From positions 62,001-126,000 of the forward strand of contig JACCWM010000106.1 of the NCBI GenBank assembly GCA_013697635.1: a stretch of DNA of 64,000 nt, given 5' to 3'. The DNA comes from Lujinxingiaceae bacterium. GTDB lineage: Bacteria > Myxococcota_A > Bradymonadia > Bradymonadales > Bradymonadaceae. Position numbers and translations under genes: made by a program. Shown here piece after piece: positions 1 through 64,000 of this stretch. Under the pieces are notes generated by a model. The model did no database searches. It saw only the letters and a program-made list of their open reading frames with translations, and had not been told where the DNA came from. The number at the start of each line of letters is the position of its first letter. Positions within the stretch are counted from its first letter, which is position 1.

Positions 1-258
1 GAGCAAACAAAGCGTGTACCGGGTGTTGCCGCCGGCTGTGTCGGTGTCGCTGATCGTGTCGGCGTCGAATGCGTCGGCCACGCCGGTATCGATCTTCTCC
101 CCAACATCATCAACGAGATCCGTTGTTGTGTGCGCATCGCGCGCGGCGTCAGCGCCGGTGTCATTGGTGCCTGGCGGGTTGATCGCGGCATCGTCGGAAC
201 AAGCGAAGGCTACCGTCATGAGAAAGACTAGACCAAGACGGCGCGCACCAAGGGACAT
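1..258 (-). CDS. Secreted Asp/Thr-rich (lipo)protein, N-terminal part only
   Basis: The gene runs off the left edge, so only 86 codons are visible. The ATG at 258 is followed by two Arg residues, a hydrophobic stretch (about residues 8-19) and Cys20 in the context AFAC, then a linker rich in Asp, Thr, Ala and Gly with several Asp-Thr pairs. This is the usual layout of a lipoprotein signal followed by a disordered surface linker, and it resembles the N-terminus of the 1385-5182 lipoprotein on the same strand. The lipobox is imperfect because the -3 residue is Ala. The functional domain lies outside the window, so no function can be given. Confidence 0.6.
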   Translation of the reverse strand, partial: MSLGARRLGLVFLMTVAFACSDDAAINPPGTNDTGADAARDAHTTTDLVDDVGEKIDTGVADAFDADTISDTDTAGGNTRYTLCLL

Positions 259-378
259 AAGAGGCTCTCGACTCAACGTTTTTATAAATTGTAAGAGGGT
301 AAGCGATTAAGCTTAAAGCAAGTCTGGCAGGTTTGTAGATCGAAGTCTAATCCATGCGTTGAGGCCAAGAACGCAAAA

Positions 379-409
379 GAGCTCGGGCCAATTAAGTAGG
401 CCCGAGCTC
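379..409 (-). terminator. Rho-independent terminator after the HEAT gene
   Basis: An 11-bp perfect inverted repeat (GAGCTCGGGCC / GGCCCGAGCTC) with a 9-nt loop lies 85 nt downstream of the minus-strand HEAT gene. Read on the minus strand it is followed by TTTT. It separates that gene from the next minus-strand gene at 258. Confidence 0.75.
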
Positions 410-493
410 ACCATTGCAGCTCAATCACATATCATCCAATCAATTCAACGTTCATAACACAGCAAGCGTCATAGCAGAAATTTTTACTGCAAT

Positions 494-1060
494 TTAGCGC
501 ACATAGCTGGTGATGCGCTGGTGGACGGCGTGGTCGCCTTCGGTCTGAGCGAGCACACTGAGCAGATCGAAGCCGGCCTGGCCACCGAAGCGGCCCAGAG
601 CAACAACAGTTGCCATGCGCACATCCGTGTTGCGATGCGAGGCCAGACCCTCGAGTGTTGCCACACCTTGCTCGCCGAAGGCCTCGGCGTAGGCGAGGAT
701 GATCGTGGGGTAGAGCGCGTGGGTGGCACGGTTTTTGGTGATCAAGTTCTCGAGCACTTCACGAACGCGCACGTCGTGGCCGTAGAGGGCAAGCGACTGA
801 ATGGCGCGGGCGCGCACGTTGGCCTGGATGCCATTGGCGGTGGTGATGCTCACCAGATCGCGCACCGGGTCGGCCGAGAGCTTGCGAAACTCGAGGCGGC
901 TGGCCACGTAGTTGTCGGACTGCAGAAACGAGGCGACCAGATCAAGGCTGTTGACGCGCTCGGCCTGGGTGGCCTCAGACGGCAGGTACTCGGCGAAAGC
1001 GGCCGTGTTGAAGAAGATCGTGGCGGCGAGGAGGATGAGAGCAAACTTGAGAGTCTTCAT
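494..1060 (-). CDS. Secreted HEAT-repeat-like protein
   Basis: This 188-residue protein starts with a clear Sec signal (Lys3, Lys5, hydrophobic core to about residue 20, cleavage probably after AFA). The mature part is alpha-helical with HEAT/PBS-lyase-like units: alternating hydrophobic helices with Ala-Arg pairs and the phrase VRMATVVALGRFGG near residues 147-160. It should be a periplasmic protein-binding scaffold; no catalytic motif is visible. GGAG lies 10 nt before the ATG. The gene stands alone on the minus strand with its own terminator at 379-409. Two longer HEAT proteins occur later in the window. The partner is unknown. Confidence 0.75.
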   Translation of the reverse strand: MKTLKFALILLAATIFFNTAAFAEYLPSEATQAERVNSLDLVASFLQSDNYVASRLEFRKLSADPVRDLVSITTANGIQANVRARAIQSLALYGHDVRVREVLENLITKNRATHALYPTIILAYAEAFGEQGVATLEGLASHRNTDVRMATVVALGRFGGQAGFDLLSVLAQTEGDHAVHQRITSYVR

Positions 1061-1324
1061 AATCTATAATCTCCGTAACTTCGAAAGTTTCTGTTTCTGG
1101 TTGATGCGACCAACTCAGCGACTTGTTGCTATTCAATGCTAGCGTCATGCCAACGTTGGCAGATGCCCCGAAATAGGCGGGTAGTTGGCGCAATCACTGC
1201 TCGATGCAAGGTTTGCATGCAATGAGCGGGAGCCCCCACGGGCCGAGATTCCATGATCTGAATGCCAGACTAGCCGATCTGGCTGCGGGGGTGGCTAGGG
1301 CAGTTGCCACCGGGCGACGCGCGC

Positions 1325-1357
1325 AAAAAAGCCCCGGCGCGAACGCCGGGGCTTTTA
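1325..1357 (-). terminator. Terminator after the amidohydrolase lipoprotein gene
   Basis: Inverted repeat GCCCCGGCG / CGCCGGGGC with a 4-nt loop, flanked by A6 on the plus-strand left side, which reads as a T6 tract on the minus strand. It lies 28 nt beyond the stop codon at 1385 and ends the 7291-1385 cluster. Confidence 0.9.
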
Positions 1358-1384
1358 ATTCAAATCACGCGCATGCGAGAGATG

Positions 1385-4300
1385 TCAGGGGCAGCCTGCC
1401 ACCGGTGGGATGCCGAAGTTGCTGGCGTCGTTGATCACGGCGGGCATGGGCCGAAAGAAGTAATCCGCCCTTACAAAGGGGGCCGTGCCCAAGTAGGGCG
1501 TGAAGTTGCAGCGACGAAGCGTCATGTCGGCCCAGGTCGAGGATGTGGGTTGCGCCGAGATCTGGCCAAAGGCGTCGATGATCGTGTCGCCGGCGTTGAA
1601 GGCGCCGGAATTGTCTTCGTCACGGTAGACGAAGAAGCGGTCGTCGCCATTGTGGTTCATGACGCTGGAGGTGACCTGGTCGCAGTTGGTGGCGATTCCG
1701 GGCACCGGATCGGTGGCGCTGGTGGCCGTGCTCTTGCACAGAGTCCAAACCTCACCGGGAGCGATCGTGCCGGCCGTCAATTTGACCTGCTGTGTGCAGG
1801 TCGTGTTCTGATTGGCGACCAAACACACACCGAACTGGTTTCGAGCGAGCGGGCTGGCGCCACAATTGTACAGCTCGAGCGCCTTGTTGTTGGTACCGCT
1901 GCCCTCGATGTATTCCGAGATGATCAGGCAGTCACCGACGGGCAGGTCGACAACAGTGATCTGCGCCGACTGAGAAGATCCGCCGATGCTCACCCTGACG
2001 GATTCCACACCGTCGTCGGCGCCTGCCACGACGTCAAATGTGGCGCTCATGGCGCCAGCGGCGACGACGACCGTTTCGTCGGCAGCGAGGAAGTTACCCG
2101 GCGACAAGGTGATGGTCACCTCCTGGCCGCCGGCCGGAGCGGGCAGATCGAGTGTAAGGGTCATCTCGAGCGAGGCATTGATCTGCAGCGATTCGGTGGC
2201 CGGTGCCAGGCTTACAATCGAGCGCGGCGAGGCCTCGCCATAGGTTCGAACATGGGCGGTGTGGACGTCCGTGCCCAGCGTAGCCGTCACCGAGAGGGTC
2301 GCGTCGGTTTCGGTGTGTGAGGTCAGTGTGATCGCGGCGCGCGACTGGCCGGCGGCGATGGTGACGGTTGCCGGCCCGGAGACCACGGCGGCGTCTTCAT
2401 AGGCCAGGTCGATGACGAGGTCGGTGTCGGCCGCACGGTTGAGCACGACCTCGAGACCTGGCGAAGGGATTGCCGTCTGGTTGTGGCCCAAAAAGGAGAG
2501 CGCAGGCTCGATGCCCGCCAGAGAGGGCGGCCCGGTGATGACGTCGTTCGGGCCGCGTGGCTCGAGCTTGCTCAGGCCGTTGGCCCAGCGCAGCACGCCG
2601 GTCAAGCGCACAAAGCTTGCGCCCAGCGCAGGTTGCGGCGAGATCGCATAGATGAAGTCGTTGACGCGCAGATTGCCGGTGACGACAAACTCGTTGAGGG
2701 GCGTGCTGGTATCGGCTGCGCCCGGCGCAGGGGTGGCGTTGGTTACGGTCACGTTGGAGACGGTCACGAGCGCGCCCTCCAGTGCCTGACGGCGTGCGCC
2801 GGTCGTGGAGATCACGGCAGGATCGACGGCGAGTGCCGGGGGAAGGGCGTTGCCGCTCGAGAGCACGTCAAAACCTGTGACCGTGGCGAGCTGGATCTGG
2901 TCGAAGAAGACGCTGGTCGTTCCAGTGATGCTGATGCGATCTCCACGAGCCGGCATGACGGCCGCGCCGCGCATGAAGACATAAAGAGCGCTGTTGTCGA
3001 CAGCGACATATCCTTCATCGTCGGGATGAACCTGCAAGAAGATGCCCTCGCCGGCGGCGACGGCGGTGACCAACGCGTTGGGCAGGCGAACGCGTTGGCC
3101 GGTGGCGACGGTGCCGGACTTGATACCGTAGATTGTGGCCTTGCAGGCCTTGTTGCCGGAGATGTCGTCCTCGGGGCAGGGGTGGCAGGCATCGCCGATG
3201 CCGTCGCCCGATGTGTCGTCCTGGCCCGGGTTGGGCACGTAGGGGCAATTGTCCGACAGGTTGGGGATACCATCGCCGTCCCAGTCGTTGGGGTCGAGGC
3301 CGGCGCAGGTGCCACCGGCATCGAACGGGCAGGGATCACAGGCGTCGCCGATGCCGTCGCCGTCGGTGTCGCGCTGGATTCCGCCATCGACCGGGCGAAT
3401 CGGGTTGAAGATGAACGGGCAGTTGTCGATCTCGTCGGGGATGCCGTCGCCGTCGCTGTCCGTCATGTTGCTCAGCCCCGTGTACTCATTGGGACGAAAC
3501 GGTATGCAGGACGGCTCTTTGTCCGGCTCGCCGCAAAAGAACAGCGCATACGCGTTTTGGTGAACGGCAGCACGAATCTGGGCCAGCGTCTTTCCCGCGT
3601 CGCGCTCGACGCACAGCCGACGCTGGCGCTGACAAACAGTGATCGTCTCGCAGCGATCGAGCTCTGCGGCCGGCACAAGGCCCTCGATGATGTTGGCGTC
3701 GCCGTACAGCGGAGCGCCGCCGCGCAGCACGAGGCTGACGTCGGCCGTCTCGGCATCGATCACGGCACGGTAGGGCTGGCGCGAAGTGCCGTCAAAAATC
3801 GTGATGTCGCCGACGTAGTCTTTGAGCAACAGCCCGATCTTGGTCTCGGCGCCCTGGGTGACCGCGGCGTTGTAGGTCGCCATCATCCACAACTCTTGGT
3901 CGGTAAAGGCAAAGTTGAAGTGATGCGTATTGAGATAATCGGCGCATTGAAGCTCGCGCAGCATATTCATCGAGCCGCTGGCCGACCAGTCGGTACCCAG
4001 GCCGATGGGCACACCAAGCTGCTTGAAGAGGGTGACCTTGGCCGTATTGCCGTAGAGATCGATGTTGCTGCGCGGCGACCAGACGAGCTTTGCGCCGTCG
4101 CGAGCGATCGAGGCGATGTCGGCGGCCGTCAGGCCGATGCCGTGGATGATCGAGGTATTCCGAACCACGAGGTCTGCGCCCGAAGCTCCGTCAAGGCAGA
4201 GGAACTCGTTTCGGGCCTCCGCGTCGATACCCTCGGCGACGTGGGGCAAGTAGATGCCCGAGGCGACGCGTGAGACGTTGTCGATGTTCGGGTAGCTGCA

Positions 4301-5182
4301 GCCACTCGAGCGCATAACGCCCGAAGAGTCGCCAAGCGGGAAGGTGCGGTAGTCGACGTCGATGCCGGTCAAGCCTTCGGTATGGTTGATGTGGTCGAGG
4401 TTTCGCAGCAGGCCGGCGGCGTTGTTGCTGCCGATCGAGCCGGTGACGCTGGTCGCGCCGCCAAAGAGCATGCGCAGCTCGCCGTAAAGGATGCCCTCGT
4501 GGGTGCTGTTGGCGCCCGGACTGACCTTGACCTCGTTGTGGCCGCGCGCGCCGGTGCGCCAGTCGTGACGGTGGTCGAAGCGCTCGTCGCCGTGGGGTTG
4601 GGGATGGCTGAGCGAGAAGGTGATGTGATCGTGGGGATTGATAAGCCCCGGCGAGATGACACCCTCGGCACAGGAGATGAGCGTCGCCGTTGAAGCGCCG
4701 ACTTCATCGGCGCAGTCACAGCCGACACAGAGGATGCGCTGGTTGCGCGCGGCGTCGTCAAGCAACACGGAACCATTTTCGAAAACGGTGGTGCCGGACA
4801 AAACCTTTCCGCGAATCAAAAGGTGGCCGCTGGTGCCCGGGGTGGCGTCGCACAGCCGACCGCTCGTCGGCGCGCTGATTGGCGTAGGGCATACGACTAT
4901 ATCGACGCCAGGCCCCGGATCGATATTGGTGTCGGTGTCGGTCCCGCCCGTGTCGGCAATCGCGTCCGGTCCAAGAACATCATCGGGATCGGTGTCGCTG
5001 GTGTGTGGTGTGTCGTCGGTGGAGGTGTCAGTCCACGTGTCGCTCAAGCTTGTGTCAGTGTCCGGAGCTGGGTCACGCTTTTTGGGCGGCTCGTCGGTAC
5101 AGCCTGCGGCAAGGGCTATCGCTAACAGTGAGACCAAAAAAAAGTGCCAAATTCGAGACGCATTTGGGCAAGAACCACGCAT
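1385..5182 (-). CDS. Large lipoprotein: amidohydrolase + thrombospondin-3 repeats + OB-like + beta-sandwich + lamin-tail domain
   Basis: This 1265-residue surface protein has a signal ending in LAAGC (Cys28) and an Asp/Thr-rich linker to about 90. An amidohydrolase domain of the TrzA/AtzA/MtaD type (about 110-510) shows the metal-binding His-Asp-His in NPHDH, later His residues in PHVAEG and IIHGIG, and Asp in GTDWSAS, so the metal site looks complete. Asp/Cys-rich thrombospondin type 3 calcium repeats follow ([14 protein letters not shown] and similar). Next come an OB-like domain, two beta-sandwich segments resembling Calx-beta, and a C-terminal lamin-tail domain ([18 protein letters not shown]). 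I chose the ATG at 5182 because GGAG lies 8 nt before it and the signal begins there; an in-frame ATG at 5236 would add an odd Cys-rich extension. It is the last gene of a cluster with the two genes upstream. Substrate unknown. Confidence 0.85.
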
Positions 5183-5241
5183 AGCAAATTCTCCGCGACC
5201 GCAACCATTGAAACAGCAAAGCTTTAAGTGATGCACTATCG

Positions 5242-6396
5242 TCAGGTAACGACGAACTCCATCCTTACCTCATTTCCAACTAAAAGTATGTTACTGGATT
5301 GTGAACTTTGTTTCCTGCCCTGAGAATCAGAGGCTCGAATCGTAACGCTGTGGCTTCCGGCAGCGAGACCCTCGAAGACAATCGCCCAGGTGACCCATAC
5401 GTTGGGCAGGGGCCAGCTCTGATTGGCTTGCAAGGTATCGTTCATGGCCGTTTGCAGCGCCGGACTGAGGTCGACGCGAACGGCGCCGGGCTCGTCGCCA
5501 ATGAGCTCGGCGGCGACGAAGTCACCATCGTCGAGGGAGACCTCGACGCGATCGATGCGGTCGTCGCCGACCACGGCGATGCCCGATATCGTGACATCGG
5601 GGCCCGCAACCTCGGCGCGCGCGGTGCGCGGCGAGGTGATCGTCGAGCCCAGCGCTACGGTGCCCGGGTTGTCGATCAGGGCGTTGCCTGGAAAAAGTAC
5701 GGTCTCGTATTGGCCAAAGGCTGCGCCGTCACGGGTCAGATCAAGGCGATCGATCCATTTGACGTTCTTGTAGCCCCACATCTCCGGGATGATCAGGCGC
5801 GCCGGGCCACCGCGAAGCCTGGTCATCGGCTCGCCGTTGAGCTCGTAGGCGATGATCGCGGGCAGGGCCTCGGCCGCCGGCTCGAGCACCCGTGAGAGCG
5901 CCAGATTGCTCGTGAACCCGTCAGCCCCAAAGGTGCGAATCTTGACGCCGTCGGCCGGCAGGTCGAGCCCCTCGAACAAATCCGCGAGCGGAATGCCTTT
6001 GAAGATGCCGTTGGCCACCAGGGTCAGGAGCGGCGGGCCGACGTTGAGGCTGAAGACGCAGCGCATCGTCTTCCAATAACTGACGGCCTTGCCTTCGGAC
6101 TCGAGCGCCTTGAGCGCTGCGTGATCGAATTCGCCCAGCGTGTCATTGCCCTGGGTGATGCGAAGCCGCCAGCTTTCGGGCGTCAGCCTGGGCGAGGCCT
6201 CCTTGGAGAGGCCCTGGCCGCTTTGCCAGTACCAGATACCGTCGTCAGCCGGGGTCAGAAACGGTTCCGTGCCCGTCAGGCCTCCCTTTTGTTCGACCGA
6301 GACGAACTCGCAGCCGGACATGATGCGAATGCCCAAAAAGCCGACCGCGCCCAGGCCCAATTGGCGAAGAAACTCTCGTCGTGTTCGCTCGCTCAT
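5242..6396 (-). CDS. Tat-exported lipoprotein with sulfite-oxidase-fold molybdopterin domain
   Basis: The 384-residue protein begins with a twin-arginine motif (TRREFL, Arg6-Arg7), a hydrophobic stretch and Cys29 in MSGC, so it may be exported folded by Tat and lipidated. The body matches the oxidoreductase molybdopterin-binding domain: MRCV with Cys113 at the place of the molybdenum-ligating cysteine, and the later pattern [20 protein letters not shown], where the sulfite oxidase family contacts the pterin phosphate. The C-terminus (about 270-384) is a beta-sandwich like the dimerisation domain of that family. Its ATG is one nucleotide beyond the stop of the upstream beta-barrel gene, so translation is coupled. 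The substrate is not predictable; YedY-like reductases and sulfite dehydrogenases are both possible. Confidence 0.85.
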
Positions 6397-6397
6397 C

Positions 6398-7291
6398 TCA
6401 TTGTCCGAAGGTGATCGCCAGACCAAGGATCAGGTCGTGGCTCTTGACCGTGTTGACCCCGGCCACCGTGTACAAGTAATCGACGCTGACCTGGTAGCGC
6501 TCGCCGAAGCTGGCGATCACGCTCGGCCCGACTTTGGTGTAGCGCTGCGTCGTCGGCGAGAGGCTGAAGATATCGAGCGCCTGCGGGCTTCCAAGGCCGT
6601 AGACGCCGTTGACCACGCCGCGAAGCCAGATCCAGTCGGTCGGTCCGTACCCCACCTCGAGGCTGTAGGGAATCTCATCGGAGTAGTCGACCACGGTGCC
6701 AAGCGCCGTGGTGCGCTCGCCACGAAAGCGAAATCCGAGCTCGCCGGAAGTGTAGATCGGCAGCGGATAGAAGCTCTTGCCGACGAGCAGGCGAACGTCG
6801 TGCTCGTAGACCCCGTTGCCCAGTGTGGGCGTCATGCCTTCGAGATCGGGCGAGTAGCCCGTGGGCATCTTGGTGGCAAATGAGAGCGCCACGACGGCCG
6901 GCATATCCACGAATTGGTAGCGCATGCCAAGGGTCAGATCGCCCACGCCGGTTGTGCGCGCCGTCTGGAAGGTGCTGTCGAGCTCGAGGCGTTGAAAGGC
7001 GCCCGAGCCAAAGACGGTCAACCGCGGCATCAGCCCGAACTCGCCATAGAAATAAAGGCCCATCGCGCCAAATGAGCCTGGAATATCCTCGCTCAAGAGC
7101 GGAAACACCTCCCCGCGGTCCTTGTACTGGTCTTTTGCGGCCGAGAGGCCATAGGAGAGCTTTAAATAGGCCCCCTTGTCGGGCTGCGACCAGGCACCGC
7201 CCAAGGCTGCACTGGAGCTGAAAACGAGCGCGAGGCCAGCGGCCGCGGCCAAAAACGAGGCGAGGGCGCGTGGTCGGATTTTATCGATCAT
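6398..7291 (-). CDS. Outer-membrane beta-barrel protein
   Basis: This 297-residue protein has a Sec signal (residues 1-31, cleavage near ALGGA). The rest alternates short amphipathic strands with aromatic residues, in the style of transporter- or OmpA-like barrels, and ends in LAITFGQ, close to the usual hydrophobic C-terminal strand. GGAG lies 8 nt before the ATG at 7291; an in-frame upstream ATG at 7360 lacks a site. It heads a cluster with the molybdopterin oxidoreductase (1-nt gap) and the amidohydrolase lipoprotein, which suggests a pore or anchor serving secreted enzymes. No specific family is recognised. Confidence 0.75.
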   Translation of the reverse strand: MIDKIRPRALASFLAAAAGLALVFSSSAALGGAWSQPDKGAYLKLSYGLSAAKDQYKDRGEVFPLLSEDIPGSFGAMGLYFYGEFGLMPRLTVFGSGAFQRLELDSTFQTARTTGVGDLTLGMRYQFVDMPAVVALSFATKMPTGYSPDLEGMTPTLGNGVYEHDVRLLVGKSFYPLPIYTSGELGFRFRGERTTALGTVVDYSDEIPYSLEVGYGPTDWIWLRGVVNGVYGLGSPQALDIFSLSPTTQRYTKVGPSVIASFGERYQVSVDYLYTVAGVNTVKSHDLILGLAITFGQ

Positions 7292-7422
7292 AGGCAAATA
7301 CTCCGGGCGTACCTCGGTACTGAACAGCGCGCGCTCGGCGCGATGGTAACTTATAGGCAACGTCGAAAAGACACAACAGGGCCCCGGCGTGAAAGGCCAA
7401 CAAGGCGCCGTGCTATTCCCCG

Positions 7423-8352
7423 CTAGTATATGCCCAGGATGTCTGCAGCCTGGCGCGCGGCTACGGCGCCGGCGGCCACGGCGGTCGCGACGCTGCGAAG
7501 CGGGTTGGTCGTGATGTCGCCGATGGCAAGGATGTTGGGATGGCTCGTGTGCTGGCGCGCGTCGACGCAGACATAGCCGGCACTGAACGCGAGATCGGGG
7601 GTGATGCTTGGGAGAACAGGCTCGACGCCGACGCGCACGAACAAACAGGCGACGTCGAGGTCTCTGTGGCCGTTGGGCGTAGCGAGCTTGAGGCGACAGC
7701 CGGTGGTCAGGGAGACGATGCGCTCGATCGTCGTCGGGCGCGGATGCACGACGATATGGCGGTGGGCCAGGGCTTCGACGACGAAGGCCTTGCGGGCTTT
7801 GATCTGGTCGTTTCGAAGCAGCATGTGCACCGTGCAGCCGTGACGAGCCAGATGCAGGGCGTTTTCGAAGCCGGCGTCACCGCCGCCGACGACGGCGACC
7901 GCACGATTGGCAAAGCGAGGCGCGTCGGCCATGGCCGACTGGCTGACATGGGCTCCAAGGCCCTCGGCTTCACCCGGAACGCCGAGGAGGCGGTAGCGTG
8001 TTCCAGTGGCAAGGATCACCAGTCGGGCAACACGGGCCGGGCGGCCCGCGAGCTGGAGCTCACAGCCAAGATCACCGGCGACAATCGCCTGGACTTGGGC
8101 GGCCTCTGGCAAGGCGATCGATTTTCTCTTGAGGTGGGCGGCCAGGCCCTCGATCAAGGCGAGGCCATCGTCGTAGTGGGCCGGCGGATAGTTGGTGATC
8201 GGGTTGTGAACGCGGGCGAGCGTGCCGCCGAGCTTGCCGTCGCTGGACAGCCAGGCAAATGGCACGCGCAGCGCATCGAGCCAAATCGCAGCGCTGATGC
8301 CGGCGGCGCCGGCGCCGATAAGCGCGCAGTCGATGTCGGCCAAATGATTCAT
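7423..8352 (-). CDS. NAD(P)H-dependent flavoprotein reductase (thioredoxin-reductase-like, no CxxC)
   Basis: The 309-residue protein has two Rossmann motifs: GAGAAG near residue 12 for FAD and GGGDAGFENA near 153 for NAD(P)H, plus the late IGDIT motif that contacts FAD. This is the domain order of low-molecular-weight thioredoxin reductases and FNR2-type ferredoxin-NADP reductases. The redox-active CxxC expected in the second domain of thioredoxin reductase is absent, so it should pass electrons to another acceptor. The start is the ATG at 8352, which overlaps the folE stop (ATGA), so the genes are translationally coupled. The electron acceptor is unknown, and a link to pterin metabolism is only positional. 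Confidence 0.85.
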   Translation of the reverse strand: MNHLADIDCALIGAGAAGISAAIWLDALRVPFAWLSSDGKLGGTLARVHNPITNYPPAHYDDGLALIEGLAAHLKRKSIALPEAAQVQAIVAGDLGCELQLAGRPARVARLVILATGTRYRLLGVPGEAEGLGAHVSQSAMADAPRFANRAVAVVGGGDAGFENALHLARHGCTVHMLLRNDQIKARKAFVVEALAHRHIVVHPRPTTIERIVSLTTGCRLKLATPNGHRDLDVACLFVRVGVEPVLPSITPDLAFSAGYVCVDARQHTSHPNILAIGDITTNPLRSVATAVAAGAVAARQAADILGIY

Positions 8353-8924
8353 AGAGGCTGCTGCGCGCTCGAGAACTGAGCGATCAACTCCTGGCGAAGC
8401 TCGCCCTCGCACAGCGAGCCACGGGCGGCAAAGGAGACGAGCGTGCCACGCTTCTTGGCGCCGCGAAGCTCCATGCAAAGCTGGCGCGCGCGGCAGCGCA
8501 CGAGCAGCCCGCGCGGCTTGAGATGGCTCGCGAGGTAGTCGGCGATCTCGGCCACGAGACGCTCTTGAACCTGTGGGCGCGCGGCGAAATGGTCGATGAC
8601 GCGCCCGATGCTGCCAAAGCCCACCATCTGCTCGTCGGCGACATAGGCGACGTCGATCGTGCCAAAAAACGGCACGAGGTGGTGCACGCAAAGCGACGAG
8701 AAGGGTAGCCCGAGCAGCACGATGGGCCCACTGTGCGCCTCGTGGTTTGCCGAGGTCACGCCAAAGACGCTCAGCACAGGCGGTGCGGCGCTGATGCCGG
8801 CGCTCATCTCGGCCATCATCGTTGCAAAGCGCTGGGGTGTGCGCTCGAGTTCGGCGTCGATCTCGGGGGTCAGGCCAAGCGCGTCGAGAAAGGCTCGAAA
8901 ATGCCGGGTTGCTTCAGAGTTCAT
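8349..8924 (-). CDS. folE: GTP cyclohydrolase I family protein, His179-to-Gln variant
   Basis: In the family this enzyme opens the GTP imidazole ring and forms dihydroneopterin triphosphate for folate. The 191-residue protein aligns with E. coli FolE without gaps through the active site at an offset of 31: Cys79, His81 and His82 match Cys110, His112 and His113; ARPQVQERL is conserved; Cys150 matches the zinc ligand Cys181. The residue matching the catalytic His179 is Gln148 (codon CAG). The Glu next to the zinc Cys is Val80. Zinc binding should be retained, but full turnover is doubtful. The T-fold pattern and the ARPQVQERL block rule out QueF. It is followed by a coupled flavoprotein gene and preceded by ruvB (gap 29 nt). 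Confidence 0.88.
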   Translation of the reverse strand: MNSEATRHFRAFLDALGLTPEIDAELERTPQRFATMMAEMSAGISAAPPVLSVFGVTSANHEAHSGPIVLLGLPFSSLCVHHLVPFFGTIDVAYVADEQMVGFGSIGRVIDHFAARPQVQERLVAEIADYLASHLKPRGLLVRCRARQLCMELRGAKKRGTLVSFAARGSLCEGELRQELIAQFSSAQQPL

Positions 8925-8953
8925 GGTAAATCGCTCTTGATCAATGAATTGCG

Positions 8954-9976
8954 TTAGACGAGCGAACCCTGGGAGCCGGGCAAGGGTTGGTTGAGATGGC
9001 GAAAAGCGTTGGCCGTGGCCACGCGCCCGCGCGGTGTGCGTTGGATGAAGCCGAGCTGCAACAAATAGGGCTCGACGACCTCCTCGATGGTGTCCTTCTC
9101 CTCGCCGATGCTCGAGGCAAGTGTATCCAGACCGGTCGGTCCGCCGCCAAACTTGATCACGAGCGCGTCGAGGTAGAGCCGGTCGAGATAGTCGAAGCCG
9201 GCGTGGTCGACCTCCAAGCGCATCAGCGCGTAGTCTGCCAGATCGTCGTCGATCGATGTGTGGTTGCCCACGATCGCGTAGTCGCGCACACGGTTGAGCA
9301 GGCGATTGGAGATGCGCGGGGTGCCGCGGCTTCGCCGGGCGATCTCGGAGGCGCCTTTGTCGGTGATCCCGATGTCGAGGATGCGCGCCGAGCGCTTGAT
9401 CACGTGGGTGAGCTGCTCGACGTTGTAGTAGTCCAGCCGCGCCACATAGCCGTAGCGATCGCGAAGCGGCGCGCTCAACAAGCCCGAGCGCGTCGTCGCC
9501 CCGACCAACGTAAAGGGCGGCAGCGCAAGTTTCATGCTGCGCGCGTGCGGGCCGTCGCCGATCACAATGTCAAAGTAGAAATCCTCCATGGCCGGATACA
9601 GGTTCTCCTCGACGATGGCGTTCATCCGGTGACACTCGTCGATGAAGAGGATGTCGCCTTGCTCGAGCGCACTGAGGATGCCGGCCAGGTCGCCTTTTTT
9701 CTCCAGCGCCGGGCCGCTCGTGGTGTGCACTTTAACGCCCATCTCATGGGCCAGGATGTGGGCCATCGAAGTCTTGCCCAAGCCGGGCGGCCCGCACAGT
9801 AAGATATGATCGAGCGGGGCCTTTCGAATCTTGGCCGACTGGACCATCACCCGCAGGTTGTCCTTGATCGAGTCCTGCCCGACGAAATCTTCGAAGCGCG
9901 TTGGCCGCAGCCATTGCTCGAACTTCTCGTCGTCGGCCTCGGTGAGCGTCATTTCGATGTTCGGATCTCGTGCCAT
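8954..9976 (-). CDS. ruvB: Holliday junction branch-migration ATPase RuvB
   Basis: RuvB hexamers drive branch migration of Holliday junctions together with RuvA. The 340-residue protein has the normal length. Walker A is GPPGLGKT (about 62-69), Walker B is DECHR (the family usually has DEIHR), sensor 1 is GATTRSG, and the arginine-finger region APLRDRYG follows. The C-terminal winged helix ends with GFIQRTPRGR. AGGA lies 9 nt before the ATG. It is transcribed after ruvC and ruvA. The Ile-to-Cys change in Walker B is conservative in position and unlikely to abolish activity. Confidence 0.97.
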   Translation of the reverse strand: MARDPNIEMTLTEADDEKFEQWLRPTRFEDFVGQDSIKDNLRVMVQSAKIRKAPLDHILLCGPPGLGKTSMAHILAHEMGVKVHTTSGPALEKKGDLAGILSALEQGDILFIDECHRMNAIVEENLYPAMEDFYFDIVIGDGPHARSMKLALPPFTLVGATTRSGLLSAPLRDRYGYVARLDYYNVEQLTHVIKRSARILDIGITDKGASEIARRSRGTPRISNRLLNRVRDYAIVGNHTSIDDDLADYALMRLEVDHAGFDYLDRLYLDALVIKFGGGPTGLDTLASSIGEEKDTIEEVVEPYLLQLGFIQRTPRGRVATANAFRHLNQPLPGSQGSLV

Positions 9977-10028
9977 GACAACTGCTTCCTTTTATCGCTC
10001 CCCACCCGAAGGCAAGGGGAGGCTTTTT

Positions 10029-10628
10029 TCAACGCAACAGCTTGAGCGCCTGTCGCAGCAGAACTTCGATCGGCGCCGAGGCCTCGTCTTGGGCCAGAAT
10101 CTGCACGACTGTGGCGTCGACCATCGCCGGCGCATAGCCCAGGTTCAAGAGCGCCGAGCGCAGGTCGTCGCTGACGCCGGGGATAACCGTCGCCTGGGGC
10201 GGCGAGAGATCGCCCAGATCGATGTCGTCGAGCGAGTTCTTGAGCTCCAAGATCAAGCGCTGGGCAGTTTTCTTGCCCACGCCGCTGACCTTGGTGAGTT
10301 GCGTGACATTGTTGGTGTGCACGGCCATCACGAAGTCACCCGGGCTGAGCTCCGAGAGCACAGCGAGCGCCATCTTCGGGCCCACGCCGCTGACACCGAT
10401 GAGTTTGGTGAAGAGGCGCTTGACCTCGCTGGCGCTGAAGCCAAAGAGCTGGATGGCGTCCTCGCGCACGCTGGTGTGTACGAACAGGCTGACGCGACCC
10501 TCACCATCTTCTTTGATGCGGCCCAGCGTGCCCATGGGCACGTGGACCAGGTAGCCCACGCCTCCTACATCGAGGATGATCGAGTCCAACGTGTAGCTGT
10601 GAACGCGTCCAATCAAGTGTGCGATCAT
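10029..10628 (-). CDS. ruvA: Holliday junction DNA-binding subunit RuvA
   Basis: RuvA tetramers hold the four-way junction and load RuvB. The 199-residue protein begins MIAHLIGRV, has the OB-fold domain I, the two helix-hairpin-helix segments of domain II (GVSGVGPKMAL and VSGVGKKTAQRL, about 70-125) and the short domain III that contacts RuvB at the C-terminus. Its ATG is 11 nt beyond the ruvC stop, and ruvB starts 52 nt further on, so ruvCAB is one transcription unit. Confidence 0.97.
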   Translation of the reverse strand: MIAHLIGRVHSYTLDSIILDVGGVGYLVHVPMGTLGRIKEDGEGRVSLFVHTSVREDAIQLFGFSASEVKRLFTKLIGVSGVGPKMALAVLSELSPGDFVMAVHTNNVTQLTKVSGVGKKTAQRLILELKNSLDDIDLGDLSPPQATVIPGVSDDLRSALLNLGYAPAMVDATVVQILAQDEASAPIEVLLRQALKLLR

Positions 10629-10639
10629 CGTGTGCTTCC

Positions 10640-11128
10640 CTAGGCTTGCAGCCGACGTTTGAAGTCATGGGCCTGGCAGTGGCAAATTGCGACGGCCAGG
10701 GCATCGGCGGCGTCTTCGACCGGATCGACGCTCAGACTGAGCACAAGGCGCACCATGCGCTGCATCTGCTCTTTGGTGGCGCGGCCTTGGCCGGTGACGG
10801 CCTGCTTGACGCTGGCCGGGGGGTATTCGTGCAAATCGAGCTGAGCGTGCTGCAGTGCGAGCAACGAGACGCCGCGCGCGTGGCCAAGCTTGAGGCTCGA
10901 CATGGCGTTTTTGGCCATGAAGATCGATTCGACCGCGGCCTGCTCCGGCTTCCACTCATCGAGGATACCCGAGATGCCACGGTAAATGATCTCGAGGCGG
11001 TCGATAAAGACCTTGGCGCCGGTGGCGTTGATGCGCCCGCTGGTCACATGCTCGAGCGTGGTTCCCTTCTTTCTGACGATTCCATAGCCGGTATAGCGGC
11101 TACCGGGGTCGATTCCAATAACAAGCAA
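10640..11128 (-). CDS. ruvC: Holliday junction resolvase RuvC
   Basis: RuvC cuts Holliday junctions symmetrically. The RNase H-fold acidic residues are visible: Asp in GIDPGS near the start, Glu in AAVESIF, and the Asp pair in EDAADALA. I chose the TTG at 11128 because GGGAG lies 8 nt upstream and the family usually has only a few residues before GIDPGS; this gives 162 residues. An in-frame ATG at 11191 would add 21 atypical residues and has no clear ribosome site. It sits between the phosphatase gene and ruvA. Confidence 0.93.
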   Translation of the reverse strand: MLVIGIDPGSRYTGYGIVRKKGTTLEHVTSGRINATGAKVFIDRLEIIYRGISGILDEWKPEQAAVESIFMAKNAMSSLKLGHARGVSLLALQHAQLDLHEYPPASVKQAVTGQGRATKEQMQRMVRLVLSLSVDPVEDAADALAVAICHCQAHDFKRRLQA

Positions 11129-11200
11129 GGCGCTGACTCCCGGGCACAAGTGAGAGGTCCATTCTCTTTCAGGGCGGTCAGCGGGAATCATGCCGTCGGA

Positions 11201-11692
11201 TCAACGCCCCTGTCCATGGGAATCTTCCTGGCGAAATTCGCCCTCGATCCAGTTGGCGATGCAATCCTCGAGCAGTTGGCGGCAGGCGATGAAGTCCTTG
11301 AGCTCGCCCTTGAGCGGATCGGGAATGCCGGCTTTTTCCAGTGGCTCGCTGGCATACTCCCAGATGCGCACCACGCGATCGAGCAGGGCGCGGTCGAGCT
11401 CGGCGACGGTGGCCTCGTGGCGCGGCGACATCACGAACAGGTAATCGGCCATGCGCAGCAAGGGCAGCGAGACTTTTTGCGAGCGGTGGCCTTCGATATC
11501 CAGGCCGCACATGCGCATGGCCGTTCGCGCGTGCTCGGCGGCCTGATAGCCCTGCAGGCCGAGCACGCCCGCCGAAATGATCGCCGAGCCGATGCCCTGC
11601 TCCTCGAGGCGCTTCTTCAAGAGCGCCTGGGCCATCGGCGAGCGGCAGATATTTCCGGTACAAAGACAGACGATGCGCAGTGTTGGGCTCAC
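11201..11692 (-). CDS. Low-molecular-weight protein tyrosine phosphatase family protein
   Basis: The 163-residue protein carries the phosphatase P-loop CTGNICRSP (Cys nucleophile, Arg, Ser) near its N-terminus and the later Asp of IPDPL, which fits the general-acid loop. Wzb/Etp-type enzymes and arsenate reductases share this fold; the complete CX5RS loop and DP motif favour a phosphatase. The GTG at 11692 has GGAG 5 nt upstream and lies 13 nt beyond the previous stop. A longer reading from 11770 would overlap the dcyD-like gene. No BY-kinase or capsule gene is nearby; it lies between dcyD-like and ruvC, which is unusual. Confidence 0.85.
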   Translation of the reverse strand: MSPTLRIVCLCTGNICRSPMAQALLKKRLEEQGIGSAIISAGVLGLQGYQAAEHARTAMRMCGLDIEGHRSQKVSLPLLRMADYLFVMSPRHEATVAELDRALLDRVVRIWEYASEPLEKAGIPDPLKGELKDFIACRQLLEDCIANWIEGEFRQEDSHGQGR

Positions 11693-11705
11693 GCATGCTC
11701 CTGGA

Positions 11706-12776
11706 TTAGAAAAAGTGCTGGTACTCGGGAGGAAGATCCCACTCGACCTGGGCGCCGCGCACGCGATCATTCAAATCGGCGCTGCTCAAGGTGTGCCAGT
11801 AGAGCACACTCTTGTGGGCCAGATCGAGGCGCGCGCGCTCGCCGATGATCGCGGCAAAGGCCTTGGCCGTATAGGTCGGGTCGAGCTCGAGGTCTTCGAG
11901 ATCCATCACCAGGCGCTCGTAGCGCGCGCCCTCGGCGGTCGGCTCGCCGTAGCCGGGTCCGATATAATTGTCGAGGATCGTGACGTCCTGGCGGCGGATC
12001 TTGGGGATGTCCTTGACGCCGAGCTGCTCGAGCACGTGGCCGCAGCGATTGGCCAGCGTGGCGGCGGTGTGGGCATTGGCGATCACCTTGTCGACCACGC
12101 GCACGCCGATGACCCGCGATTTCATGCCTGCCAGATGACAGCCGAGGATCAGCCCCGAGAGCGTGCCACAGGTGCCCGCGCCCACAAAGATCACGTCGGG
12201 CTCGGGCAGCTCGCCCTGGTCGACCTGGTGCTTGAGCTCGAGCGCGGCATTCACATAGCCCAAAACGCCCACGAGCGAAGAGCCGCCACCGGGAATGTAA
12301 TAGACATCCGGGTGGCGCGCGAGCCACTCCTTGATGCGTATCTTGGCCATGGCCATGGGCACCTGGGCCATGTGGCCGACCAGCGTCAGCTCGGGTTGGG
12401 TGGTGCTCAAGGCTTTGAGCACGTCGAGCACGTGGGCGGTGATCGGCTGGGGAAAGTGCAGCGCTGCCGGTTGAAGGCCGATCTCGCGAGCGTAGATTGA
12501 GGTGGCCAGGACGTGGTGGCTGCCGATGGCACCGACGGTCCATACCTTGTCATAGCCCTGGGCCTTGGCGTCACCGAGTAGGAACTCGAGTTTACGTACC
12601 TTGTTGCCGCCATAGAGCGTGCCGCTCAAGTCGTCGCGTTTGACGAAGAGATTGGGAATCCCAAACTCGCTCCCCAGACGCTCGAGCGGGGCGACGGGTG
12701 TGGGGAATTGGCCGAGTTCGACGCGCGCGAGCGTGCGCGTCTGGGGAAAGCGGCCAAACAACTCCAATTCCGACAT
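11706..12776 (-). CDS. PLP-dependent D-cysteine desulfhydrase / ACC deaminase family enzyme
   Basis: The 356-residue protein is a fold-type II PLP enzyme. The PLP lysine lies in YGGNKVRKLEFLL (about 55-67), the motif VGAIGSHH follows, and a glycine loop (GTCGTLSG) near 205 would bind the phosphate. This pattern matches D-cysteine desulfhydrase (DcyD) and 1-aminocyclopropane-1-carboxylate deaminase, which cannot be told apart safely here. Likely reactions are D-cysteine to pyruvate, sulfide and ammonia, or the ACC-deaminase reaction. AGGA precedes the ATG. It is the first gene of the run that continues to ruvCAB and folE. Confidence 0.85.
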   Translation of the reverse strand: MSELELFGRFPQTRTLARVELGQFPTPVAPLERLGSEFGIPNLFVKRDDLSGTLYGGNKVRKLEFLLGDAKAQGYDKVWTVGAIGSHHVLATSIYAREIGLQPAALHFPQPITAHVLDVLKALSTTQPELTLVGHMAQVPMAMAKIRIKEWLARHPDVYYIPGGGSSLVGVLGYVNAALELKHQVDQGELPEPDVIFVGAGTCGTLSGLILGCHLAGMKSRVIGVRVVDKVIANAHTAATLANRCGHVLEQLGVKDIPKIRRQDVTILDNYIGPGYGEPTAEGARYERLVMDLEDLELDPTYTAKAFAAIIGERARLDLAHKSVLYWHTLSSADLNDRVRGAQVEWDLPPEYQHFF

Positions 12777-12906
12777 GGCAGTTCCTGTTTAGTTTTTTCG
12801 TTGCGGACGAAACTAGGTGTTAAGCTGGGTTCAACATTGGGATGCTAACATGATTCATTGGATCAACCTCACAGACACGCGCCACGACGGCCCGGGAGAA
12901 TTTTTC

Positions 12907-13230
12907 ATGAGCAAGAACGAACAAGATTACGACAAGGCCTCCAAGACGATGCGCATTTTTCGCTCTTTTGCCAAGCCCAAGACGCTGGTGCCGCCCGACG
13001 AGCTCAAACAATGGATCGACGCGCTGCAATCTGGCAAGGGTCCCGATGGCCAGGCGATCAAGCATGTGCACTATGTCTTTGAGGACGAGCAAAGCGCCGA
13101 CTACAACCACCAGGCCCTCTCCTTTGCCGGCGTGGCCACCGAGGTAGGCACCAAGAGCCGCCACAGCCCGTTCAAGCCCGCCGACGGCGAGCCGAGCTTT
13201 TCGACGCGCGAAGACTTCGGGATCGATTGA
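12907..13230 (+). CDS. Hypothetical protein, 107 residues
   Basis: A small soluble, charged protein with no signal or membrane segment. It begins MSKNEQDYDKASKTMRIFRS and has one region that could form a small alpha/beta domain (about 20-65), then a Ser/Pro-rich tail ending in FGID. GGGAG lies 8 nt before the ATG at 12907; earlier in-frame ATGs at 12817 and 12850 lack a good site. It is divergent from the dcyD-like gene and convergent with the kinase gene ending at 13247. I do not recognise the family. Confidence 0.65.
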   Translation: MSKNEQDYDKASKTMRIFRSFAKPKTLVPPDELKQWIDALQSGKGPDGQAIKHVHYVFEDEQSADYNHQALSFAGVATEVGTKSRHSPFKPADGEPSFSTREDFGID

Positions 13231-13246
13231 GACCCAACGAGCAGGC

Positions 13247-14797
<1,551 letters not shown>

Positions 14798-15135
14798 GGT
14801 AGGCTAGATACTCCGAGAAACGGGGGTAATGCTGCGACCTGCGCCAGCTTGGCGCGTGATCGATTCTATTACAAGCACCGCCATCGCCAAACCGAAATCT
14901 CACAAAGGCGTCGCTAGCCTCTACCGGCTCAGGGTTCCTCGGCCATTGGCAAGCCGAACATGAGATGAAAAAGCGTTTGCGGCCATGAAAAACCGTTTTA
15001 GCTGGCTGTATATTTGAAAACGATTCACGGAATCTGGACGCGTGAGCAGCAGACGGCCCGCGCGAACTTGTTGACGCTTGCAGGGAAATACGCAATTGTG
15101 CCTGCCAGACTGGGCCGGTTGGAGTGTTGTAAGCA
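14798..15135. promoter_or_regulatory. Divergent intergenic region between two kinase genes
   Basis: This 338-nt spacer holds the 5' regions of both kinases. It is AT-richer than the genes, especially at 14950-15030. A weak plus-strand promoter candidate is TTGACG at 15071-15076, 17 nt before AATTGT. GGAG at about 15120 precedes the plus-strand ATG. I see no convincing operator palindrome, small gene or RNA. Confidence 0.4.
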
Positions 15136-18100
15136 ATGGCAAAGAAGTCCACGTTCTACTGTTCCGAGTGTGACCGCACGACAGTGCCAGTCGTTGAAGA
15201 GGGGGGCAGCCCTCGCTGCCCGATCGATGGAAGCAAGCTCTTCACGTTGCCCGAAGGCCTGTCGCCGGGCACGGTGGTCGATGGACGATACACGATCGTG
15301 CGGCCTCTGGGGCGCGGTGGCATGGGTGTGGTGTTCGTGGCCGATCATCAGGCCAGTGGCCGGCAGGTGGCTCTGAAGCTTATCGGCACGCTCACCGATG
15401 ACGCGCTGATGGTGCGTCGATTCTTTCGAGAGGCCAAAGCGAGCGCACGCATCGTGCACCGAAACGTGGTCGAGGTCTACGACTTTGGCCAAACCGCCGA
15501 AGGGCGGCCCTTCATCGCCATGGAGATCCTCAAGGGCGAAGAGCTCGCCGAGATTCTGAGTCGCGAGGGCGCGCTCTCGGCCCAGCGTAGCGCCCATATC
15601 GCCGCCGAGATATGCGCCGCGCTCGCGGCCACCCACGCGCACAAGATTTTGCACCGGGATTTAAAGCCCGCCAACGTCATGGTTCACATCGAGAACGGTG
15701 TGGAACGCATCAAGGTGCTCGATTTTGGCCTGGCAAAGGCCGTCAAAGACGAAACCGGAGAGTTGGGCACGCTCACGGCAACGGGCATGATGGTTGGTAC
15801 GCCGCACTATATGAGTCCGGAGCAATTTCGGTGCAGCGAGGTTGGCCCGGCAGCCGACCTCTACGCTGTGGGTTGTTTGCTCTACCAGATGCTCACGGGG
15901 CGAACGCCATTTGAGGGCAACAACGTCTTTGGATTGATGCGCGCTCACTCCGTGGAGGCGCCGATTGCGCCCAGACAAGCCGCGCCGGCCAATGCAATCC
16001 CGCTCGAGCTCGAAGCGTTGTGCATGGAGTTGTTGGAAAAGGAGGTCGTCAATCGTCTCACCGATGCCTCGGTTGCCCATCGTCGCCTGCGCGAGATGGC
16101 CGGCACGCTTTCAACCGATGATGGCACTGCCACCCACGAGGCAGGCGACACCTTGCCGAGCGACTCCAGCGAGCTGGCGAGCGAGTCGCTCCAGGCGTTC
16201 GAGGCGAAGCGCTTTCGCCCGGCGTTGGTCGGGCGCGAACACACGCGCAAATTTCTAGCCGGCATCATGCAACAATGCCTGCAAACCTCACGCCCGGCCG
16301 TCATCGTCCTTGAGGGGCCAGGTGGCGTGGGCAAGTCTAAGCTCTTGGAATGGTATCAAGATCGCGCTCGCCGCGAAGGCTTTCGTGTCGTCCAGGGGCT
16401 CTTCTCCGAAGGCCACCTTGGGCCGACCGCCGCGCTCAAGGAGGTGCTCGAAGGCTTGCTTGGTGTCGTCGATGAGTCCTGGGACGTGATTGAACCCAAG
16501 CTCGCTGCCTTGGTGTGGGCGGATGGTCGCCCGGGGTTGACGGAGAATGAGCGCGCAAGGTTGCGCCCATTCTTGAGACCGGCGCAATCCAGCGTGCACG
16601 ATGCCGATCACGAAGGCTTTGGCCAAGACGAGCGCGAGAGCCTCTACGAGTCTTTGTTTCGCACGCTGCGTCTTGCTGCAGGCGATGGGCCGACGCTGGT
16701 CATCATGGATGACCTGCGCGACGATCGTCCCTTTGATACGAGTTTTATCGAACGCCTCGGCTCCCAGCTCGCCGAGAGCGAACAGCCGCTCTTGGTCGCC
16801 ATGTCGGTGCGCACTGAGCGGCATGGAACCGCTGATGCGGCGCCGCACGACGGCGAAAGTATGCAGACGGCGGTCTCCTCGCTGGCCGTCACCATGCGTG
16901 AGCAATACTACCGCGTCGAGCTCAAGGCGCTCGACGCGGCAGAGCTCAAGGCGTTGGTCGAGCAGGCCGTGCCAGGCATCATGGCGAGCGCCGTCGAGCG
17001 TGTTACCAAGCTTGCTGCCGGCAGCCCGCTCTTTGCGTTGCAGCTTTTGCGAACCATGGTTTCTGCAGGCAGCCTTCGGCGCACCGGCGAGCGCTGGGAA
17101 CTCGTCGGCGAGCCGGAATTGCCGGTCAATCTCGACGCGGTGCTCGCTGAGCGCCTGGAGAGGCTGAGCAATCGACCAACCGAAGAAGCGCTGCTCGTGC
17201 GCGTCGCTTTGATTGGCAGCCGCGTGCCAATTGCCTTGATCGAGGACGTACTCGAGCGCGAGGGCAACACGGCGCTGGCCGCCGAGCTCGACGATCTGCT
17301 TGACCGGCTGCTTGACGATGGATGGTTGCGAAACGCCGACAGCTTCAAAGAGGACGCCGTCGTCTTTGAGCACGGCTTCGTGCACCAGGCGCTGCTGCAT
17401 CGCTACGGCGCAACGCGCGCCGCGCGCAAGCTCCACGGCCTGGTCGCCGAGGCGCTCGAGCTCCACCATGCGAGCCAGCTCGAGCCCTGGGCCTTTGAAA
17501 TCGCCGAGCACTTCATCGGTGCGCGAAACGAGGCTCGCGCGCTGCCCCATCTGATGACGGCCGCGCGAGCTGCCGAGCGGCGCTACGCAATGGATGCAGC
17601 GATCGAGGTGTGGCTTCGTGCACGCGTCACGCTTGAGCGCGCCGGCGCCGATCAATTGACTGCCACGACGGTGCACCACGGCCTGGTCGCATCCCTGATC
17701 TACGCTGACCGCTACGACGAGGCGGGTCAAATCCTCGACCAGCTCGCTGACGAGGCGGAGACGCTCGAGCTTCGTGGCGATCTGGCCCACGCGCTGGCCG
17801 CTCTTCAACAGGCGCATATCCATTATGGTCAAGCCATCGATCAATTCGACGTCCTGGGCAGGGAAGGGCGACGCATGCGCGTCGAGCTGAAAGACGCCGA
17901 GATCGCGGTGAAACTCAGCGATCTAGTTAGCGCGGCGAAACGCGCTCAAACCGTGCTGGACTTCTCGCGCCAGCGTGACGACCGACGCCTGATCGGCGCG
18001 GCCCTGAATCAATTGGCGATGATCGCACAGTACGCCGGGGAATTGCAGACCTCGCTTGGCTTTGTTACCGAAGAAGAAGTCGTCTGGCGTGAGATCGGCG

Positions 18101-18756
18101 ATGAAGTGGCGTTGGCCCGCTGTTTGTACACGCGTGGAACGCTCTTTTGGCATTTATCAGATTACGCCCCGGCGCTCAGAGCCTTTGGCGAGGCCATACC
18201 CCTGCTCGAGCGCGGTGGCCACCGCCGAGGGCTTGGCCATTGCTTGCGCATGGCCGGCGTGAGTGCACAGCAACTCGAGCGCCTCGATGAAGCCTTGAGC
18301 TATTGTCGCCGGGCTCGAGAGACCTTTGAGCGAATCGGAGACCGCCGCGGCCTGCAGCGCGTCGCACTGTGTCTGGCCGATGTGCACTCCGCGCGCGGCG
18401 AGCATCAAGACGCCACCGAATGGGCCGACCAAGGCCTTGCGCTGGCTCGCAAATTAGATGACGCCCAGGCCGCATGCGCGAGTCTTGTGACTCTGGGTGA
18501 GACCAACCTTCTATGCGGCACTTTCAGTCGCGCGATCACGTTTTTTGAAGAGGCCCTGGCCATGGAAGCGCAGCTCGGGGCGCCAGGTTTTCGCGCGGCC
18601 TACACCCACGAGAAGCTCGGCGAAGCGTTCGCGCACACAACCGAGCCAGACCGCTCTCGGGAGCATTTTGATAAGGCGATTGCGATTTATGAAAAAATTG
18701 GTAACACTTTGGCCGCAGCAAAATTGAAGAAGCGCTTGGATGGAATTCAATGTTGA
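15136..18756 (+). CDS. Zinc-ribbon Ser/Thr kinase fused to AAA-type ATPase and TPR repeats
   Basis: This 1206-residue cytoplasmic protein has four parts. A short zinc-ribbon-like segment has Cys9, Cys12 and Cys28. The kinase domain (about 50-310) has GRGGMG (59-64), Lys81, HRD (173-175), DFG (196-198) and SPEQ. A STAND/AAA16-like ATPase follows, with Walker A GPGGVGKS near 394-401 and an Asp-rich Walker B-like segment (VIMDDLRDD) near 520. The C-terminal third (about 750-1200) is a run of TPR helices. This order is common in myxobacterial signalling kinases and suggests a kinase controlled by a ligand-sensing ATPase/TPR scaffold. No membrane helix is visible. A small unknown gene follows 22 nt later. 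Confidence 0.93.
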   Translation: MAKKSTFYCSECDRTTVPVVEEGGSPRCPIDGSKLFTLPEGLSPGTVVDGRYTIVRPLGRGGMGVVFVADHQASGRQVALKLIGTLTDDALMVRRFFREAKASARIVHRNVVEVYDFGQTAEGRPFIAMEILKGEELAEILSREGALSAQRSAHIAAEICAALAATHAHKILHRDLKPANVMVHIENGVERIKVLDFGLAKAVKDETGELGTLTATGMMVGTPHYMSPEQFRCSEVGPAADLYAVGCLLYQMLTGRTPFEGNNVFGLMRAHSVEAPIAPRQAAPANAIPLELEALCMELLEKEVVNRLTDASVAHRRLREMAGTLSTDDGTATHEAGDTLPSDSSELASESLQAFEAKRFRPALVGREHTRKFLAGIMQQCLQTSRPAVIVLEGPGGVGKSKLLEWYQDRARREGFRVVQGLFSEGHLGPTAALKEVLEGLLGVVDESWDVIEPKLAALVWADGRPGLTENERARLRPFLRPAQSSVHDADHEGFGQDERESLYESLFRTLRLAAGDGPTLVIMDDLRDDRPFDTSFIERLGSQLAESEQPLLVAMSVRTERHGTADAAPHDGESMQTAVSSLAVTMREQYYRVELKALDAAELKALVEQAVPGIMASAVERVTKLAAGSPLFALQLLRTMVSAGSLRRTGERWELVGEPELPVNLDAVLAERLERLSNRPTEEALLVRVALIGSRVPIALIEDVLEREGNTALAAELDDLLDRLLDDGWLRNADSFKEDAVVFEHGFVHQALLHRYGATRAARKLHGLVAEALELHHASQLEPWAFEIAEHFIGARNEARALPHLMTAARAAERRYAMDAAIEVWLRARVTLERAGADQLTATTVHHGLVASLIYADRYDEAGQILDQLADEAETLELRGDLAHALAALQQAHIHYGQAIDQFDVLGREGRRMRVELKDAEIAVKLSDLVSAAKRAQTVLDFSRQRDDRRLIGAALNQLAMIAQYAGELQTSLGFVTEEEVVWREIGDEVALARCLYTRGTLFWHLSDYAPALRAFGEAIPLLERGGHRRGLGHCLRMAGVSAQQLERLDEALSYCRRARETFERIGDRRGLQRVALCLADVHSARGEHQDATEWADQGLALARKLDDAQAACASLVTLGETNLLCGTFSRAITFFEEALAMEAQLGAPGFRAAYTHEKLGEAFAHTTEPDRSREHFDKAIAIYEKIGNTLAAAKLKKRLDGIQC

Positions 18757-18778
18757 TGATCGATGAGTGAGGTGTTTT

Positions 18779-19219
18779 ATGTCGCTGACCTACCCGCATA
18801 TAGCAATTTTCGGCGCGAGCGCACAGGTCCTGGAGTTTGAGGATGGTCTGCAGCTTATCGTGCGCAGCGGAACCTTCGTCGAGAACTTCGAGGTCAAGAT
18901 CGACAAAGTCACCGGTGAAATGATCGTTGGGCAACCGGCGCTGACGGCGGCCTACGTTTTCGTAAACTTCAAAGATCTCGACACGGGTGACGAGTCGAAG
19001 GCCTATCACCCGGTTCCCAACAAAAAGATCTTGTTGACCGTGCCCTCGCTCGTTGAAACAACGGCCGCCCCGGCGCGCATGCTCCACTCCAAGGGCAAGG
19101 GCTACCCGCAACCCGATCTGTGGGCTCCCAGGCCCGATGTTGGCGTCGACCCGATAAGCTCAACCGGGTACTTCATCGAGTTCAACTCGTTGAGCACGTT
19201 CCACGTGACTCAAGACTAG
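18779..19219 (+). CDS. Hypothetical protein, 146 residues
   Basis: A beta-rich protein without signal or membrane helix. It begins MSLTYPHIAIFGASAQVLEF and ends in a strand-like segment (SLSTFHVTQD). GAGG lies 7 nt before the ATG at 18779; an ATG four codons earlier has no site. It starts 22 nt after the kinase/ATPase gene on the same strand and is probably co-transcribed, so it could be a partner or target of that kinase; this is inference from position only. A strong hairpin follows at 19230. I do not recognise the family. Confidence 0.6.
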   Translation: MSLTYPHIAIFGASAQVLEFEDGLQLIVRSGTFVENFEVKIDKVTGEMIVGQPALTAAYVFVNFKDLDTGDESKAYHPVPNKKILLTVPSLVETTAAPARMLHSKGKGYPQPDLWAPRPDVGVDPISSTGYFIEFNSLSTFHVTQD

Positions 19220-19229
19220 CGCCCGGGCA

Positions 19230-19264
19230 CCGGGCAACGGTGTTGGCTTGACACCGTTGCCCGG
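19230..19264 (+). terminator. Perfect 14-bp inverted repeat, probable terminator
   Basis: CCGGGCAACGGTGT and its exact complement flank a 7-nt loop, 10 nt after the stop at 19219. Only a short TTT follows, so it may be a Rho-independent terminator with a weak tail or an mRNA-stabilising hairpin. Confidence 0.6.
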
Positions 19265-19421
19265 CGCTGTTTAAGATGCGCCCGTTCAATATGCGCTTGA
19301 TACCAACACGGAATGAAGGTGGTGCCCACCCGGTTTTAGCCTGCGACTTTGCGGCTTTGTCGGGGCGATGTTTGAGGCACTGCCATGTGTTTGCCGCGAT
19401 TTCACAACGAGGTTGTTACCC

Positions 19422-19826
19422 ATGGTTACCAACGATCAGATCGAAGCCTACCTCATCGAGAACGGATTGCCCTTTGAACAAGTTCGCGAAGGCCTCTGGC
19501 TCATTCACGACGACATCGATTACATCGACAACATCGTGGTCTATCACACGCCGCCCGTGATCACGTTTCGCGTCAAGCTCATGGAAGCCCCCTCGGCCGC
19601 AGCGCGCATGGAGTTGTTTACGCGCCTGCTCGAGCTTAACGCTACCAGCATGGTGGCGGGGGCTTATGGTTTGGAGGACGATGCCGTGGTCATCGTGGAC
19701 ACGCTGCAAAGCGAAAACCTTGACCACAACGAGTTTCAGGCCTCGATCGATGCGATCGCCATGGCCGTTCGCGAGCACTTCGACGAGCTCACCGAGATCA
19801 TCAATCGGCATGCTTCGCCGGACTGA
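19422..19826 (+). CDS. YbjN/secretion-chaperone-like protein
   Basis: The 134-residue acidic protein has the alpha-beta layout of the YbjN and type III chaperone-like superfamily: a helix with DQIEAYLIENG, a strand pair, then FRVKLMEAP, a helix with LFTRLLELNA and a final long helix (EFQASIDAIAMAVREHFDEL). Such proteins bind partner proteins. GAGG lies 9 nt before the ATG at 19422. It sits 108 nt upstream of pspA in the same direction and so may act with PspA in envelope stress. The family call is by pattern only. Confidence 0.7.
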   Translation: MVTNDQIEAYLIENGLPFEQVREGLWLIHDDIDYIDNIVVYHTPPVITFRVKLMEAPSAAARMELFTRLLELNATSMVAGAYGLEDDAVVIVDTLQSENLDHNEFQASIDAIAMAVREHFDELTEIINRHASPD

Positions 19827-19934
19827 ATTGGAATTAACGGGTCTTTTCCATCGATAAACATTGCGTTAGTCTTGCACGACGGTCATACGGCCTGCAGCGA
19901 TGAATCCAGACAGGGCGTAAAAAGGAGACGATAG

Positions 19935-20708
19935 ATGGGCATTTTCAATCGCATTGGGACGCTGCTCAAAGCAAACATCAACGACTTGATCAGTAAGTCC
20001 GAGGATCCTGAGAAGATTCTCAACCAGCTCGTGCTCGACATGAAGGAGCAGCTGATCGCGGCCAAGAAGCAGGTCGCGGTGGCCATTGCCGACGAGAAGC
20101 GCCTCAAGAAGCAGCTCGACAATGAGCTGCACGTCTCACGTGAGTGGGAGAAGAAGGCGATGATGGCGATTCGCGCCGGTCGCGACGATCTGGCCAAAGA
20201 AGCGCTCTCACGCAAAAAAGAGCACGACGATCTGGCCAAGGAGTTTCAGGGCCAGTGGGAGTCTCAGAAGTCTGCTGCCGACAAGCTTCGCGACTCGTTG
20301 CGCCAGCTCAACAGCAAGATCGAGGAGGCCAATCGCAAGAAAAACCTGCTCATCGCTCGCAAAAAGCGCGCCGAGGCTCAAAAGACCATCCAGGAGACGA
20401 TGTCCGGGCTCAGCGATACGTCAGCCTTTGACGCATTTGAGCGCATGTCGGGCAAGATCGAGCAGATGGAGGCTGAGGCCGAAGCTTCGGCCGAGCTCAG
20501 CGAGAGTTTTTCCGGCGACGATCTCGCCGCCAAATTCAGCGCGCTCGAAGGCGACCATGGCGGTGACGAGGCGCTCGCAGCTCTCAAAGCCAAGATGGGC
20601 GTTGCCACCGAAAAGACCCAGTTTGAATTCGAGGAAGAAGAGGCCAAGGCCGAGCAAAAGCAGACCGTTGGCGCTCGCCGAGGCACCTGGGACACCGAAG
20701 ACTTCTAA
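19935..20708 (+). CDS. pspA: PspA/IM30 family membrane-stress protein
   Basis: The 257-residue protein begins MGIFNRIGTLLKANINDLI, the amphipathic helix that inserts into damaged membranes, and continues as long coiled-coil hairpins (about 25-190) with the EDPEKILNQLVLDM motif typical of PspA and Vipp1. The C-terminus is acidic. These proteins form oligomeric scaffolds that stabilise the inner membrane under stress. AAGGAG lies 9 nt before the ATG. A YbjN-like gene is upstream and a terminator follows. No pspF, pspB or pspC is seen, so regulation should differ from the enterobacterial system. Confidence 0.93.
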   Translation: MGIFNRIGTLLKANINDLISKSEDPEKILNQLVLDMKEQLIAAKKQVAVAIADEKRLKKQLDNELHVSREWEKKAMMAIRAGRDDLAKEALSRKKEHDDLAKEFQGQWESQKSAADKLRDSLRQLNSKIEEANRKKNLLIARKKRAEAQKTIQETMSGLSDTSAFDAFERMSGKIEQMEAEAEASAELSESFSGDDLAAKFSALEGDHGGDEALAALKAKMGVATEKTQFEFEEEEAKAEQKQTVGARRGTWDTEDF

Positions 20709-20733
20709 ATACTTGTTCAATTGATCGCCGAAG

Positions 20734-20760
20734 AGGCCCGGTTATGCCGGGCCTTTTTGC
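20734..20760 (+). terminator. Rho-independent terminator after pspA
   Basis: AGGCCCGG / CCGGGCCT stem with a 5-nt loop followed by TTTTT, 26 nt beyond the pspA stop. Confidence 0.9.
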
Positions 20761-20782
20761 TTTGCTCGCCAGGTAGAACGCC

Positions 20783-21805
20783 ATGCCCGCTCGCGCTGTA
20801 ATCGGCGCCGTCTTGTGCGCCGGTTTCGGCTCGAGGCTGCGCCCGCTGACCGATGTCCTACCCAAGCCTTTGCTCCCATTTTTGAACACGCCGCTGATCG
20901 CCTATGCGCTCAATCACCTCTCGCTGGCGGGCGTCGAGCGCGTCGGGATCAATTTGCACCATCTGCCTGACACGATTCCGCCCGTGGTCGACCGGCTGTG
21001 CGAGCAGTTCGGCCTGCTGCCGGTGTATGTGCGCGAGTGGGAGATTCTGGGCACGGCCGGCGGCATTCGCGGTATCTGGCAGGGTCTGGGCGACCCGCAA
21101 TCGACGCTCGTCGCGCTCAACGGCGACAGTGTCATGAACCTCGACTTGAACGCCCATCTCGAAGCCCACCGCCAAAGCGGCGCCGAGGCGACGATCGTGG
21201 TCCGCCCGCGCGCAAGCGACCAGCCCGGGCGCGTCTGGCTCGACCGCGAGGGCAACTTGCAGGGCCTTCGCGCCATGCGCCACCCCGACGCCCCGCCCGA
21301 CGAAGAGCTCGTCGAGTACGATTTTACCGGGGTGCACATCCTCGAGCCGCGCCTGCTCGAGACCATTCCACTGGAGAAGGGCTGCATGGTCGGCGACGTC
21401 TACGGCCCGATGCTCGAGGCAGGAAAGCGCGTCAACATCTGTGTGAGCGAGTCCTTCTGGGCCGCGCTCGATACCCCCGAGCTGTTCGTGCAGACGAGCA
21501 AGCGCGTCTTGCTCTCGCCGGAGATCTTCGAGCAGGCGCCGCTTCCCGACCCGACCTCGGCCGGCCTCTACATCTTCAATCCCGACACGATCGACAACAA
21601 GGCCCAGCTTGCAGCGCCCATCTTGTGTGGACTGCATGTAAAGATCGAGGCTGGCGCAAAGCTCGGGCCGTTCTCCCTGATCGACGGCGTCGAGCTTGCC
21701 GGCAACGCATCAGTAAAAAACGCCGTGCTCTACGGAATGGGACGCATCGAGGGCGAGTGGCACGATTGCCTGGCGGTTGCAGGCAAGGTCATCGCGCTCA
21801 AATAG
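20783..21805 (+). CDS. Sugar-phosphate nucleotidyltransferase (MurU/ManC-like)
   Basis: The 340-residue protein has the nucleotidyltransferase signature GAVLCAGFGSRLRPLT followed by PKPLLP, and the metal-binding Asp in NGDSVMNLD (about 113). The C-terminus (about 270-340) has left-handed beta-helix hexapeptide-like turns. It should make an NDP-sugar from a sugar-1-phosphate; mannose-1-phosphate guanylyltransferase and MurNAc-1-phosphate uridylyltransferase are both possible, and the sequence alone does not decide. Its 3' end overlaps the convergent sbcC gene by 8 nt. Confidence 0.85.
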   Translation: MPARAVIGAVLCAGFGSRLRPLTDVLPKPLLPFLNTPLIAYALNHLSLAGVERVGINLHHLPDTIPPVVDRLCEQFGLLPVYVREWEILGTAGGIRGIWQGLGDPQSTLVALNGDSVMNLDLNAHLEAHRQSGAEATIVVRPRASDQPGRVWLDREGNLQGLRAMRHPDAPPDEELVEYDFTGVHILEPRLLETIPLEKGCMVGDVYGPMLEAGKRVNICVSESFWAALDTPELFVQTSKRVLLSPEIFEQAPLPDPTSAGLYIFNPDTIDNKAQLAAPILCGLHVKIEAGAKLGPFSLIDGVELAGNASVKNAVLYGMGRIEGEWHDCLAVAGKVIALK

Positions 21806-24800
21806 CCTGGCTGTCGCTTCGCGCGGGCAGAGGAATGCCGCGAGGGGAGGTGACGTGGAGTTTGGCGCGTCCGTTGCCGAGCTTCTCGACGAGGACGCGG
21901 TGCTCGACGCGCTCCTTGAGCTCCTCGACATGGCTGATGATGCCGATCTGTCGGCCGCTGTCACGTTGCAGGGTATTGAGTACGGCGATGACCATGTTCA
22001 GCGTCTCGCTGTCGAGGGTGCCAAATCCTTCGTCCAAAAATATCGTCTCGACGGGCAGGGTGACCTGGCGAAAGTCGGCCAGCGCCAGCGCCAGGGCCAA
22101 TGAGACGAGAAACGTCTCGCCGCCCGAGAGCGTGGTGATCGGGCGAACGAGATCGGCATTGTCGAGGTCGATGACGCTGAAGGCCAAAAGCGGCTCCTGG
22201 TGCTCGCCCAAAGAGACACTGAGTGCATAGCGAGGATAGAGCTTATGAAGCCAGATGTTGGCCTGGTCAACAAGCTCTTGGAGGTTGAGACTCTGGGCAA
22301 AGCGTTGGAATCCCTCGCCATTTTGCACGCCGATGAGCTTGTGGATGGTCTCCCAGGTGTGGGCCTCCTGGGCTTTTTCATCGCGTGCGTGGCGCGTGTG
22401 CTCGAGCTCGGACTTGAGCCGGGTCTGGCGCAAGCGGCGGCCTTTGAGATCGCCCAGATGCTCGCTCTCACCAGCGATCTCGGCATCGAGCACGCTCAAG
22501 TCGGACTCGAGCGCATCGTCGGCTAGCTCGGCACCCTCGGCCAGCAGGGCAGGGCGCTCGGTGATGTGTTTGGTCAGACGAGCATCGCCGGCTCGGTGCA
22601 CGGCCTCTGAGCTCTCCAGGGCGAGTTGAATGCCATGGGTCTCTTCTTCGAGACGTGTGCGCTGCTCGGGCGCGAGCAAACAAGCCAGGAGTGCGTGCTC
22701 GTCGGCAAGCTCGAGCTCGGCGAGCTGGCGGGCGAGCGCGTCCCCAGCGGTATCGTGGGCCTGGGCGCGGCTCTTGCGGTTCTCGGTGGCGTTGTCACGG
22801 GCGGCCTCAGCCCTTGTGAGCGCGGCGGTGCTGTCGGCGAGCTTGCCCTGAGCAGCTTCGAGCTGTTTTTCGCCGCTCTGTTGGGCTTTGAGCAGGCCGG
22901 CCTCGACGTCGTCGGGATTGCGCCCGCCGAGGCAGGCATCGAGGTGTTCGGCAAAGCGCTGCACGGCGGCCCCACGCGCGAGCTCATCGAGCTGAGCGGA
23001 CTCCCGGGCGGCGTCGGCGCTGTCGAAGTGTTTGTCGGCCGCGACGAGGGCATCGTGTGCAGCCGTGGCGCTGCGTTGGGCGGCCGCCAAGGCGGCCTCG
23101 GTTGCGATGATTTCATCCAGAACGAGCGCGGCGCGTCCAATCGCCTCAGCGATGTCTGGCTCGCCGCCCAGCGCAGCGCAGACGACGTTGCAGGCACCCA
23201 GCTCACCGACGAGATCCTGCTCGACGAGCACGATCTTCTCTGCCAGCACGCCGATGCTCACTTCGAGCTCGCTGGCGCGCGCGGCGGCCGTCTGGAGCGA
23301 CTGGTCGATCTCTCGGCGCCGTGTTGCGTTGGTAATTTGAGCGTCGATGGCCACGCGAAGGGCGGCCGATGCATCCTCGACGCACTCGGCGCAGCTCTGG
23401 AGTGTTGCGAGCTTTGTCGCACAATCGCGTCGCGCGGCGTCGAGTGTGGCGATCAGCGCATTCAAGGCCTCAGCCATTGCCCGGCTGTCTTCGCTCGGAT
23501 CGAGGCCAGCCTCGGCGAGCAGGGCGCGCAGGATCTCTGTCTGGCTGCCAGCTTTGATCGCCAGTGCAGCGAGTTGGTCGCTGAGCTCGGCGAGCGTCGT
23601 TTTGAAGAGCACGTCGTCTTTTTGGGCACTTGAAAGTGCGTCCCTGCTCGATTCGAGGTGCTGGCGAGCGTCTCGAAGGCTTTGATCGAGCGCATCGTGG
23701 CGCTCTTTGAGTCGGGCTTCGGCCTGGGTCGTGTCGCTGTCGCCCAGAAAAGGGTGGTCGAGGCTGCCACAGACGGGGCAGTGCGCACCCTCATCGAGGC
23801 TCTGGCGAGCGTGTGCGAGCGAGAGTGCGCGCGCGATTCCTTGCACGGCCTGCTCACAGATCGTGGCGGCCTCGACGGCCTTCTCATGATCGGCGCTGGC
23901 CGCGGCGATGCGATCGAGCACGAGGTCGTGGTCTCGGGTCATTTTCTCGTGGCGCTCGCTGACCACGAGGCGCTCGGCGTCGAGCTCATTGAGGCGATCG
24001 ACGAGCGGCGAGCATTTTTTGAGCGTTTCGAGTCGCGCGGCCAGCGCGGCCTGCTCGATGGCGAGGCTGCTGCGAAGCGTGCGCATGTCGCTGCCATCGA
24101 GCAGGGCTTGAAGTGCGGCCGTGGCCGTGCTCGCGATCTGTTGGAGCTCATCATGGCGAGTGCGCTCGCTGGCAAGCTGTGCATCAAGGCCATGGCGCTC
24201 GGCGCGAAGATCGTCCTGATCGGCGACAAATCCACTGTGACGGGAAAGCTGCGCACCGCGTGCCTCGCGCTGTTCTTGGAGCAAGTGATGGCGCGTCTGC
24301 CAGTCTGCCAGACGCTCGCGCACGCTCATCGATTTGGCGAGCGCCTCGAGGCGCCGTGTCGCTTCAGCGATGGCCTGATCTGCCTCAGCACCGCGTTGTT
24401 TGGCGGCGTCGAGGGCGAGTTGGGCGCTCTTGTGGACGGCATCTGCGAGGCTGAGGCGCTCTCTGGCGGCGCTGAGCTCATCGGTGGCGGTCTTGAGTTC
24501 GGTGCGAAAGCCGCGCGCTTCGGTGATCGCCGGGCGCGCCTCTTCAAAGGCGGCCTTGGCCTCCAAGAGCGCCGTATAAGCATCGTCCTGGGTGGCCCTG
24601 GCCTCGCAAAGCAAGCGGTCTTGCTCGATCGCCGCCTCGCGCAAGCCCGGCAGGCTCAAATCGAGATCGACCAGCTCGCTTCGCAGTTTGACCACGCTTT
24701 GGAGCAGAGGCTCGGCGACGCGGCATCGTTGATCTTGGCGCAGCCGCTCGAAATCGTCAGCGAGCGCGTCGCGGCGGGCAAGGCATTCGGCGCGATGCAA

Positions 24801-25631
24801 CGTCGCACGCTCGAGCTCCGCGCGAAGCTCGCCCAGAGCATCGATCCAGACGCGCTGGACGGCGAGTTCTTCGCGGCGCATGCGAAGCGCGCCGATGGCG
24901 GCGCTTATCGCTTCGATCTCGGCCTCGAGCTTGGATTCTTCGGCCGGTGTCAGCAGCTCGGTCGAGAGCATTTTGGCGTCGAGCATGCTCAACTCGGCAT
25001 CGACGTGGCGGTGCTGATTGGCCGCGCGCTGGCCGATCTGTCGGTAGAGGTGGGTGTCGGTGAGCCGCTCGAGGATCGATGCTTTTTCGTCCGGGCTGGC
25101 GTTGAGAAAGCGCGCGAAATCGCCCTGGGCCAGCATGACGCTGCGCTGGAAATCGTCGACCGTGAGCCCCTCGAGCACCTGTTTGAAGGGCTCGCGAAAT
25201 TGCTTGCCCAGATGGCTGCTGACGATCAGCTGCCAGCTGCCATCGTCGCCGAGCTTCTCGAGCGAGCGCTCGGGTTTTTGGGCCTTCCCGTCGGCTTTGT
25301 GGTGCGCGCGCCGGCACGACCAGGCCGCGCGGTAGCGCGTGCGCGCGCCTTGATGGCTGCGCCGGCTGAACTCGATCGCCGCGCGGCATTGGCCTTCGCC
25401 GTGCGACATGATGTACTCGGTACTGGTCTCCGGGCTTCGATTCTGCAGGTTGAGGCGCGGCGTCTGGCCAAAGAGCGCGAGGCAGACGGCATCGAGGATC
25501 GTGCTTTTGCCGGCGCCGGTGGGCCCGTGAATCAAAAACAGCGGCGCGCCTTCAAAGTGCTCGTCAAAATCGAGCACGTGCTCGCCGTAGAGCGAGTTGA
25601 GATTGAACATCTCGATGCGGTGCACCTTCAT
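21798..25631 (-). CDS. sbcC: SbcC, ATPase subunit of the SbcCD nuclease
   Basis: SbcC is the SMC-like subunit that with SbcD cleaves DNA hairpins and protein-blocked ends. The 1277-residue protein has Walker A GPTGAGKS (35-42), two very long coiled-coil arms, and a zinc hook CPVC near residue 615 in HCPVCGSLDHPF. The C-terminal ABC signature LSGGETFLVSLALALALAD and Walker B EtiFLDEGFGTLD follow. The ATG overlaps the sbcD stop (ATGA), so the pair is coupled. It is somewhat longer than E. coli SbcC (1048), mainly in the coiled coil. Confidence 0.96.
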   Translation of the reverse strand: MKVHRIEMFNLNSLYGEHVLDFDEHFEGAPLFLIHGPTGAGKSTILDAVCLALFGQTPRLNLQNRSPETSTEYIMSHGEGQCRAAIEFSRRSHQGARTRYRAAWSCRRAHHKADGKAQKPERSLEKLGDDGSWQLIVSSHLGKQFREPFKQVLEGLTVDDFQRSVMLAQGDFARFLNASPDEKASILERLTDTHLYRQIGQRAANQHRHVDAELSMLDAKMLSTELLTPAEESKLEAEIEAISAAIGALRMRREELAVQRVWIDALGELRAELERATLHRAECLARRDALADDFERLRQDQRCRVAEPLLQSVVKLRSELVDLDLSLPGLREAAIEQDRLLCEARATQDDAYTALLEAKAAFEEARPAITEARGFRTELKTATDELSAARERLSLADAVHKSAQLALDAAKQRGAEADQAIAEATRRLEALAKSMSVRERLADWQTRHHLLQEQREARGAQLSRHSGFVADQDDLRAERHGLDAQLASERTRHDELQQIASTATAALQALLDGSDMRTLRSSLAIEQAALAARLETLKKCSPLVDRLNELDAERLVVSERHEKMTRDHDLVLDRIAAASADHEKAVEAATICEQAVQGIARALSLAHARQSLDEGAHCPVCGSLDHPFLGDSDTTQAEARLKERHDALDQSLRDARQHLESSRDALSSAQKDDVLFKTTLAELSDQLAALAIKAGSQTEILRALLAEAGLDPSEDSRAMAEALNALIATLDAARRDCATKLATLQSCAECVEDASAALRVAIDAQITNATRRREIDQSLQTAAARASELEVSIGVLAEKIVLVEQDLVGELGACNVVCAALGGEPDIAEAIGRAALVLDEIIATEAALAAAQRSATAAHDALVAADKHFDSADAARESAQLDELARGAAVQRFAEHLDACLGGRNPDDVEAGLLKAQQSGEKQLEAAQGKLADSTAALTRAEAARDNATENRKSRAQAHDTAGDALARQLAELELADEHALLACLLAPEQRTRLEEETHGIQLALESSEAVHRAGDARLTKHITERPALLAEGAELADDALESDLSVLDAEIAGESEHLGDLKGRRLRQTRLKSELEHTRHARDEKAQEAHTWETIHKLIGVQNGEGFQRFAQSLNLQELVDQANIWLHKLYPRYALSVSLGEHQEPLLAFSVIDLDNADLVRPITTLSGGETFLVSLALALALADFRQVTLPVETIFLDEGFGTLDSETLNMVIAVLNTLQRDSGRQIGIISHVEELKERVEHRVLVEKLGNGRAKLHVTSPRGIPLPARSDSQAI

Positions 25632-26941
25632 GAGCGCTCCCCGAGTACGGCCTCGAGTTCGGCACGCTCGGCCGCGTCATCGGTGGCGCTCAGCAGCGTG
25701 CGAAAGGCGCTAAGCGTCGTCTCATCCGGCGCGTGATCGTGGCGAAGCGCATAGAGCATGCAAAACACCTCTTCGGGCGTTCGCGTCGACAGGGCTGCAT
25801 GGCTTCGCGTCTCAACGAGGCGCACGCGGGCAGCGGTGGCGACACTTCTTTGTTTGGTGTCCACGATGCGTGGGCGCCGGGCGGGCTCGAAGCGCTCGTC
25901 GAGCAAGGTCTCGAAGATCGCGGCGTTGACGTACACTTTGCCCGGGGCGACGACATAGATGTAGATGTAGGGCGCGAGTTCGGCCTCAGAGCTGAGCGCC
26001 TTGAGGCTTGCGACGATTTCATCATGGGGCGCAGCGAGCACGATGATCTCGCGCCAGACGGGCACTTCGAGTTGGGTGACCTCGGCCAAGACGTGGACGT
26101 TGACGGCGTTGGCGGCGTCGAGCTCGACGATCAACACCTGGCGCGGGCTCTCAGACTCGTCGATCTTGGTGGCCACGGGCGTGCCGGCATACCAGATGGG
26201 GCCGCTGCCCACCTGGCGGCACTGGTGGATGTGACCCAGCGCGACGTAGCTGTAGCGCTCATCGAAGATCGTGATCGGCAGCGCGCCGATCGAGCCGACC
26301 TGATGGATCTCGCTGTTGTAGTCGGCGCGGTTGACGGGCTGATCCCAGGCCGTGCAGGTCAGGTGGCCGGTGGCGATCAGCGCCACGTCGCCAAAGCGAG
26401 CGATCGCCAGATCGGCCAGATGCGTGTAGAGGCGCTCAAAACCCTCGGCATAGCGCGCGCCGATCTCGCTCTCGGAGAACTGCGTGGTCACGATGCCCAA
26501 CCTGGCCTCGTGCACGTAGGGAACGGCGACGACGACGGCCTCGACCTCGCGCGCGCTGCCGGGCTTGTAGATTGGGCACAGGCAGCGCTCCCAGCTCGTC
26601 TGCTCGGCCAGCACGCCGCCGACGACGTGGACGTCGAGCGCATCGAGGATCTCTTTGGGCGCGTCGAGGCGTGAGGCGGAGTCGTGGTTGCCGCCGACGA
26701 TCACGACCTTGCGCAGGCTGGGCTGGCGTGCGCAGCGCGTAAGAAATCCGTAGTAGTCGGCCTGGGCGCGCGCCGAGGGCTGGCTGTGATGAAAGACGTC
26801 CCCGGCGACGAGCAATACGTCGATCGCTTCGTCCTCGATCGTGTCGAGCAGCCAGCTCAAGAAGCGCTGATGTTCCTCGTCACGAGGGGCCTGCTCAAGG
26901 CTGACGCCCAGATGCCAGTCGGAAGTATGGAGGATTCTCAC
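25628..26941 (-). CDS. sbcD: SbcD, nuclease subunit of the SbcCD complex
   Basis: SbcD is the Mre11-type phosphoesterase. The metal-binding motifs are clear: HTSDWHLG at residues 5-12, AGDVFHHS, GGNHD and later GHLTC and GHIHQ. The GTG at 26941 gives 437 residues and places the first motif where the family has it; the longer open frame upstream (to 27121) is low-complexity and Cys/Arg-rich and not credible as protein. It is coupled to sbcC by a 4-nt overlap. The C-terminal region (about 310-437) is less conserved. Confidence 0.95.
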   Translation of the reverse strand: MRILHTSDWHLGVSLEQAPRDEEHQRFLSWLLDTIEDEAIDVLLVAGDVFHHSQPSARAQADYYGFLTRCARQPSLRKVVIVGGNHDSASRLDAPKEILDALDVHVVGGVLAEQTSWERCLCPIYKPGSAREVEAVVVAVPYVHEARLGIVTTQFSESEIGARYAEGFERLYTHLADLAIARFGDVALIATGHLTCTAWDQPVNRADYNSEIHQVGSIGALPITIFDERYSYVALGHIHQCRQVGSGPIWYAGTPVATKIDESESPRQVLIVELDAANAVNVHVLAEVTQLEVPVWREIIVLAAPHDEIVASLKALSSEAELAPYIYIYVVAPGKVYVNAAIFETLLDERFEPARRPRIVDTKQRSVATAARVRLVETRSHAALSTRTPEEVFCMLYALRHDHAPDETTLSAFRTLLSATDDAAERAELEAVLGERS

Positions 26942-27213
26942 GCGGTTTGTGCCCCGTCGACATGCTCGTGGGTTGGGAAAAGACGTCTCAGCGAACGTGG
27001 GAGACGATACAAGGCTTGGGCAACAGAGCGCAAGGCAGGCAAGCGGGCGTGGCGATCGTGTGGCGATCGTTGATGCGCTCGCTTTTTGGCGTGGGCGGCA
27101 TTGACAGCGGCCAAGCGCCAACTTGTGTGTCGTGTTTGACCGTCACCCGCGTTCATTCTAGGCTGTACGCTGCGCCAATGAACGCACCTTACCTCCTTCG
27201 CAGGTTTGTTTTG

Positions 27214-28827
27214 ATGAAAGACACGCGCTCCACCGCACTCGGCCTGCTCTTTGCCATCGCATTGAGCTCGGCGATCGGTTGTGCCGACAGTGCGCCGATC
27301 GTGGTCAGCAAGCCCAAGGGCGACACCGGCGCCGAGGAAGACGCGTCATCCGATGCCTATTCCGATGAGGACACAGACGCCTTTGTAGGGATCGACCCAG
27401 ACGTCAAGGTCGAGCCCGATGTCGACAACGGAGAGCAGTGTCCGACGCGCGTGATACCCAATCCGGGCGTGCGCGGGGGCAATTGCCAGCCAGAAGACGG
27501 CGGCCAGAGCGTCAGTGTTTTCGTTGCGACTTATGGAAACGACAGCAACCCCGGTACGATGGCGCTGCCCAAGGCCACGATCGCCGCCGGGTTGGACGCC
27601 GCAGCCAACGACCCGGAGCGCTCGTGGGTGCTCGTCGAGCTCGGGGTCTATGCCGAGAGCATCGCGCTCAAAGATGGCGTACATTTGATCGGCGGCTACA
27701 GCTTTGGCTGGCAGCGTGACGGCCGCCAGCGCACGACCATTCGCGGCGGCAATCCGACGATTATCGGCGAAGACATTGCTCAGCCGACCATGCTCGTCGA
27801 CCTCACCGTTGAGCCCACGCAGGTGGTCGCCGCCGGTGATACGGTGATCACGGTCTATCTCAAGAGCAGCCCTGGGCTGCACCTTCGAAACCTCAAGATC
27901 GTCGGCGGGCAGGGCGGCAGCGGAACGGCCGGCGCCAGGGGCACGAACGGGCAGGGCGGCTACAACGGAACCGTTGGCGGAAACGCACCAAAGGACAGCT
28001 CCTTTGGGTGTATCAACCAGAACAACCCGCCCAGCCCCGGCGCCGGTGCGTCGGCGCCGTGCTCATTTGGCGTCGGGGGCTTGGGCGGCAAATCGGGCCG
28101 TGGCAAGGATAGAGGCCAGGCCGGTGAAGCCGGTGAGGGTGGCGCGGCCGGTGGCACGGGCAGCGCTCAGGAGGTTCAGGGTGGCAGCGGCGGCACCGGC
28201 GCTCAGGGCACTCAGGGCTCAGGCGGCCAAGGCGGCGACAACACCGGCACGTTCGACGGCCGGTCATGGAAAGGCTCCAACGGCGCCAGCGGCGACCCGG
28301 GCTCGCCCGGTGGCGGTGGTGGAGGCGGCGGTGGAGGCGGCGGTGACGGCGACGGTGGGTTCGGTACTTGCGAGGCATGGGGCGGCGCCGGCGGCGGCGG
28401 CGGAAGCGGCGGCTGCGGCGGAACCGCCGGCACCGGTGGCTCGGCCGGCGGCGCAACCGTGGCCCTGTTCTTGCTCCAAAGCGACATTCTCATCGAGCAC
28501 AGCGAGATCGTCGGCGGAGTCGGCGGAGTCGGCGGTGGTGGCGGTGAGGGTGGATCCGGTGGTGAGGGAGGCCTGGGCGCAAATGGCGGCGGCAACGAGG
28601 ATGGCAGCGGCCAGGGCGGCAAGGGCGGCGACGGTGGTCGCGGCGGCATTGGTGGACCGGGCGGCGGCGGCGGCGGCGGCGCGAGCTTTGCGATCTTCAC
28701 CTACCAGGCGATCAGCCGTGAGCTGGTCAACACCCAGATCCTGGTCGGCACCGCCGGTCGCGGTGGGGGGCAGGGTGCGGCCAAGGGCGCAGACGGCCTG
28801 GCGGTCGATGTGAAGACTGGAATCTAG
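27214..28827 (+). CDS. Glycine-rich surface lipoprotein
   Basis: The 537-residue protein starts with a lipoprotein-type signal ending in SSAIGC (Cys23), then an Asp/Glu linker. Residues about 90-230 resemble a parallel beta-helix or DUF1565-like domain (FVATYGNDSNPGTMALPKAT is the usual opening phrase). Residues about 230-500 are extremely Gly-rich (GG-X repeats interrupted by Cys, Ala, Ser), followed by a short non-repetitive end. This combination occurs in myxobacterial surface lipoproteins of unknown role; a structural or adhesive role is inferred. The ATG at 27214 has AGG 9 nt upstream; an ATG at 27178 is also possible. It overlaps the convergent PspA-like gene by 4 nt. Confidence 0.85.
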   Translation: MKDTRSTALGLLFAIALSSAIGCADSAPIVVSKPKGDTGAEEDASSDAYSDEDTDAFVGIDPDVKVEPDVDNGEQCPTRVIPNPGVRGGNCQPEDGGQSVSVFVATYGNDSNPGTMALPKATIAAGLDAAANDPERSWVLVELGVYAESIALKDGVHLIGGYSFGWQRDGRQRTTIRGGNPTIIGEDIAQPTMLVDLTVEPTQVVAAGDTVITVYLKSSPGLHLRNLKIVGGQGGSGTAGARGTNGQGGYNGTVGGNAPKDSSFGCINQNNPPSPGAGASAPCSFGVGGLGGKSGRGKDRGQAGEAGEGGAAGGTGSAQEVQGGSGGTGAQGTQGSGGQGGDNTGTFDGRSWKGSNGASGDPGSPGGGGGGGGGGGGDGDGGFGTCEAWGGAGGGGGSGGCGGTAGTGGSAGGATVALFLLQSDILIEHSEIVGGVGGVGGGGGEGGSGGEGGLGANGGGNEDGSGQGGKGGDGGRGGIGGPGGGGGGGASFAIFTYQAISRELVNTQILVGTAGRGGGQGAAKGADGLAVDVKTGI

Positions 28828-29642
28828 GACTCAAACTTCTTCTTGAGATCGGCCAGGTCGTCTTTGACGACTTTTTTGGTCTCCATGCCGTTGAAAATTC
28901 GCTCGAGCTCTGCGCGGCGCGGATCGATCAGATCGTCGTCGCTGCTCAGCTCACGGATGGCGTCGATCTCTGCCTCCATGCTGTCAATGCGGCTCGACAT
29001 ACGGTCAAATTCTCGAAACTGGCTGTCTGTCTCAAAGAGTGCATCGTATTCGGTCGGCGTGCGCGAGGTGGGTTGAGCGCTCGGGCGCGCGGGCGGGGCC
29101 GAGGCGGCCGGCGGAGCCGTGGACTGACCGCTCTCTCGCTCTTTGGCCCGGCGGCGAAGCTCGGCGTCCCAGGTGGCTTCGCTTTGCAGCGACCTTGCGC
29201 CCGTGTTTGGTGCACTTTCGCCCGGCTTGGTGGCGCGCATGCGCCCGCGGGTGCTCTCGAGCTTCATCTCGAGGGCTTCAAGAGCGCTGTCGATGTCACG
29301 CATATAGGCGCGGTGTTCGTCGAGCTGCTCGCGCAGAGCCTCGGATTCGCGCAGAGCCTTGTTCTTGACGACGAGCGCCTCGCGGGCGAGTTGTTCGTCG
29401 TTGGCGCGCAGGGCGAGCATGGCGCGCTCTTCCCACTGGTCGGCGCGCTCGCGGCTGGCGCGGATCTGGGCGATCAGGCGCTTCTCACCGGCACGAAGCT
29501 CGATTTGCTGGCGGCGCGCGTCACGAAGGCTCGACTCCATCTCCTGGAAGGTGCCACGCTGCGAGGAATCGCCAGCGCGACCACTCAAGGTGTCGTTGAG
29601 GTTGGAGCGGATCAGCAGGTTCAAGCGATTGAGAATGCTCAT
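28824..29642 (-). CDS. PspA/IM30 family protein, second paralogue
   Basis: The 272-residue protein begins MSILNRLNLLIRSNLNDTL, an amphipathic helix like that of PspA, and continues as coiled coil (about 30-125, 180-265). It differs from the pspA gene at 19935 by a Pro/Ala/Ser-rich insert (about 140-185) and by a shorter first hairpin. Membrane binding is likely; specialisation is inferred. The gene ends inside the stop region of the glycine-rich lipoprotein gene (convergent, 4-nt overlap) and is followed upstream by the nuclease gene on the same strand (45-nt gap). Confidence 0.82.
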   Translation of the reverse strand: MSILNRLNLLIRSNLNDTLSGRAGDSSQRGTFQEMESSLRDARRQQIELRAGEKRLIAQIRASRERADQWEERAMLALRANDEQLAREALVVKNKALRESEALREQLDEHRAYMRDIDSALEALEMKLESTRGRMRATKPGESAPNTGARSLQSEATWDAELRRRAKERESGQSTAPPAASAPPARPSAQPTSRTPTEYDALFETDSQFREFDRMSSRIDSMEAEIDAIRELSSDDDLIDPRRAELERIFNGMETKKVVKDDLADLKKKFES

Positions 29643-29687
29643 GATTCCTTCCTGTTGTCACGAAGTTTAAGTCGTCGCCGATCAATC

Positions 29688-30863
29688 CTAAAAGAGGCTG
29701 AGATTGTTGCTTGAAGCGCTGCTGCCCGGCTCGCTCTTCTTACTCTCGGCGCCAACTGAGCCGTTGTCACCCCTTGCTTCGCCATTGCCGCTGGATGCTG
29801 CATCGTCGCTGCGGGTGCGGCCTGGTCCCGTGAGCGTCTGGGGATCGATGTCCTCGCGCACCTCCCAGTTTGCCGATGCCGCGCTGCCCATGTAGATGGA
29901 ACCCTCGAAGATTCGGCTGTAATCCGACCACTCGCGCCCGTTTGTGGCCGCAGCGCCGTCGCCGTGGCGAGCGATCGCGCTTGCAGCCATGGCCATGCGA
30001 CTGTCGATCATGTCGATCTCGTGGAGCAGCATCGCCTCGGGCGTTCGCGGCAGCACCGGTGAGCCAAACTCGAGGTGACCATGGTGGCTGAGCACGAGGT
30101 GCTTGAGCTGGGTGAGCATGTGATCGTCAAAGCCCGGAGTGGCCTCGCGCGCGACCGTACTGATCAGCTCTACGCCTTGCACGATGTGGCCGAGCAGCTT
30201 GCCGCAGGTCGAGTAGGAAAACGAGCGCCCAAAGCTGAGCTCCCAGCACTTGCCAAAGTCGTGCAGGACGCACCCAGCGAGCACCAGGTCGGGGTTGATA
30301 AGGCCAGGATAGTAGCGCCCATAGTGTGCACTCAAATCCACGCCGATGCGCGCCATGGAGAGGGTATGCTCGACAAGGCCGCCGATGAAGTTGTGGTGGT
30401 TGGTCATCGCCGCTGGCGCGCTTGAAAACAAGCGCACGCGCTCCTTGTCGGCGAACAAGATATCAAAGAAGCGGCGAAGCTCAGGGCTGACAAGAGCACT
30501 GTCCAAGAGCGCGATGAGTTGGGCGAGCAGATCGTCTGGAATCCAACGTGATTGCGGCAGAAAATCGCCCAGGGCGACCTCTGATTCGGCGACGCGATCG
30601 ATGTCGGTGAGTGCGATCTGCAACTGGTCACGGTACTTACTCACTCGCCCACGGATCACCACGAAGTCGTCGATCTCAAAGCGGCTGTCCAGCGCTGGCA
30701 CGTTGTCCCAGGCGCGCGCTTCGATGTTGCCGCTTCGATCACCCAGCGTCACGCTCATATAGGGATCGCCGTTTTTGGTTTCCCGAACGCTCTTCTGGGT
30801 CACCAAAAAGACCGATTGCACGTGGCTGTTGTCGCAGAGATCCGACACAAAAATTTTGTTCAT
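29688..30863 (-). CDS. YhaM-like 3'-5' exoribonuclease (OB fold + HD domain)
   Basis: The 391-residue protein has an N-terminal OB-fold (about 10-95, with TLGDRSGNIEARAWD) and an HD phosphohydrolase domain: NHHNFIGGLVEHTLSM, LHDFGK (the His-Asp pair), LSHHGHLEFGSP and a final Asp-rich helix. This is the architecture of YhaM/CBF1 exoribonucleases. The last 70 residues are a low-complexity Ser/Gly/Asp tail. I chose the ATG at 30863; a GTG six codons earlier is possible and neither has a strong ribosome site. YhaM is best known from Firmicutes; the pattern here is clear, but substrate is inferred. Confidence 0.88.
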   Translation of the reverse strand: MNKIFVSDLCDNSHVQSVFLVTQKSVRETKNGDPYMSVTLGDRSGNIEARAWDNVPALDSRFEIDDFVVIRGRVSKYRDQLQIALTDIDRVAESEVALGDFLPQSRWIPDDLLAQLIALLDSALVSPELRRFFDILFADKERVRLFSSAPAAMTNHHNFIGGLVEHTLSMARIGVDLSAHYGRYYPGLINPDLVLAGCVLHDFGKCWELSFGRSFSYSTCGKLLGHIVQGVELISTVAREATPGFDDHMLTQLKHLVLSHHGHLEFGSPVLPRTPEAMLLHEIDMIDSRMAMAASAIARHGDGAAATNGREWSDYSRIFEGSIYMGSAASANWEVREDIDPQTLTGPGRTRSDDAASSGNGEARGDNGSVGAESKKSEPGSSASSNNLSLF

Positions 30864-31145
30864 CGCAAAGCCATCATTCACAGTGTGGGTCTACTGCCGA
30901 TCACTGGCAATCAGCCAGAGCTGAGCAGGGCGCAACATCAGCTAATAAATAATCAACCAGCCGCAGCAGGCTAACATAGCGACGGGCCAGCGACCAGAGC
31001 AAGCAACGGGATGAAATGGCTCGAAAGCCATGGTTTACACCTTCAGTGTTACAAGAGAAGTTTGAAATGCTGCCCTCTCGTGGCACAATGCACCCGGCTC
31101 AGTCAGGTGCTCGATTCTCGATGTACCGGGAGCAGGTAATGAGCA

Positions 31146-33344
31146 ATGGATTGCGCTGTGGCTGACGACAACGAATACGCATCGGATCGCCGCGATACCT
31201 CGCCATCGCCCGGAATTGGGGGGAAGGGCGAGCAGATCACGTTGCCCTCTGACGAGCCGAGCAAGACTGCGGCGGCTGAGGTCAAGGTCGTCAAGATCTG
31301 CAAGCGGTGCATGGTCTCCCAGCAGGGCGGTGGCGGTTTTTGCGTCAAGTGTGGCGCCGAACTGGTGCCGATTCGCTCGATGCGTGAGTCGTGCATCGGC
31401 GAGACCGTCGGCGGCAAGTACAAGATCATGGAGCTCATCGGCAGCGGGGGCATGGGCGAGGTTTACCTGGGCGTCAACGAGCCTCTGGGTCAACGCGTCG
31501 CCGTGAAGTTTCTCAGCCGCAAGTTCACCGCCGACGAGAGCGTCATCTTGCGCTTTCTCAACGAGGCACGCTCCTACTGCAAGGTCAACCATCCCCACGC
31601 CGTCACGCTGCTCGAGTATGGTCAGCACGAAGACGGCGCGCTCTATTTGGTCACGGAATTCGTCGAAGGCAAGAGCCTCACCGATACGGTCAAAGACGTC
31701 GGGCCGATGGGCCTCGAGTTGGTCGTCTCGATCGCCTCACAGTGCTGCGAGGTGCTCGCTGAGGCTCACAAAGAGGGCGTGATTCACCGGGATCTCAAGC
31801 CCGACAACATCATGCTTATTCCGGGCTCGCGAGGGCGCTACGCCGTCAAGGTGCTCGATTTCGGTATCGCCAAGATTATCGATGACGATCACCACGGCCC
31901 CTCGCCGATGACCGAGACGGGCTCGATTTTCGGCACGCCGGAGTTCATGTCGCCCGAGCAAGCACGGGGGGAAGGCGCCGATCCACGCTCCGATTTGTAT
32001 GCGATGGGTGTGATCTTGTTCTTCATCGTGACGGGCAAACTGCCGTTTCGTGGCAAGAACAAGTTTGCCATCCTCAACCAGCACTTGAACGAGAATCCGC
32101 CCAGACCCTCGCAGATGCGCGACGATATCCATGTGCCGCTGGCGCTCGAGGCGCTGATCTTGAAGTGCCTCAACAAGCGCCCCGAGGAGCGCTACCAATC
32201 GGCCGACGATCTGGCTGAGGCCCTCGAGGATCTCAAGGCTACAAAGGCCAACGATACGAAGCCGGCCGGCCTCAAGGCGAGCGCGCGAGCGATGACGACC
32301 GAGACCACCGGACCGCTTCGCGACGATGCTTTTGAGGATGGCCCCGGTGGGCCGGTATCGATGAACATGACCGGGCGCATCGATGCGGTCGACGCGCATG
32401 CGCCAACGCTCGGTCAAGAAATCGATGACGAGGACTGGGCGGACGCCTCGCTCCACCACTCGTTGGATATGTCTCGTGAGTTCGAATCCGGCTCTGCTTC
32501 GCACTTTAAGCCCGCTAATTCCAGGCGCCCGACCACGCAGCTGCCAAAGTTGGCATTCTTTGGCGTTGTGGTCGTGCTCTTGATTGCGGCCTTTTGGTAT
32601 GCGACCGGCGAGCGCGCGCCGGTCGTGGACACGGGTGACGAGATGGGGGAGCTGCGTGCCAGCAACAGCGCCGACGATCTGCAAAAAATGCTCGTCGCCG
32701 GCCAGGTAATGGGGCTGCTCGAGGCGATTGAAAACATGATCGGCGCCGGCGAACTCGAAGGTGCCCAAAAGTCGCTCGAGAGCACGCAGGCATTGCTCGA
32801 CCGTGGCCAACACCCGCCCGAGAGCCAGACGCGACTCGACGCATTGTCCGCGCGCCGTCAGGCCGCCGAAAATCTGCAAAAACAGGTGCGCGCCGCCGTC
32901 TCGGCCGGCCAATGTAAGGAGGCCGAGCGCCTCATCAGTTCGTTGTCCGATGTGTCATCTGGGCTCAAGGGCCACCTGGCCGAGCGCGTGCGAACGTGTC
33001 GAAGTCCGCTTGATGCCGCTCGCCCGGCGCTCGTCGCACAACCGGCCACGCGACCCACCCAGCCGGCAACCAACCTGCAAAGCGCGCCGGCCAAGGTTGA
33101 GCCAACCAAGGTTGATCCCGTCTTGAAACCTGTGGTCGAAAAGGCAAGCGAGACCCCGACGAAATCAAGCGCGATTGAGACCGCCGAGCCGACCAAGAGG
33201 GAGCAAGCGGCAGAAGCGCAACCCTCGAAAGATGCGCCCAAGCCCGTGTCCGAGGTGGAGCCGACTCCAAACCCTGTAGTACCTGCCAAGGTCGACGAGG
33301 AACTGCCCGACGGCATGGCGCTTCCCCCAAAACAGCTCCAATGA
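31146..33344 (+). CDS. Zinc-ribbon Ser/Thr kinase with one membrane helix
   Basis: The 732-residue protein has an N-terminal zinc ribbon (Cys52, Cys55, Cys66, Cys69), then a complete kinase domain (about 92-355): GSGGMGE (99-105), Lys121, HRDLKPDN (214-221), DFG (238-240), SPEQA and RSDLYAM. A linker leads to one membrane helix at about 467-486. The outer part (about 490-732) starts with a helical segment containing two Cys and ends in a Pro/Lys/Ala-rich tail. Catalytic residues are intact. A second zinc-ribbon kinase follows 179 nt later, so the pair could signal together. Confidence 0.92.
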   Translation: MDCAVADDNEYASDRRDTSPSPGIGGKGEQITLPSDEPSKTAAAEVKVVKICKRCMVSQQGGGGFCVKCGAELVPIRSMRESCIGETVGGKYKIMELIGSGGMGEVYLGVNEPLGQRVAVKFLSRKFTADESVILRFLNEARSYCKVNHPHAVTLLEYGQHEDGALYLVTEFVEGKSLTDTVKDVGPMGLELVVSIASQCCEVLAEAHKEGVIHRDLKPDNIMLIPGSRGRYAVKVLDFGIAKIIDDDHHGPSPMTETGSIFGTPEFMSPEQARGEGADPRSDLYAMGVILFFIVTGKLPFRGKNKFAILNQHLNENPPRPSQMRDDIHVPLALEALILKCLNKRPEERYQSADDLAEALEDLKATKANDTKPAGLKASARAMTTETTGPLRDDAFEDGPGGPVSMNMTGRIDAVDAHAPTLGQEIDDEDWADASLHHSLDMSREFESGSASHFKPANSRRPTTQLPKLAFFGVVVVLLIAAFWYATGERAPVVDTGDEMGELRASNSADDLQKMLVAGQVMGLLEAIENMIGAGELEGAQKSLESTQALLDRGQHPPESQTRLDALSARRQAAENLQKQVRAAVSAGQCKEAERLISSLSDVSSGLKGHLAERVRTCRSPLDAARPALVAQPATRPTQPATNLQSAPAKVEPTKVDPVLKPVVEKASETPTKSSAIETAEPTKREQAAEAQPSKDAPKPVSEVEPTPNPVVPAKVDEELPDGMALPPKQLQ

Positions 33345-33523
33345 AGAAGCTCTCGGCCGCGAGCGCGCCCATAAGCCGTCAAGTTCGTTGCGTACACCGG
33401 GCCGATCTGCTAGATGAAATCGATTAAGCTCGGAGTCCAATGACCATGCGCCCTCTCTCATCTTTTGTGGCGGGTTGGCTGCAAAAGGGGTGACGTCCGG
33501 CAACCTTTGTAAGGAGAACCAAC

Positions 33524-35692
33524 GTGGTTTGTTTCCAGTGTGGGAGCCCAGTTTCCACTCAAGACAAAAGCTGTCCGAACTGCGGTGCCAACCTGGCGCG
33601 AACGAGCAAGAGTCTCGATGCCGGGTCCGAGGGTCTACGACGCATGACGATGGAGCTCAAGGCCATCAACGTCAAGGCTCAGATCCTGCCGCCCGGTGAG
33701 ATCGTTGCAGGGCGCTTCAAGATCGGGGAAATGATCGGCGAAGGTCCTTTCGGCCAGGTTTTCAAGGCTCAGGATACTCTGATAGAGGCTGACGTTGCGC
33801 TGAAAGTGTTCGCCGCCGACGTGCTTCGAAATCCGCTCGATCAGGAGCGCTTTCTCAACGCCGCGAGGGCTGCGCGCACGCTGACGCAAAAAAACGTCGT
33901 GCGCTTGCATGACAGCGGCGTACACAAAGATCACCCCTGGGTCTCGATGCAGCATCTCGAAGGCTTGAGCCTTCGCAAAGTGCTCCAGATGCGCGAGAGC
34001 AAAAACGAGCATTTCCGCCTCGAGGAGATCGAACCAATCATCAGCCAAATCACGTTGGCTTTGCAACATGTCAGCCGCGAGAACCCCCATGGCGATCTCA
34101 AGCCTGAGAACGTCATCTTCTTGCCGGACTTTATCAAGGTCACCGACAGCTTCATTCTCTCGGCCATTGCACCGGAGGTTTTTGCAAAGCGGCTTGGCCA
34201 AAGCGTCTATCTTGCACCTGAGTTGCACACGCCCGACGATCATGCAAACGGTCGCTGTGATGTCTACAGCGTCGGAATCATCATCGGCGAGATGCTCTAC
34301 GGTCGCGACTACACACCGGGCTCGGCGCCACCTGGAGCCCACGGTGCTGCGCTCGATGCCTTATGCAGGCGAGCAACGGCCTTTGACCCGGCCGAGCGCT
34401 ATGAAAGCGTCGAAGCCTTGGCCGAAGATCTGGGCACGCTCGTCGATACAGGCCGGCTCTTGCAGGCGCGCGGCGCTCGCCCACCGAGTCCTCCACCACC
34501 GCCTGCGCCGGGAAGGATGCCTCCGGTTCCTCCGGCTGCGAATCCCTTGATGGCCGAGACTTCGCGCACTATCGGCGAGCCCTTGCAAGAGGACATCGCG
34601 ACAACCGAGGTCAAGCGCACACCGCCGACCGAGGTCAAGCGCCCACCTGTGCCGGTCCAGTTGAGCGACATGCTCAAGACCAACGAGGCCGGACGCAACG
34701 CCTCGGCGCGTCCCCGCGCAGGTGACGTCGTAACGGTGATCGAGTCGATCGGCGTCTCGCGCGAGGCCAAGACCTCGGGACCGCCCGTGGCGATCATCGT
34801 CTTGATGGCCCTGGTCATCATCGCCGTGCTTATCGCCGTGGGACTCTCATCTCAGGAGAGCGGCAGCGAGGTCGTCAGCCTTGGCGACGGAACCGCCGTG
34901 GCCAAGGACGAACCTGTCGCAGCCGTTGCCGAAGAACCACCCAAAGTCGAGGAGCCGGTCGAAGATGCCGCGCAAATCGCCAGGGCGAGCCTGGTCTTCG
35001 CCCAGGCAACTCAGACCCGCGAGAAGGCCTCCTCGAGCGCCGCGACGCAAGCTCAGTCCGCTGCTGATGAGAGGGCCATGGCTGCTAATGCCGTGGCAAG
35101 TGATGCAAGTGACAGCGGCCAGCGTGCTGCGGTCACGCCAGAGCGCGTCGAGCAAACGGGCGCGCCCAGCCGTGATCGTGCGCCCGTGGAACCCACACCA
35201 CTTGCAGCCAATGAAGGCACCGAATGTCCTCAGGCCATGGTTCTGGTTCGCGTCAAGAGTGGCAACTTTTGTGTCGACGCCTTCGAGTATCCGGGCCAGG
35301 GCGCCACGCCCAAGACCCACATCAGCTGGTTCGAGGCGCGCAAACAGTGTGCTTCGCAGAGCAAGCGCTTGTGTGAGCTCTCCGAATGGCGTCAGGCCTG
35401 TGGGCCGCAATATCCCTACGGGGCCAAGTTCGACGCGGACCGCTGCAACACGGCCGACGAAGACGGCTTCGAGCGATCCTTGGCCAAAGCCGGCGCACAC
35501 TCCAAGTGTCGCTCGCGCTCAGGCGCCTTCGATATGAGCGGCAACGTCCACGAGTGGGTCGAGGAACAACGCGTTGCGGGCGGCGGATTCGACAGTGATG
35601 AGGCGCTGGCCTCGTGTCGCTACTCCTCACCCAAGGCTGCCGGCTCGTCGGCGGCGAACATCGGCTTTCGTTGCTGTGCGTCAGCCAAGTAA
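33524..35692 (+). CDS. Zinc-ribbon degenerate kinase fused through a TM helix to an FGE-sulfatase domain
   Basis: The 722-residue protein starts GTG with AAGGAG 7 nt upstream. Cys3, Cys6, Cys17 and Cys20 form a zinc ribbon. The kinase domain (about 62-320) keeps Lys94 (VALK) and the catalytic-loop Asp, but HRD is HGD (189-191) and DFG is DSF (208-210); the glycine loop reads GEGPFG. Activity may be weak or lost. A proline-rich linker, one membrane helix (about 421-442) and an Ala-rich stalk follow. The C-terminus (about 565-720) is an FGE-sulfatase/SUMF1-like domain (MVLVRVKSGNFCVDAFEYP, RLCELSEWRQAC, DMSGNVHEWV, IGFRCC) with eight or more Cys. It would face the periplasm. The role is unknown, but sensing is the simplest idea. 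Confidence 0.88.
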   Translation: MVCFQCGSPVSTQDKSCPNCGANLARTSKSLDAGSEGLRRMTMELKAINVKAQILPPGEIVAGRFKIGEMIGEGPFGQVFKAQDTLIEADVALKVFAADVLRNPLDQERFLNAARAARTLTQKNVVRLHDSGVHKDHPWVSMQHLEGLSLRKVLQMRESKNEHFRLEEIEPIISQITLALQHVSRENPHGDLKPENVIFLPDFIKVTDSFILSAIAPEVFAKRLGQSVYLAPELHTPDDHANGRCDVYSVGIIIGEMLYGRDYTPGSAPPGAHGAALDALCRRATAFDPAERYESVEALAEDLGTLVDTGRLLQARGARPPSPPPPPAPGRMPPVPPAANPLMAETSRTIGEPLQEDIATTEVKRTPPTEVKRPPVPVQLSDMLKTNEAGRNASARPRAGDVVTVIESIGVSREAKTSGPPVAIIVLMALVIIAVLIAVGLSSQESGSEVVSLGDGTAVAKDEPVAAVAEEPPKVEEPVEDAAQIARASLVFAQATQTREKASSSAATQAQSAADERAMAANAVASDASDSGQRAAVTPERVEQTGAPSRDRAPVEPTPLAANEGTECPQAMVLVRVKSGNFCVDAFEYPGQGATPKTHISWFEARKQCASQSKRLCELSEWRQACGPQYPYGAKFDADRCNTADEDGFERSLAKAGAHSKCRSRSGAFDMSGNVHEWVEEQRVAGGGFDSDEALASCRYSSPKAAGSSAANIGFRCCASAK

Positions 35693-35844
35693 GCCTTATC
35701 GTGATGAAGCGTCGAGCGAGAAGGGGAGCGCCCACATGGGCGTGCGATTGCTGATCGCCGATTTGGGTTGAAATTCTCGGCTGACCTGTTAGTTAGGCTG
35801 GCAGGTTTGCTATTGGCCACAACGACGACGCCGAGGAGACGACG

Positions 35845-37149
35845 ATGATTCCCCGTTATACCCGAGCGGTTATGGACGAGATCTGGTCGGAGGAGCGAAA
35901 GCTGCGCGTATGGTTTGACGTCGAGCTTGCAGCGGTCGAGGGTTGGGCGCGTGAAGGCGTCGTTCCAGGCGAAGCATCGGCATACATCCAAAAACACGCC
36001 GTGCTCAACGCTGCGCGCGTCATGGAGATCGAGGCCGTCACGCGCCACGATGTCGCCGCCTTCGTCCAGAGCTTAGAGGAGTCGGTTGGCGAGGAGCACG
36101 GCCGCTGGATCCACTTCGGATTGACCAGCTCGGACGTGCTCGACACAGCGCTGGCCGTCCTGATGCGAGAGGCAGCCGACGTGCTGATCGCCGATGTCGA
36201 CGCGTTGATGGAGGTGATTCGTCGGCGAGCCTTCGAGTTTCAAGACACGCCGATGATCGGGCGCAGCCATGGCATCCACGCGGAGGCGACCACCTTCGGT
36301 GCGGTGCTGGCCATGTGGTACGACGAAATGGTACGAAACCGTCAACGCCTCGAGCGCGCCCGCGAAACCATCGCCTACGGCAAGATCTCCGGAGCCGTGG
36401 GCACCTTTGCCAACGTGCCCCCGGCGGTCGAAGCCTACGTCTGCCAAAAGCTCGGCCTTCGCTGCGAAGCCGCCGCAAGCCAGGTCGTCTCGCGCGATCG
36501 CCACGCGGAGTTCTTCACGGCCCTGGCGCTGGTCGCCTCGAGCCTCGAGAAGTTCTCGGTTCAGATTCGACACATGCAGCGCACCGAGGTGCTCGAAGCC
36601 GAGGAGCGCTTTCATGCGGGCCAAAAGGGCAGCAGCGCCATGCCTCACAAAAGAAACCCAATTTTGAGCGAGAACGTCACGGGCCTGGCGCGCACGGTGC
36701 GTGGTTATGTCATGCCGGCACTGGAGAACGTGGCGCTGTGGCATGAGCGCGACATCAGCCACTCCTCGGTCGAGCGCGTCATCGTCCCGGACGCCACCTC
36801 GTTGCTCGACTATGCGTTGGTGCGCATGACGCGAATCCTCGACGAGCTCGTCGTCTATCCTGAGAATATGCTCAAGAACTTTCAGCGCACGCGCGGGCTT
36901 CCCTTCAGTCAGGCCGTCTTGTTGGCGCTGGTCAAAAGCGGACTCTCGCGCCAGAACGCCTACCAGATGGTGCAACGCCTGGCCATGCAAGCCTGGGACG
37001 AGGAGCTCGATTTTGAGGCCCTGGTCCGAAGCGACCGGCCCATCGGCCAACACCTGGCGCAAGCCGAGATCGATGCCTGTTTTGATTTGGAATTAGCACT
37101 ACAACATATTCCTTCTATCTTCCGACGCGTCTTTGGGACCGTGCAGTAA
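35845..37149 (+). CDS. purB: Adenylosuccinate lyase PurB
   Basis: PurB cleaves SAICAR and adenylosuccinate, two steps of purine synthesis. The 434-residue protein has the family signature GSSAMPHKRNP (about 263-273), the catalytic-loop segment and the HFGLTSSDV motif (about 90-98). GAGGAG lies 7 nt before the ATG. It opens the operon purB-purC-purS-purQ-purL; purC begins 24 nt later. Confidence 0.97.
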   Translation: MIPRYTRAVMDEIWSEERKLRVWFDVELAAVEGWAREGVVPGEASAYIQKHAVLNAARVMEIEAVTRHDVAAFVQSLEESVGEEHGRWIHFGLTSSDVLDTALAVLMREAADVLIADVDALMEVIRRRAFEFQDTPMIGRSHGIHAEATTFGAVLAMWYDEMVRNRQRLERARETIAYGKISGAVGTFANVPPAVEAYVCQKLGLRCEAAASQVVSRDRHAEFFTALALVASSLEKFSVQIRHMQRTEVLEAEERFHAGQKGSSAMPHKRNPILSENVTGLARTVRGYVMPALENVALWHERDISHSSVERVIVPDATSLLDYALVRMTRILDELVVYPENMLKNFQRTRGLPFSQAVLLALVKSGLSRQNAYQMVQRLAMQAWDEELDFEALVRSDRPIGQHLAQAEIDACFDLELALQHIPSIFRRVFGTVQ

Positions 37150-37173
37150 GACTTTTCACAGGTGGAAACGATC

Positions 37174-37890
37174 ATGCGCAATGAGCAGATTTACGAGGGT
37201 AAGGCCAAGAAGCTTCTGTTGACCGATGACAAAAACGTCCTGCTTCAACGCTTCAAGGACTCGGCGACGGCCTTCAATGGTGTCAAGAAGGCCGAGTTTG
37301 CAGGCAAGGGCGAGACGAATAATGCGATCTCGACCTTCTGTTTTCAGAAGCTCGAGGCCGCCGGGGTGCCGACGCACTTCATTGAGCGAGTTAATGATCG
37401 AGATATGCTCATCAAGCGCCTCGACATGATCCCGCTCGAGATCGTGGTCCGCAACATCGTCGCGGGTAGCCTGGCCAAGCGTACCGGCCTCGATGAGGGC
37501 ACGGTCGTCAAAGAGCCAATCGTTGAGACTTATCTCAAGCGCGACGATCTCAACGATCCTCACCTGGCCGACGTCCACGTCTTTATGCTCGACATCTTAC
37601 GTCCCGACCAACTCGAGCGCCTCAAGCAGCTCGCATTGAAGGTCAACGCCACCCTCGATCCGATTTTCGAGCGCGCCGGCATGAAGCTCGTCGATTTCAA
37701 GCTTGAGTTCGGCCTCGACGCCGACGGCCAGGTCGTGCTTGGTGACGAGTTCAGCCCCGACACCTCGAGGCTCTGGGACCTCGAGACGCGGCGCAAGCTC
37801 GACAAGGACGTCTTTCGCGCCGACCTGGGTGACCTCATGGAGGTCTACCATGAAGTGGCCGCTCGCCTGGGAGTTCTGCCGCAGACTTGA
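37174..37890 (+). CDS. purC: SAICAR synthase PurC
   Basis: PurC joins CAIR and aspartate using ATP. The 238-residue protein begins with the typical IYEGKAKKLL and has GKGETNN, the VVRNIVAGS segment and DFKLEFG late in the sequence. The ATG at 37174 lies 24 nt beyond purB, with AGGTGG about 9 nt upstream; an upstream GTG at 37162 overlaps that site. It is co-transcribed with purS. Confidence 0.97.
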   Translation: MRNEQIYEGKAKKLLLTDDKNVLLQRFKDSATAFNGVKKAEFAGKGETNNAISTFCFQKLEAAGVPTHFIERVNDRDMLIKRLDMIPLEIVVRNIVAGSLAKRTGLDEGTVVKEPIVETYLKRDDLNDPHLADVHVFMLDILRPDQLERLKQLALKVNATLDPIFERAGMKLVDFKLEFGLDADGQVVLGDEFSPDTSRLWDLETRRKLDKDVFRADLGDLMEVYHEVAARLGVLPQT

Positions 37891-37945
37891 ATTCGGCACG
37901 TAGCTGTCGGCCCTGATCCGCCAGCTCCAATTGAGGTACAATGTT

Positions 37946-38197
37946 ATGCAGCGTGCTCGCGTTTTGATTCGCAACAAACCCGGTGTCTTTGATCCCCAGG
38001 GAAAGGTCGTTCACAGCGGACTGCGCCGCCTCGGCCACGAAAGCGTGCAAGACGTGCGCGTGGGCAAGGTCATCGACCTGCGCTTTGCCTCGGGTTCGCC
38101 AGACGAGCTTCGCGCGCGCATCGAGCGCATGTGCAGTGAGTTTTTGGTCAATCCGGTGATCGAGGATTACACCATTCAGTTCCTCGATGAGGAATGA
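37946..38197 (+). CDS. purS: PurS subunit of FGAM synthase
   Basis: PurS is the small structural subunit that couples PurQ and PurL in Gram-positive-type and many other FGAM synthases. The 83-residue protein shows the family pattern RVLIRNKPGVFDPQGKVV, then DVRVGKVIDLRF and the C-terminal NPVIEDYTIQ. GAGG lies 9 nt before the ATG at 37946; a TTG at 37931 would extend it by five residues. Presence of purS fits the short PurL encoded downstream. Confidence 0.95.
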   Translation: MQRARVLIRNKPGVFDPQGKVVHSGLRRLGHESVQDVRVGKVIDLRFASGSPDELRARIERMCSEFLVNPVIEDYTIQFLDEE

Positions 38198-38224
38198 CCC
38201 TCGGGTCTTCGCGAGAGAGTTTTG

Positions 38225-38911
38225 ATGAAAGTAGCCGTTGTCGTCTTTCCCGGCTCGAACTGTGAGCGGGACTGCGAGCACGTCCTCGAAAATGTCATCG
38301 GTGCAAGCGTCGTGCGTGCCTGGCACCGCGATCATGAGCTTCCTAAGGTTGACTGCGTGGTGTTGCCGGGCGGATTTTCCTACGGCGACTATTTGCGCGC
38401 CGGCGCCGTGAGCAAGATCAGCCCGATCATGAAGGCTGTGTCCGAGTTCGCCTTCAGTGGCGGCCCGGTCATTGGTATCTGCAATGGCTTCCAGGTGCTG
38501 CTCGAGTGCGGACTATTGCCCGGCGCGATGCTGCGCAATCGCTCACTGCGTTTTGTCTGCAAGGACACCTTTGTTCGCTGCGCGACTGAGCGCACACCGT
38601 TTACCAGCGGGCTGAGCCTGGGTGAGGTGCTCAAGTTGCCCATCGCCCATGCCGAGGGCAATTACTATGTCGACGCCGAGGAGCTCAGGGCGCTGCAGGA
38701 CAATGATCAGATTGTCTTTCAGTATACGAGCGGCGATGGCGAGGCCAACGATGGCGCCAACCCTAACGGCAGCATCTTCAACATTGCCGGAGTCTGCAAC
38801 CGCGCAGGCAATGTGCTGGGTATGATGCCGCACCCGGAGCGCGCGGCCGAGGATGTTTTGGGCAACAGCGGCGGCGCAGCACTGTTCGCGTCGATCATTC
38901 ACACTCTTTGA
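38225..38911 (+). CDS. purQ: PurQ, glutaminase subunit of FGAM synthase
   Basis: PurQ releases ammonia from glutamine for FGAM synthesis. The 228-residue class I glutamine amidotransferase has the nucleophile Cys in ICNGFQVL (about 86) and the His-Glu pair in MPHPERA near the end. AGAGAG lies 5 nt before the ATG, and purL follows 31 nt after the stop. Confidence 0.97.
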
Positions 38912-38942
38912 TTCCTGGCACCAAGCCGCGAGAGCGACACCA

Positions 38943-41177
38943 ATGAACAATTTAGACAAACGCCGATTTGCTGCATCCCACGGAGTCAGCGACGAGGAGT
39001 ACGAGCGTGTGCTCGAAGTGCTCGGCCGCGAGCCTTCGATGACCGAGATCGGCGTGGTCAGCGCGATGTGGAGTGAACACTGCTCCTACAAGAGCTCGCG
39101 CGTGCACCTCAAGAAATTTCCCACCACCGGCCCGCAAGTCGTGCAAGGCCCGGGTGAGAACGCCGGCGCCGTCGACATCGGCGGTGGGCTGGCAGCCGTC
39201 TTCAAGATGGAGAGTCACAACCACCCCAGCTATATCGAGCCCTATCAGGGTGCTGCGACCGGCGTCGGCGGCATCTTGCGCGACGTCTTTACGATGGGAG
39301 CTCGGCCGATAGCCAGCCTGAACAGCCTTCGCTTCGGCGCGATCGATCACGCACGCACGCCCTATTTGTTTCACGGCGTGGTCGGCGGCATCGCCGGCTA
39401 CGGGAACTGCGTTGGCGTTCCGACCGTCGGCGGCGAGATCTACTTTGACGCCTCCTACAACGGCAACATTTTGGTCAACGTCTTCACCGTCGGTGTCTGC
39501 AAAAAGGACGAGATTTTCTTGGGCGTGGCACGCGGCGTAGGTAATCCCGTCTTCTACGTGGGCGCCGGAACCGGGCGCGACGGCATTCACGGCGCGACGA
39601 TGGCGAGCGCGCAGTTCTCCGACCAGACCGAAGAGAAGCGACCCACGGTGCAAGTCGGTGATCCGTTTCGTGAGAAGCTTTTGCTCGAGGCTTGTCTGGA
39701 GTTGATGAAGACCGACGTCATTGTCGGCATTCAAGACATGGGCGCAGCCGGTCTGACCAGTTCATCGGTTGAGATGGCCGACCGTGGCAAACTGGGTATC
39801 CGCATCGACGCCGACAAAATTCCGGTGCGCGAGGAGAACATGTCGGCCTACGAGATGCTGCTCAGCGAGAGCCAGGAGCGAATGCTGATCGTTGTCGAGC
39901 GTGGCAAGGAGGACGCGATTGCGCGCATTTTCGACAAATGGGAGCTCGAGTGGGCGCAAATCGGCGAGGTGATCGCCGAACAGCGCTTCGAGGTCTACGA
40001 GAAGGGCGAGCTGGCCTGTGATTTGCCCGTGAGCCTGCTGACGTCGGCGGCGCCGCAGTATGACCGTCCACGCAAGCGTCCCGCTTATCTCGATGCGCTC
40101 AAGCCCGCCGTAATCGATGCTCCTGACGACCTGGGCCAGGCCTTCGTCGAGCTCATGGCAAGCCCCAACATCTGCTCTCGAGCCAGTGTTTATAAGCAGT
40201 TTGATCACATGGTCGGTATCGGTACCGTCGTGCGCCCGGGGATGGGTGACGCTGCGGTCGTGCGTATTCCAGGCACCGAGCAAGCCCTGGCGATCACCGT
40301 TGATTGCAATAGCCGCTTTTGCTACCTCGACCCGCGTGAGGGCGCAAAACTCGCGGTCGCCGAGTGCGCGCGCAACATCAGTTGTGTGGGCGCAACGCCG
40401 CTTGGCATCACGGATTGCCTCAACTTTGGCGATCCCACCCATCCCGAGGTCATGTGGCAATTCTCAGAGGCCGTCGAAGGCATGTCCGAGGCCTGTATCG
40501 CCTTTGATACGCCGGTCGTCAGCGGAAACGTCAGCTTGTACAATGCCTCGTTCGACAAAGACATCTATCCCACACCCACGGTTGCCATGGTTGGAAACTT
40601 CAGCCGGTTACTCGAAGGACCAGGGCGTGCGCAGGGCTACTGCGACGCCTCCTTTAAGGGCGAGGGCGACAGGGTTGTTCTGTTTGGGCGCACCGACACG
40701 AACGACATTGGCGGATCGGAATACCTTTGGACGCGTGCGGCGCAGCTTGGTCAGCGTCCTCCGCGTCTCGACCTCGAACTCGAGAAGGCCGTTCAGCGCC
40801 TGGTCCGCGACAGCATCGCCCAAGGCTTGCTTCTGAGCGCGCACGACTGCGCCGATGGCGGCCTCGGCGTTACGCTTGCCGAATGTTGTATCGGCGCCGA
40901 GGGGCATGCTCTGGGGCTTAACATCGAGATGGATATCGATACCATCGCGCGAGCAGACCTTTTTCTCTTCTGTGAGAGCCCATCGCGCATCGTTGTCTCA
41001 GTTCGCGAAGCCGACCTCAGCGCACTCGTGAGCCAGGCCGAGGCTGCTGGCGTTCCATCCACGGTGATTGGAACGGTAACCGCGCTTCCGCGACTGGTCT
41101 GGCCGGGCGTGCTCGACCTGCCAACAGGCGACTTGCAACATGCCCACAAGCATGGGCTTAGCCGCCTGGACGCATAG
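38943..41177 (+). CDS. purL: PurL, synthetase subunit of FGAM synthase
   Basis: PurL carries out the ATP-dependent step from FGAR to FGAM. At 744 residues it is the small form that needs PurS and PurQ. Visible motifs include WSEHCSYK near residue 40, [11 protein letters not shown], the GGI(L)[10 protein letters not shown] segment, and the second-half repeat ([16 protein letters not shown]). The ATG at 38943 is chosen because it matches the family length; the frame continues upstream into purQ. A strong terminator follows at 41196-41235, so purL ends the operon. Confidence 0.97.
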
Positions 41178-41195
41178 GCCCGATCGAGAACTGAG

Positions 41196-41235
41196 CGCAA
41201 AGAGGCCCGCCGGCGAACCGGCGGGCCTCTTTGCG
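41196..41235. terminator. Bidirectional terminator between purL and the propeller lipoprotein gene
   Basis: An 18-bp perfect stem (CGCAAAGAGGCCCGCCGG and its complement) with a CGAA tetraloop lies 19 nt after the purL stop and 19 nt from the stop of the convergent gene at 41254. Short A/T runs lie within the stem ends on both sides. Confidence 0.85.
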
Positions 41236-41253
41236 TTCAGTCCTGGCGAAATC

Positions 41254-43089
41254 TCAAAGCAAGATCGGCGGACACTCCGAGCGTACCGAGAGACTCTTGA
41301 GCACTGGTACGGCGACGACGTCGCCCTCACTGAGTGCGTTGAGCTGAGACTCGACCTGAATGAACTGCGATCGGTGCAGATTGAGCGGCTCCAAAATCGC
41401 CTTGAGATTGACAGGCGAAGCTGTGCTGGGAAGTTCAGCGACGTCAATCCACTCCGCCTGTGCCAGTTGGTCGCGCGCGTTGGCCACCCGTACTCGCATC
41501 GTGATCGTTGCGCCCGCAGGCACATCGGAGGTGAAATGCAACTCTTCCCACTCGTTGTAGACAAAATGTGCCGGCGCGCAGCCCTCGAAGGTGCGAACGA
41601 ATATGCCGCGTCGGTTCGTTGCGAAGCGAAGCTGTGATCCGGTCATGTCCGAGTAAGTATAAGGCGAGACAAAACCTGCCTGGGTGTGGATGACCTGTCC
41701 ATCGTTCAAACCCGCGCCGGGCTGCACGACCAGGGCGTTGTTGTGCCCGTAGTTGATGCCCCAGGCCTTTCCGTCCAGATCGACGGCGATGCCCTTGACG
41801 CTTTGTTGGGCCGTGCCTGCCACAATCGCCCAGTTATTCGGATTGTCTGCTTCCACACGGTACATGCCCTGGTTGTAGCCTGCGCCGTAGATCCAACCTT
41901 TGTCGTCAGCGGCGATGCCGTGAATAAACGCTCCCGGATTAACCAGTACAATGCGCTGGCCAGGCGGTGCGGCCGGGTCGTAGCGCATCAGATTGCCTCC
42001 AAGCCAGACACGTTGCTTGAAGTCGACGGTGATGCCGTAGGCACCTGCGGGCAGATTGATGATCTGCTTGACACATGTGTCACCGGTGTCATCGCACACC
42101 GGCTCGGCGTTGCATGATTGGCTGTCGGTGCAACGGTTCGTGTCCAGGCGAGCCAGGCGGGAATTGGGGTAGGTGGCAATCCAAAGGTTGCCGGCCTTAT
42201 CCAACGCAAAGCCGTAGGGCGCATGCGGAGCGGTCGTGCGCACCAGGATCTGGCCGGTCTCGCCATCGAGCTTCCAGATCACGCCGTTCCAACCGCCGAC
42301 CCAGACCACCGGGCCATCACTGCCGTCTTGAGCGGCGATCGCGCGGATGATGCCACCGTCGGTCAGCGGCGTGTTCCACAGCACACAGTCGTCTTGCCCA
42401 AAGGGTTTGACGTCATTGGCGCCCGTTGATGTGTTGATGATTCCGTCGCCCGATCGATCTCGGCAATTTGCGCCGTTGGCGATCTTGGTCACGCTCATGC
42501 CCGAGCGATTACCGACATAGACGTCGCTGTAATTGTTGACCGAGGTGCGAGACGGGTCGTTGCTCGTTCCGTGAGGACCAGTCAAGTAACGTGCAACCTC
42601 CTCGTAGGTTCGAGAATCGACCTTGGAGATGGTGCCCTGGCCGGTGTTCGCGATCCAGACGTAGTGGGAGGCTCCCGCCGTGCCCGGGGCTTCCAGAGTG
42701 ATGTGGCCATCGGCATCAAGCACGACGCCGCCGCTGCCATCGGCTGCGATGTCAAAAGGCGTGCCGCTGGACGGGCCCACTGTGCCAACCTGACAGCTAA
42801 CATCGCAACTCCCACACAGCGCCCGCTTGGCGCAGGTTTCGCCGGTCTGGTTGTTGCTGGTCTGATTGTTGGGCTGGGTCTGATTATTGGTTGGTGTGGT
42901 CGACGCCTGGCATTTACCATTGATGCAGGACGCTCCCCCACAATCGACCGGCGTTGTGCAACTCTTGGCAATGTCGTTATTGGAATCCTTCGTTGGGCCT
43001 GTCAACTGTGCGTCGTCGCAACCCGAAAAAAGGAATCCCACAAACACCATGGACAGAATCAAAGGAAATCTGCCGGGGTTTCTCCACAT
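41254..43089 (-). CDS. Surface lipoprotein with beta-propeller (NHL/Vgb-like)
   Basis: The 611-residue protein starts with a signal ending in LFSGC (Cys24), then a short Asn/Gln/Thr-rich linker with paired Cys residues (a small Cys-rich module CTTPVDCGGASCINGKC). Residues about 120-500 repeat blades of the form YVWIANTGQGTISKVD, VWVGGWNGVIWKLD, LWIATYPNSRLARLD and IYGAGYNQGMYRV, i.e. a propeller like the streptogramin lyase Vgb or NHL proteins. The end (about 500-611) is a beta domain. GGAG lies 6 nt before the ATG at 43089. The catalytic residues of Vgb are not identifiable, so a binding role is more likely. Confidence 0.82.
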   Translation of the reverse strand: MWRNPGRFPLILSMVFVGFLFSGCDDAQLTGPTKDSNNDIAKSCTTPVDCGGASCINGKCQASTTPTNNQTQPNNQTSNNQTGETCAKRALCGSCDVSCQVGTVGPSSGTPFDIAADGSGGVVLDADGHITLEAPGTAGASHYVWIANTGQGTISKVDSRTYEEVARYLTGPHGTSNDPSRTSVNNYSDVYVGNRSGMSVTKIANGANCRDRSGDGIINTSTGANDVKPFGQDDCVLWNTPLTDGGIIRAIAAQDGSDGPVVWVGGWNGVIWKLDGETGQILVRTTAPHAPYGFALDKAGNLWIATYPNSRLARLDTNRCTDSQSCNAEPVCDDTGDTCVKQIINLPAGAYGITVDFKQRVWLGGNLMRYDPAAPPGQRIVLVNPGAFIHGIAADDKGWIYGAGYNQGMYRVEADNPNNWAIVAGTAQQSVKGIAVDLDGKAWGINYGHNNALVVQPGAGLNDGQVIHTQAGFVSPYTYSDMTGSQLRFATNRRGIFVRTFEGCAPAHFVYNEWEELHFTSDVPAGATITMRVRVANARDQLAQAEWIDVAELPSTASPVNLKAILEPLNLHRSQFIQVESQLNALSEGDVVAVPVLKSLSVRSECPPILL

Positions 43090-43279
43090 TTTAAGCTCCA
43101 CAATTTAAGTTCCCAAACGCGCCGAGGCAGCTTGATTACACTTTCCTACATCAAGTTAGCAAAACTGAACGCTACTTGCAAAAGCCCAGTGGGATGCTTG
43201 CCAACTTCGATCAGGTCATTTAGACAGTGGAGAGTATGTAAGTATGCTTATCAAACGGACTCTCAAAGCAGGAAAACAC

Positions 43280-44986
43280 ATGAGACGTTTTCATCTCGGA
43301 CTTGTCCTAATCGTCCTCATTGCGATCACCGGCATATGGAGTGGGTGCAAGTCGGGCGCGGGACAACCCGATGACGCCTTGACGCGTGAAGGCAAGATTC
43401 CAACGTTCTTCAAGAACATTCCGGCCGACGCACCTTATGTGATGACGGGTACCGAAGCGTTTCCTTTCGACTTGCTCGAAGGAGCCTTCTCGAAACTTGC
43501 CGAGAGCATGGAGCAGTTGTTCCAACGCGCCGAGGATGACGGCGAATTTAATCAAGAAGACAGCGCAGCGCGCGTCGTATTCGCCGTGATGCGCGAGTTT
43601 CGCGGCAAGTTGTCACGCAACGGACTCGAGAGTCTGGGGTTTTCGATGCGTCCTCACTTTGCGCTCTACGGCGTGGGCTTGCTCCCTGTCTATCGCATGG
43701 AACTTCACGACCCCGCGGCGTTTGAAGGATTTCTCGCGCGCATAGAAGCTGGGAGCGGCGCCGATGTCCTTCACAAGACCCTCGGAGAAATCGCTTATCG
43801 CGAATACGCGCTCGATGATTTGATCGTGCCTGTCGCGATTATCGGCAATGAGGTGATCGTCGGCGCGACCACTCGAAAAGGCGTTGATGCCTTCTTGCCG
43901 TATATGCTTGGCCTCAAGCTTCCCCAAAAGAGCCTTGCCGACCACAACCGCATCAAAGACGTGATCAACGCCTACAATCTGTCCGCCTTTGGCGCTGGCT
44001 ATGTCGATTTCGAGGCGATCACCGCCGCCCTTTTGGGTCGCCTGGAGCCAGGCTCGATCATGGCCGAGATTTGGCAAGCACTCGAGTTGAAAGCGCTCGA
44101 CGTGACACCGGGCTGTGACGAGGAGTTTTCAGCCATAGTCGCCGATGTGCCCCGCGTGGTTTTTGGCTATGAGAAGCTAACGCGCGCCGAGATGGATACG
44201 GTGTTCGCCTTCGAAGTGAAGTCGGACTTCGCCACGCGCCTTGGAGAGACGCGCGCGCCCATACCTGGTCTCAACTCGCCGCTTGCAGCCCAGGCCTGGA
44301 TTTACGGGGGACTGGGTGTCGACGTGCAAAAACTCGCAGTGTTTTTGAGTGATCTGGCGCTGCGTGTTCGTGCAACCCCATACCAGTGTAAGTCCATGGC
44401 AATGCTCAATAGCGCAGCAGTCCAGATGCAAATGACGCCCGACCAGCTCCCGCCATTCATCACTCAGCTTCGTGGTGTCGCTTTGATGGTCAAACACTTC
44501 GCGGTCGGTGAGGACTTTGAATCGCCGACCCAGTTCGATGTTGTTGCCCTGGTTGACAGCAGCGAGCCGGCGGATCTTTTTAAGATTCTGCAAATGGTTT
44601 TGCCGTTTTTGCATGGGGTTATCCTCGAACCCAATGGCATTCCAACGCCGCTGCCGGAGATCGCTGAATATGCCTATCTGGTAGTGCCCCATGTTGCGAT
44701 GACTTCAAGCGTGCTGGCCTTCAGTGCCGGTGTCGGCATGCAAGACGACCTGGCCGCGCTGCTCGAGCGCGGCCCCGGCGCACGCACGCCATTGGTCATG
44801 CTCAGCTACGATTATGCGAAGATCAGCAAGAGCTTGCTCTATAACATCGAGTCGGGTGACTCCGAGACGCTCGAGTTGATGAGTAGCCTGAGCGAGTTGT
44901 TTGGCAAAATCGTCATGACGATTGACGCTGAGCCGCGCGGAATCTTCGTTCGCTACCATGCCGAATTGATGCCTGCTGCCCAATAA
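43280..44986 (+). CDS. Lipoprotein of unknown function, 568 residues
   Basis: The signal ends in IWSGC (Cys23). The mature protein is predicted to be alpha/beta, rich in phrases like FALYGVGLLPVYRMELHDPAAFEGFLARIE, FAFEVKSDFATRLGE and YVVPHVAMTSSVLAFSAGVG, with recurring strand-helix units, which recalls the DUF3352-type lipoproteins; this is a guess. AGGA lies 6 nt before the ATG at 43280. It is divergent from the propeller lipoprotein gene over 190 nt and followed 38 nt later by the acyltransferase gene. Confidence 0.7.
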   Translation: MRRFHLGLVLIVLIAITGIWSGCKSGAGQPDDALTREGKIPTFFKNIPADAPYVMTGTEAFPFDLLEGAFSKLAESMEQLFQRAEDDGEFNQEDSAARVVFAVMREFRGKLSRNGLESLGFSMRPHFALYGVGLLPVYRMELHDPAAFEGFLARIEAGSGADVLHKTLGEIAYREYALDDLIVPVAIIGNEVIVGATTRKGVDAFLPYMLGLKLPQKSLADHNRIKDVINAYNLSAFGAGYVDFEAITAALLGRLEPGSIMAEIWQALELKALDVTPGCDEEFSAIVADVPRVVFGYEKLTRAEMDTVFAFEVKSDFATRLGETRAPIPGLNSPLAAQAWIYGGLGVDVQKLAVFLSDLALRVRATPYQCKSMAMLNSAAVQMQMTPDQLPPFITQLRGVALMVKHFAVGEDFESPTQFDVVALVDSSEPADLFKILQMVLPFLHGVILEPNGIPTPLPEIAEYAYLVVPHVAMTSSVLAFSAGVGMQDDLAALLERGPGARTPLVMLSYDYAKISKSLLYNIESGDSETLELMSSLSELFGKIVMTIDAEPRGIFVRYHAELMPAAQ

Positions 44987-45024
44987 GTTCGAGACACGGC
45001 TCGACGCGCACAAGGGACACCGCC

Positions 45025-45858
45025 ATGCCGACAAAGCTGCTCACTGACGACGAGGTTCTTGAACGGGTGAAAGCGCTCGAGATCCCGTTCAATCGCTACG
45101 GACTCGACCCCTACGGCATCTCTCAGGAGCATCTCGCTCAATTCTTCACAATGCTGGGCTGGCTGTACCGCCATTACTTTCGGGTGCGTACTTTCGGCAT
45201 TGAGAACGTGCCAGCCCGGGGACGAGCAATGGTCGTTGGCAATCACTCCGGCGGCCTGCCCGTGGATGGTGCCATGATCCTGACCTCACTGCTGCTCGAG
45301 ATGGATCCACCACGACTTGGACAGGGCATGGTCGAGAAGTTCGCCAGTCGTTGGCCGTTTGTCTCACACTGGTTTAGCCGGGTAGGCCAGTTGACCGGAC
45401 TGCCCGAGCACGCCGAGCGGCTGCTCGAGGATGATCGCCTCTTGATGGTATTTCCCGAGGGCGCGCGAGGCACAGGCAAGCTCTACCGCGACAAGTACAA
45501 ACTGGTCCGCTTCGGAACGGGCTTTGTGCGCCTCGCGCTCAAGACCAAGACGCCGATCGTGCCCTTTGCCTTTATTGGTGGCGAGGAGGCCATTCCAACG
45601 GTGTTTCATCTCAAGCGAGCCGCCCGCCTGCTTGGCGTTCCCTATATCCCGGTGGCGCCATACTTGCTGCCGATTCCCATGCCGATCAAGTGCCAGATCT
45701 TCTACGGTGAGGCGATGACTTTCGAGGGCGATGGCACCGAAGACGACGAAGTGATCGAGGGTTACGTCGACGCTGTACAAGAGCGCATCCGTGAATTGAT
45801 CGAGCAAGGCCGTGTTTGGCGCCGCCATGAGCTTTCCACCAACGGCCACAGCGTCTAA
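45025..45858 (+). CDS. LPLAT-superfamily phospholipid acyltransferase-like protein
   Basis: The 277-residue protein has the acyltransferase core: [10 protein letters not shown] (about 73-82), where the His and Asp are six residues apart rather than four, and [10 protein letters not shown] (about 145-154), the second conserved block. The His-x6-Asp form occurs in the subgroup with HSGGLP. It should acylate a lipid or an amine at the inner membrane, although no full membrane helix is evident. It is followed 26 nt later by an SDR-like gene; this pair is seen in related bacteria. Substrate unknown. Confidence 0.82.
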
Positions 45859-45884
45859 ATACCAGGCCAAGCAAGGAGTATGAC

Positions 45885-46796
45885 ATGAAGGTTCTGGTCA
45901 CCGGAGTATCGAGTAAGCTGGGCCGCTTGGTCGCTGAGCATCTCGTTGCTGCCGGTCACGTGGTTCTTGGCATCGACCGCCGCCCTTGGCCTGATGCGCC
46001 CAAAGGCGTCGAGATGTTCCAGGCCGATATCCGCAAGCGCCCGGCCGAAGATGTGTTCAGAACTCGCAAACCTGACGCCGTCATTCACCTTGCAACGGTG
46101 ACACACTTCTCGGCCAGCTCGCAGGAGCGCTACCGCATCAATCTCGGTGGCACGCGGGCCATCTTCGATCATTGTCACACGTACGGCGTCAAGCAGGCCC
46201 TCTTTATTGGGCGACATACCTATTACGGCGCCGCCTCGGACTCGCCGCTCTATCACACCGAGGCCGAGCCGCCGATGGCCGTCACGACCTTTCCCGAGCT
46301 GGCAGACCTTGTCGCTGCCGATCTCTTTGCTGGTTCAGCGCTGTGGCGCTATCCAGAGATCGATACGGTCGTGCTACGGGTCTGCTACGCGCTTGGACCC
46401 TCACAGCAAGGCACGCTCGCGAGCTATTTGCGAGGGCCTCGGGTTCCAACGGTGCTTGGCTTCGATCCACTCTACCAATTCATTCACGAGCAAGACGTAA
46501 CCGCAGCGATTTGCCTCGCGCTCGAGAAGAATCTGCGCGGCGTCTTCAACGTCGCAGGTGCTCAGCCCGTGCCGCTGTCGCTGTTGATCCGCGTCACCGG
46601 CCGAAAGGCTCTGCCGCTTCCCGAGTCGGTGCTGCAGCGCATGCTCGGACGTCTCGGTCTTCCCGACCTGCCCAGAGGCGCCATCAGCCACATCAAGTAC
46701 CCGGTTGTCATTGATGACAGCACGTTTCGGGCAGCGACCGGCTATCAGCATCGCTTCGATGAAGTTCAGACCATGGAAGCATTTCGTTGGGCCTAG
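45885..46796 (+). CDS. Extended SDR (NAD-dependent epimerase-like), catalytic residues lost
   Basis: The 303-residue protein opens [15 protein letters not shown], an SDR nucleotide-binding motif with the middle Gly changed to Ser, followed by a GID (Asp) that suits NAD. The strand-helix pattern of the epimerase family continues to the end. Where the family has YxxxK, the sequence reads FPELA (about 133-137), so the catalytic Tyr and Lys appear absent; YYG earlier corresponds to the VYG of epimerases. It may bind cofactor without classical catalysis. AGGAG precedes the ATG. It is co-directional with the acyltransferase gene and ends 4 nt from the convergent HEAT gene. Confidence 0.8.
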
Positions 46797-46800
46797 CGCG

Positions 46801-48417
46801 CTAGCTCTCTCCATCGACTTGATAGTCGACGTCGATAAAAGGCGCCTGATTTCTCCAACGCCGCAGCACGTCTTGAGCAGCGTCGCGAACAGGGGCTTGA
46901 GGGTCGCGGGCGAGTTCACGCAAAACATCGGCCGCCTGCTGGCAGCGCGCCAACTCGAGCAAGGGGACGAGATCGGTCGCCGCGTCGATCGACGCATCGA
47001 GCCGCAGCTGTTGCAAAACGGGAACCATCTCGCTCATCGCCTCGGGCGCTCCAAGCTTGAGAAGATCGACGCCAAAGCGTCGCATGGGAGCCTGGACGTG
47101 ATTGAGCAGCGCCAAAACACATCGCGCGTCGGCCACGTCCCAGCGTTTGTCCTCGGCCAAGCCCTGAGCGGGTGTTGTCTGACGGAGCAGCTCCACGGCC
47201 GTGATCAAGATTGGCTTTAAACCTGCGCCACTACGAAGTGAGGCAAAAGCCTGTTGTTGAGCGCGCTCGACGCCAGCCTCGCGGTCGGACAACACACGTG
47301 CAGCGGCGCGCAGCAAAAACGCCTCGGCGCGAGTCCAGTCGTCTTCGGCGCTGTTGATGCGCGCAGCTCGCACACGAGACAAAGCCTCATCAAGCCTTGG
47401 AAACAGGTGGGCGAGGGCAGGGGAGGCGGCGCGCGCAAGGCTCTCGGCGGCGGTTTGTACGACCGGGCCTTCCGGTGAGCGAAGTGCGCCGACGACTGTT
47501 TGCATCAGCACGTCGTCGCCGCAACTGCCTGCGGCGTCGAGCGCAGCAAGATGAACAAACCGGTCGCGATCGGCGAGGCCTTTGGCAATAAGTTGACGCT
47601 CGGCTGCCGTCGCATCCGATTTCAAGTGGCGAGCCAGCACGCGCAGCCCGATAGCCCAATGCTCGCTCGTGGACGGCGAGCGCTGAAGTAACTCAGTGAC
47701 CGTTTTGCGCACGCGTGGGTCATCGATTCGCTGCAGCGCGCGAAGACCCACCGTGCTGCGCGCTGTGCTTTCGAGCACGAGCGCGGAAGTGAGTTCAAAG
47801 GCATCCTCGCGGGCGATCAACTCGTCGACGAAAAAGATCTGCTGATTTCCCTTGGACGTGCGAATCAGCCGCAAGAGCTCATCGGCCGCCATCGGAGAAG
47901 TCGTGACTTCACGCTCAACGCTCTTCAATGCGCTAAGGGCAAGCGCCGCGCGATCGCGCACGATCTCCTCGGCATCGCCAAGCGCATCTTGGGCCAAGGG
48001 CAGGCCGCCGCGATCCGCGAGCGCAACGAGTAGGTCCATGGCATAAGCGCGCACGAACGCATCGGCGTCTTGGCGCACATCTTGGACGAATTTGAACAGA
48101 CGTTCGTTTCCAGGCATGGCCAGTGAGACGATCGACTTCATTGCCAGCGCGCGACCATCGGCCTCCTCGACCTTTGAGCGGTAGTCAAAAACGTAGCGCA
48201 TCAGGGGCAAGAGGGCGCGCTCGTCACCGATTTCACCAAGCACGATGGCAAGCGCGCGCCGCACGCGAGCATTGCTCAAGGTGAGGTTGGCAGCCAGCGC
48301 CTCGACGGCTTCCGATCCAAGCGCCACGAGGTCATCCATCGTCGCGCGTTGGTGAATGGCATCCGGGTGGTCGAGCCGGTCAACCACCCGCGCAATATTC
48401 GCGGATTTGTTCGTCAA
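46801..48417 (-). CDS. Cytoplasmic HEAT-repeat protein
   Basis: About 538 residues of helical repeats: paired helices with Ala/Leu/Val spacing, Asp or Asn at turns, and phrases such as ARVRRALAIVLGEIGDERALLPLMRYV, DAFVRAYAMDLLVALADRGG and EIVRDRAALALSALK. It has no signal or membrane helix. The start is uncertain. I chose TTG at 48417 (GAGAGG 5 nt upstream); the frame is open to a TTG at 48474. A scaffold or protein-binding role is expected. Convergent with the SDR gene (4-nt gap) and divergent from the CpoB-like gene. Confidence 0.78.
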   Translation of the reverse strand: MTNKSANIARVVDRLDHPDAIHQRATMDDLVALGSEAVEALAANLTLSNARVRRALAIVLGEIGDERALLPLMRYVFDYRSKVEEADGRALAMKSIVSLAMPGNERLFKFVQDVRQDADAFVRAYAMDLLVALADRGGLPLAQDALGDAEEIVRDRAALALSALKSVEREVTTSPMAADELLRLIRTSKGNQQIFFVDELIAREDAFELTSALVLESTARSTVGLRALQRIDDPRVRKTVTELLQRSPSTSEHWAIGLRVLARHLKSDATAAERQLIAKGLADRDRFVHLAALDAAGSCGDDVLMQTVVGALRSPEGPVVQTAAESLARAASPALAHLFPRLDEALSRVRAARINSAEDDWTRAEAFLLRAAARVLSDREAGVERAQQQAFASLRSGAGLKPILITAVELLRQTTPAQGLAEDKRWDVADARCVLALLNHVQAPMRRFGVDLLKLGAPEAMSEMVPVLQQLRLDASIDAATDLVPLLELARCQQAADVLRELARDPQAPVRDAAQDVLRRWRNQAPFIDVDYQVDGES

Positions 48418-48633
48418 TTCCACCTCTCGTTGGCGTGGCGGCAGAGGTCTGAGGAGCGCACCAATGGCCGACAAGTGATGCTTGAATCGGCATCCGATAC
48501 GCTCGGCATGCCGGCAGTGTACTTTCTTGACACGTCACCTAGGCATGTTAGCATCCGATTTGCCTTTATGTCAGCACATATAGGTTGCGCAAGGACTCTC
48601 CAGGAGTTCACGGGCAATGTCGAGGAGGCCTGT

Positions 48634-49731
48634 TTGAAGAGAAGTTCGAGAGTCCACATCGCAAAACGACACACCCAAGGGTTGGCCTGCGCGCTTCTTG
48701 CGTGGCCGGCAATGGCTTCAGTTGGCTGTGCTCACGGCACGGATACCAACAAGCAGGTCGCCGACGCCGCCGTGCAGACCCGCATCGAAGAGGTTGAGCG
48801 CACCAATGGCCGCCTCTCTGTGCGCATCGAAGAGTTGGAGCGCCAACTGCTGCTCGTCCAAGATCGCATCGAGGCAAGCCGCATCGCCATGCAACGTGGT
48901 GGCCAACTGCGCGAAGAACGCCCTGTGGTCGAAAACAATGCTCGCCGACCGCAGCCCGCGCCCGAGTCCTATTACGGTCATTCCGACGCCTATTCGGCCG
49001 ACCCCAGCCTGGACCAGCGCATCGCGCGCCGTCCGGTGTCAAGGATCGCGCTCTCGGCCGACCAATCGGGTGCGATGGAGGCCACGGCTCAACCTAAAGA
49101 GGCCGAGATTACGCTGCACGTCGAGGACGAGCTCGAGGACGACGGTGAAGTGCTCGTGATTACCGACGCCGACTTTCGGGCATTTGCTGGGCCCGACTTC
49201 ACGTCGGCTCCGTCACAGTCCCCGAGCAGTGTGACCGGAGCGGGCCGAAACGCTCAGCCCCCGGTGACAAGCGAGCGCCTCGCGACCAGCGGCGAACTCA
49301 ACCGACGCTCCGGCTCGGAAGCGCAGCCGGTTAAACCGTCTGCGGGAGGTGACTTGCTCAGTGTTTACCAGGACGCCCTCGCCGAATATCGCGCAGGCAA
49401 CTATGGGCAGGCTCTGGAAGGCTTCCAGTCCTTTCTCGATGCGGGTCCGCGGGCGGACTATCTGGACAACGCGCTCTATTGGATCGGCGAGTGCCATTAT
49501 GGGCTTGGCGATTACACGCGATCGGTGCAGTATTTCCAGCGTATCATCGAAGAGATTCCCAACGGCAGCAAAGCGGCGGATGCGATGCTCAAGATGTCGC
49601 TCGCCTACGACCGGATGGGGCAGGGCGGCGAGGCGGTCAGTCTATTGGAGACGCTGACCAAGCAGCACCCGACTACCAATTCGGGCAAGCTTGCGGCCAA
49701 GCGACTCTTGGAGCATCCCCAACGCCAATGA
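48634..49731 (+). CDS. CpoB/YbgF-like lipoprotein with coiled coil and TPRs
   Basis: The 365-residue protein begins TTG with GGAGG 5 nt upstream. A signal ends in ASVGC (Cys31?), then a short coiled coil (about 45-85), a long disordered linker and three TPR units (about 235-360: SVYQDALAEYRAGNYGQALEGF, NALYWIGECHYGLGDYTRSVQYF, MLKMSLAYDRMGQGGEAVSLLE). This is the layout of the Tol-Pal accessory protein CpoB (YbgF), which links outer-membrane constriction to peptidoglycan synthesis. No tolQRAB or pal is in the window. A LysM gene follows 89 nt later in the same direction. Confidence 0.85.
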   Translation: MKRSSRVHIAKRHTQGLACALLAWPAMASVGCAHGTDTNKQVADAAVQTRIEEVERTNGRLSVRIEELERQLLLVQDRIEASRIAMQRGGQLREERPVVENNARRPQPAPESYYGHSDAYSADPSLDQRIARRPVSRIALSADQSGAMEATAQPKEAEITLHVEDELEDDGEVLVITDADFRAFAGPDFTSAPSQSPSSVTGAGRNAQPPVTSERLATSGELNRRSGSEAQPVKPSAGGDLLSVYQDALAEYRAGNYGQALEGFQSFLDAGPRADYLDNALYWIGECHYGLGDYTRSVQYFQRIIEEIPNGSKAADAMLKMSLAYDRMGQGGEAVSLLETLTKQHPTTNSGKLAAKRLLEHPQRQ

Positions 49732-49820
49732 ACGCACCAAGCAGTCATAGAAACCGACAACTACAAATAAATCTTACCGACGACGATGCTCGGGTGCCGC
49801 CAGAAGATTTGGGAGCCTTT

Positions 49821-50948
49821 ATGTGGAAGAAACGCAACTCTCGCAATAGTCGACAACAAAACCTCAGCCACTCGGCGGGCAAATTCATGCGCCTGCTTGC
49901 AGGTGGCTGCGCAGCGGTGGCCTTGAGCGGCGCTGGAGCCAGCGAAGCGACGGCTCAGCAGTCGCTTCGCAGCCGTTCAGCTCCAGACTATCATGTGGTC
50001 AAAGAGGGAGACACGATGTGGGACGTGTCCGGATCCTACTATGGCGACACCTACCAGTGGCCGCGCCTGTGGAGCTTCAACCCCCACATCACCAATCCGC
50101 ATTGGGTGTATCCGGGCGACATCTTGTATCTCAAGCAGGTTGACCGCAGCAAGGGCACACCTGGCGCCACAGGTGGTCCCGTAGCCAAGGCCGAAGAGCA
50201 GCAGGCATTTGGAATGCATCTGCCCTTAGGTGGTTTTGTCACCGCGGAGGAGTTGCCCTACGTCGGGCGGATCATCGGCTCGCCCAAAGAGGCCGTCATG
50301 CTCGCCGAGCACGATACGGTGTGGGTGGGTTTTGGTGAGGAGAGCTACACCGAACAGGAAAAAGAGCGCACCAAGGAGAAGGACCGCACGGTTATGGCCG
50401 ATGGTGGTGCCGTCAAAAACGGCGATGTTTTTGCCATTGTTCGCCGCGACGGAACCATCAAGAATGGCGATGGCGATGAGATTGGCCACAAGTACTTCGT
50501 GCTTGGCAGCATTCAAGTAACCCAAGTCAGCGAGAATCAGGCCGACACGGCTCTGGTTACGCAATCCTGGCAAGAGATTCATCGAGGCGATTTGCTCGTG
50601 CCTTATGAGCGCCAGCTCAAGGTTGTCCAGCCCGTGCAGGGCGCCGAGGACGTCGTGGCCCGCATCGTTGACTCTTTGCAACCAGCGTTCAACTTTGGTG
50701 AGCATCAATACGTCTTCATCAACAAGGGCGCCGAGGATAGCGTTCGTGTCGGCAACCGCTTCTTTGTTTATCAGCGCTTCGAGGGCATGGATCGTCCTGG
50801 CGCGGAGGCCGACGAGGCGATTCCCTGGCAGCGGGTCGGCCAGGTGCTCGTGCTTGATGTGCGTGAGCGCTATGCAACGGCCGTAATCACCGACTCGTCA
50901 CGCGAGATCCTGATCGGTGACCGCCTGGAGATGTACCGGGGCCACTGA
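49821..50948 (+). CDS. Secreted LysM-domain protein
   Basis: The 375-residue protein has a Sec signal (about 1-46, cleavage near ATA). A LysM domain spans about 57-104 (YHVVKEGDTMWDVSGSYYGD ... WVYPGDILYL) and should bind peptidoglycan. The rest is beta-rich with a repeated phrase style (EHDTVWVGFGE, VFINKGAEDSVRVGNRF, VGQVLVLDVRERYATAVI), like the C-terminal beta domains of FlgT-type or cell-wall-binding proteins. GGGAG lies 5 nt before the ATG at 49821; the frame is open far upstream but without coding character. It follows the CpoB-like gene and ends at a strong terminator. Confidence 0.85.
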   Translation: MWKKRNSRNSRQQNLSHSAGKFMRLLAGGCAAVALSGAGASEATAQQSLRSRSAPDYHVVKEGDTMWDVSGSYYGDTYQWPRLWSFNPHITNPHWVYPGDILYLKQVDRSKGTPGATGGPVAKAEEQQAFGMHLPLGGFVTAEELPYVGRIIGSPKEAVMLAEHDTVWVGFGEESYTEQEKERTKEKDRTVMADGGAVKNGDVFAIVRRDGTIKNGDGDEIGHKYFVLGSIQVTQVSENQADTALVTQSWQEIHRGDLLVPYERQLKVVQPVQGAEDVVARIVDSLQPAFNFGEHQYVFINKGAEDSVRVGNRFFVYQRFEGMDRPGAEADEAIPWQRVGQVLVLDVRERYATAVITDSSREILIGDRLEMYRGH

Positions 50949-50967
50949 GGCTCACCGGCTAAGAATT

Positions 50968-51011
50968 AAAAAGAGAGCTGCTCACCATCAATGGTAAGCA
51001 GCTCTCTTTTT
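50968..51011. terminator. Bidirectional terminator after the LysM gene
   Basis: A long stem (AAAAAGAGAGCTGCT and its complement, one mismatch near the loop) with A and T tracts at both ends. It lies 20 nt past the LysM stop and about 90 nt from the stop of the convergent J-domain gene. Confidence 0.92.
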
Positions 51012-51101
51012 ACCCATATCCATGAGTTGACATAATATACATTATCGGACTGCGTGAATATTAGAGAAAGCCGCAAACTCATCTGGTCTGCGGCCTTTGA
51101 T

Positions 51102-51869
51102 TTACTTCTTCTTGAACTTGTCCATGAGCTCCGTGAGGAAGTTCTTCTTCTTGCCCTTTCGCATCTCGATGATGCGCAGCTGACGCTGGGCGCTGTGATT
51201 GCGTGAGTTGATCTGCAGGGCATTTCGAAACAGTCGTTCGGCCTCTCGCTCGCGGCCAAGGCCCTTGGTGACGACGCCCAAGAAGACCAGAATCCAGTCC
51301 TTCTCGTTGAACTTCTGGCTGATCGCGTCGATCTGCTGGTAGATCTCCTGGGTACGCGTCTTGTCGAGCGGCTTGCCGTCCTCGTCTTTGGTGATCAACA
51401 AGTACTCGGTATAGAGCCTGTGGGCCCGGTACTCGATGTCGTCGGGGTTCATCTCCGAGGCGGCTGAGAACTGCATGTGAGCGCCCTTGTAGGAGCCCTG
51501 ATCGAGCATGGACTGGCCCTTTCGAAAGGCGGTCTCGGCGTTGATGATCGCGCTGATGTCGGTGTTCTGGCCGTTGAGCTCGAGGTCGTACTCTTCGCGT
51601 CGCTTACTATCAGCGAGCACCTGGTGGGCATTGTTGATCGTTTGAAAGATTTGCTGAAGCTTCTCGCGGTCCTCACCCAAATCGACGTTGCTGTAGCGGT
51701 CGACGTGCCACTTCTTGGCCAGATTTCGAAACTGGGTGGTCAGCTGCTGCTTGAGCGCGGCCTCGTCACCGCCGGGAGTGACGCCCAACAAATCGTAGAA
51801 GTTGGCGTCCTTTAGCTTGAGATGCATTGCCTGTATCTCGCGGCGCAGTGTCTCGGTGTCCTGTGCCAT
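51102..51869 (-). CDS. J-domain-like protein with HVD in place of HPD
   Basis: The 255-residue protein has a J-domain-like N-terminus (about 22-95): NFYDLLGVTP, then LAKKWHVDRYS, with HVD where J proteins have HPD, and YDLELNGQ near the end. The HPD loop is what activates Hsp70 ATPase, so co-chaperone activity may be lost or altered. The C-terminal part (about 105-240) is helical and TPR-like with a basic end (KGKKKN). The gene is last on the minus strand before a terminator and is flanked upstream by the tRNA gene region. It is likely a client-binding scaffold. Confidence 0.82.
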   Translation of the reverse strand: MAQDTETLRREIQAMHLKLKDANFYDLLGVTPGGDEAALKQQLTTQFRNLAKKWHVDRYSNVDLGEDREKLQQIFQTINNAHQVLADSKRREEYDLELNGQNTDISAIINAETAFRKGQSMLDQGSYKGAHMQFSAASEMNPDDIEYRAHRLYTEYLLITKDEDGKPLDKTRTQEIYQQIDAISQKFNEKDWILVFLGVVTKGLGREREAERLFRNALQINSRNHSAQRQLRIIEMRKGKKKNFLTELMDKFKKK

Positions 51870-51975
51870 GAAGGCTTACCTGTCGTGTGACGAGAGTTGT
51901 CGAAAAACGCAGTGCGGGCTGCAAGAGACCAACCTAATCGATGTGGACCACGCTGACAATGCGCTTTGGTGAAAA

Positions 51976-52008
51976 CAAAAAGCCCCGGACCAAAGGTCCA
52001 GGGCTTTA
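51976..52008 (-). terminator. Terminator of the tRNA transcript
   Basis: AAAGCCCTGGACC and its near-complement (GGTCCGGGGCTTT, one mismatch) form a stem with a TTT loop, then TTTTG on the minus strand. It lies 4 nt from the tRNA 3' end. Confidence 0.85.
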
Positions 52009-52011
52009 AGA

Positions 52012-52085
52012 TGGCTATGCAGGGACTTGAACCCCGGACCTAGCGGATATGAGCCGCTCGCTCTAACCAGCTGAGCTACATAGCC
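52012..52085 (-). tRNA. tRNA with anticodon CAU (elongator Met, or Ile2)
   Basis: A complete cloverleaf reads on the minus strand: 7-bp acceptor GGCTATG/CATAGCC, D arm GCTC...GAGC, anticodon stem AGCGG/CCGCT with loop CTCATAT (anticodon CAT), T arm with GGTTCAAGTCC. The discriminator is A and CCA is not encoded. The GGCTA start resembles elongator tRNA-Met; an Ile2 identity (lysidine-modified C34) cannot be excluded by sequence alone. A terminator follows directly. Confidence 0.93.
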
Positions 52086-52127
52086 ATACACAAACTCAGC
52101 GAGAAAATCCCAGCGCCAAGACCTCCT

Positions 52128-52157
52128 CAAATACAGACAGCAAGCGCCCGGCGTCAA
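52128..52157 (-). promoter_or_regulatory. Candidate sigma-70 promoter for the tRNA
   Basis: Minus-strand TTGACG (52157-52152) and TATTTG (52133-52128) are 18 nt apart. The distance to the mature tRNA 5' end (about 43 nt) suits a short leader. Confidence 0.35.
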
Positions 52158-52299
52158 GTTGATTCTTTGGGCAGGCTTGCAGTTGATCGGCGAAGTAACG
52201 CATTTTGCACCTGCGCTATTCCGCAAGGCTCAGCCGGGGTGGAACATCGTGTCGCGAGCAGCAAAGTTGGCGAAAACAATCGTTATTTTGGAAACGAAT

Positions 52300-52328
52300 T
52301 TGACATGGCTGCCGGTAAAGGTACAAAT
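52300..52328 (+). promoter_or_regulatory. Candidate sigma-70 promoter for the transpeptidase gene
   Basis: A perfect TTGACA (52300-52305), 17 nt, then ACAAAT (or TACAAA with 16 nt). It lies about 90 nt before the ATG at 52420. Confidence 0.35.
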
Positions 52329-52419
52329 AGAGCCTGGTTCTACCGTGTGGTGGTATTTTGACCATTTCACTGTAATTTCAACGACTTATGTATATTCCTT
52401 TTTGCTGGCAGTTTACGCC

Positions 52420-53829
52420 ATGACTTATCGCAATAGCCATCGACGTCGCCTGGGCGTCTCGCTTGCAACAGCCATCACATTGACGTGCGGAGCCATCGGG
52501 TTCAGCCACGTCACCGCCCAAGAGCCGCCCCAGCTTGCTGTTCATCAGGCACAGCAGTCCGCGCACCGCTCAGCGGCTGCCGAGAACACCGTGCGCCATC
52601 TCAAGGGCCGGCTGCTCACACGCACCAACGATCGCGCCCGTGCCCAGGCCCTGGTGGTCGTTGAGGCTGCAAGCGCATTTCGTGAGCTCGAGTTTCCCAA
52701 AGTTCCCACCGACTGGGTAGCCGCCGGCCTCGATCTCTCCAAGGCCAAGCGCGAGGGTGACCGGCTCGTCCAAATCATGCCTGATGGCAGCAAGGTGACC
52801 TTTACGCTCGATGCGGATGTCCAAGAGTTCTTGGCTCAGCTCATGCGCACAAACCAGGTGGCCCATGGCGGCGTGGTGCTCATCGATCCACCTACGGGTC
52901 GCGTCGTCGCTCAGGTCGGTCACACCCATGGCTCTACAGCGTCCAACCCGGCGCTTCGCGCCTTTGCGCCCTCGGCGTCGGTCTTCAAAGTCGTCACCGC
53001 CGCCGCGCTGATCGAGGGCACCGGGCGAAATCCGGCCGACGAGGTGTGCTACCACGGTGGAGCGCGCTACCTCAGCGAGAAGAACATCAAGGGTGACAGC
53101 CGCCTGGACAGCCGCTGCAACAATCTGGGCGGGGCTCTGGTCTGGTCGATCAACTCGATCATCGCCAAGCTGGCTTATAACGAGCTCAAACGCGAAGACC
53201 TTCAGGAATGGGTGGAGCGCTTTGGTTACAACCAGGAGATCCCTTACGAGTTTCCCATCGAGGTCAGCGCCGCCAACATGCTCGCCAACGACTACGAGCG
53301 CGCGCGCGCTGCGGCGGGCTTTCACCACACCAATTTGAGCCCGCTTCATGGCGCGCTGATCGGCGCAGCGCTTGGCAACGGGGGCATGATGATGCGTCCC
53401 TCGATCATCGAGAAGTTCGAGAGCCCCGAAGGCCTGGTCTTGTACCAGTTCGAGCCGCGAGAGTTTCGTCGCGTGATGAGCGCGGAGACGGCCAAGACTT
53501 TGAGCACCCTGATGTACCAGACGACCACCCAGGGCACGGCGCGCCGTCACTTTCAGAACCGTGGCAGTTTCCCGCGCGACATCGAGGTCACCGGCAAAAC
53601 CGGCACCCTCTCGCATCAGGAGCCGTTTATGCGCTTTACCTGGTTTGTCGGCCACGCGCGCCACAAAACCTGGGGCGATCATCCGGGCATCGCGGTCGGT
53701 GGCCTGGTCGGCAACGGGGCCAACTGGCGCATCCTTGGCCCGTTTGCGGCCAGCGAGGCCGTGCGCAAGTACTACGAAGTCGAGCGCGTACGTCGCGCAA
53801 AAAATTTGGAAGTCGCCTCAAGCAAGTGA
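52420..53829 (+). CDS. Penicillin-binding protein transpeptidase
   Basis: The 469-residue protein has an N-terminal signal or anchor (about 10-30, TLTCGAIGF) and a transpeptidase domain with all three active-site motifs: SxxK as SASVFK (nucleophile Ser, about 186), SxN as SINSI and KTG as KTGTLS near the C-terminus. It cross-links peptidoglycan stems or trims them in the periplasm. It lacks the large non-catalytic pedestal of class B PBPs and has a short N-terminus; two Cys (in EVCYHGG and SRCNN) lie near the active site. The ATG at 52420 is the best start. It is convergent with the ABC-F gene (8-nt gap). Confidence 0.9.
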   Translation: MTYRNSHRRRLGVSLATAITLTCGAIGFSHVTAQEPPQLAVHQAQQSAHRSAAAENTVRHLKGRLLTRTNDRARAQALVVVEAASAFRELEFPKVPTDWVAAGLDLSKAKREGDRLVQIMPDGSKVTFTLDADVQEFLAQLMRTNQVAHGGVVLIDPPTGRVVAQVGHTHGSTASNPALRAFAPSASVFKVVTAAALIEGTGRNPADEVCYHGGARYLSEKNIKGDSRLDSRCNNLGGALVWSINSIIAKLAYNELKREDLQEWVERFGYNQEIPYEFPIEVSAANMLANDYERARAAAGFHHTNLSPLHGALIGAALGNGGMMMRPSIIEKFESPEGLVLYQFEPREFRRVMSAETAKTLSTLMYQTTTQGTARRHFQNRGSFPRDIEVTGKTGTLSHQEPFMRFTWFVGHARHKTWGDHPGIAVGGLVGNGANWRILGPFAASEAVRKYYEVERVRRAKNLEVASSK

Positions 53830-53837
53830 GCCGGGTT

Positions 53838-55820
<1,983 letters not shown>

Positions 55821-55921
55821 GGAACCGATGGGGTGAAGTACGGGTATGAGAGGCCGGCGCTGCTTGGAAAGCGTATACTATGGCTTCATCATGCCCTGCA
55901 ACGTGGCGATCCACTGCCAAA

Positions 55922-55950
55922 TTGACACCTTTGGGAAATGGCTGTTACTT
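55922..55950 (+). promoter_or_regulatory. Candidate promoter for the PEGA-domain gene
   Basis: A perfect TTGACA (55922-55927), 17 nt, then TTACTT as a poor -10. It lies about 70 nt before the ATG at 56020. The -10 is weak, so this is a tentative call. Confidence 0.3.
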
Positions 55951-56019
55951 TATTGCCAACGAACGTTCAGAATGCTGAAAGGTCGGCTGTTTGAAGTACC
56001 TATCCTGAGGGAAAACATA

Positions 56020-57138
56020 ATGAGATTTCGTGCCGTTACATTGCTCCTCGTAGTTCTCTCCTTGCTCTGGAGCACGCAGGTGTTCGCGCAGAACACCAAG
56101 AGCTCGAGCGTCGTGGTTCTCAAGTTCTCGGCGAGCGGTGTGGCCCAGGAGGTCATGGACCTGTTCTATCTCGAGTTGCACGAGCACATCCGCGCCCATG
56201 AGCGCATGCATGTCGCCGCCGGCGGCGAGGTCACGATCAATGATTTGATGCTCATGGCAGGCTGCGAGTCGCCGTCTCCAGAGTGTCTGGTCGGTTTGTC
56301 CGACTTCGTCGAGGGCGATCGCATCGTCTTTGGCTCGGTGCAAAAGCAGGGTGACGTTCACTCGTTTGACGCCCAGATGTTTGACTTTGCCGAGGGCGGA
56401 TTTGTTCGCGAGATCGTCGACTTCAAGTTGCGCGGAGACAGCCGTCAGATCCAATACGAGATACCCGCCGTCGTCGAGGCTCTGCTCTACGGCGATGCTG
56501 GCAAGCTGCGGGTCAATATCACCGGATCGGGCACGCCGCGCATTTTTGTCAACGGTATGGAAAAGGGCCGCGCGCCCTTGGTGATCGAAGATCTGCCACT
56601 TGGCGAGGTCGTCGTCGTTGCACGCGGCGATGACGGATCCGAGCAGACCGAGACCGTAGCGCTTCGGCGCATCCAGACCGCCGAGGTCGGCTTTGCCTTT
56701 GAGGACGCCGTCGCTGCGCCACCGGCCGTGAACAAAGCCAATGCCTACCTGATCCCGGCGGTCATCGTCACAGGCGTCGGCGTTGCAGGCATGGTCGTCG
56801 GCGTGCTCGGCCACACGCAGCTCTCCTCATTGGAAGAGGAAGCCAGCCTTTTCGTCAATGGCCGCTCGGCCATCGACGGCACGGAGGTCACGCGCGCCGA
56901 TGATCTGCAATCCAGCATGAACTCGGCGCACACCATGCGCATCGTCGGCTACTCGATTGGTGCCGCCGGCCTGGTCGCTGGCGGCGTGCTGCTGGTCAAA
57001 GCCTTCTCCAGTGGTGATTCGGGTGACCGCGCGCCACAGGCCAATGCGACGCCAGTCGATGCCTCGAAGAGCCGGATCAGCTGGCAGGTGCTGCCAGGGC
57101 GCGATAGCTTCGCCCTGGGAATGGGCCTTTCGTTCTAG
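56020..57138 (+). CDS. Secreted PEGA-domain protein with two membrane segments
   Basis: The 372-residue protein has a Sec signal (cleavage near VFAQ, about 24), a region that looks like a curli/CsgG- or caspase-like alpha-beta domain (about 28-150), then a PEGA beta domain (about 160-225, RIFVNGMEKGRAPLVIEDLPLGEVVVVARG). Two hydrophobic helices follow (about 246-267 and 309-328), so the protein is anchored in the membrane. GAGGG lies 8 nt before the ATG. PEGA proteins of this shape are common in Myxococcota, and function is unknown. Confidence 0.8.
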   Translation: MRFRAVTLLLVVLSLLWSTQVFAQNTKSSSVVVLKFSASGVAQEVMDLFYLELHEHIRAHERMHVAAGGEVTINDLMLMAGCESPSPECLVGLSDFVEGDRIVFGSVQKQGDVHSFDAQMFDFAEGGFVREIVDFKLRGDSRQIQYEIPAVVEALLYGDAGKLRVNITGSGTPRIFVNGMEKGRAPLVIEDLPLGEVVVVARGDDGSEQTETVALRRIQTAEVGFAFEDAVAAPPAVNKANAYLIPAVIVTGVGVAGMVVGVLGHTQLSSLEEEASLFVNGRSAIDGTEVTRADDLQSSMNSAHTMRIVGYSIGAAGLVAGGVLLVKAFSSGDSGDRAPQANATPVDASKSRISWQVLPGRDSFALGMGLSF

Positions 57139-57167
57139 GCGTCGCTTCGCTCCATCCCACTGAAATT

Positions 57168-57208
57168 AAAAAGGCGAGGCCCTCAAAGTGAGGGCCTCGC
57201 CTTTTTTT
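57168..57208. terminator. Bidirectional terminator after the PEGA gene
   Basis: An 18-bp perfect stem (AAAAAGGCGAGGCCCTCA and complement) with a 3-nt loop and T7 on the plus strand. It serves both the PEGA gene and the convergent HEAT gene ending at 57240. Confidence 0.95.
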
Positions 57209-57239
57209 ACCAACGAGCACGGGTCGGGTCAGCTGGGCG

Positions 57240-59123
57240 TCAGCGTTTCGTCTCGGTCGCGGACATGCCGTAGACGGCGATCGAGCGGATGATCTGGGAC
57301 TTGTTGCCCAGGTAGCCACGATAGGAGGCCTCGAGCTCGCTCGAGCCGCTGTGCGAGAGCGCCCAGGCCGCAATTTGGGCGACCTCACCAGCGTCGGGCT
57401 CGCGCACAATCGCCTCGAACAGCGCCAGATCGGCCGCATCGCGACGCTCCGCAAGCGAGAGCACGAGTTCGCGGCGCAGATCGGGCGGCGTGCTCGTGCG
57501 CGCCGCACTCTTTCTGGCCACGGCAAGCCCGCTTGCCGAAAGCGTGATCAGGCGAGCTGCAATTGCGGTGCGAACGCGGGCATCGCTGTGGGTGATCAAT
57601 TGCTCGAGCAGCGCCTCGCGCGTTGCGGCGTCGTAGCGATGAAATTTCAGATCCGTCAAAAAGCCCTCCGGAGGGCTTCGCATCGAGATTTGCGCCTGAC
57701 GCAGTCCCATGGCCGGATTGAGCTCGAGCGCGGTCAAGAAGGCCAACCACTGAATGTCGAGGTTTCGGTCACGAAACAAAATCTCCAGCGCCGCGGCTCC
57801 CTCGGGCAACCCCAGCGCGCGCAAGGACTTGACGACCTGGCGTTTGACCTCGAGATCATTGTCCGTGATCAGAAAGCGCAGGATCTGAATCGACTCGACG
57901 GTCTTGATCTGGCCAACGGCGGCGATCGTCTCGAGCTTGATCTCTTTGACGCGCTCAGCATTGATCGCGCGGCGCAGGTGAGGCAGCGCTGCCTCGTTTT
58001 GAAGCAGGCCCAGGCTTCGCGCGCAGAGCACACGAATCTCCGGGCGGCCTTCGAACAAACCGCGTGCCAGGATGTCGAGCGCCAGCGCATTTTTGGTGCG
58101 GCCGAGCGCGCGAGCGGCGATCAGGCGGTCGTCGAACTTGTCGCTGGCGAACATCTTTTGCAGCTCTTCGAAAATCTCCGGCTCGCGCGAGGCTGCGGCA
58201 AGCTCATAGAGCAGCGCGCGATCCTCAGCCTGTTCGGCGCTCTTGAGCAGTGGCTTGATCGGCGCAAGTGGCGGGCGCACGTCGTGCTCGAGCAAGAGCG
58301 CGACGAGCTCCTGGCGCGAAGCGGCCTCGGCTTTGGGCAAAAGGCCGACGAGCGCATCGACGCCTGCCTGGTTTCGAAGGGTGGTCAGCTCGCGCGCGGC
58401 GCTCTCGGCGATGCGTGGCGTACGATCCTTGAGCGCGGATTCGAGCAGCGCGGTCACGTCGGCCACCGCCAGCGGATTGGCCTTGAGCCCGGCGGCCAAG
58501 CGAACACCAATCTGGCGAACATCGTCATCGCGATTGGCGAGCAGCGCCCGGGCCAAAACCAGTGAGTCGGGGCGCAGCGTGAACATCGTCGCTTCGAGGG
58601 CCAATGTGCGTGTGGCAGCATCGCGATCGGCCAATTGGCCGCCGAGCAGCTCGTAGAGCGCTCCGTGCTGCAGCGCAAGGTAGCGGTAAACGTCGCGCTG
58701 GATCTCGGGCGTAGCCTTCTTGAGCAGCTCGACGATGAGCTGGCTCTCGATGTCGTCGGGCAAGGCACTGGTGACCTCACGAAGCGTCTTGAACAGGCTG
58801 GTGGACTTGCTCAGCTCAACGACGAGAAAAGCGTTTGCTGTGCGGTCGCCCGACAACAACAGCGCCATTCCGGCGGCCAGACGTACGCGCTCGTGTTCGG
58901 CCTGCTTGAAGGCCTCGAGTTGCTTTCGTTGCGCTCGGTCAGCCAGGCGGCCCAGGGTCATGATCGCGGCCTGCTGGGCCTGCGGATCGGCGTTGTCCTT
59001 GAGCTCCTCGGCGTAGCCGCGCACCTCTTCGCGCCCTTCTTTGGAGAGCTGAGCATCGGCCGCAGTGGGCACAAGCAGGGCCATAGTGATGAGGGCGATG
59101 AGCGGCTTTAACCTGATAGACAT
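57240..59123 (-). CDS. Secreted HEAT-repeat protein
   Basis: The 627-residue protein has a Sec signal (about 1-24, cleavage near ADA) and then only HEAT-like helix pairs to the end: AAIMTLGRLADRAQRKQL, VRLAAGMALLLSGD, VRQIGVRLAAGL, RIAESAARELTTLR, LIAARALGRTKNALAL and so on. It should be a periplasmic or surface scaffold. I used the ATG at 59123; a TTG six codons earlier is possible and no strong ribosome site is seen. It is upstream of the terminator shared with the PEGA gene. Confidence 0.85.
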   Translation of the reverse strand: MSIRLKPLIALITMALLVPTAADAQLSKEGREEVRGYAEELKDNADPQAQQAAIMTLGRLADRAQRKQLEAFKQAEHERVRLAAGMALLLSGDRTANAFLVVELSKSTSLFKTLREVTSALPDDIESQLIVELLKKATPEIQRDVYRYLALQHGALYELLGGQLADRDAATRTLALEATMFTLRPDSLVLARALLANRDDDVRQIGVRLAAGLKANPLAVADVTALLESALKDRTPRIAESAARELTTLRNQAGVDALVGLLPKAEAASRQELVALLLEHDVRPPLAPIKPLLKSAEQAEDRALLYELAAASREPEIFEELQKMFASDKFDDRLIAARALGRTKNALALDILARGLFEGRPEIRVLCARSLGLLQNEAALPHLRRAINAERVKEIKLETIAAVGQIKTVESIQILRFLITDNDLEVKRQVVKSLRALGLPEGAAALEILFRDRNLDIQWLAFLTALELNPAMGLRQAQISMRSPPEGFLTDLKFHRYDAATREALLEQLITHSDARVRTAIAARLITLSASGLAVARKSAARTSTPPDLRRELVLSLAERRDAADLALFEAIVREPDAGEVAQIAAWALSHSGSSELEASYRGYLGNKSQIIRSIAVYGMSATETKR

Positions 59124-59158
59124 GGGAGCGGTCCGTACCAAAGGCCAATAAAACTAAA

Positions 59159-59189
59159 GGGGGCGCCGGTCACTTTGCACCGGCGCCCC
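59159..59189 (-). terminator. Hairpin after the PHA-granule-like gene
   Basis: GGGGCGCCGGT / ACCGGCGCCCC stem with an 8-nt loop, followed on the minus strand by TTTAGTTTTATT. It lies 18 nt beyond the stop at 59208 and upstream of the HEAT gene start. Confidence 0.75.
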
Positions 59190-59207
59190 GATCGATTTCG
59201 AAGAGGT

Positions 59208-59498
59208 TCAACCGAAGTATTCTTGCATGCGAGAGACGATCTTCTCCTCGACTTTGGCCTTGAAGGGCTTGGCAAAGAAACTCAGATCGACGTCAATCGC
59301 TACGTCTTTGGCATCGACCTTGAACTCGCCAGTAAAACCCTTGCCCTTGACCTTGGCGTTGGTCTTGTCGCCGTTCCAATCGATCGAGTTCACCAGGCTG
59401 GGAAACTCCTTTTCGACGTCAGAGACGACCTTTTCGATCTTGGACTTGGCTTCTTCGAGCGTGGAACCGTGCGAACGACGCACTGAAATATCAGACAT
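59208..59498 (-). CDS. PHA-granule-associated-type small protein
   Basis: The 96-residue protein matches the polyhydroxyalkanoic acid system family pattern: SDISVRRSHGSTLEEAKSKI at the start, a helix with VVSDVEKEFPSL, then WNGDKTNAKVKGKGFTGEF and a final strand-helix (KPFKAKVEEKIVSRMQEYFG). Such proteins have a steroid/cyclase-like fold and were named for PHA granules in some species. AAGG lies 7 nt before the ATG. No phaC or other PHA gene is in the window. Confidence 0.8.
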   Translation of the reverse strand: MSDISVRRSHGSTLEEAKSKIEKVVSDVEKEFPSLVNSIDWNGDKTNAKVKGKGFTGEFKVDAKDVAIDVDLSFFAKPFKAKVEEKIVSRMQEYFG

Positions 59499-59804
59499 AA
59501 TTAAGCCTTCTCGTGAAAATTGAGTAATGAATGGTCGAAAAACACCATATGAAACGTCCCTTGACTGCGCCAGCGACGGTAGCAACGTGCGTCGATCCTT
59601 GTCAATTGAACCACACACAATGTGTTTTTCGTCCAACTCGCTTACTGCGAAGTCGTACCCGCGGCCGCGGCAGCTCATAGGACGCTCTCAGGCGAACATC
59701 TGTCAATACTTGCCCCATGCGCGTTCTTGGTGCTAACCTGCAAGGCGTTTGAACGACGTGAGTTTGGTCGGCGCGCCTGGCGCGCCTCATGAACGGGGAA
59801 GTCC
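59499..59804. promoter_or_regulatory. Divergent intergenic region
   Basis: This 306-nt spacer separates the PHA-type gene (minus) from the AMIN-like gene (plus). A minus-strand TTGACA at 59605-59600 is followed 18 nt later by an extended -10-like TGCTACCG, which is weak. Nothing else is identifiable. Confidence 0.35.
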
Positions 59805-60575
59805 ATGAAGGTCACCGGTAAATTTCGCATTTTGTGTCTGGTTGCAGCGCTTTCGCTGTGGACGATCGACGCGGCGGCTCAAAAGATTCACACCTACAGC
59901 GATAACGGCACCAACACATCGGTTTCGACCACATCGACGCACATTCCGGGCGCGCCCGTGCCCAGCCGGCCGGCCACTCAGGCCAGCGGCGAGGGTGAGG
60001 CCGCACGCCCAGCCGGTGAACAGGGTGAAGCCGGCGAGTGGAGTTACTACGAGGTTTCCCTTCAAGGCGGCGGTCAGCGCCCCCAGAGCGCCGATGCGTT
60101 GGCGCGCATTCTCGGCCTGGAGCAAAAAGAGCTTTACCGCGGTGTGATTCCCGGAAAGCGCGATCGCCCAGCCCACCTCGAGCGTGCTCACATTGCGGGC
60201 CAGAAAACCGCGGATCCCAATCAACTGACCTGGATTGGCTTCGTGCCCGAAGAAAAGCGCACCCGCGTGTTTTTGCAGGCCGCGCGCACACCTCAGTACC
60301 AGATCGGGCGAAGCGACGACGGTCTCAAGATCACCGTGACACTCGAGAATACGCGCCTGCCTCAGAAGAACTTCAGCCGTTTCATCGACACGAGCTTCTT
60401 TAAGCGCGGCGTCACGCGCATCGAAACCGCACAGCAACGTGGCGGATCGGTGCAGGTGACCATCCAGCTCGACGCGCGCCAGGAGCCCACCGTGACCCGC
60501 GATGGCGACTACATCTATCTTGACTTCCCCCACACGCCGTCCAGCTCGTCGAGTTCGGCTCGCACCGGTGGTTGA
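59805..60575 (+). CDS. Secreted AMIN-domain-like protein
   Basis: The 256-residue protein has a Sec signal (about 1-25, cleavage near AAAQ), a low-complexity Gly/Thr/Pro linker (26-80), then a beta-rich domain (about 130-245) with strands LKITVTLENTRLPQKNF, GGSVQVTIQLDAR and GDYIYLDFP that resembles the AMIN domain, which binds peptidoglycan in AmiC and secretins. The ATG follows GGGGAAGTCC. It ends where the LptD-like gene begins, so the two may be coupled. The family call is moderate. Confidence 0.68.
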   Translation: MKVTGKFRILCLVAALSLWTIDAAAQKIHTYSDNGTNTSVSTTSTHIPGAPVPSRPATQASGEGEAARPAGEQGEAGEWSYYEVSLQGGGQRPQSADALARILGLEQKELYRGVIPGKRDRPAHLERAHIAGQKTADPNQLTWIGFVPEEKRTRVFLQAARTPQYQIGRSDDGLKITVTLENTRLPQKNFSRFIDTSFFKRGVTRIETAQQRGGSVQVTIQLDARQEPTVTRDGDYIYLDFPHTPSSSSSSARTGG

Positions 60576-60595
60576 GACACGCCCCCTCTGACACC

Positions 60596-62767
60596 ATGGC
60601 CTACTGGCGGCGAGGCACGCTTTTTGTGTTGTTTTGGGCCGGCGCTCTTGCGCCGGCTCTTGTGCTTGGGCTCGACCCCAGTCCTGCGGCGCCGGGCCCA
60701 CACCATGTGCCGTCCCCGTCGCTACTTCGCGAGTTTGTCCTCGAGGAAATTGCGACCCGCACAACCGGAACTTCCTGGCGTTGCAGCCCTGAGAGCGGCG
60801 TCGCTTGTGCCTGTGTCGTGATTGAGAAGCCAGGTCGTACCTTGAGCGTTGGCCAATGGCAACCTACCGACGATGGCGCGCGCCTGTTCGATATCGTCGT
60901 TCATGACACGCTTGACGGCGAAGTTGTGACCATCGCCTCGGCCACGGTCGACGCAAACGCGCGCGAAGTCAGGCTTGATGGCGTTCACTATCATTGGCAA
61001 GCACGACCCAATTACCGCTTGCATGCGGAAAAAGTCCTTGTTTCGGCGTCTGACTTCACATTGAGCGCGGTGCAATGGGAGAGAGGCGCCGGTGAGCCGG
61101 GAGCCCTACCCGCTTTGATTTGCCCAAGACCGGTTATGGCCGATGCCGCGTGGAAGACCGAGGCCGCCGCCGAGCGATTGACCTTCGATGAGCTCGGCGC
61201 ATGGCAAGTCGATGGGCTTCGTATCATGCGCCTTCCGGTGGCGCTGAGATCGCTCAACCATGAAGGGGCTCCGGTCAGTGGACTTTTGGCACCCAGGGTG
61301 ATCTACAGCGACGGCGTCGGTGAGGCTGAGGCGTCCTACTTTCTGGCACCACTGCGCTCAGCCCTGGCGCTCAACGTGGCGCCGGGTCACTGGTATGGAG
61401 CCGGCATGCTCCTGGTCAGCGAGCGGCCCTGCCTAGTCGAGGGCGGCGCCTGTGGTTTTGAGGCGCTCTCAGCCCAGCTTCGCTACGGCGACGATGTGAG
61501 TTATTTCGCCGCAGGCCGGGCAATCATCGGAGACGATCACCGCCACCTTTCGGTCTCGAGCGAGATCGTGGGCGATCCGGCCTTTTGGGCGACCGAGCGC
61601 CTCGCGCAAAGGGCTTTCTTTCGCCCCTGGAGGCTCAGCCGCACGGGGCTCAGTTTGTCGGGCGACTCCCATGTCTTGCAAGCCAGCATCTCTCACGCAA
61701 ACCGATGGCGCGACGTGCCCTATGCCAGCGAGGACGATAGCTTCTCTGGTGAGTTGCGCTACGGCGCAGCTTTTGGTCTTGGGCGTGCGGGCGAACTTTC
61801 GCTGGACTTGAACCACCAAGGCTTTGATGAGAACGACACCATTGTTCAACAGACCACGGCGATCGGGGTCTGGCAGCGCGACATCGGTTCCTGGCGAGGC
61901 GCGCTCTTGCGCCCGCAAGTGTTCAGCCGGATCCGCCTCGGGCTTCGGCCCCAGGAGCGCGGCATGGCGGCGTCGACCACAGCCCAGGCGATCGCCTCAC
62001 TGCAAGGCTCGCTGGCGTTCTCCGGGCGCTTCGCAGGCGCTGAGCATCTCGTGCGCCCCCGTTTGACGGTTGCACGTGAGCTCACGCGCTTCGATCGCGA
62101 GGCCAGCGGCGGCGACGCCGTACCCACAGCCCCGGCATCGCCCTGGTCCCCGCAGGCCGGCTGGACGATGGCCAGCGCCGTGCTCGAGCAACGCCTGAGG
62201 TTTGCGTCAGGCTGGATCGTTGAGCTGCCGGCCGGTGTGGCCGTCGTTGGGGACAGCGTCTCCCGGGCAGCGCGCGGGCGTCCCACACTTTTTGCCCGCA
62301 CACGTATCGAATCGCCCGGCAGTCGCCCCTTCTCTCTAAGCACGGCCGCCGTATGCACGCAGCTTTGCGACGAGCTTTCCTTGGCCGGCGCGCTGGAGAT
62401 CGCCTGGTCACAGTCCACCACCACACGCCATGTATTGGCCCGCGCCCGCGGCTTTCAGGGTGCGCTGGTCTGGCTCGATGGCCCCTTTGCTTTGGACTGG
62501 TCCGCACTCGGCAGACTCCAGGCCCCGGCCTATGAGTCTCTGGGGGTTGGATTCTTTCACGTCAGTACGCTGAACACGCGCTGGGACCGATGGACGCTCT
62601 CGTTGAGCGTTCCGGGGCGCGCAGACCGCCCGCTTCGCCACGGCGTCGAGGCGGGCTTTGGTTACGCGCTGCCCGAGCTCGGCTGGCAAATCGGTGCGCG
62701 AGGCGCCCTGCTCCTTGATGGCGATCAGGGTGCCGATTGGGGTGCTATGGTGGGCTTGGCTCTATAG
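60596..62767 (+). CDS. Divergent LptD-like outer-membrane assembly protein
   Basis: The 723-residue protein has a signal (about 5-28), an OstA-like beta-jellyroll-like region (about 60-170, RLFDIVVHDTLDGEVVTI, VRLDGVHYHWQA) and a large C-terminal barrel (about 240-720). The link segment ALICPRPV...LRIMRLPVALRSLNHEGAPVSGLLAPRVIYSDGVG follows the LptD pattern (IP-rich strand, then G-L-L-P and a G repeat). LptD places LPS in the outer membrane. Cys residues occur in pairs (ACACV; EGGACGFEAL) but the usual LptD pattern is not clear. The start is ATG at 60596; a TTG at 60572 overlaps the upstream stop. It lies 21 nt from the convergent TPR gene. Confidence 0.65.
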   Translation: MAYWRRGTLFVLFWAGALAPALVLGLDPSPAAPGPHHVPSPSLLREFVLEEIATRTTGTSWRCSPESGVACACVVIEKPGRTLSVGQWQPTDDGARLFDIVVHDTLDGEVVTIASATVDANAREVRLDGVHYHWQARPNYRLHAEKVLVSASDFTLSAVQWERGAGEPGALPALICPRPVMADAAWKTEAAAERLTFDELGAWQVDGLRIMRLPVALRSLNHEGAPVSGLLAPRVIYSDGVGEAEASYFLAPLRSALALNVAPGHWYGAGMLLVSERPCLVEGGACGFEALSAQLRYGDDVSYFAAGRAIIGDDHRHLSVSSEIVGDPAFWATERLAQRAFFRPWRLSRTGLSLSGDSHVLQASISHANRWRDVPYASEDDSFSGELRYGAAFGLGRAGELSLDLNHQGFDENDTIVQQTTAIGVWQRDIGSWRGALLRPQVFSRIRLGLRPQERGMAASTTAQAIASLQGSLAFSGRFAGAEHLVRPRLTVARELTRFDREASGGDAVPTAPASPWSPQAGWTMASAVLEQRLRFASGWIVELPAGVAVVGDSVSRAARGRPTLFARTRIESPGSRPFSLSTAAVCTQLCDELSLAGALEIAWSQSTTTRHVLARARGFQGALVWLDGPFALDWSALGRLQAPAYESLGVGFFHVSTLNTRWDRWTLSLSVPGRADRPLRHGVEAGFGYALPELGWQIGARGALLLDGDQGADWGAMVGLAL

Positions 62768-62787
62768 ATCCCTCACTAAGCTTTCGA

Positions 62788-63645
62788 CTAATCGCGTGCG
62801 CGCTCTCGCAACTTGGAGAGGCGCGGGTGGCTGGGCTGCAGATCTTCGATGCGAGCGATGGCCTCACGAGCGAGCTCAGCCTTTTCACAATTGATCGCGA
62901 AGCGGGCGAGCAGCACGAAGATCTCGGCGTTGCCTGGCTCCAGGCGCGCAGCGCGGTGCAGGCTGTTGTTGGTGTCATCGATGAGCGAGGGATCGTTGCT
63001 GCGCCGCTTGAAATGAGTATAGGCAAGGTTGGCGATGATAATGCCGCGGCTGGGATCGAAATCGCTGGCGCGTTGAAAGCAGTCGAAGGCGCCGTCGAAA
63101 TCGCCCAGGCGCATGAAGGTCAAGCCGTCGCGGTAGTAGACATCGCCAAAGGCGGCCGAGTCCGCATCGACCGGCGGCAGCGCCGGTACCTCATCGGTCA
63201 CAGGAAGAACGTTGGAGCTTCCAGTGTTTCCAATGGTCTGGATCTCGACCATCGCGCGACCGATCGCGCGGCGAATATCGAGGGCTTTGCGCGTGAGCTC
63301 CATGTCGCCCAAGCGCTGGAAATTCTCGGCGCGGTAGAAGCGCTCGTAGCGCTCGTAGCGTGAGTTGACTTGATCCATCTCGGCACCGCTCTTGAGGTTC
63401 AATACCACCAAGGGATCGTCGGTGCTGCAGATGCGCTCGTAGTCTTCTTGAACGATGGTGTGAATGCGGCCAATGCGATTGACGCGATCATCGTTGTCGT
63501 CGATCTTGGTCATGAGAACACGCAAGATAGGGAGAAATGTGTAGGGCCGCCGGTCACCCGGGTGGTAGGCAAGTGTAACAGCTTGCAGCCAATCGACAAG
63601 AAGGTTGGCCTGATTTGCCCAGAATCGATCATTGGAGTTTGTCAC
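62788..63645 (-). CDS. TPR-repeat protein
   Basis: About 285 residues. An N-terminal helical region (1-110) is followed by TPR units: DVYYRDGLTFMRLGDFDGAFDCFQRASDFD, then GIIIANLAYTHFKRR, LHRAARLEPGNAEIFVLLARFAIN and LAREAIARIEDLQPSHPRL. No signal peptide is clear. The GTG at 63645 is chosen; it lies 3 nt from the queA GTG on the other strand. An ATG at 63513 (241 residues) is an alternative. A protein-scaffold role is expected. Confidence 0.72.
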   Translation of the reverse strand: MTNSNDRFWANQANLLVDWLQAVTLAYHPGDRRPYTFLPILRVLMTKIDDNDDRVNRIGRIHTIVQEDYERICSTDDPLVVLNLKSGAEMDQVNSRYERYERFYRAENFQRLGDMELTRKALDIRRAIGRAMVEIQTIGNTGSSNVLPVTDEVPALPPVDADSAAFGDVYYRDGLTFMRLGDFDGAFDCFQRASDFDPSRGIIIANLAYTHFKRRSNDPSLIDDTNNSLHRAARLEPGNAEIFVLLARFAINCEKAELAREAIARIEDLQPSHPRLSKLRERARD

Positions 63646-63648
63646 ACC

Positions 63649-64000
63649 GTGAAATGGCCTATTCAACCTGAGCTGGACCTGGTCCAAGCCTATGACTACG
63701 AGCTGAGCGATGCGCTCATCGCCGAGCATCCCGCCAACGAGCGCGATGCTTCGCGCTTGCTTGTTGCCAACCGGCACAATGGTTCAATCGTTCATCGCGG
63801 ATTTGCGGACATCGGGGAGTATTTGTTCGAGGACGACCTGCTCGTCTTCAATGATACGCGGGTGATCGCCGGGCGCATCATGGCGAACAAATCCAGCGGC
63901 GGACAGGTCGAGCTGCTCGTGCTCGATGTGCTCGAGCCGGGCGGGCTCGAGCGCTTCGCCGAGCCCGCCGGGGGCCGCCTTTGTTTGGAGTGCATGACGC
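63649..64000 (+). CDS. queA: tRNA S-adenosylmethionine ribosyltransferase-isomerase QueA, 5' part
   Basis: QueA converts 7-aminomethyl-7-deazaguanine at tRNA position 34 to epoxyqueuosine, using SAM. The 117 visible residues match the N-terminal half of the family: DYELSDALIAEHPANERDASRLLV, then HRGFADIGEYL, LLVFNDTRVIAGRI and the GGQVELLVLD segment. The GTG at 63649 has GGAG about 11 nt upstream. The gene runs off the right edge, so it is partial by window, not broken. Confidence 0.93.
   Translation, partial: MKWPIQPELDLVQAYDYELSDALIAEHPANERDASRLLVANRHNGSIVHRGFADIGEYLFEDDLLVFNDTRVIAGRIMANKSSGGQVELLVLDVLEPGGLERFAEPAGGRLCLECMT

Follow-up and report, generated by a model that had tools for sequence, protein, structure and literature searches.

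The gene at positions 8349–8924 of the window (the whole 64,000-nucleotide stretch of Lujinxingiaceae bacterium DNA that was analysed) is a divergent form of the gene for GTP cyclohydrolase I (GCYH-I; FolE), the enzyme that starts folate synthesis, and this form is common to many related bacteria. His179 (E. coli numbering, used throughout unless stated otherwise) is regarded as necessary for the latter half of the GCYH-I reaction; here, the corresponding residue is glutamine and residue 183 is glutamate (the Q179/E183 form). With a probability of roughly 0.55, we consider the protein to be a functional, zinc-dependent GCYH-I with a rewired active site, supplying dihydroneopterin triphosphate for folate and for a PTPS/QueD-like enzyme.

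Because the Q179 form is shared by many relatives, often with no other known GCYH-I, it would represent either a natural exception to the textbook mechanism or the source of a new pterin-like product. The changes at residues 111, 135, 136, 179 and 183 open the mechanism of FolE to a direct test, in which either another residue does the work of His179 or a different compound is made. They also flag a group of FolE annotations for which automatic transfer is unwise.

A FolE fold with an altered active site

The gene and its diagnostic residues are listed below, with correspondences taken from an alignment to E. coli FolE (reference sequence identical to PDB 1fbx/1gtp).

8349–8924, minus strand: folE-like gene, GTP cyclohydrolase I homologue of the Q179/E183 form (191 aa, ATG start)
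8679–8690, minus strand: C79-V80-H81-H82, equivalent to E. coli C110-E111-H112-H113; the zinc ligands and His112 are retained but Glu111 is not
8610–8615, minus strand: G104-S105, replacing E. coli S135-K136
8481–8483, minus strand: Gln148 (codon CAG), in the place of E. coli His179
8475–8477, minus strand: Cys150, equivalent to the E. coli zinc ligand Cys181
8469–8471, minus strand: Glu152 (codon GAG), aligned with E. coli Lys183 and the same in every member of the clade described below

The protein belongs to the GCYH-I family: it matches PF01227 (Pfam GTP_cyclohydroI) with 147.8 bits against a cut-off of 27, and its AlphaFold model (pLDDT 94.9) has the FolE fold, the best 50 PDB matches listed all being GCYH-I (TM up to about 0.87). 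This model is of a single chain, and the active sites of the GCYH-I family are formed between three subunits (PMC6718149). Against the NCBIfam folE equivalog (TIGR00063), by which canonical FolE is recognised, the score of 119.8 bits falls short of the cut-off of 181.6. A Pfam profile search gave no match of the protein to PF02649 (FolE2, GCYH-IB).

The original prediction had aligned the protein to the E. coli enzyme by an offset of 31 residues and had read glutamine (CAG) at the place of His179; both readings are correct (C79 = C110, H81 = H112, H82 = H113, C150 = C181 and Q148 = H179), and the open reading frame lies on the minus strand. The zinc triad Cys110/His113/Cys181 is present as C79/H82/C150, together with His112 as H81. 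The canonical residues His179, Ser135, Lys136 and Glu111 are replaced by Q148, G104, S105 and V80, and the last three of these replacements, along with Glu152 at residue 183, are changes beyond those first noticed.

Distribution and evolution of the Q179/E183 form

A profile search found a PF01227 protein in 47 of the 57 genomes of the window's class, with most scores in a low band of 114–170 bits, apart from canonical copies at 224–260 bits. The low-band members of the class, members from a phylum-wide search, and nine loci taken from genome contigs were aligned, giving a clade of 55 non-redundant sequences, all with Glu at 183. They come from Blastocatellia, Eisenbacteria and Myxococcota, with many of the last belonging to the window's class. 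Of the 55, 49 have Gln at residue 179 and the other six have His. Since Gln is kept in so many clade members from independent assemblies, Gln148 is neither a read error nor a chance, one-off mutation.

Other positions have changed with it. Residue 111 is A, V, L or G in all 55 sequences; residue 135 is G in 49; residue 136 is S, G, A, W or C; and Leu148 has become Pro in 53. C110, H112, H113, Q151, E152 and C181 are invariant. Among 28 canonical sequences, H179, S135 and E111 are present in every one and K136 in 27, in a set that was itself picked by E111 and K/R136.

The lost catalytic histidine and the low score against the folE equivalog are what a decaying or non-catalytic relative of FolE (a pseudoenzyme) might display. 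We regard such a protein as very improbable here, given that the residues that bind zinc and the base do not vary across phyla, that the fold is predicted confidently, and that the gene is kept as an only copy in a conserved operon position.

A further alternative is a GCYH-I-like enzyme with a substrate other than GTP (e.g. a guanine nucleotide of fewer phosphates), from which basic residues at 68 and 136 have been lost accordingly. Position 68, which is K or R in 18 of the 28 canonical sequences, is mostly E or D in the clade, and Lys136 has given way to S, G or A; in one family (f4), R185 is lost too, as is R65 for the most part. We take these four positions to bind the triphosphate. Even so, 96% of the 55 sequences retain R139, 85% R65, and 80% R185, so that the phosphate pocket probably remains, and the PTPS of the window's genome would be expected to require a triphosphate; a changed substrate is therefore improbable, if less so than loss of catalysis.

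A maximum-likelihood tree, made by a quick method with the trait columns left out (moderate support, midpoint root), parts the clade from canonical FolE, except for two Eisenbacteria sequences (His179, Glu183) that lie just across the midpoint root. Four His/Gln changes are needed on this tree, the simplest account being that Gln was gained once and reverted to His three times; about three such reversions suggest that Gln and His may substitute for one another at residue 179.

That E183 compensates for the loss of E111 is unsupported as a general rule: a CPHH group in family f6 and the FolE of genome G122 are both without E111 and have no E183. The CPHH group is a second divergent group of FolE (loci L018, L020, L022, L023, L029, L043, L045, L046, L050 and L054), with CPHH for CEHH, K136 lost, and His179 kept; in several genomes, its FolE is the only PF01227 protein. 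The G122 protein (locus L141) has Ala at 111 with S135, K136 and H179 kept and is a possible intermediate.

Gene neighbourhood

The genes flanking the folE-like gene run in the same direction.

7423–8352, minus strand: thioredoxin-reductase-fold flavoprotein without CxxC; its start codon overlaps the folE stop codon (ATGA)
8954–9976, minus strand: ruvB, directly upstream of the folE-like gene
10029–10628, minus strand: ruvA
10640–11191, minus strand: ruvC

The flavoprotein had been put forward as a coupled neighbour that could act on the FolE product. Its coupling is real: in addition to the ATGA overlap, it stands beside the Q179/E183 folE in 19/19 loci of the window's own family (f1) and 5/5 of family f3, and it is a neighbour also in f10 and, one gene further along, in Eisenbacteria. 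It is not an obligate partner, because other families carry other partners. An ABC ATPase and permease are next to folE in 10/10 f27/f29 loci, three of which have an NMT1/THI5-like binding protein (the remaining loci end early or give no match), and a radical-SAM protein and a calcineurin-like phosphoesterase are found in 4/5 f19 loci. A canonical thioredoxin reductase is ruled out as the partner, the redox-active CxxC being missing from the window's flavoprotein and from the rest of its neighbourhood cluster.

The loci in which folE is followed by ABC transporter genes are L132, L134, L137, L139, L140 and L142–L146. For the L132 binding protein, the nearest PDB entry is the formyl-aminomethyl-pyrimidine-binding protein 3ix1 (E 4e-7). 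Downstream of the flavoprotein in the window, a Phenol_MetA_deg-domain protein (6398–7360) adjoins a molybdopterin-binding oxidoreductase domain protein (5242–6426, minus strand). A search of the surroundings of the gene in 15 relatives for a riboswitch gave only tRNA and 5S rRNA matches in Rfam.

The conserved partners of the Q179/E183 form are thus non-folate genes, and neither the flavoprotein nor the ABC genes, the radical-SAM gene or the phosphoesterase gene adjoins any of the 19 canonical folE loci compared. These operons (f1, f3, f10 and Eisenbacteria; f27/f29; f19), and the fact that residues 111, 135, 136, 179 and 183 differ together, are consistent with an enzyme that opens the ring of the guanine nucleotide and then halts at the formylamino-pyrimidine or diverts it, or that yields another pterin or pyrimidine; the product would feed an uncharacterised pathway involving the flavoprotein, an importer, or the pair of radical-SAM protein and phosphoesterase. 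We consider this possible but not likely. The partners vary by family, and operon mates can be unrelated: the folE–flavoprotein pair mostly follows ruvC-ruvA-ruvB in f1 and f3, so conserved adjacency alone is no proof of a shared pathway.

Folate supply in the host genome and its relatives

The window's genome is 99.45% complete. It had been suggested that the folE-like gene might be a second copy with a separate role; a search across the genome for a second folE found none, the protein is the sole PF01227 protein encoded, and FolE2 (PF02649) is absent by profile search. Taken as a whole, the original interpretation is partly supported. The genome carries FolB, FolK, FolP, DHFR and a PTPS that is E. 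coli QueD-like and has the catalytic Cys, so that it presumably uses dihydroneopterin triphosphate. FolK together with FolP has been taken to mark de novo synthesis of folate (PMC1971073), and a survey of auxotrophy in bradymonads leaves folate unmentioned (PMC7460792). In two single-contig relatives (G002 and G013), a search for FolK, PTPS, FolB and DHFR found all four, and there too this FolE is the only one and no FolE2 was found. Including the window's genome, a second FolE or a FolE2 was looked for and not found in 27 of the examined genomes; where these belong to the class, most still have the folate enzymes. It is simplest to suppose that the FolE-like protein makes the dihydroneopterin triphosphate on which those enzymes depend.

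The picture differs elsewhere. Another GCYH-I candidate is found in 25 of the 52 examined genomes with the Q179/E183 form (FolE2 in 21; a second PF01227 protein in four, one of which was seen to be canonical), and in those genomes the form need not supply folate. FolE2 is present in 21/52 genomes with this form versus 2/23 with canonical FolE (Fisher p 0.006, uncorrected for shared ancestry). Such coexistence argues for a different product, and a fuller version of that alternative would have a FolE form without the deformylation machinery make a ring-opened or new guanine-derived compound for an undescribed pathway with the flavoprotein (elsewhere with the importer, or with the radical-SAM protein and phosphoesterase), with dihydroneopterin for folate coming from FolE2 or another enzyme. 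We consider this version, too, possible but not likely. Counting against a different product are the 27 examined genomes in which neither a second FolE nor FolE2 was found. Nor would the product replace that of GTP cyclohydrolase II: RibA-type proteins occur in the window's genome and nearly all others, which rules out a riboflavin-pathway substitute. A queuosine-only role is likewise unsupported, families f1–f5 being without a convincing QueC. High-scoring PTPS proteins are found in many f1, f4 and f5 genomes, and in the five f1 genomes examined they are QueD-like with the catalytic Cys.

Two fairly complete genomes of family f4 (G032 and G036) have FolK, FolB, PTPS and DHFR, and neither FolE nor FolE2 was found in them; an assembly gap, salvage, or another GCYH-I has to be allowed for in the group.

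A possible reaction route

His179 mutants of the E. coli enzyme reportedly stop at the formylamino compound. If so, the Q179 form either completes the later steps with other residues or stops early. A rewired GCYH-I that completes them is the reading that we prefer, and it could work as follows. Zinc held by C79, H82 and C150 would, with H81, open the imidazole ring in the same way as in canonical FolE, while R108, Q120 and E121 (numbering of the protein itself) would still hold the nucleotide. The steps assigned to His179 in E. coli are proton transfer around N7/C8 and formate release; for these, Gln148 may position the water, aided either by an acid gained in this form, for which Glu152 is a candidate, or by His81. 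Counting against the preferred reading are the report on the His179 mutants, the additional loss of S135 and K136, the non-folate neighbours, and the two f4 genomes described above.

Comparison with known systems

FolE2 (GCYH-IB) yields dihydroneopterin triphosphate and does not strictly depend on zinc (PMC6718149; PMC1971073); it constitutes a different Pfam family, to which, as described above, the FolE-like protein has no match. QueF (PF14489) has a related fold; the protein matches it weakly, over 59 residues and below the Pfam cut-off, and unlike QueF it keeps the FolE zinc triad. Searches of a collection of open-access papers for His179 and for natural variants of FolE gave no account of either.

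Canonical FolE (GCYH-IA; E. coli 1gtp/1fbx, Listeria 4uqf and M. tuberculosis 9p8z) is the closest system, sharing with the FolE-like protein the fold, the zinc ligands C110/H113/C181, and His112, Q151, E152 and R139. Identity to solved GCYH-I structures is at most 36% among the matches listed. The protein departs from canonical FolE by H179 to Q, E111 to V, S135 to G, K136 to S and K183 to E, by the loss of one residue from the loop that follows the motif, and by a score below the curated folE cut-off.

The E. coli His179 mutants of FolE, which according to Bracher (1999), as cited in PMC7750480, form the ring-opened formylamino compound, are missing the same histidine. They were made in an enzyme that has E111, S135 and K136 and no Glu183, whereas in the natural form the whole neighbourhood of the residue has been changed and kept in evolution.
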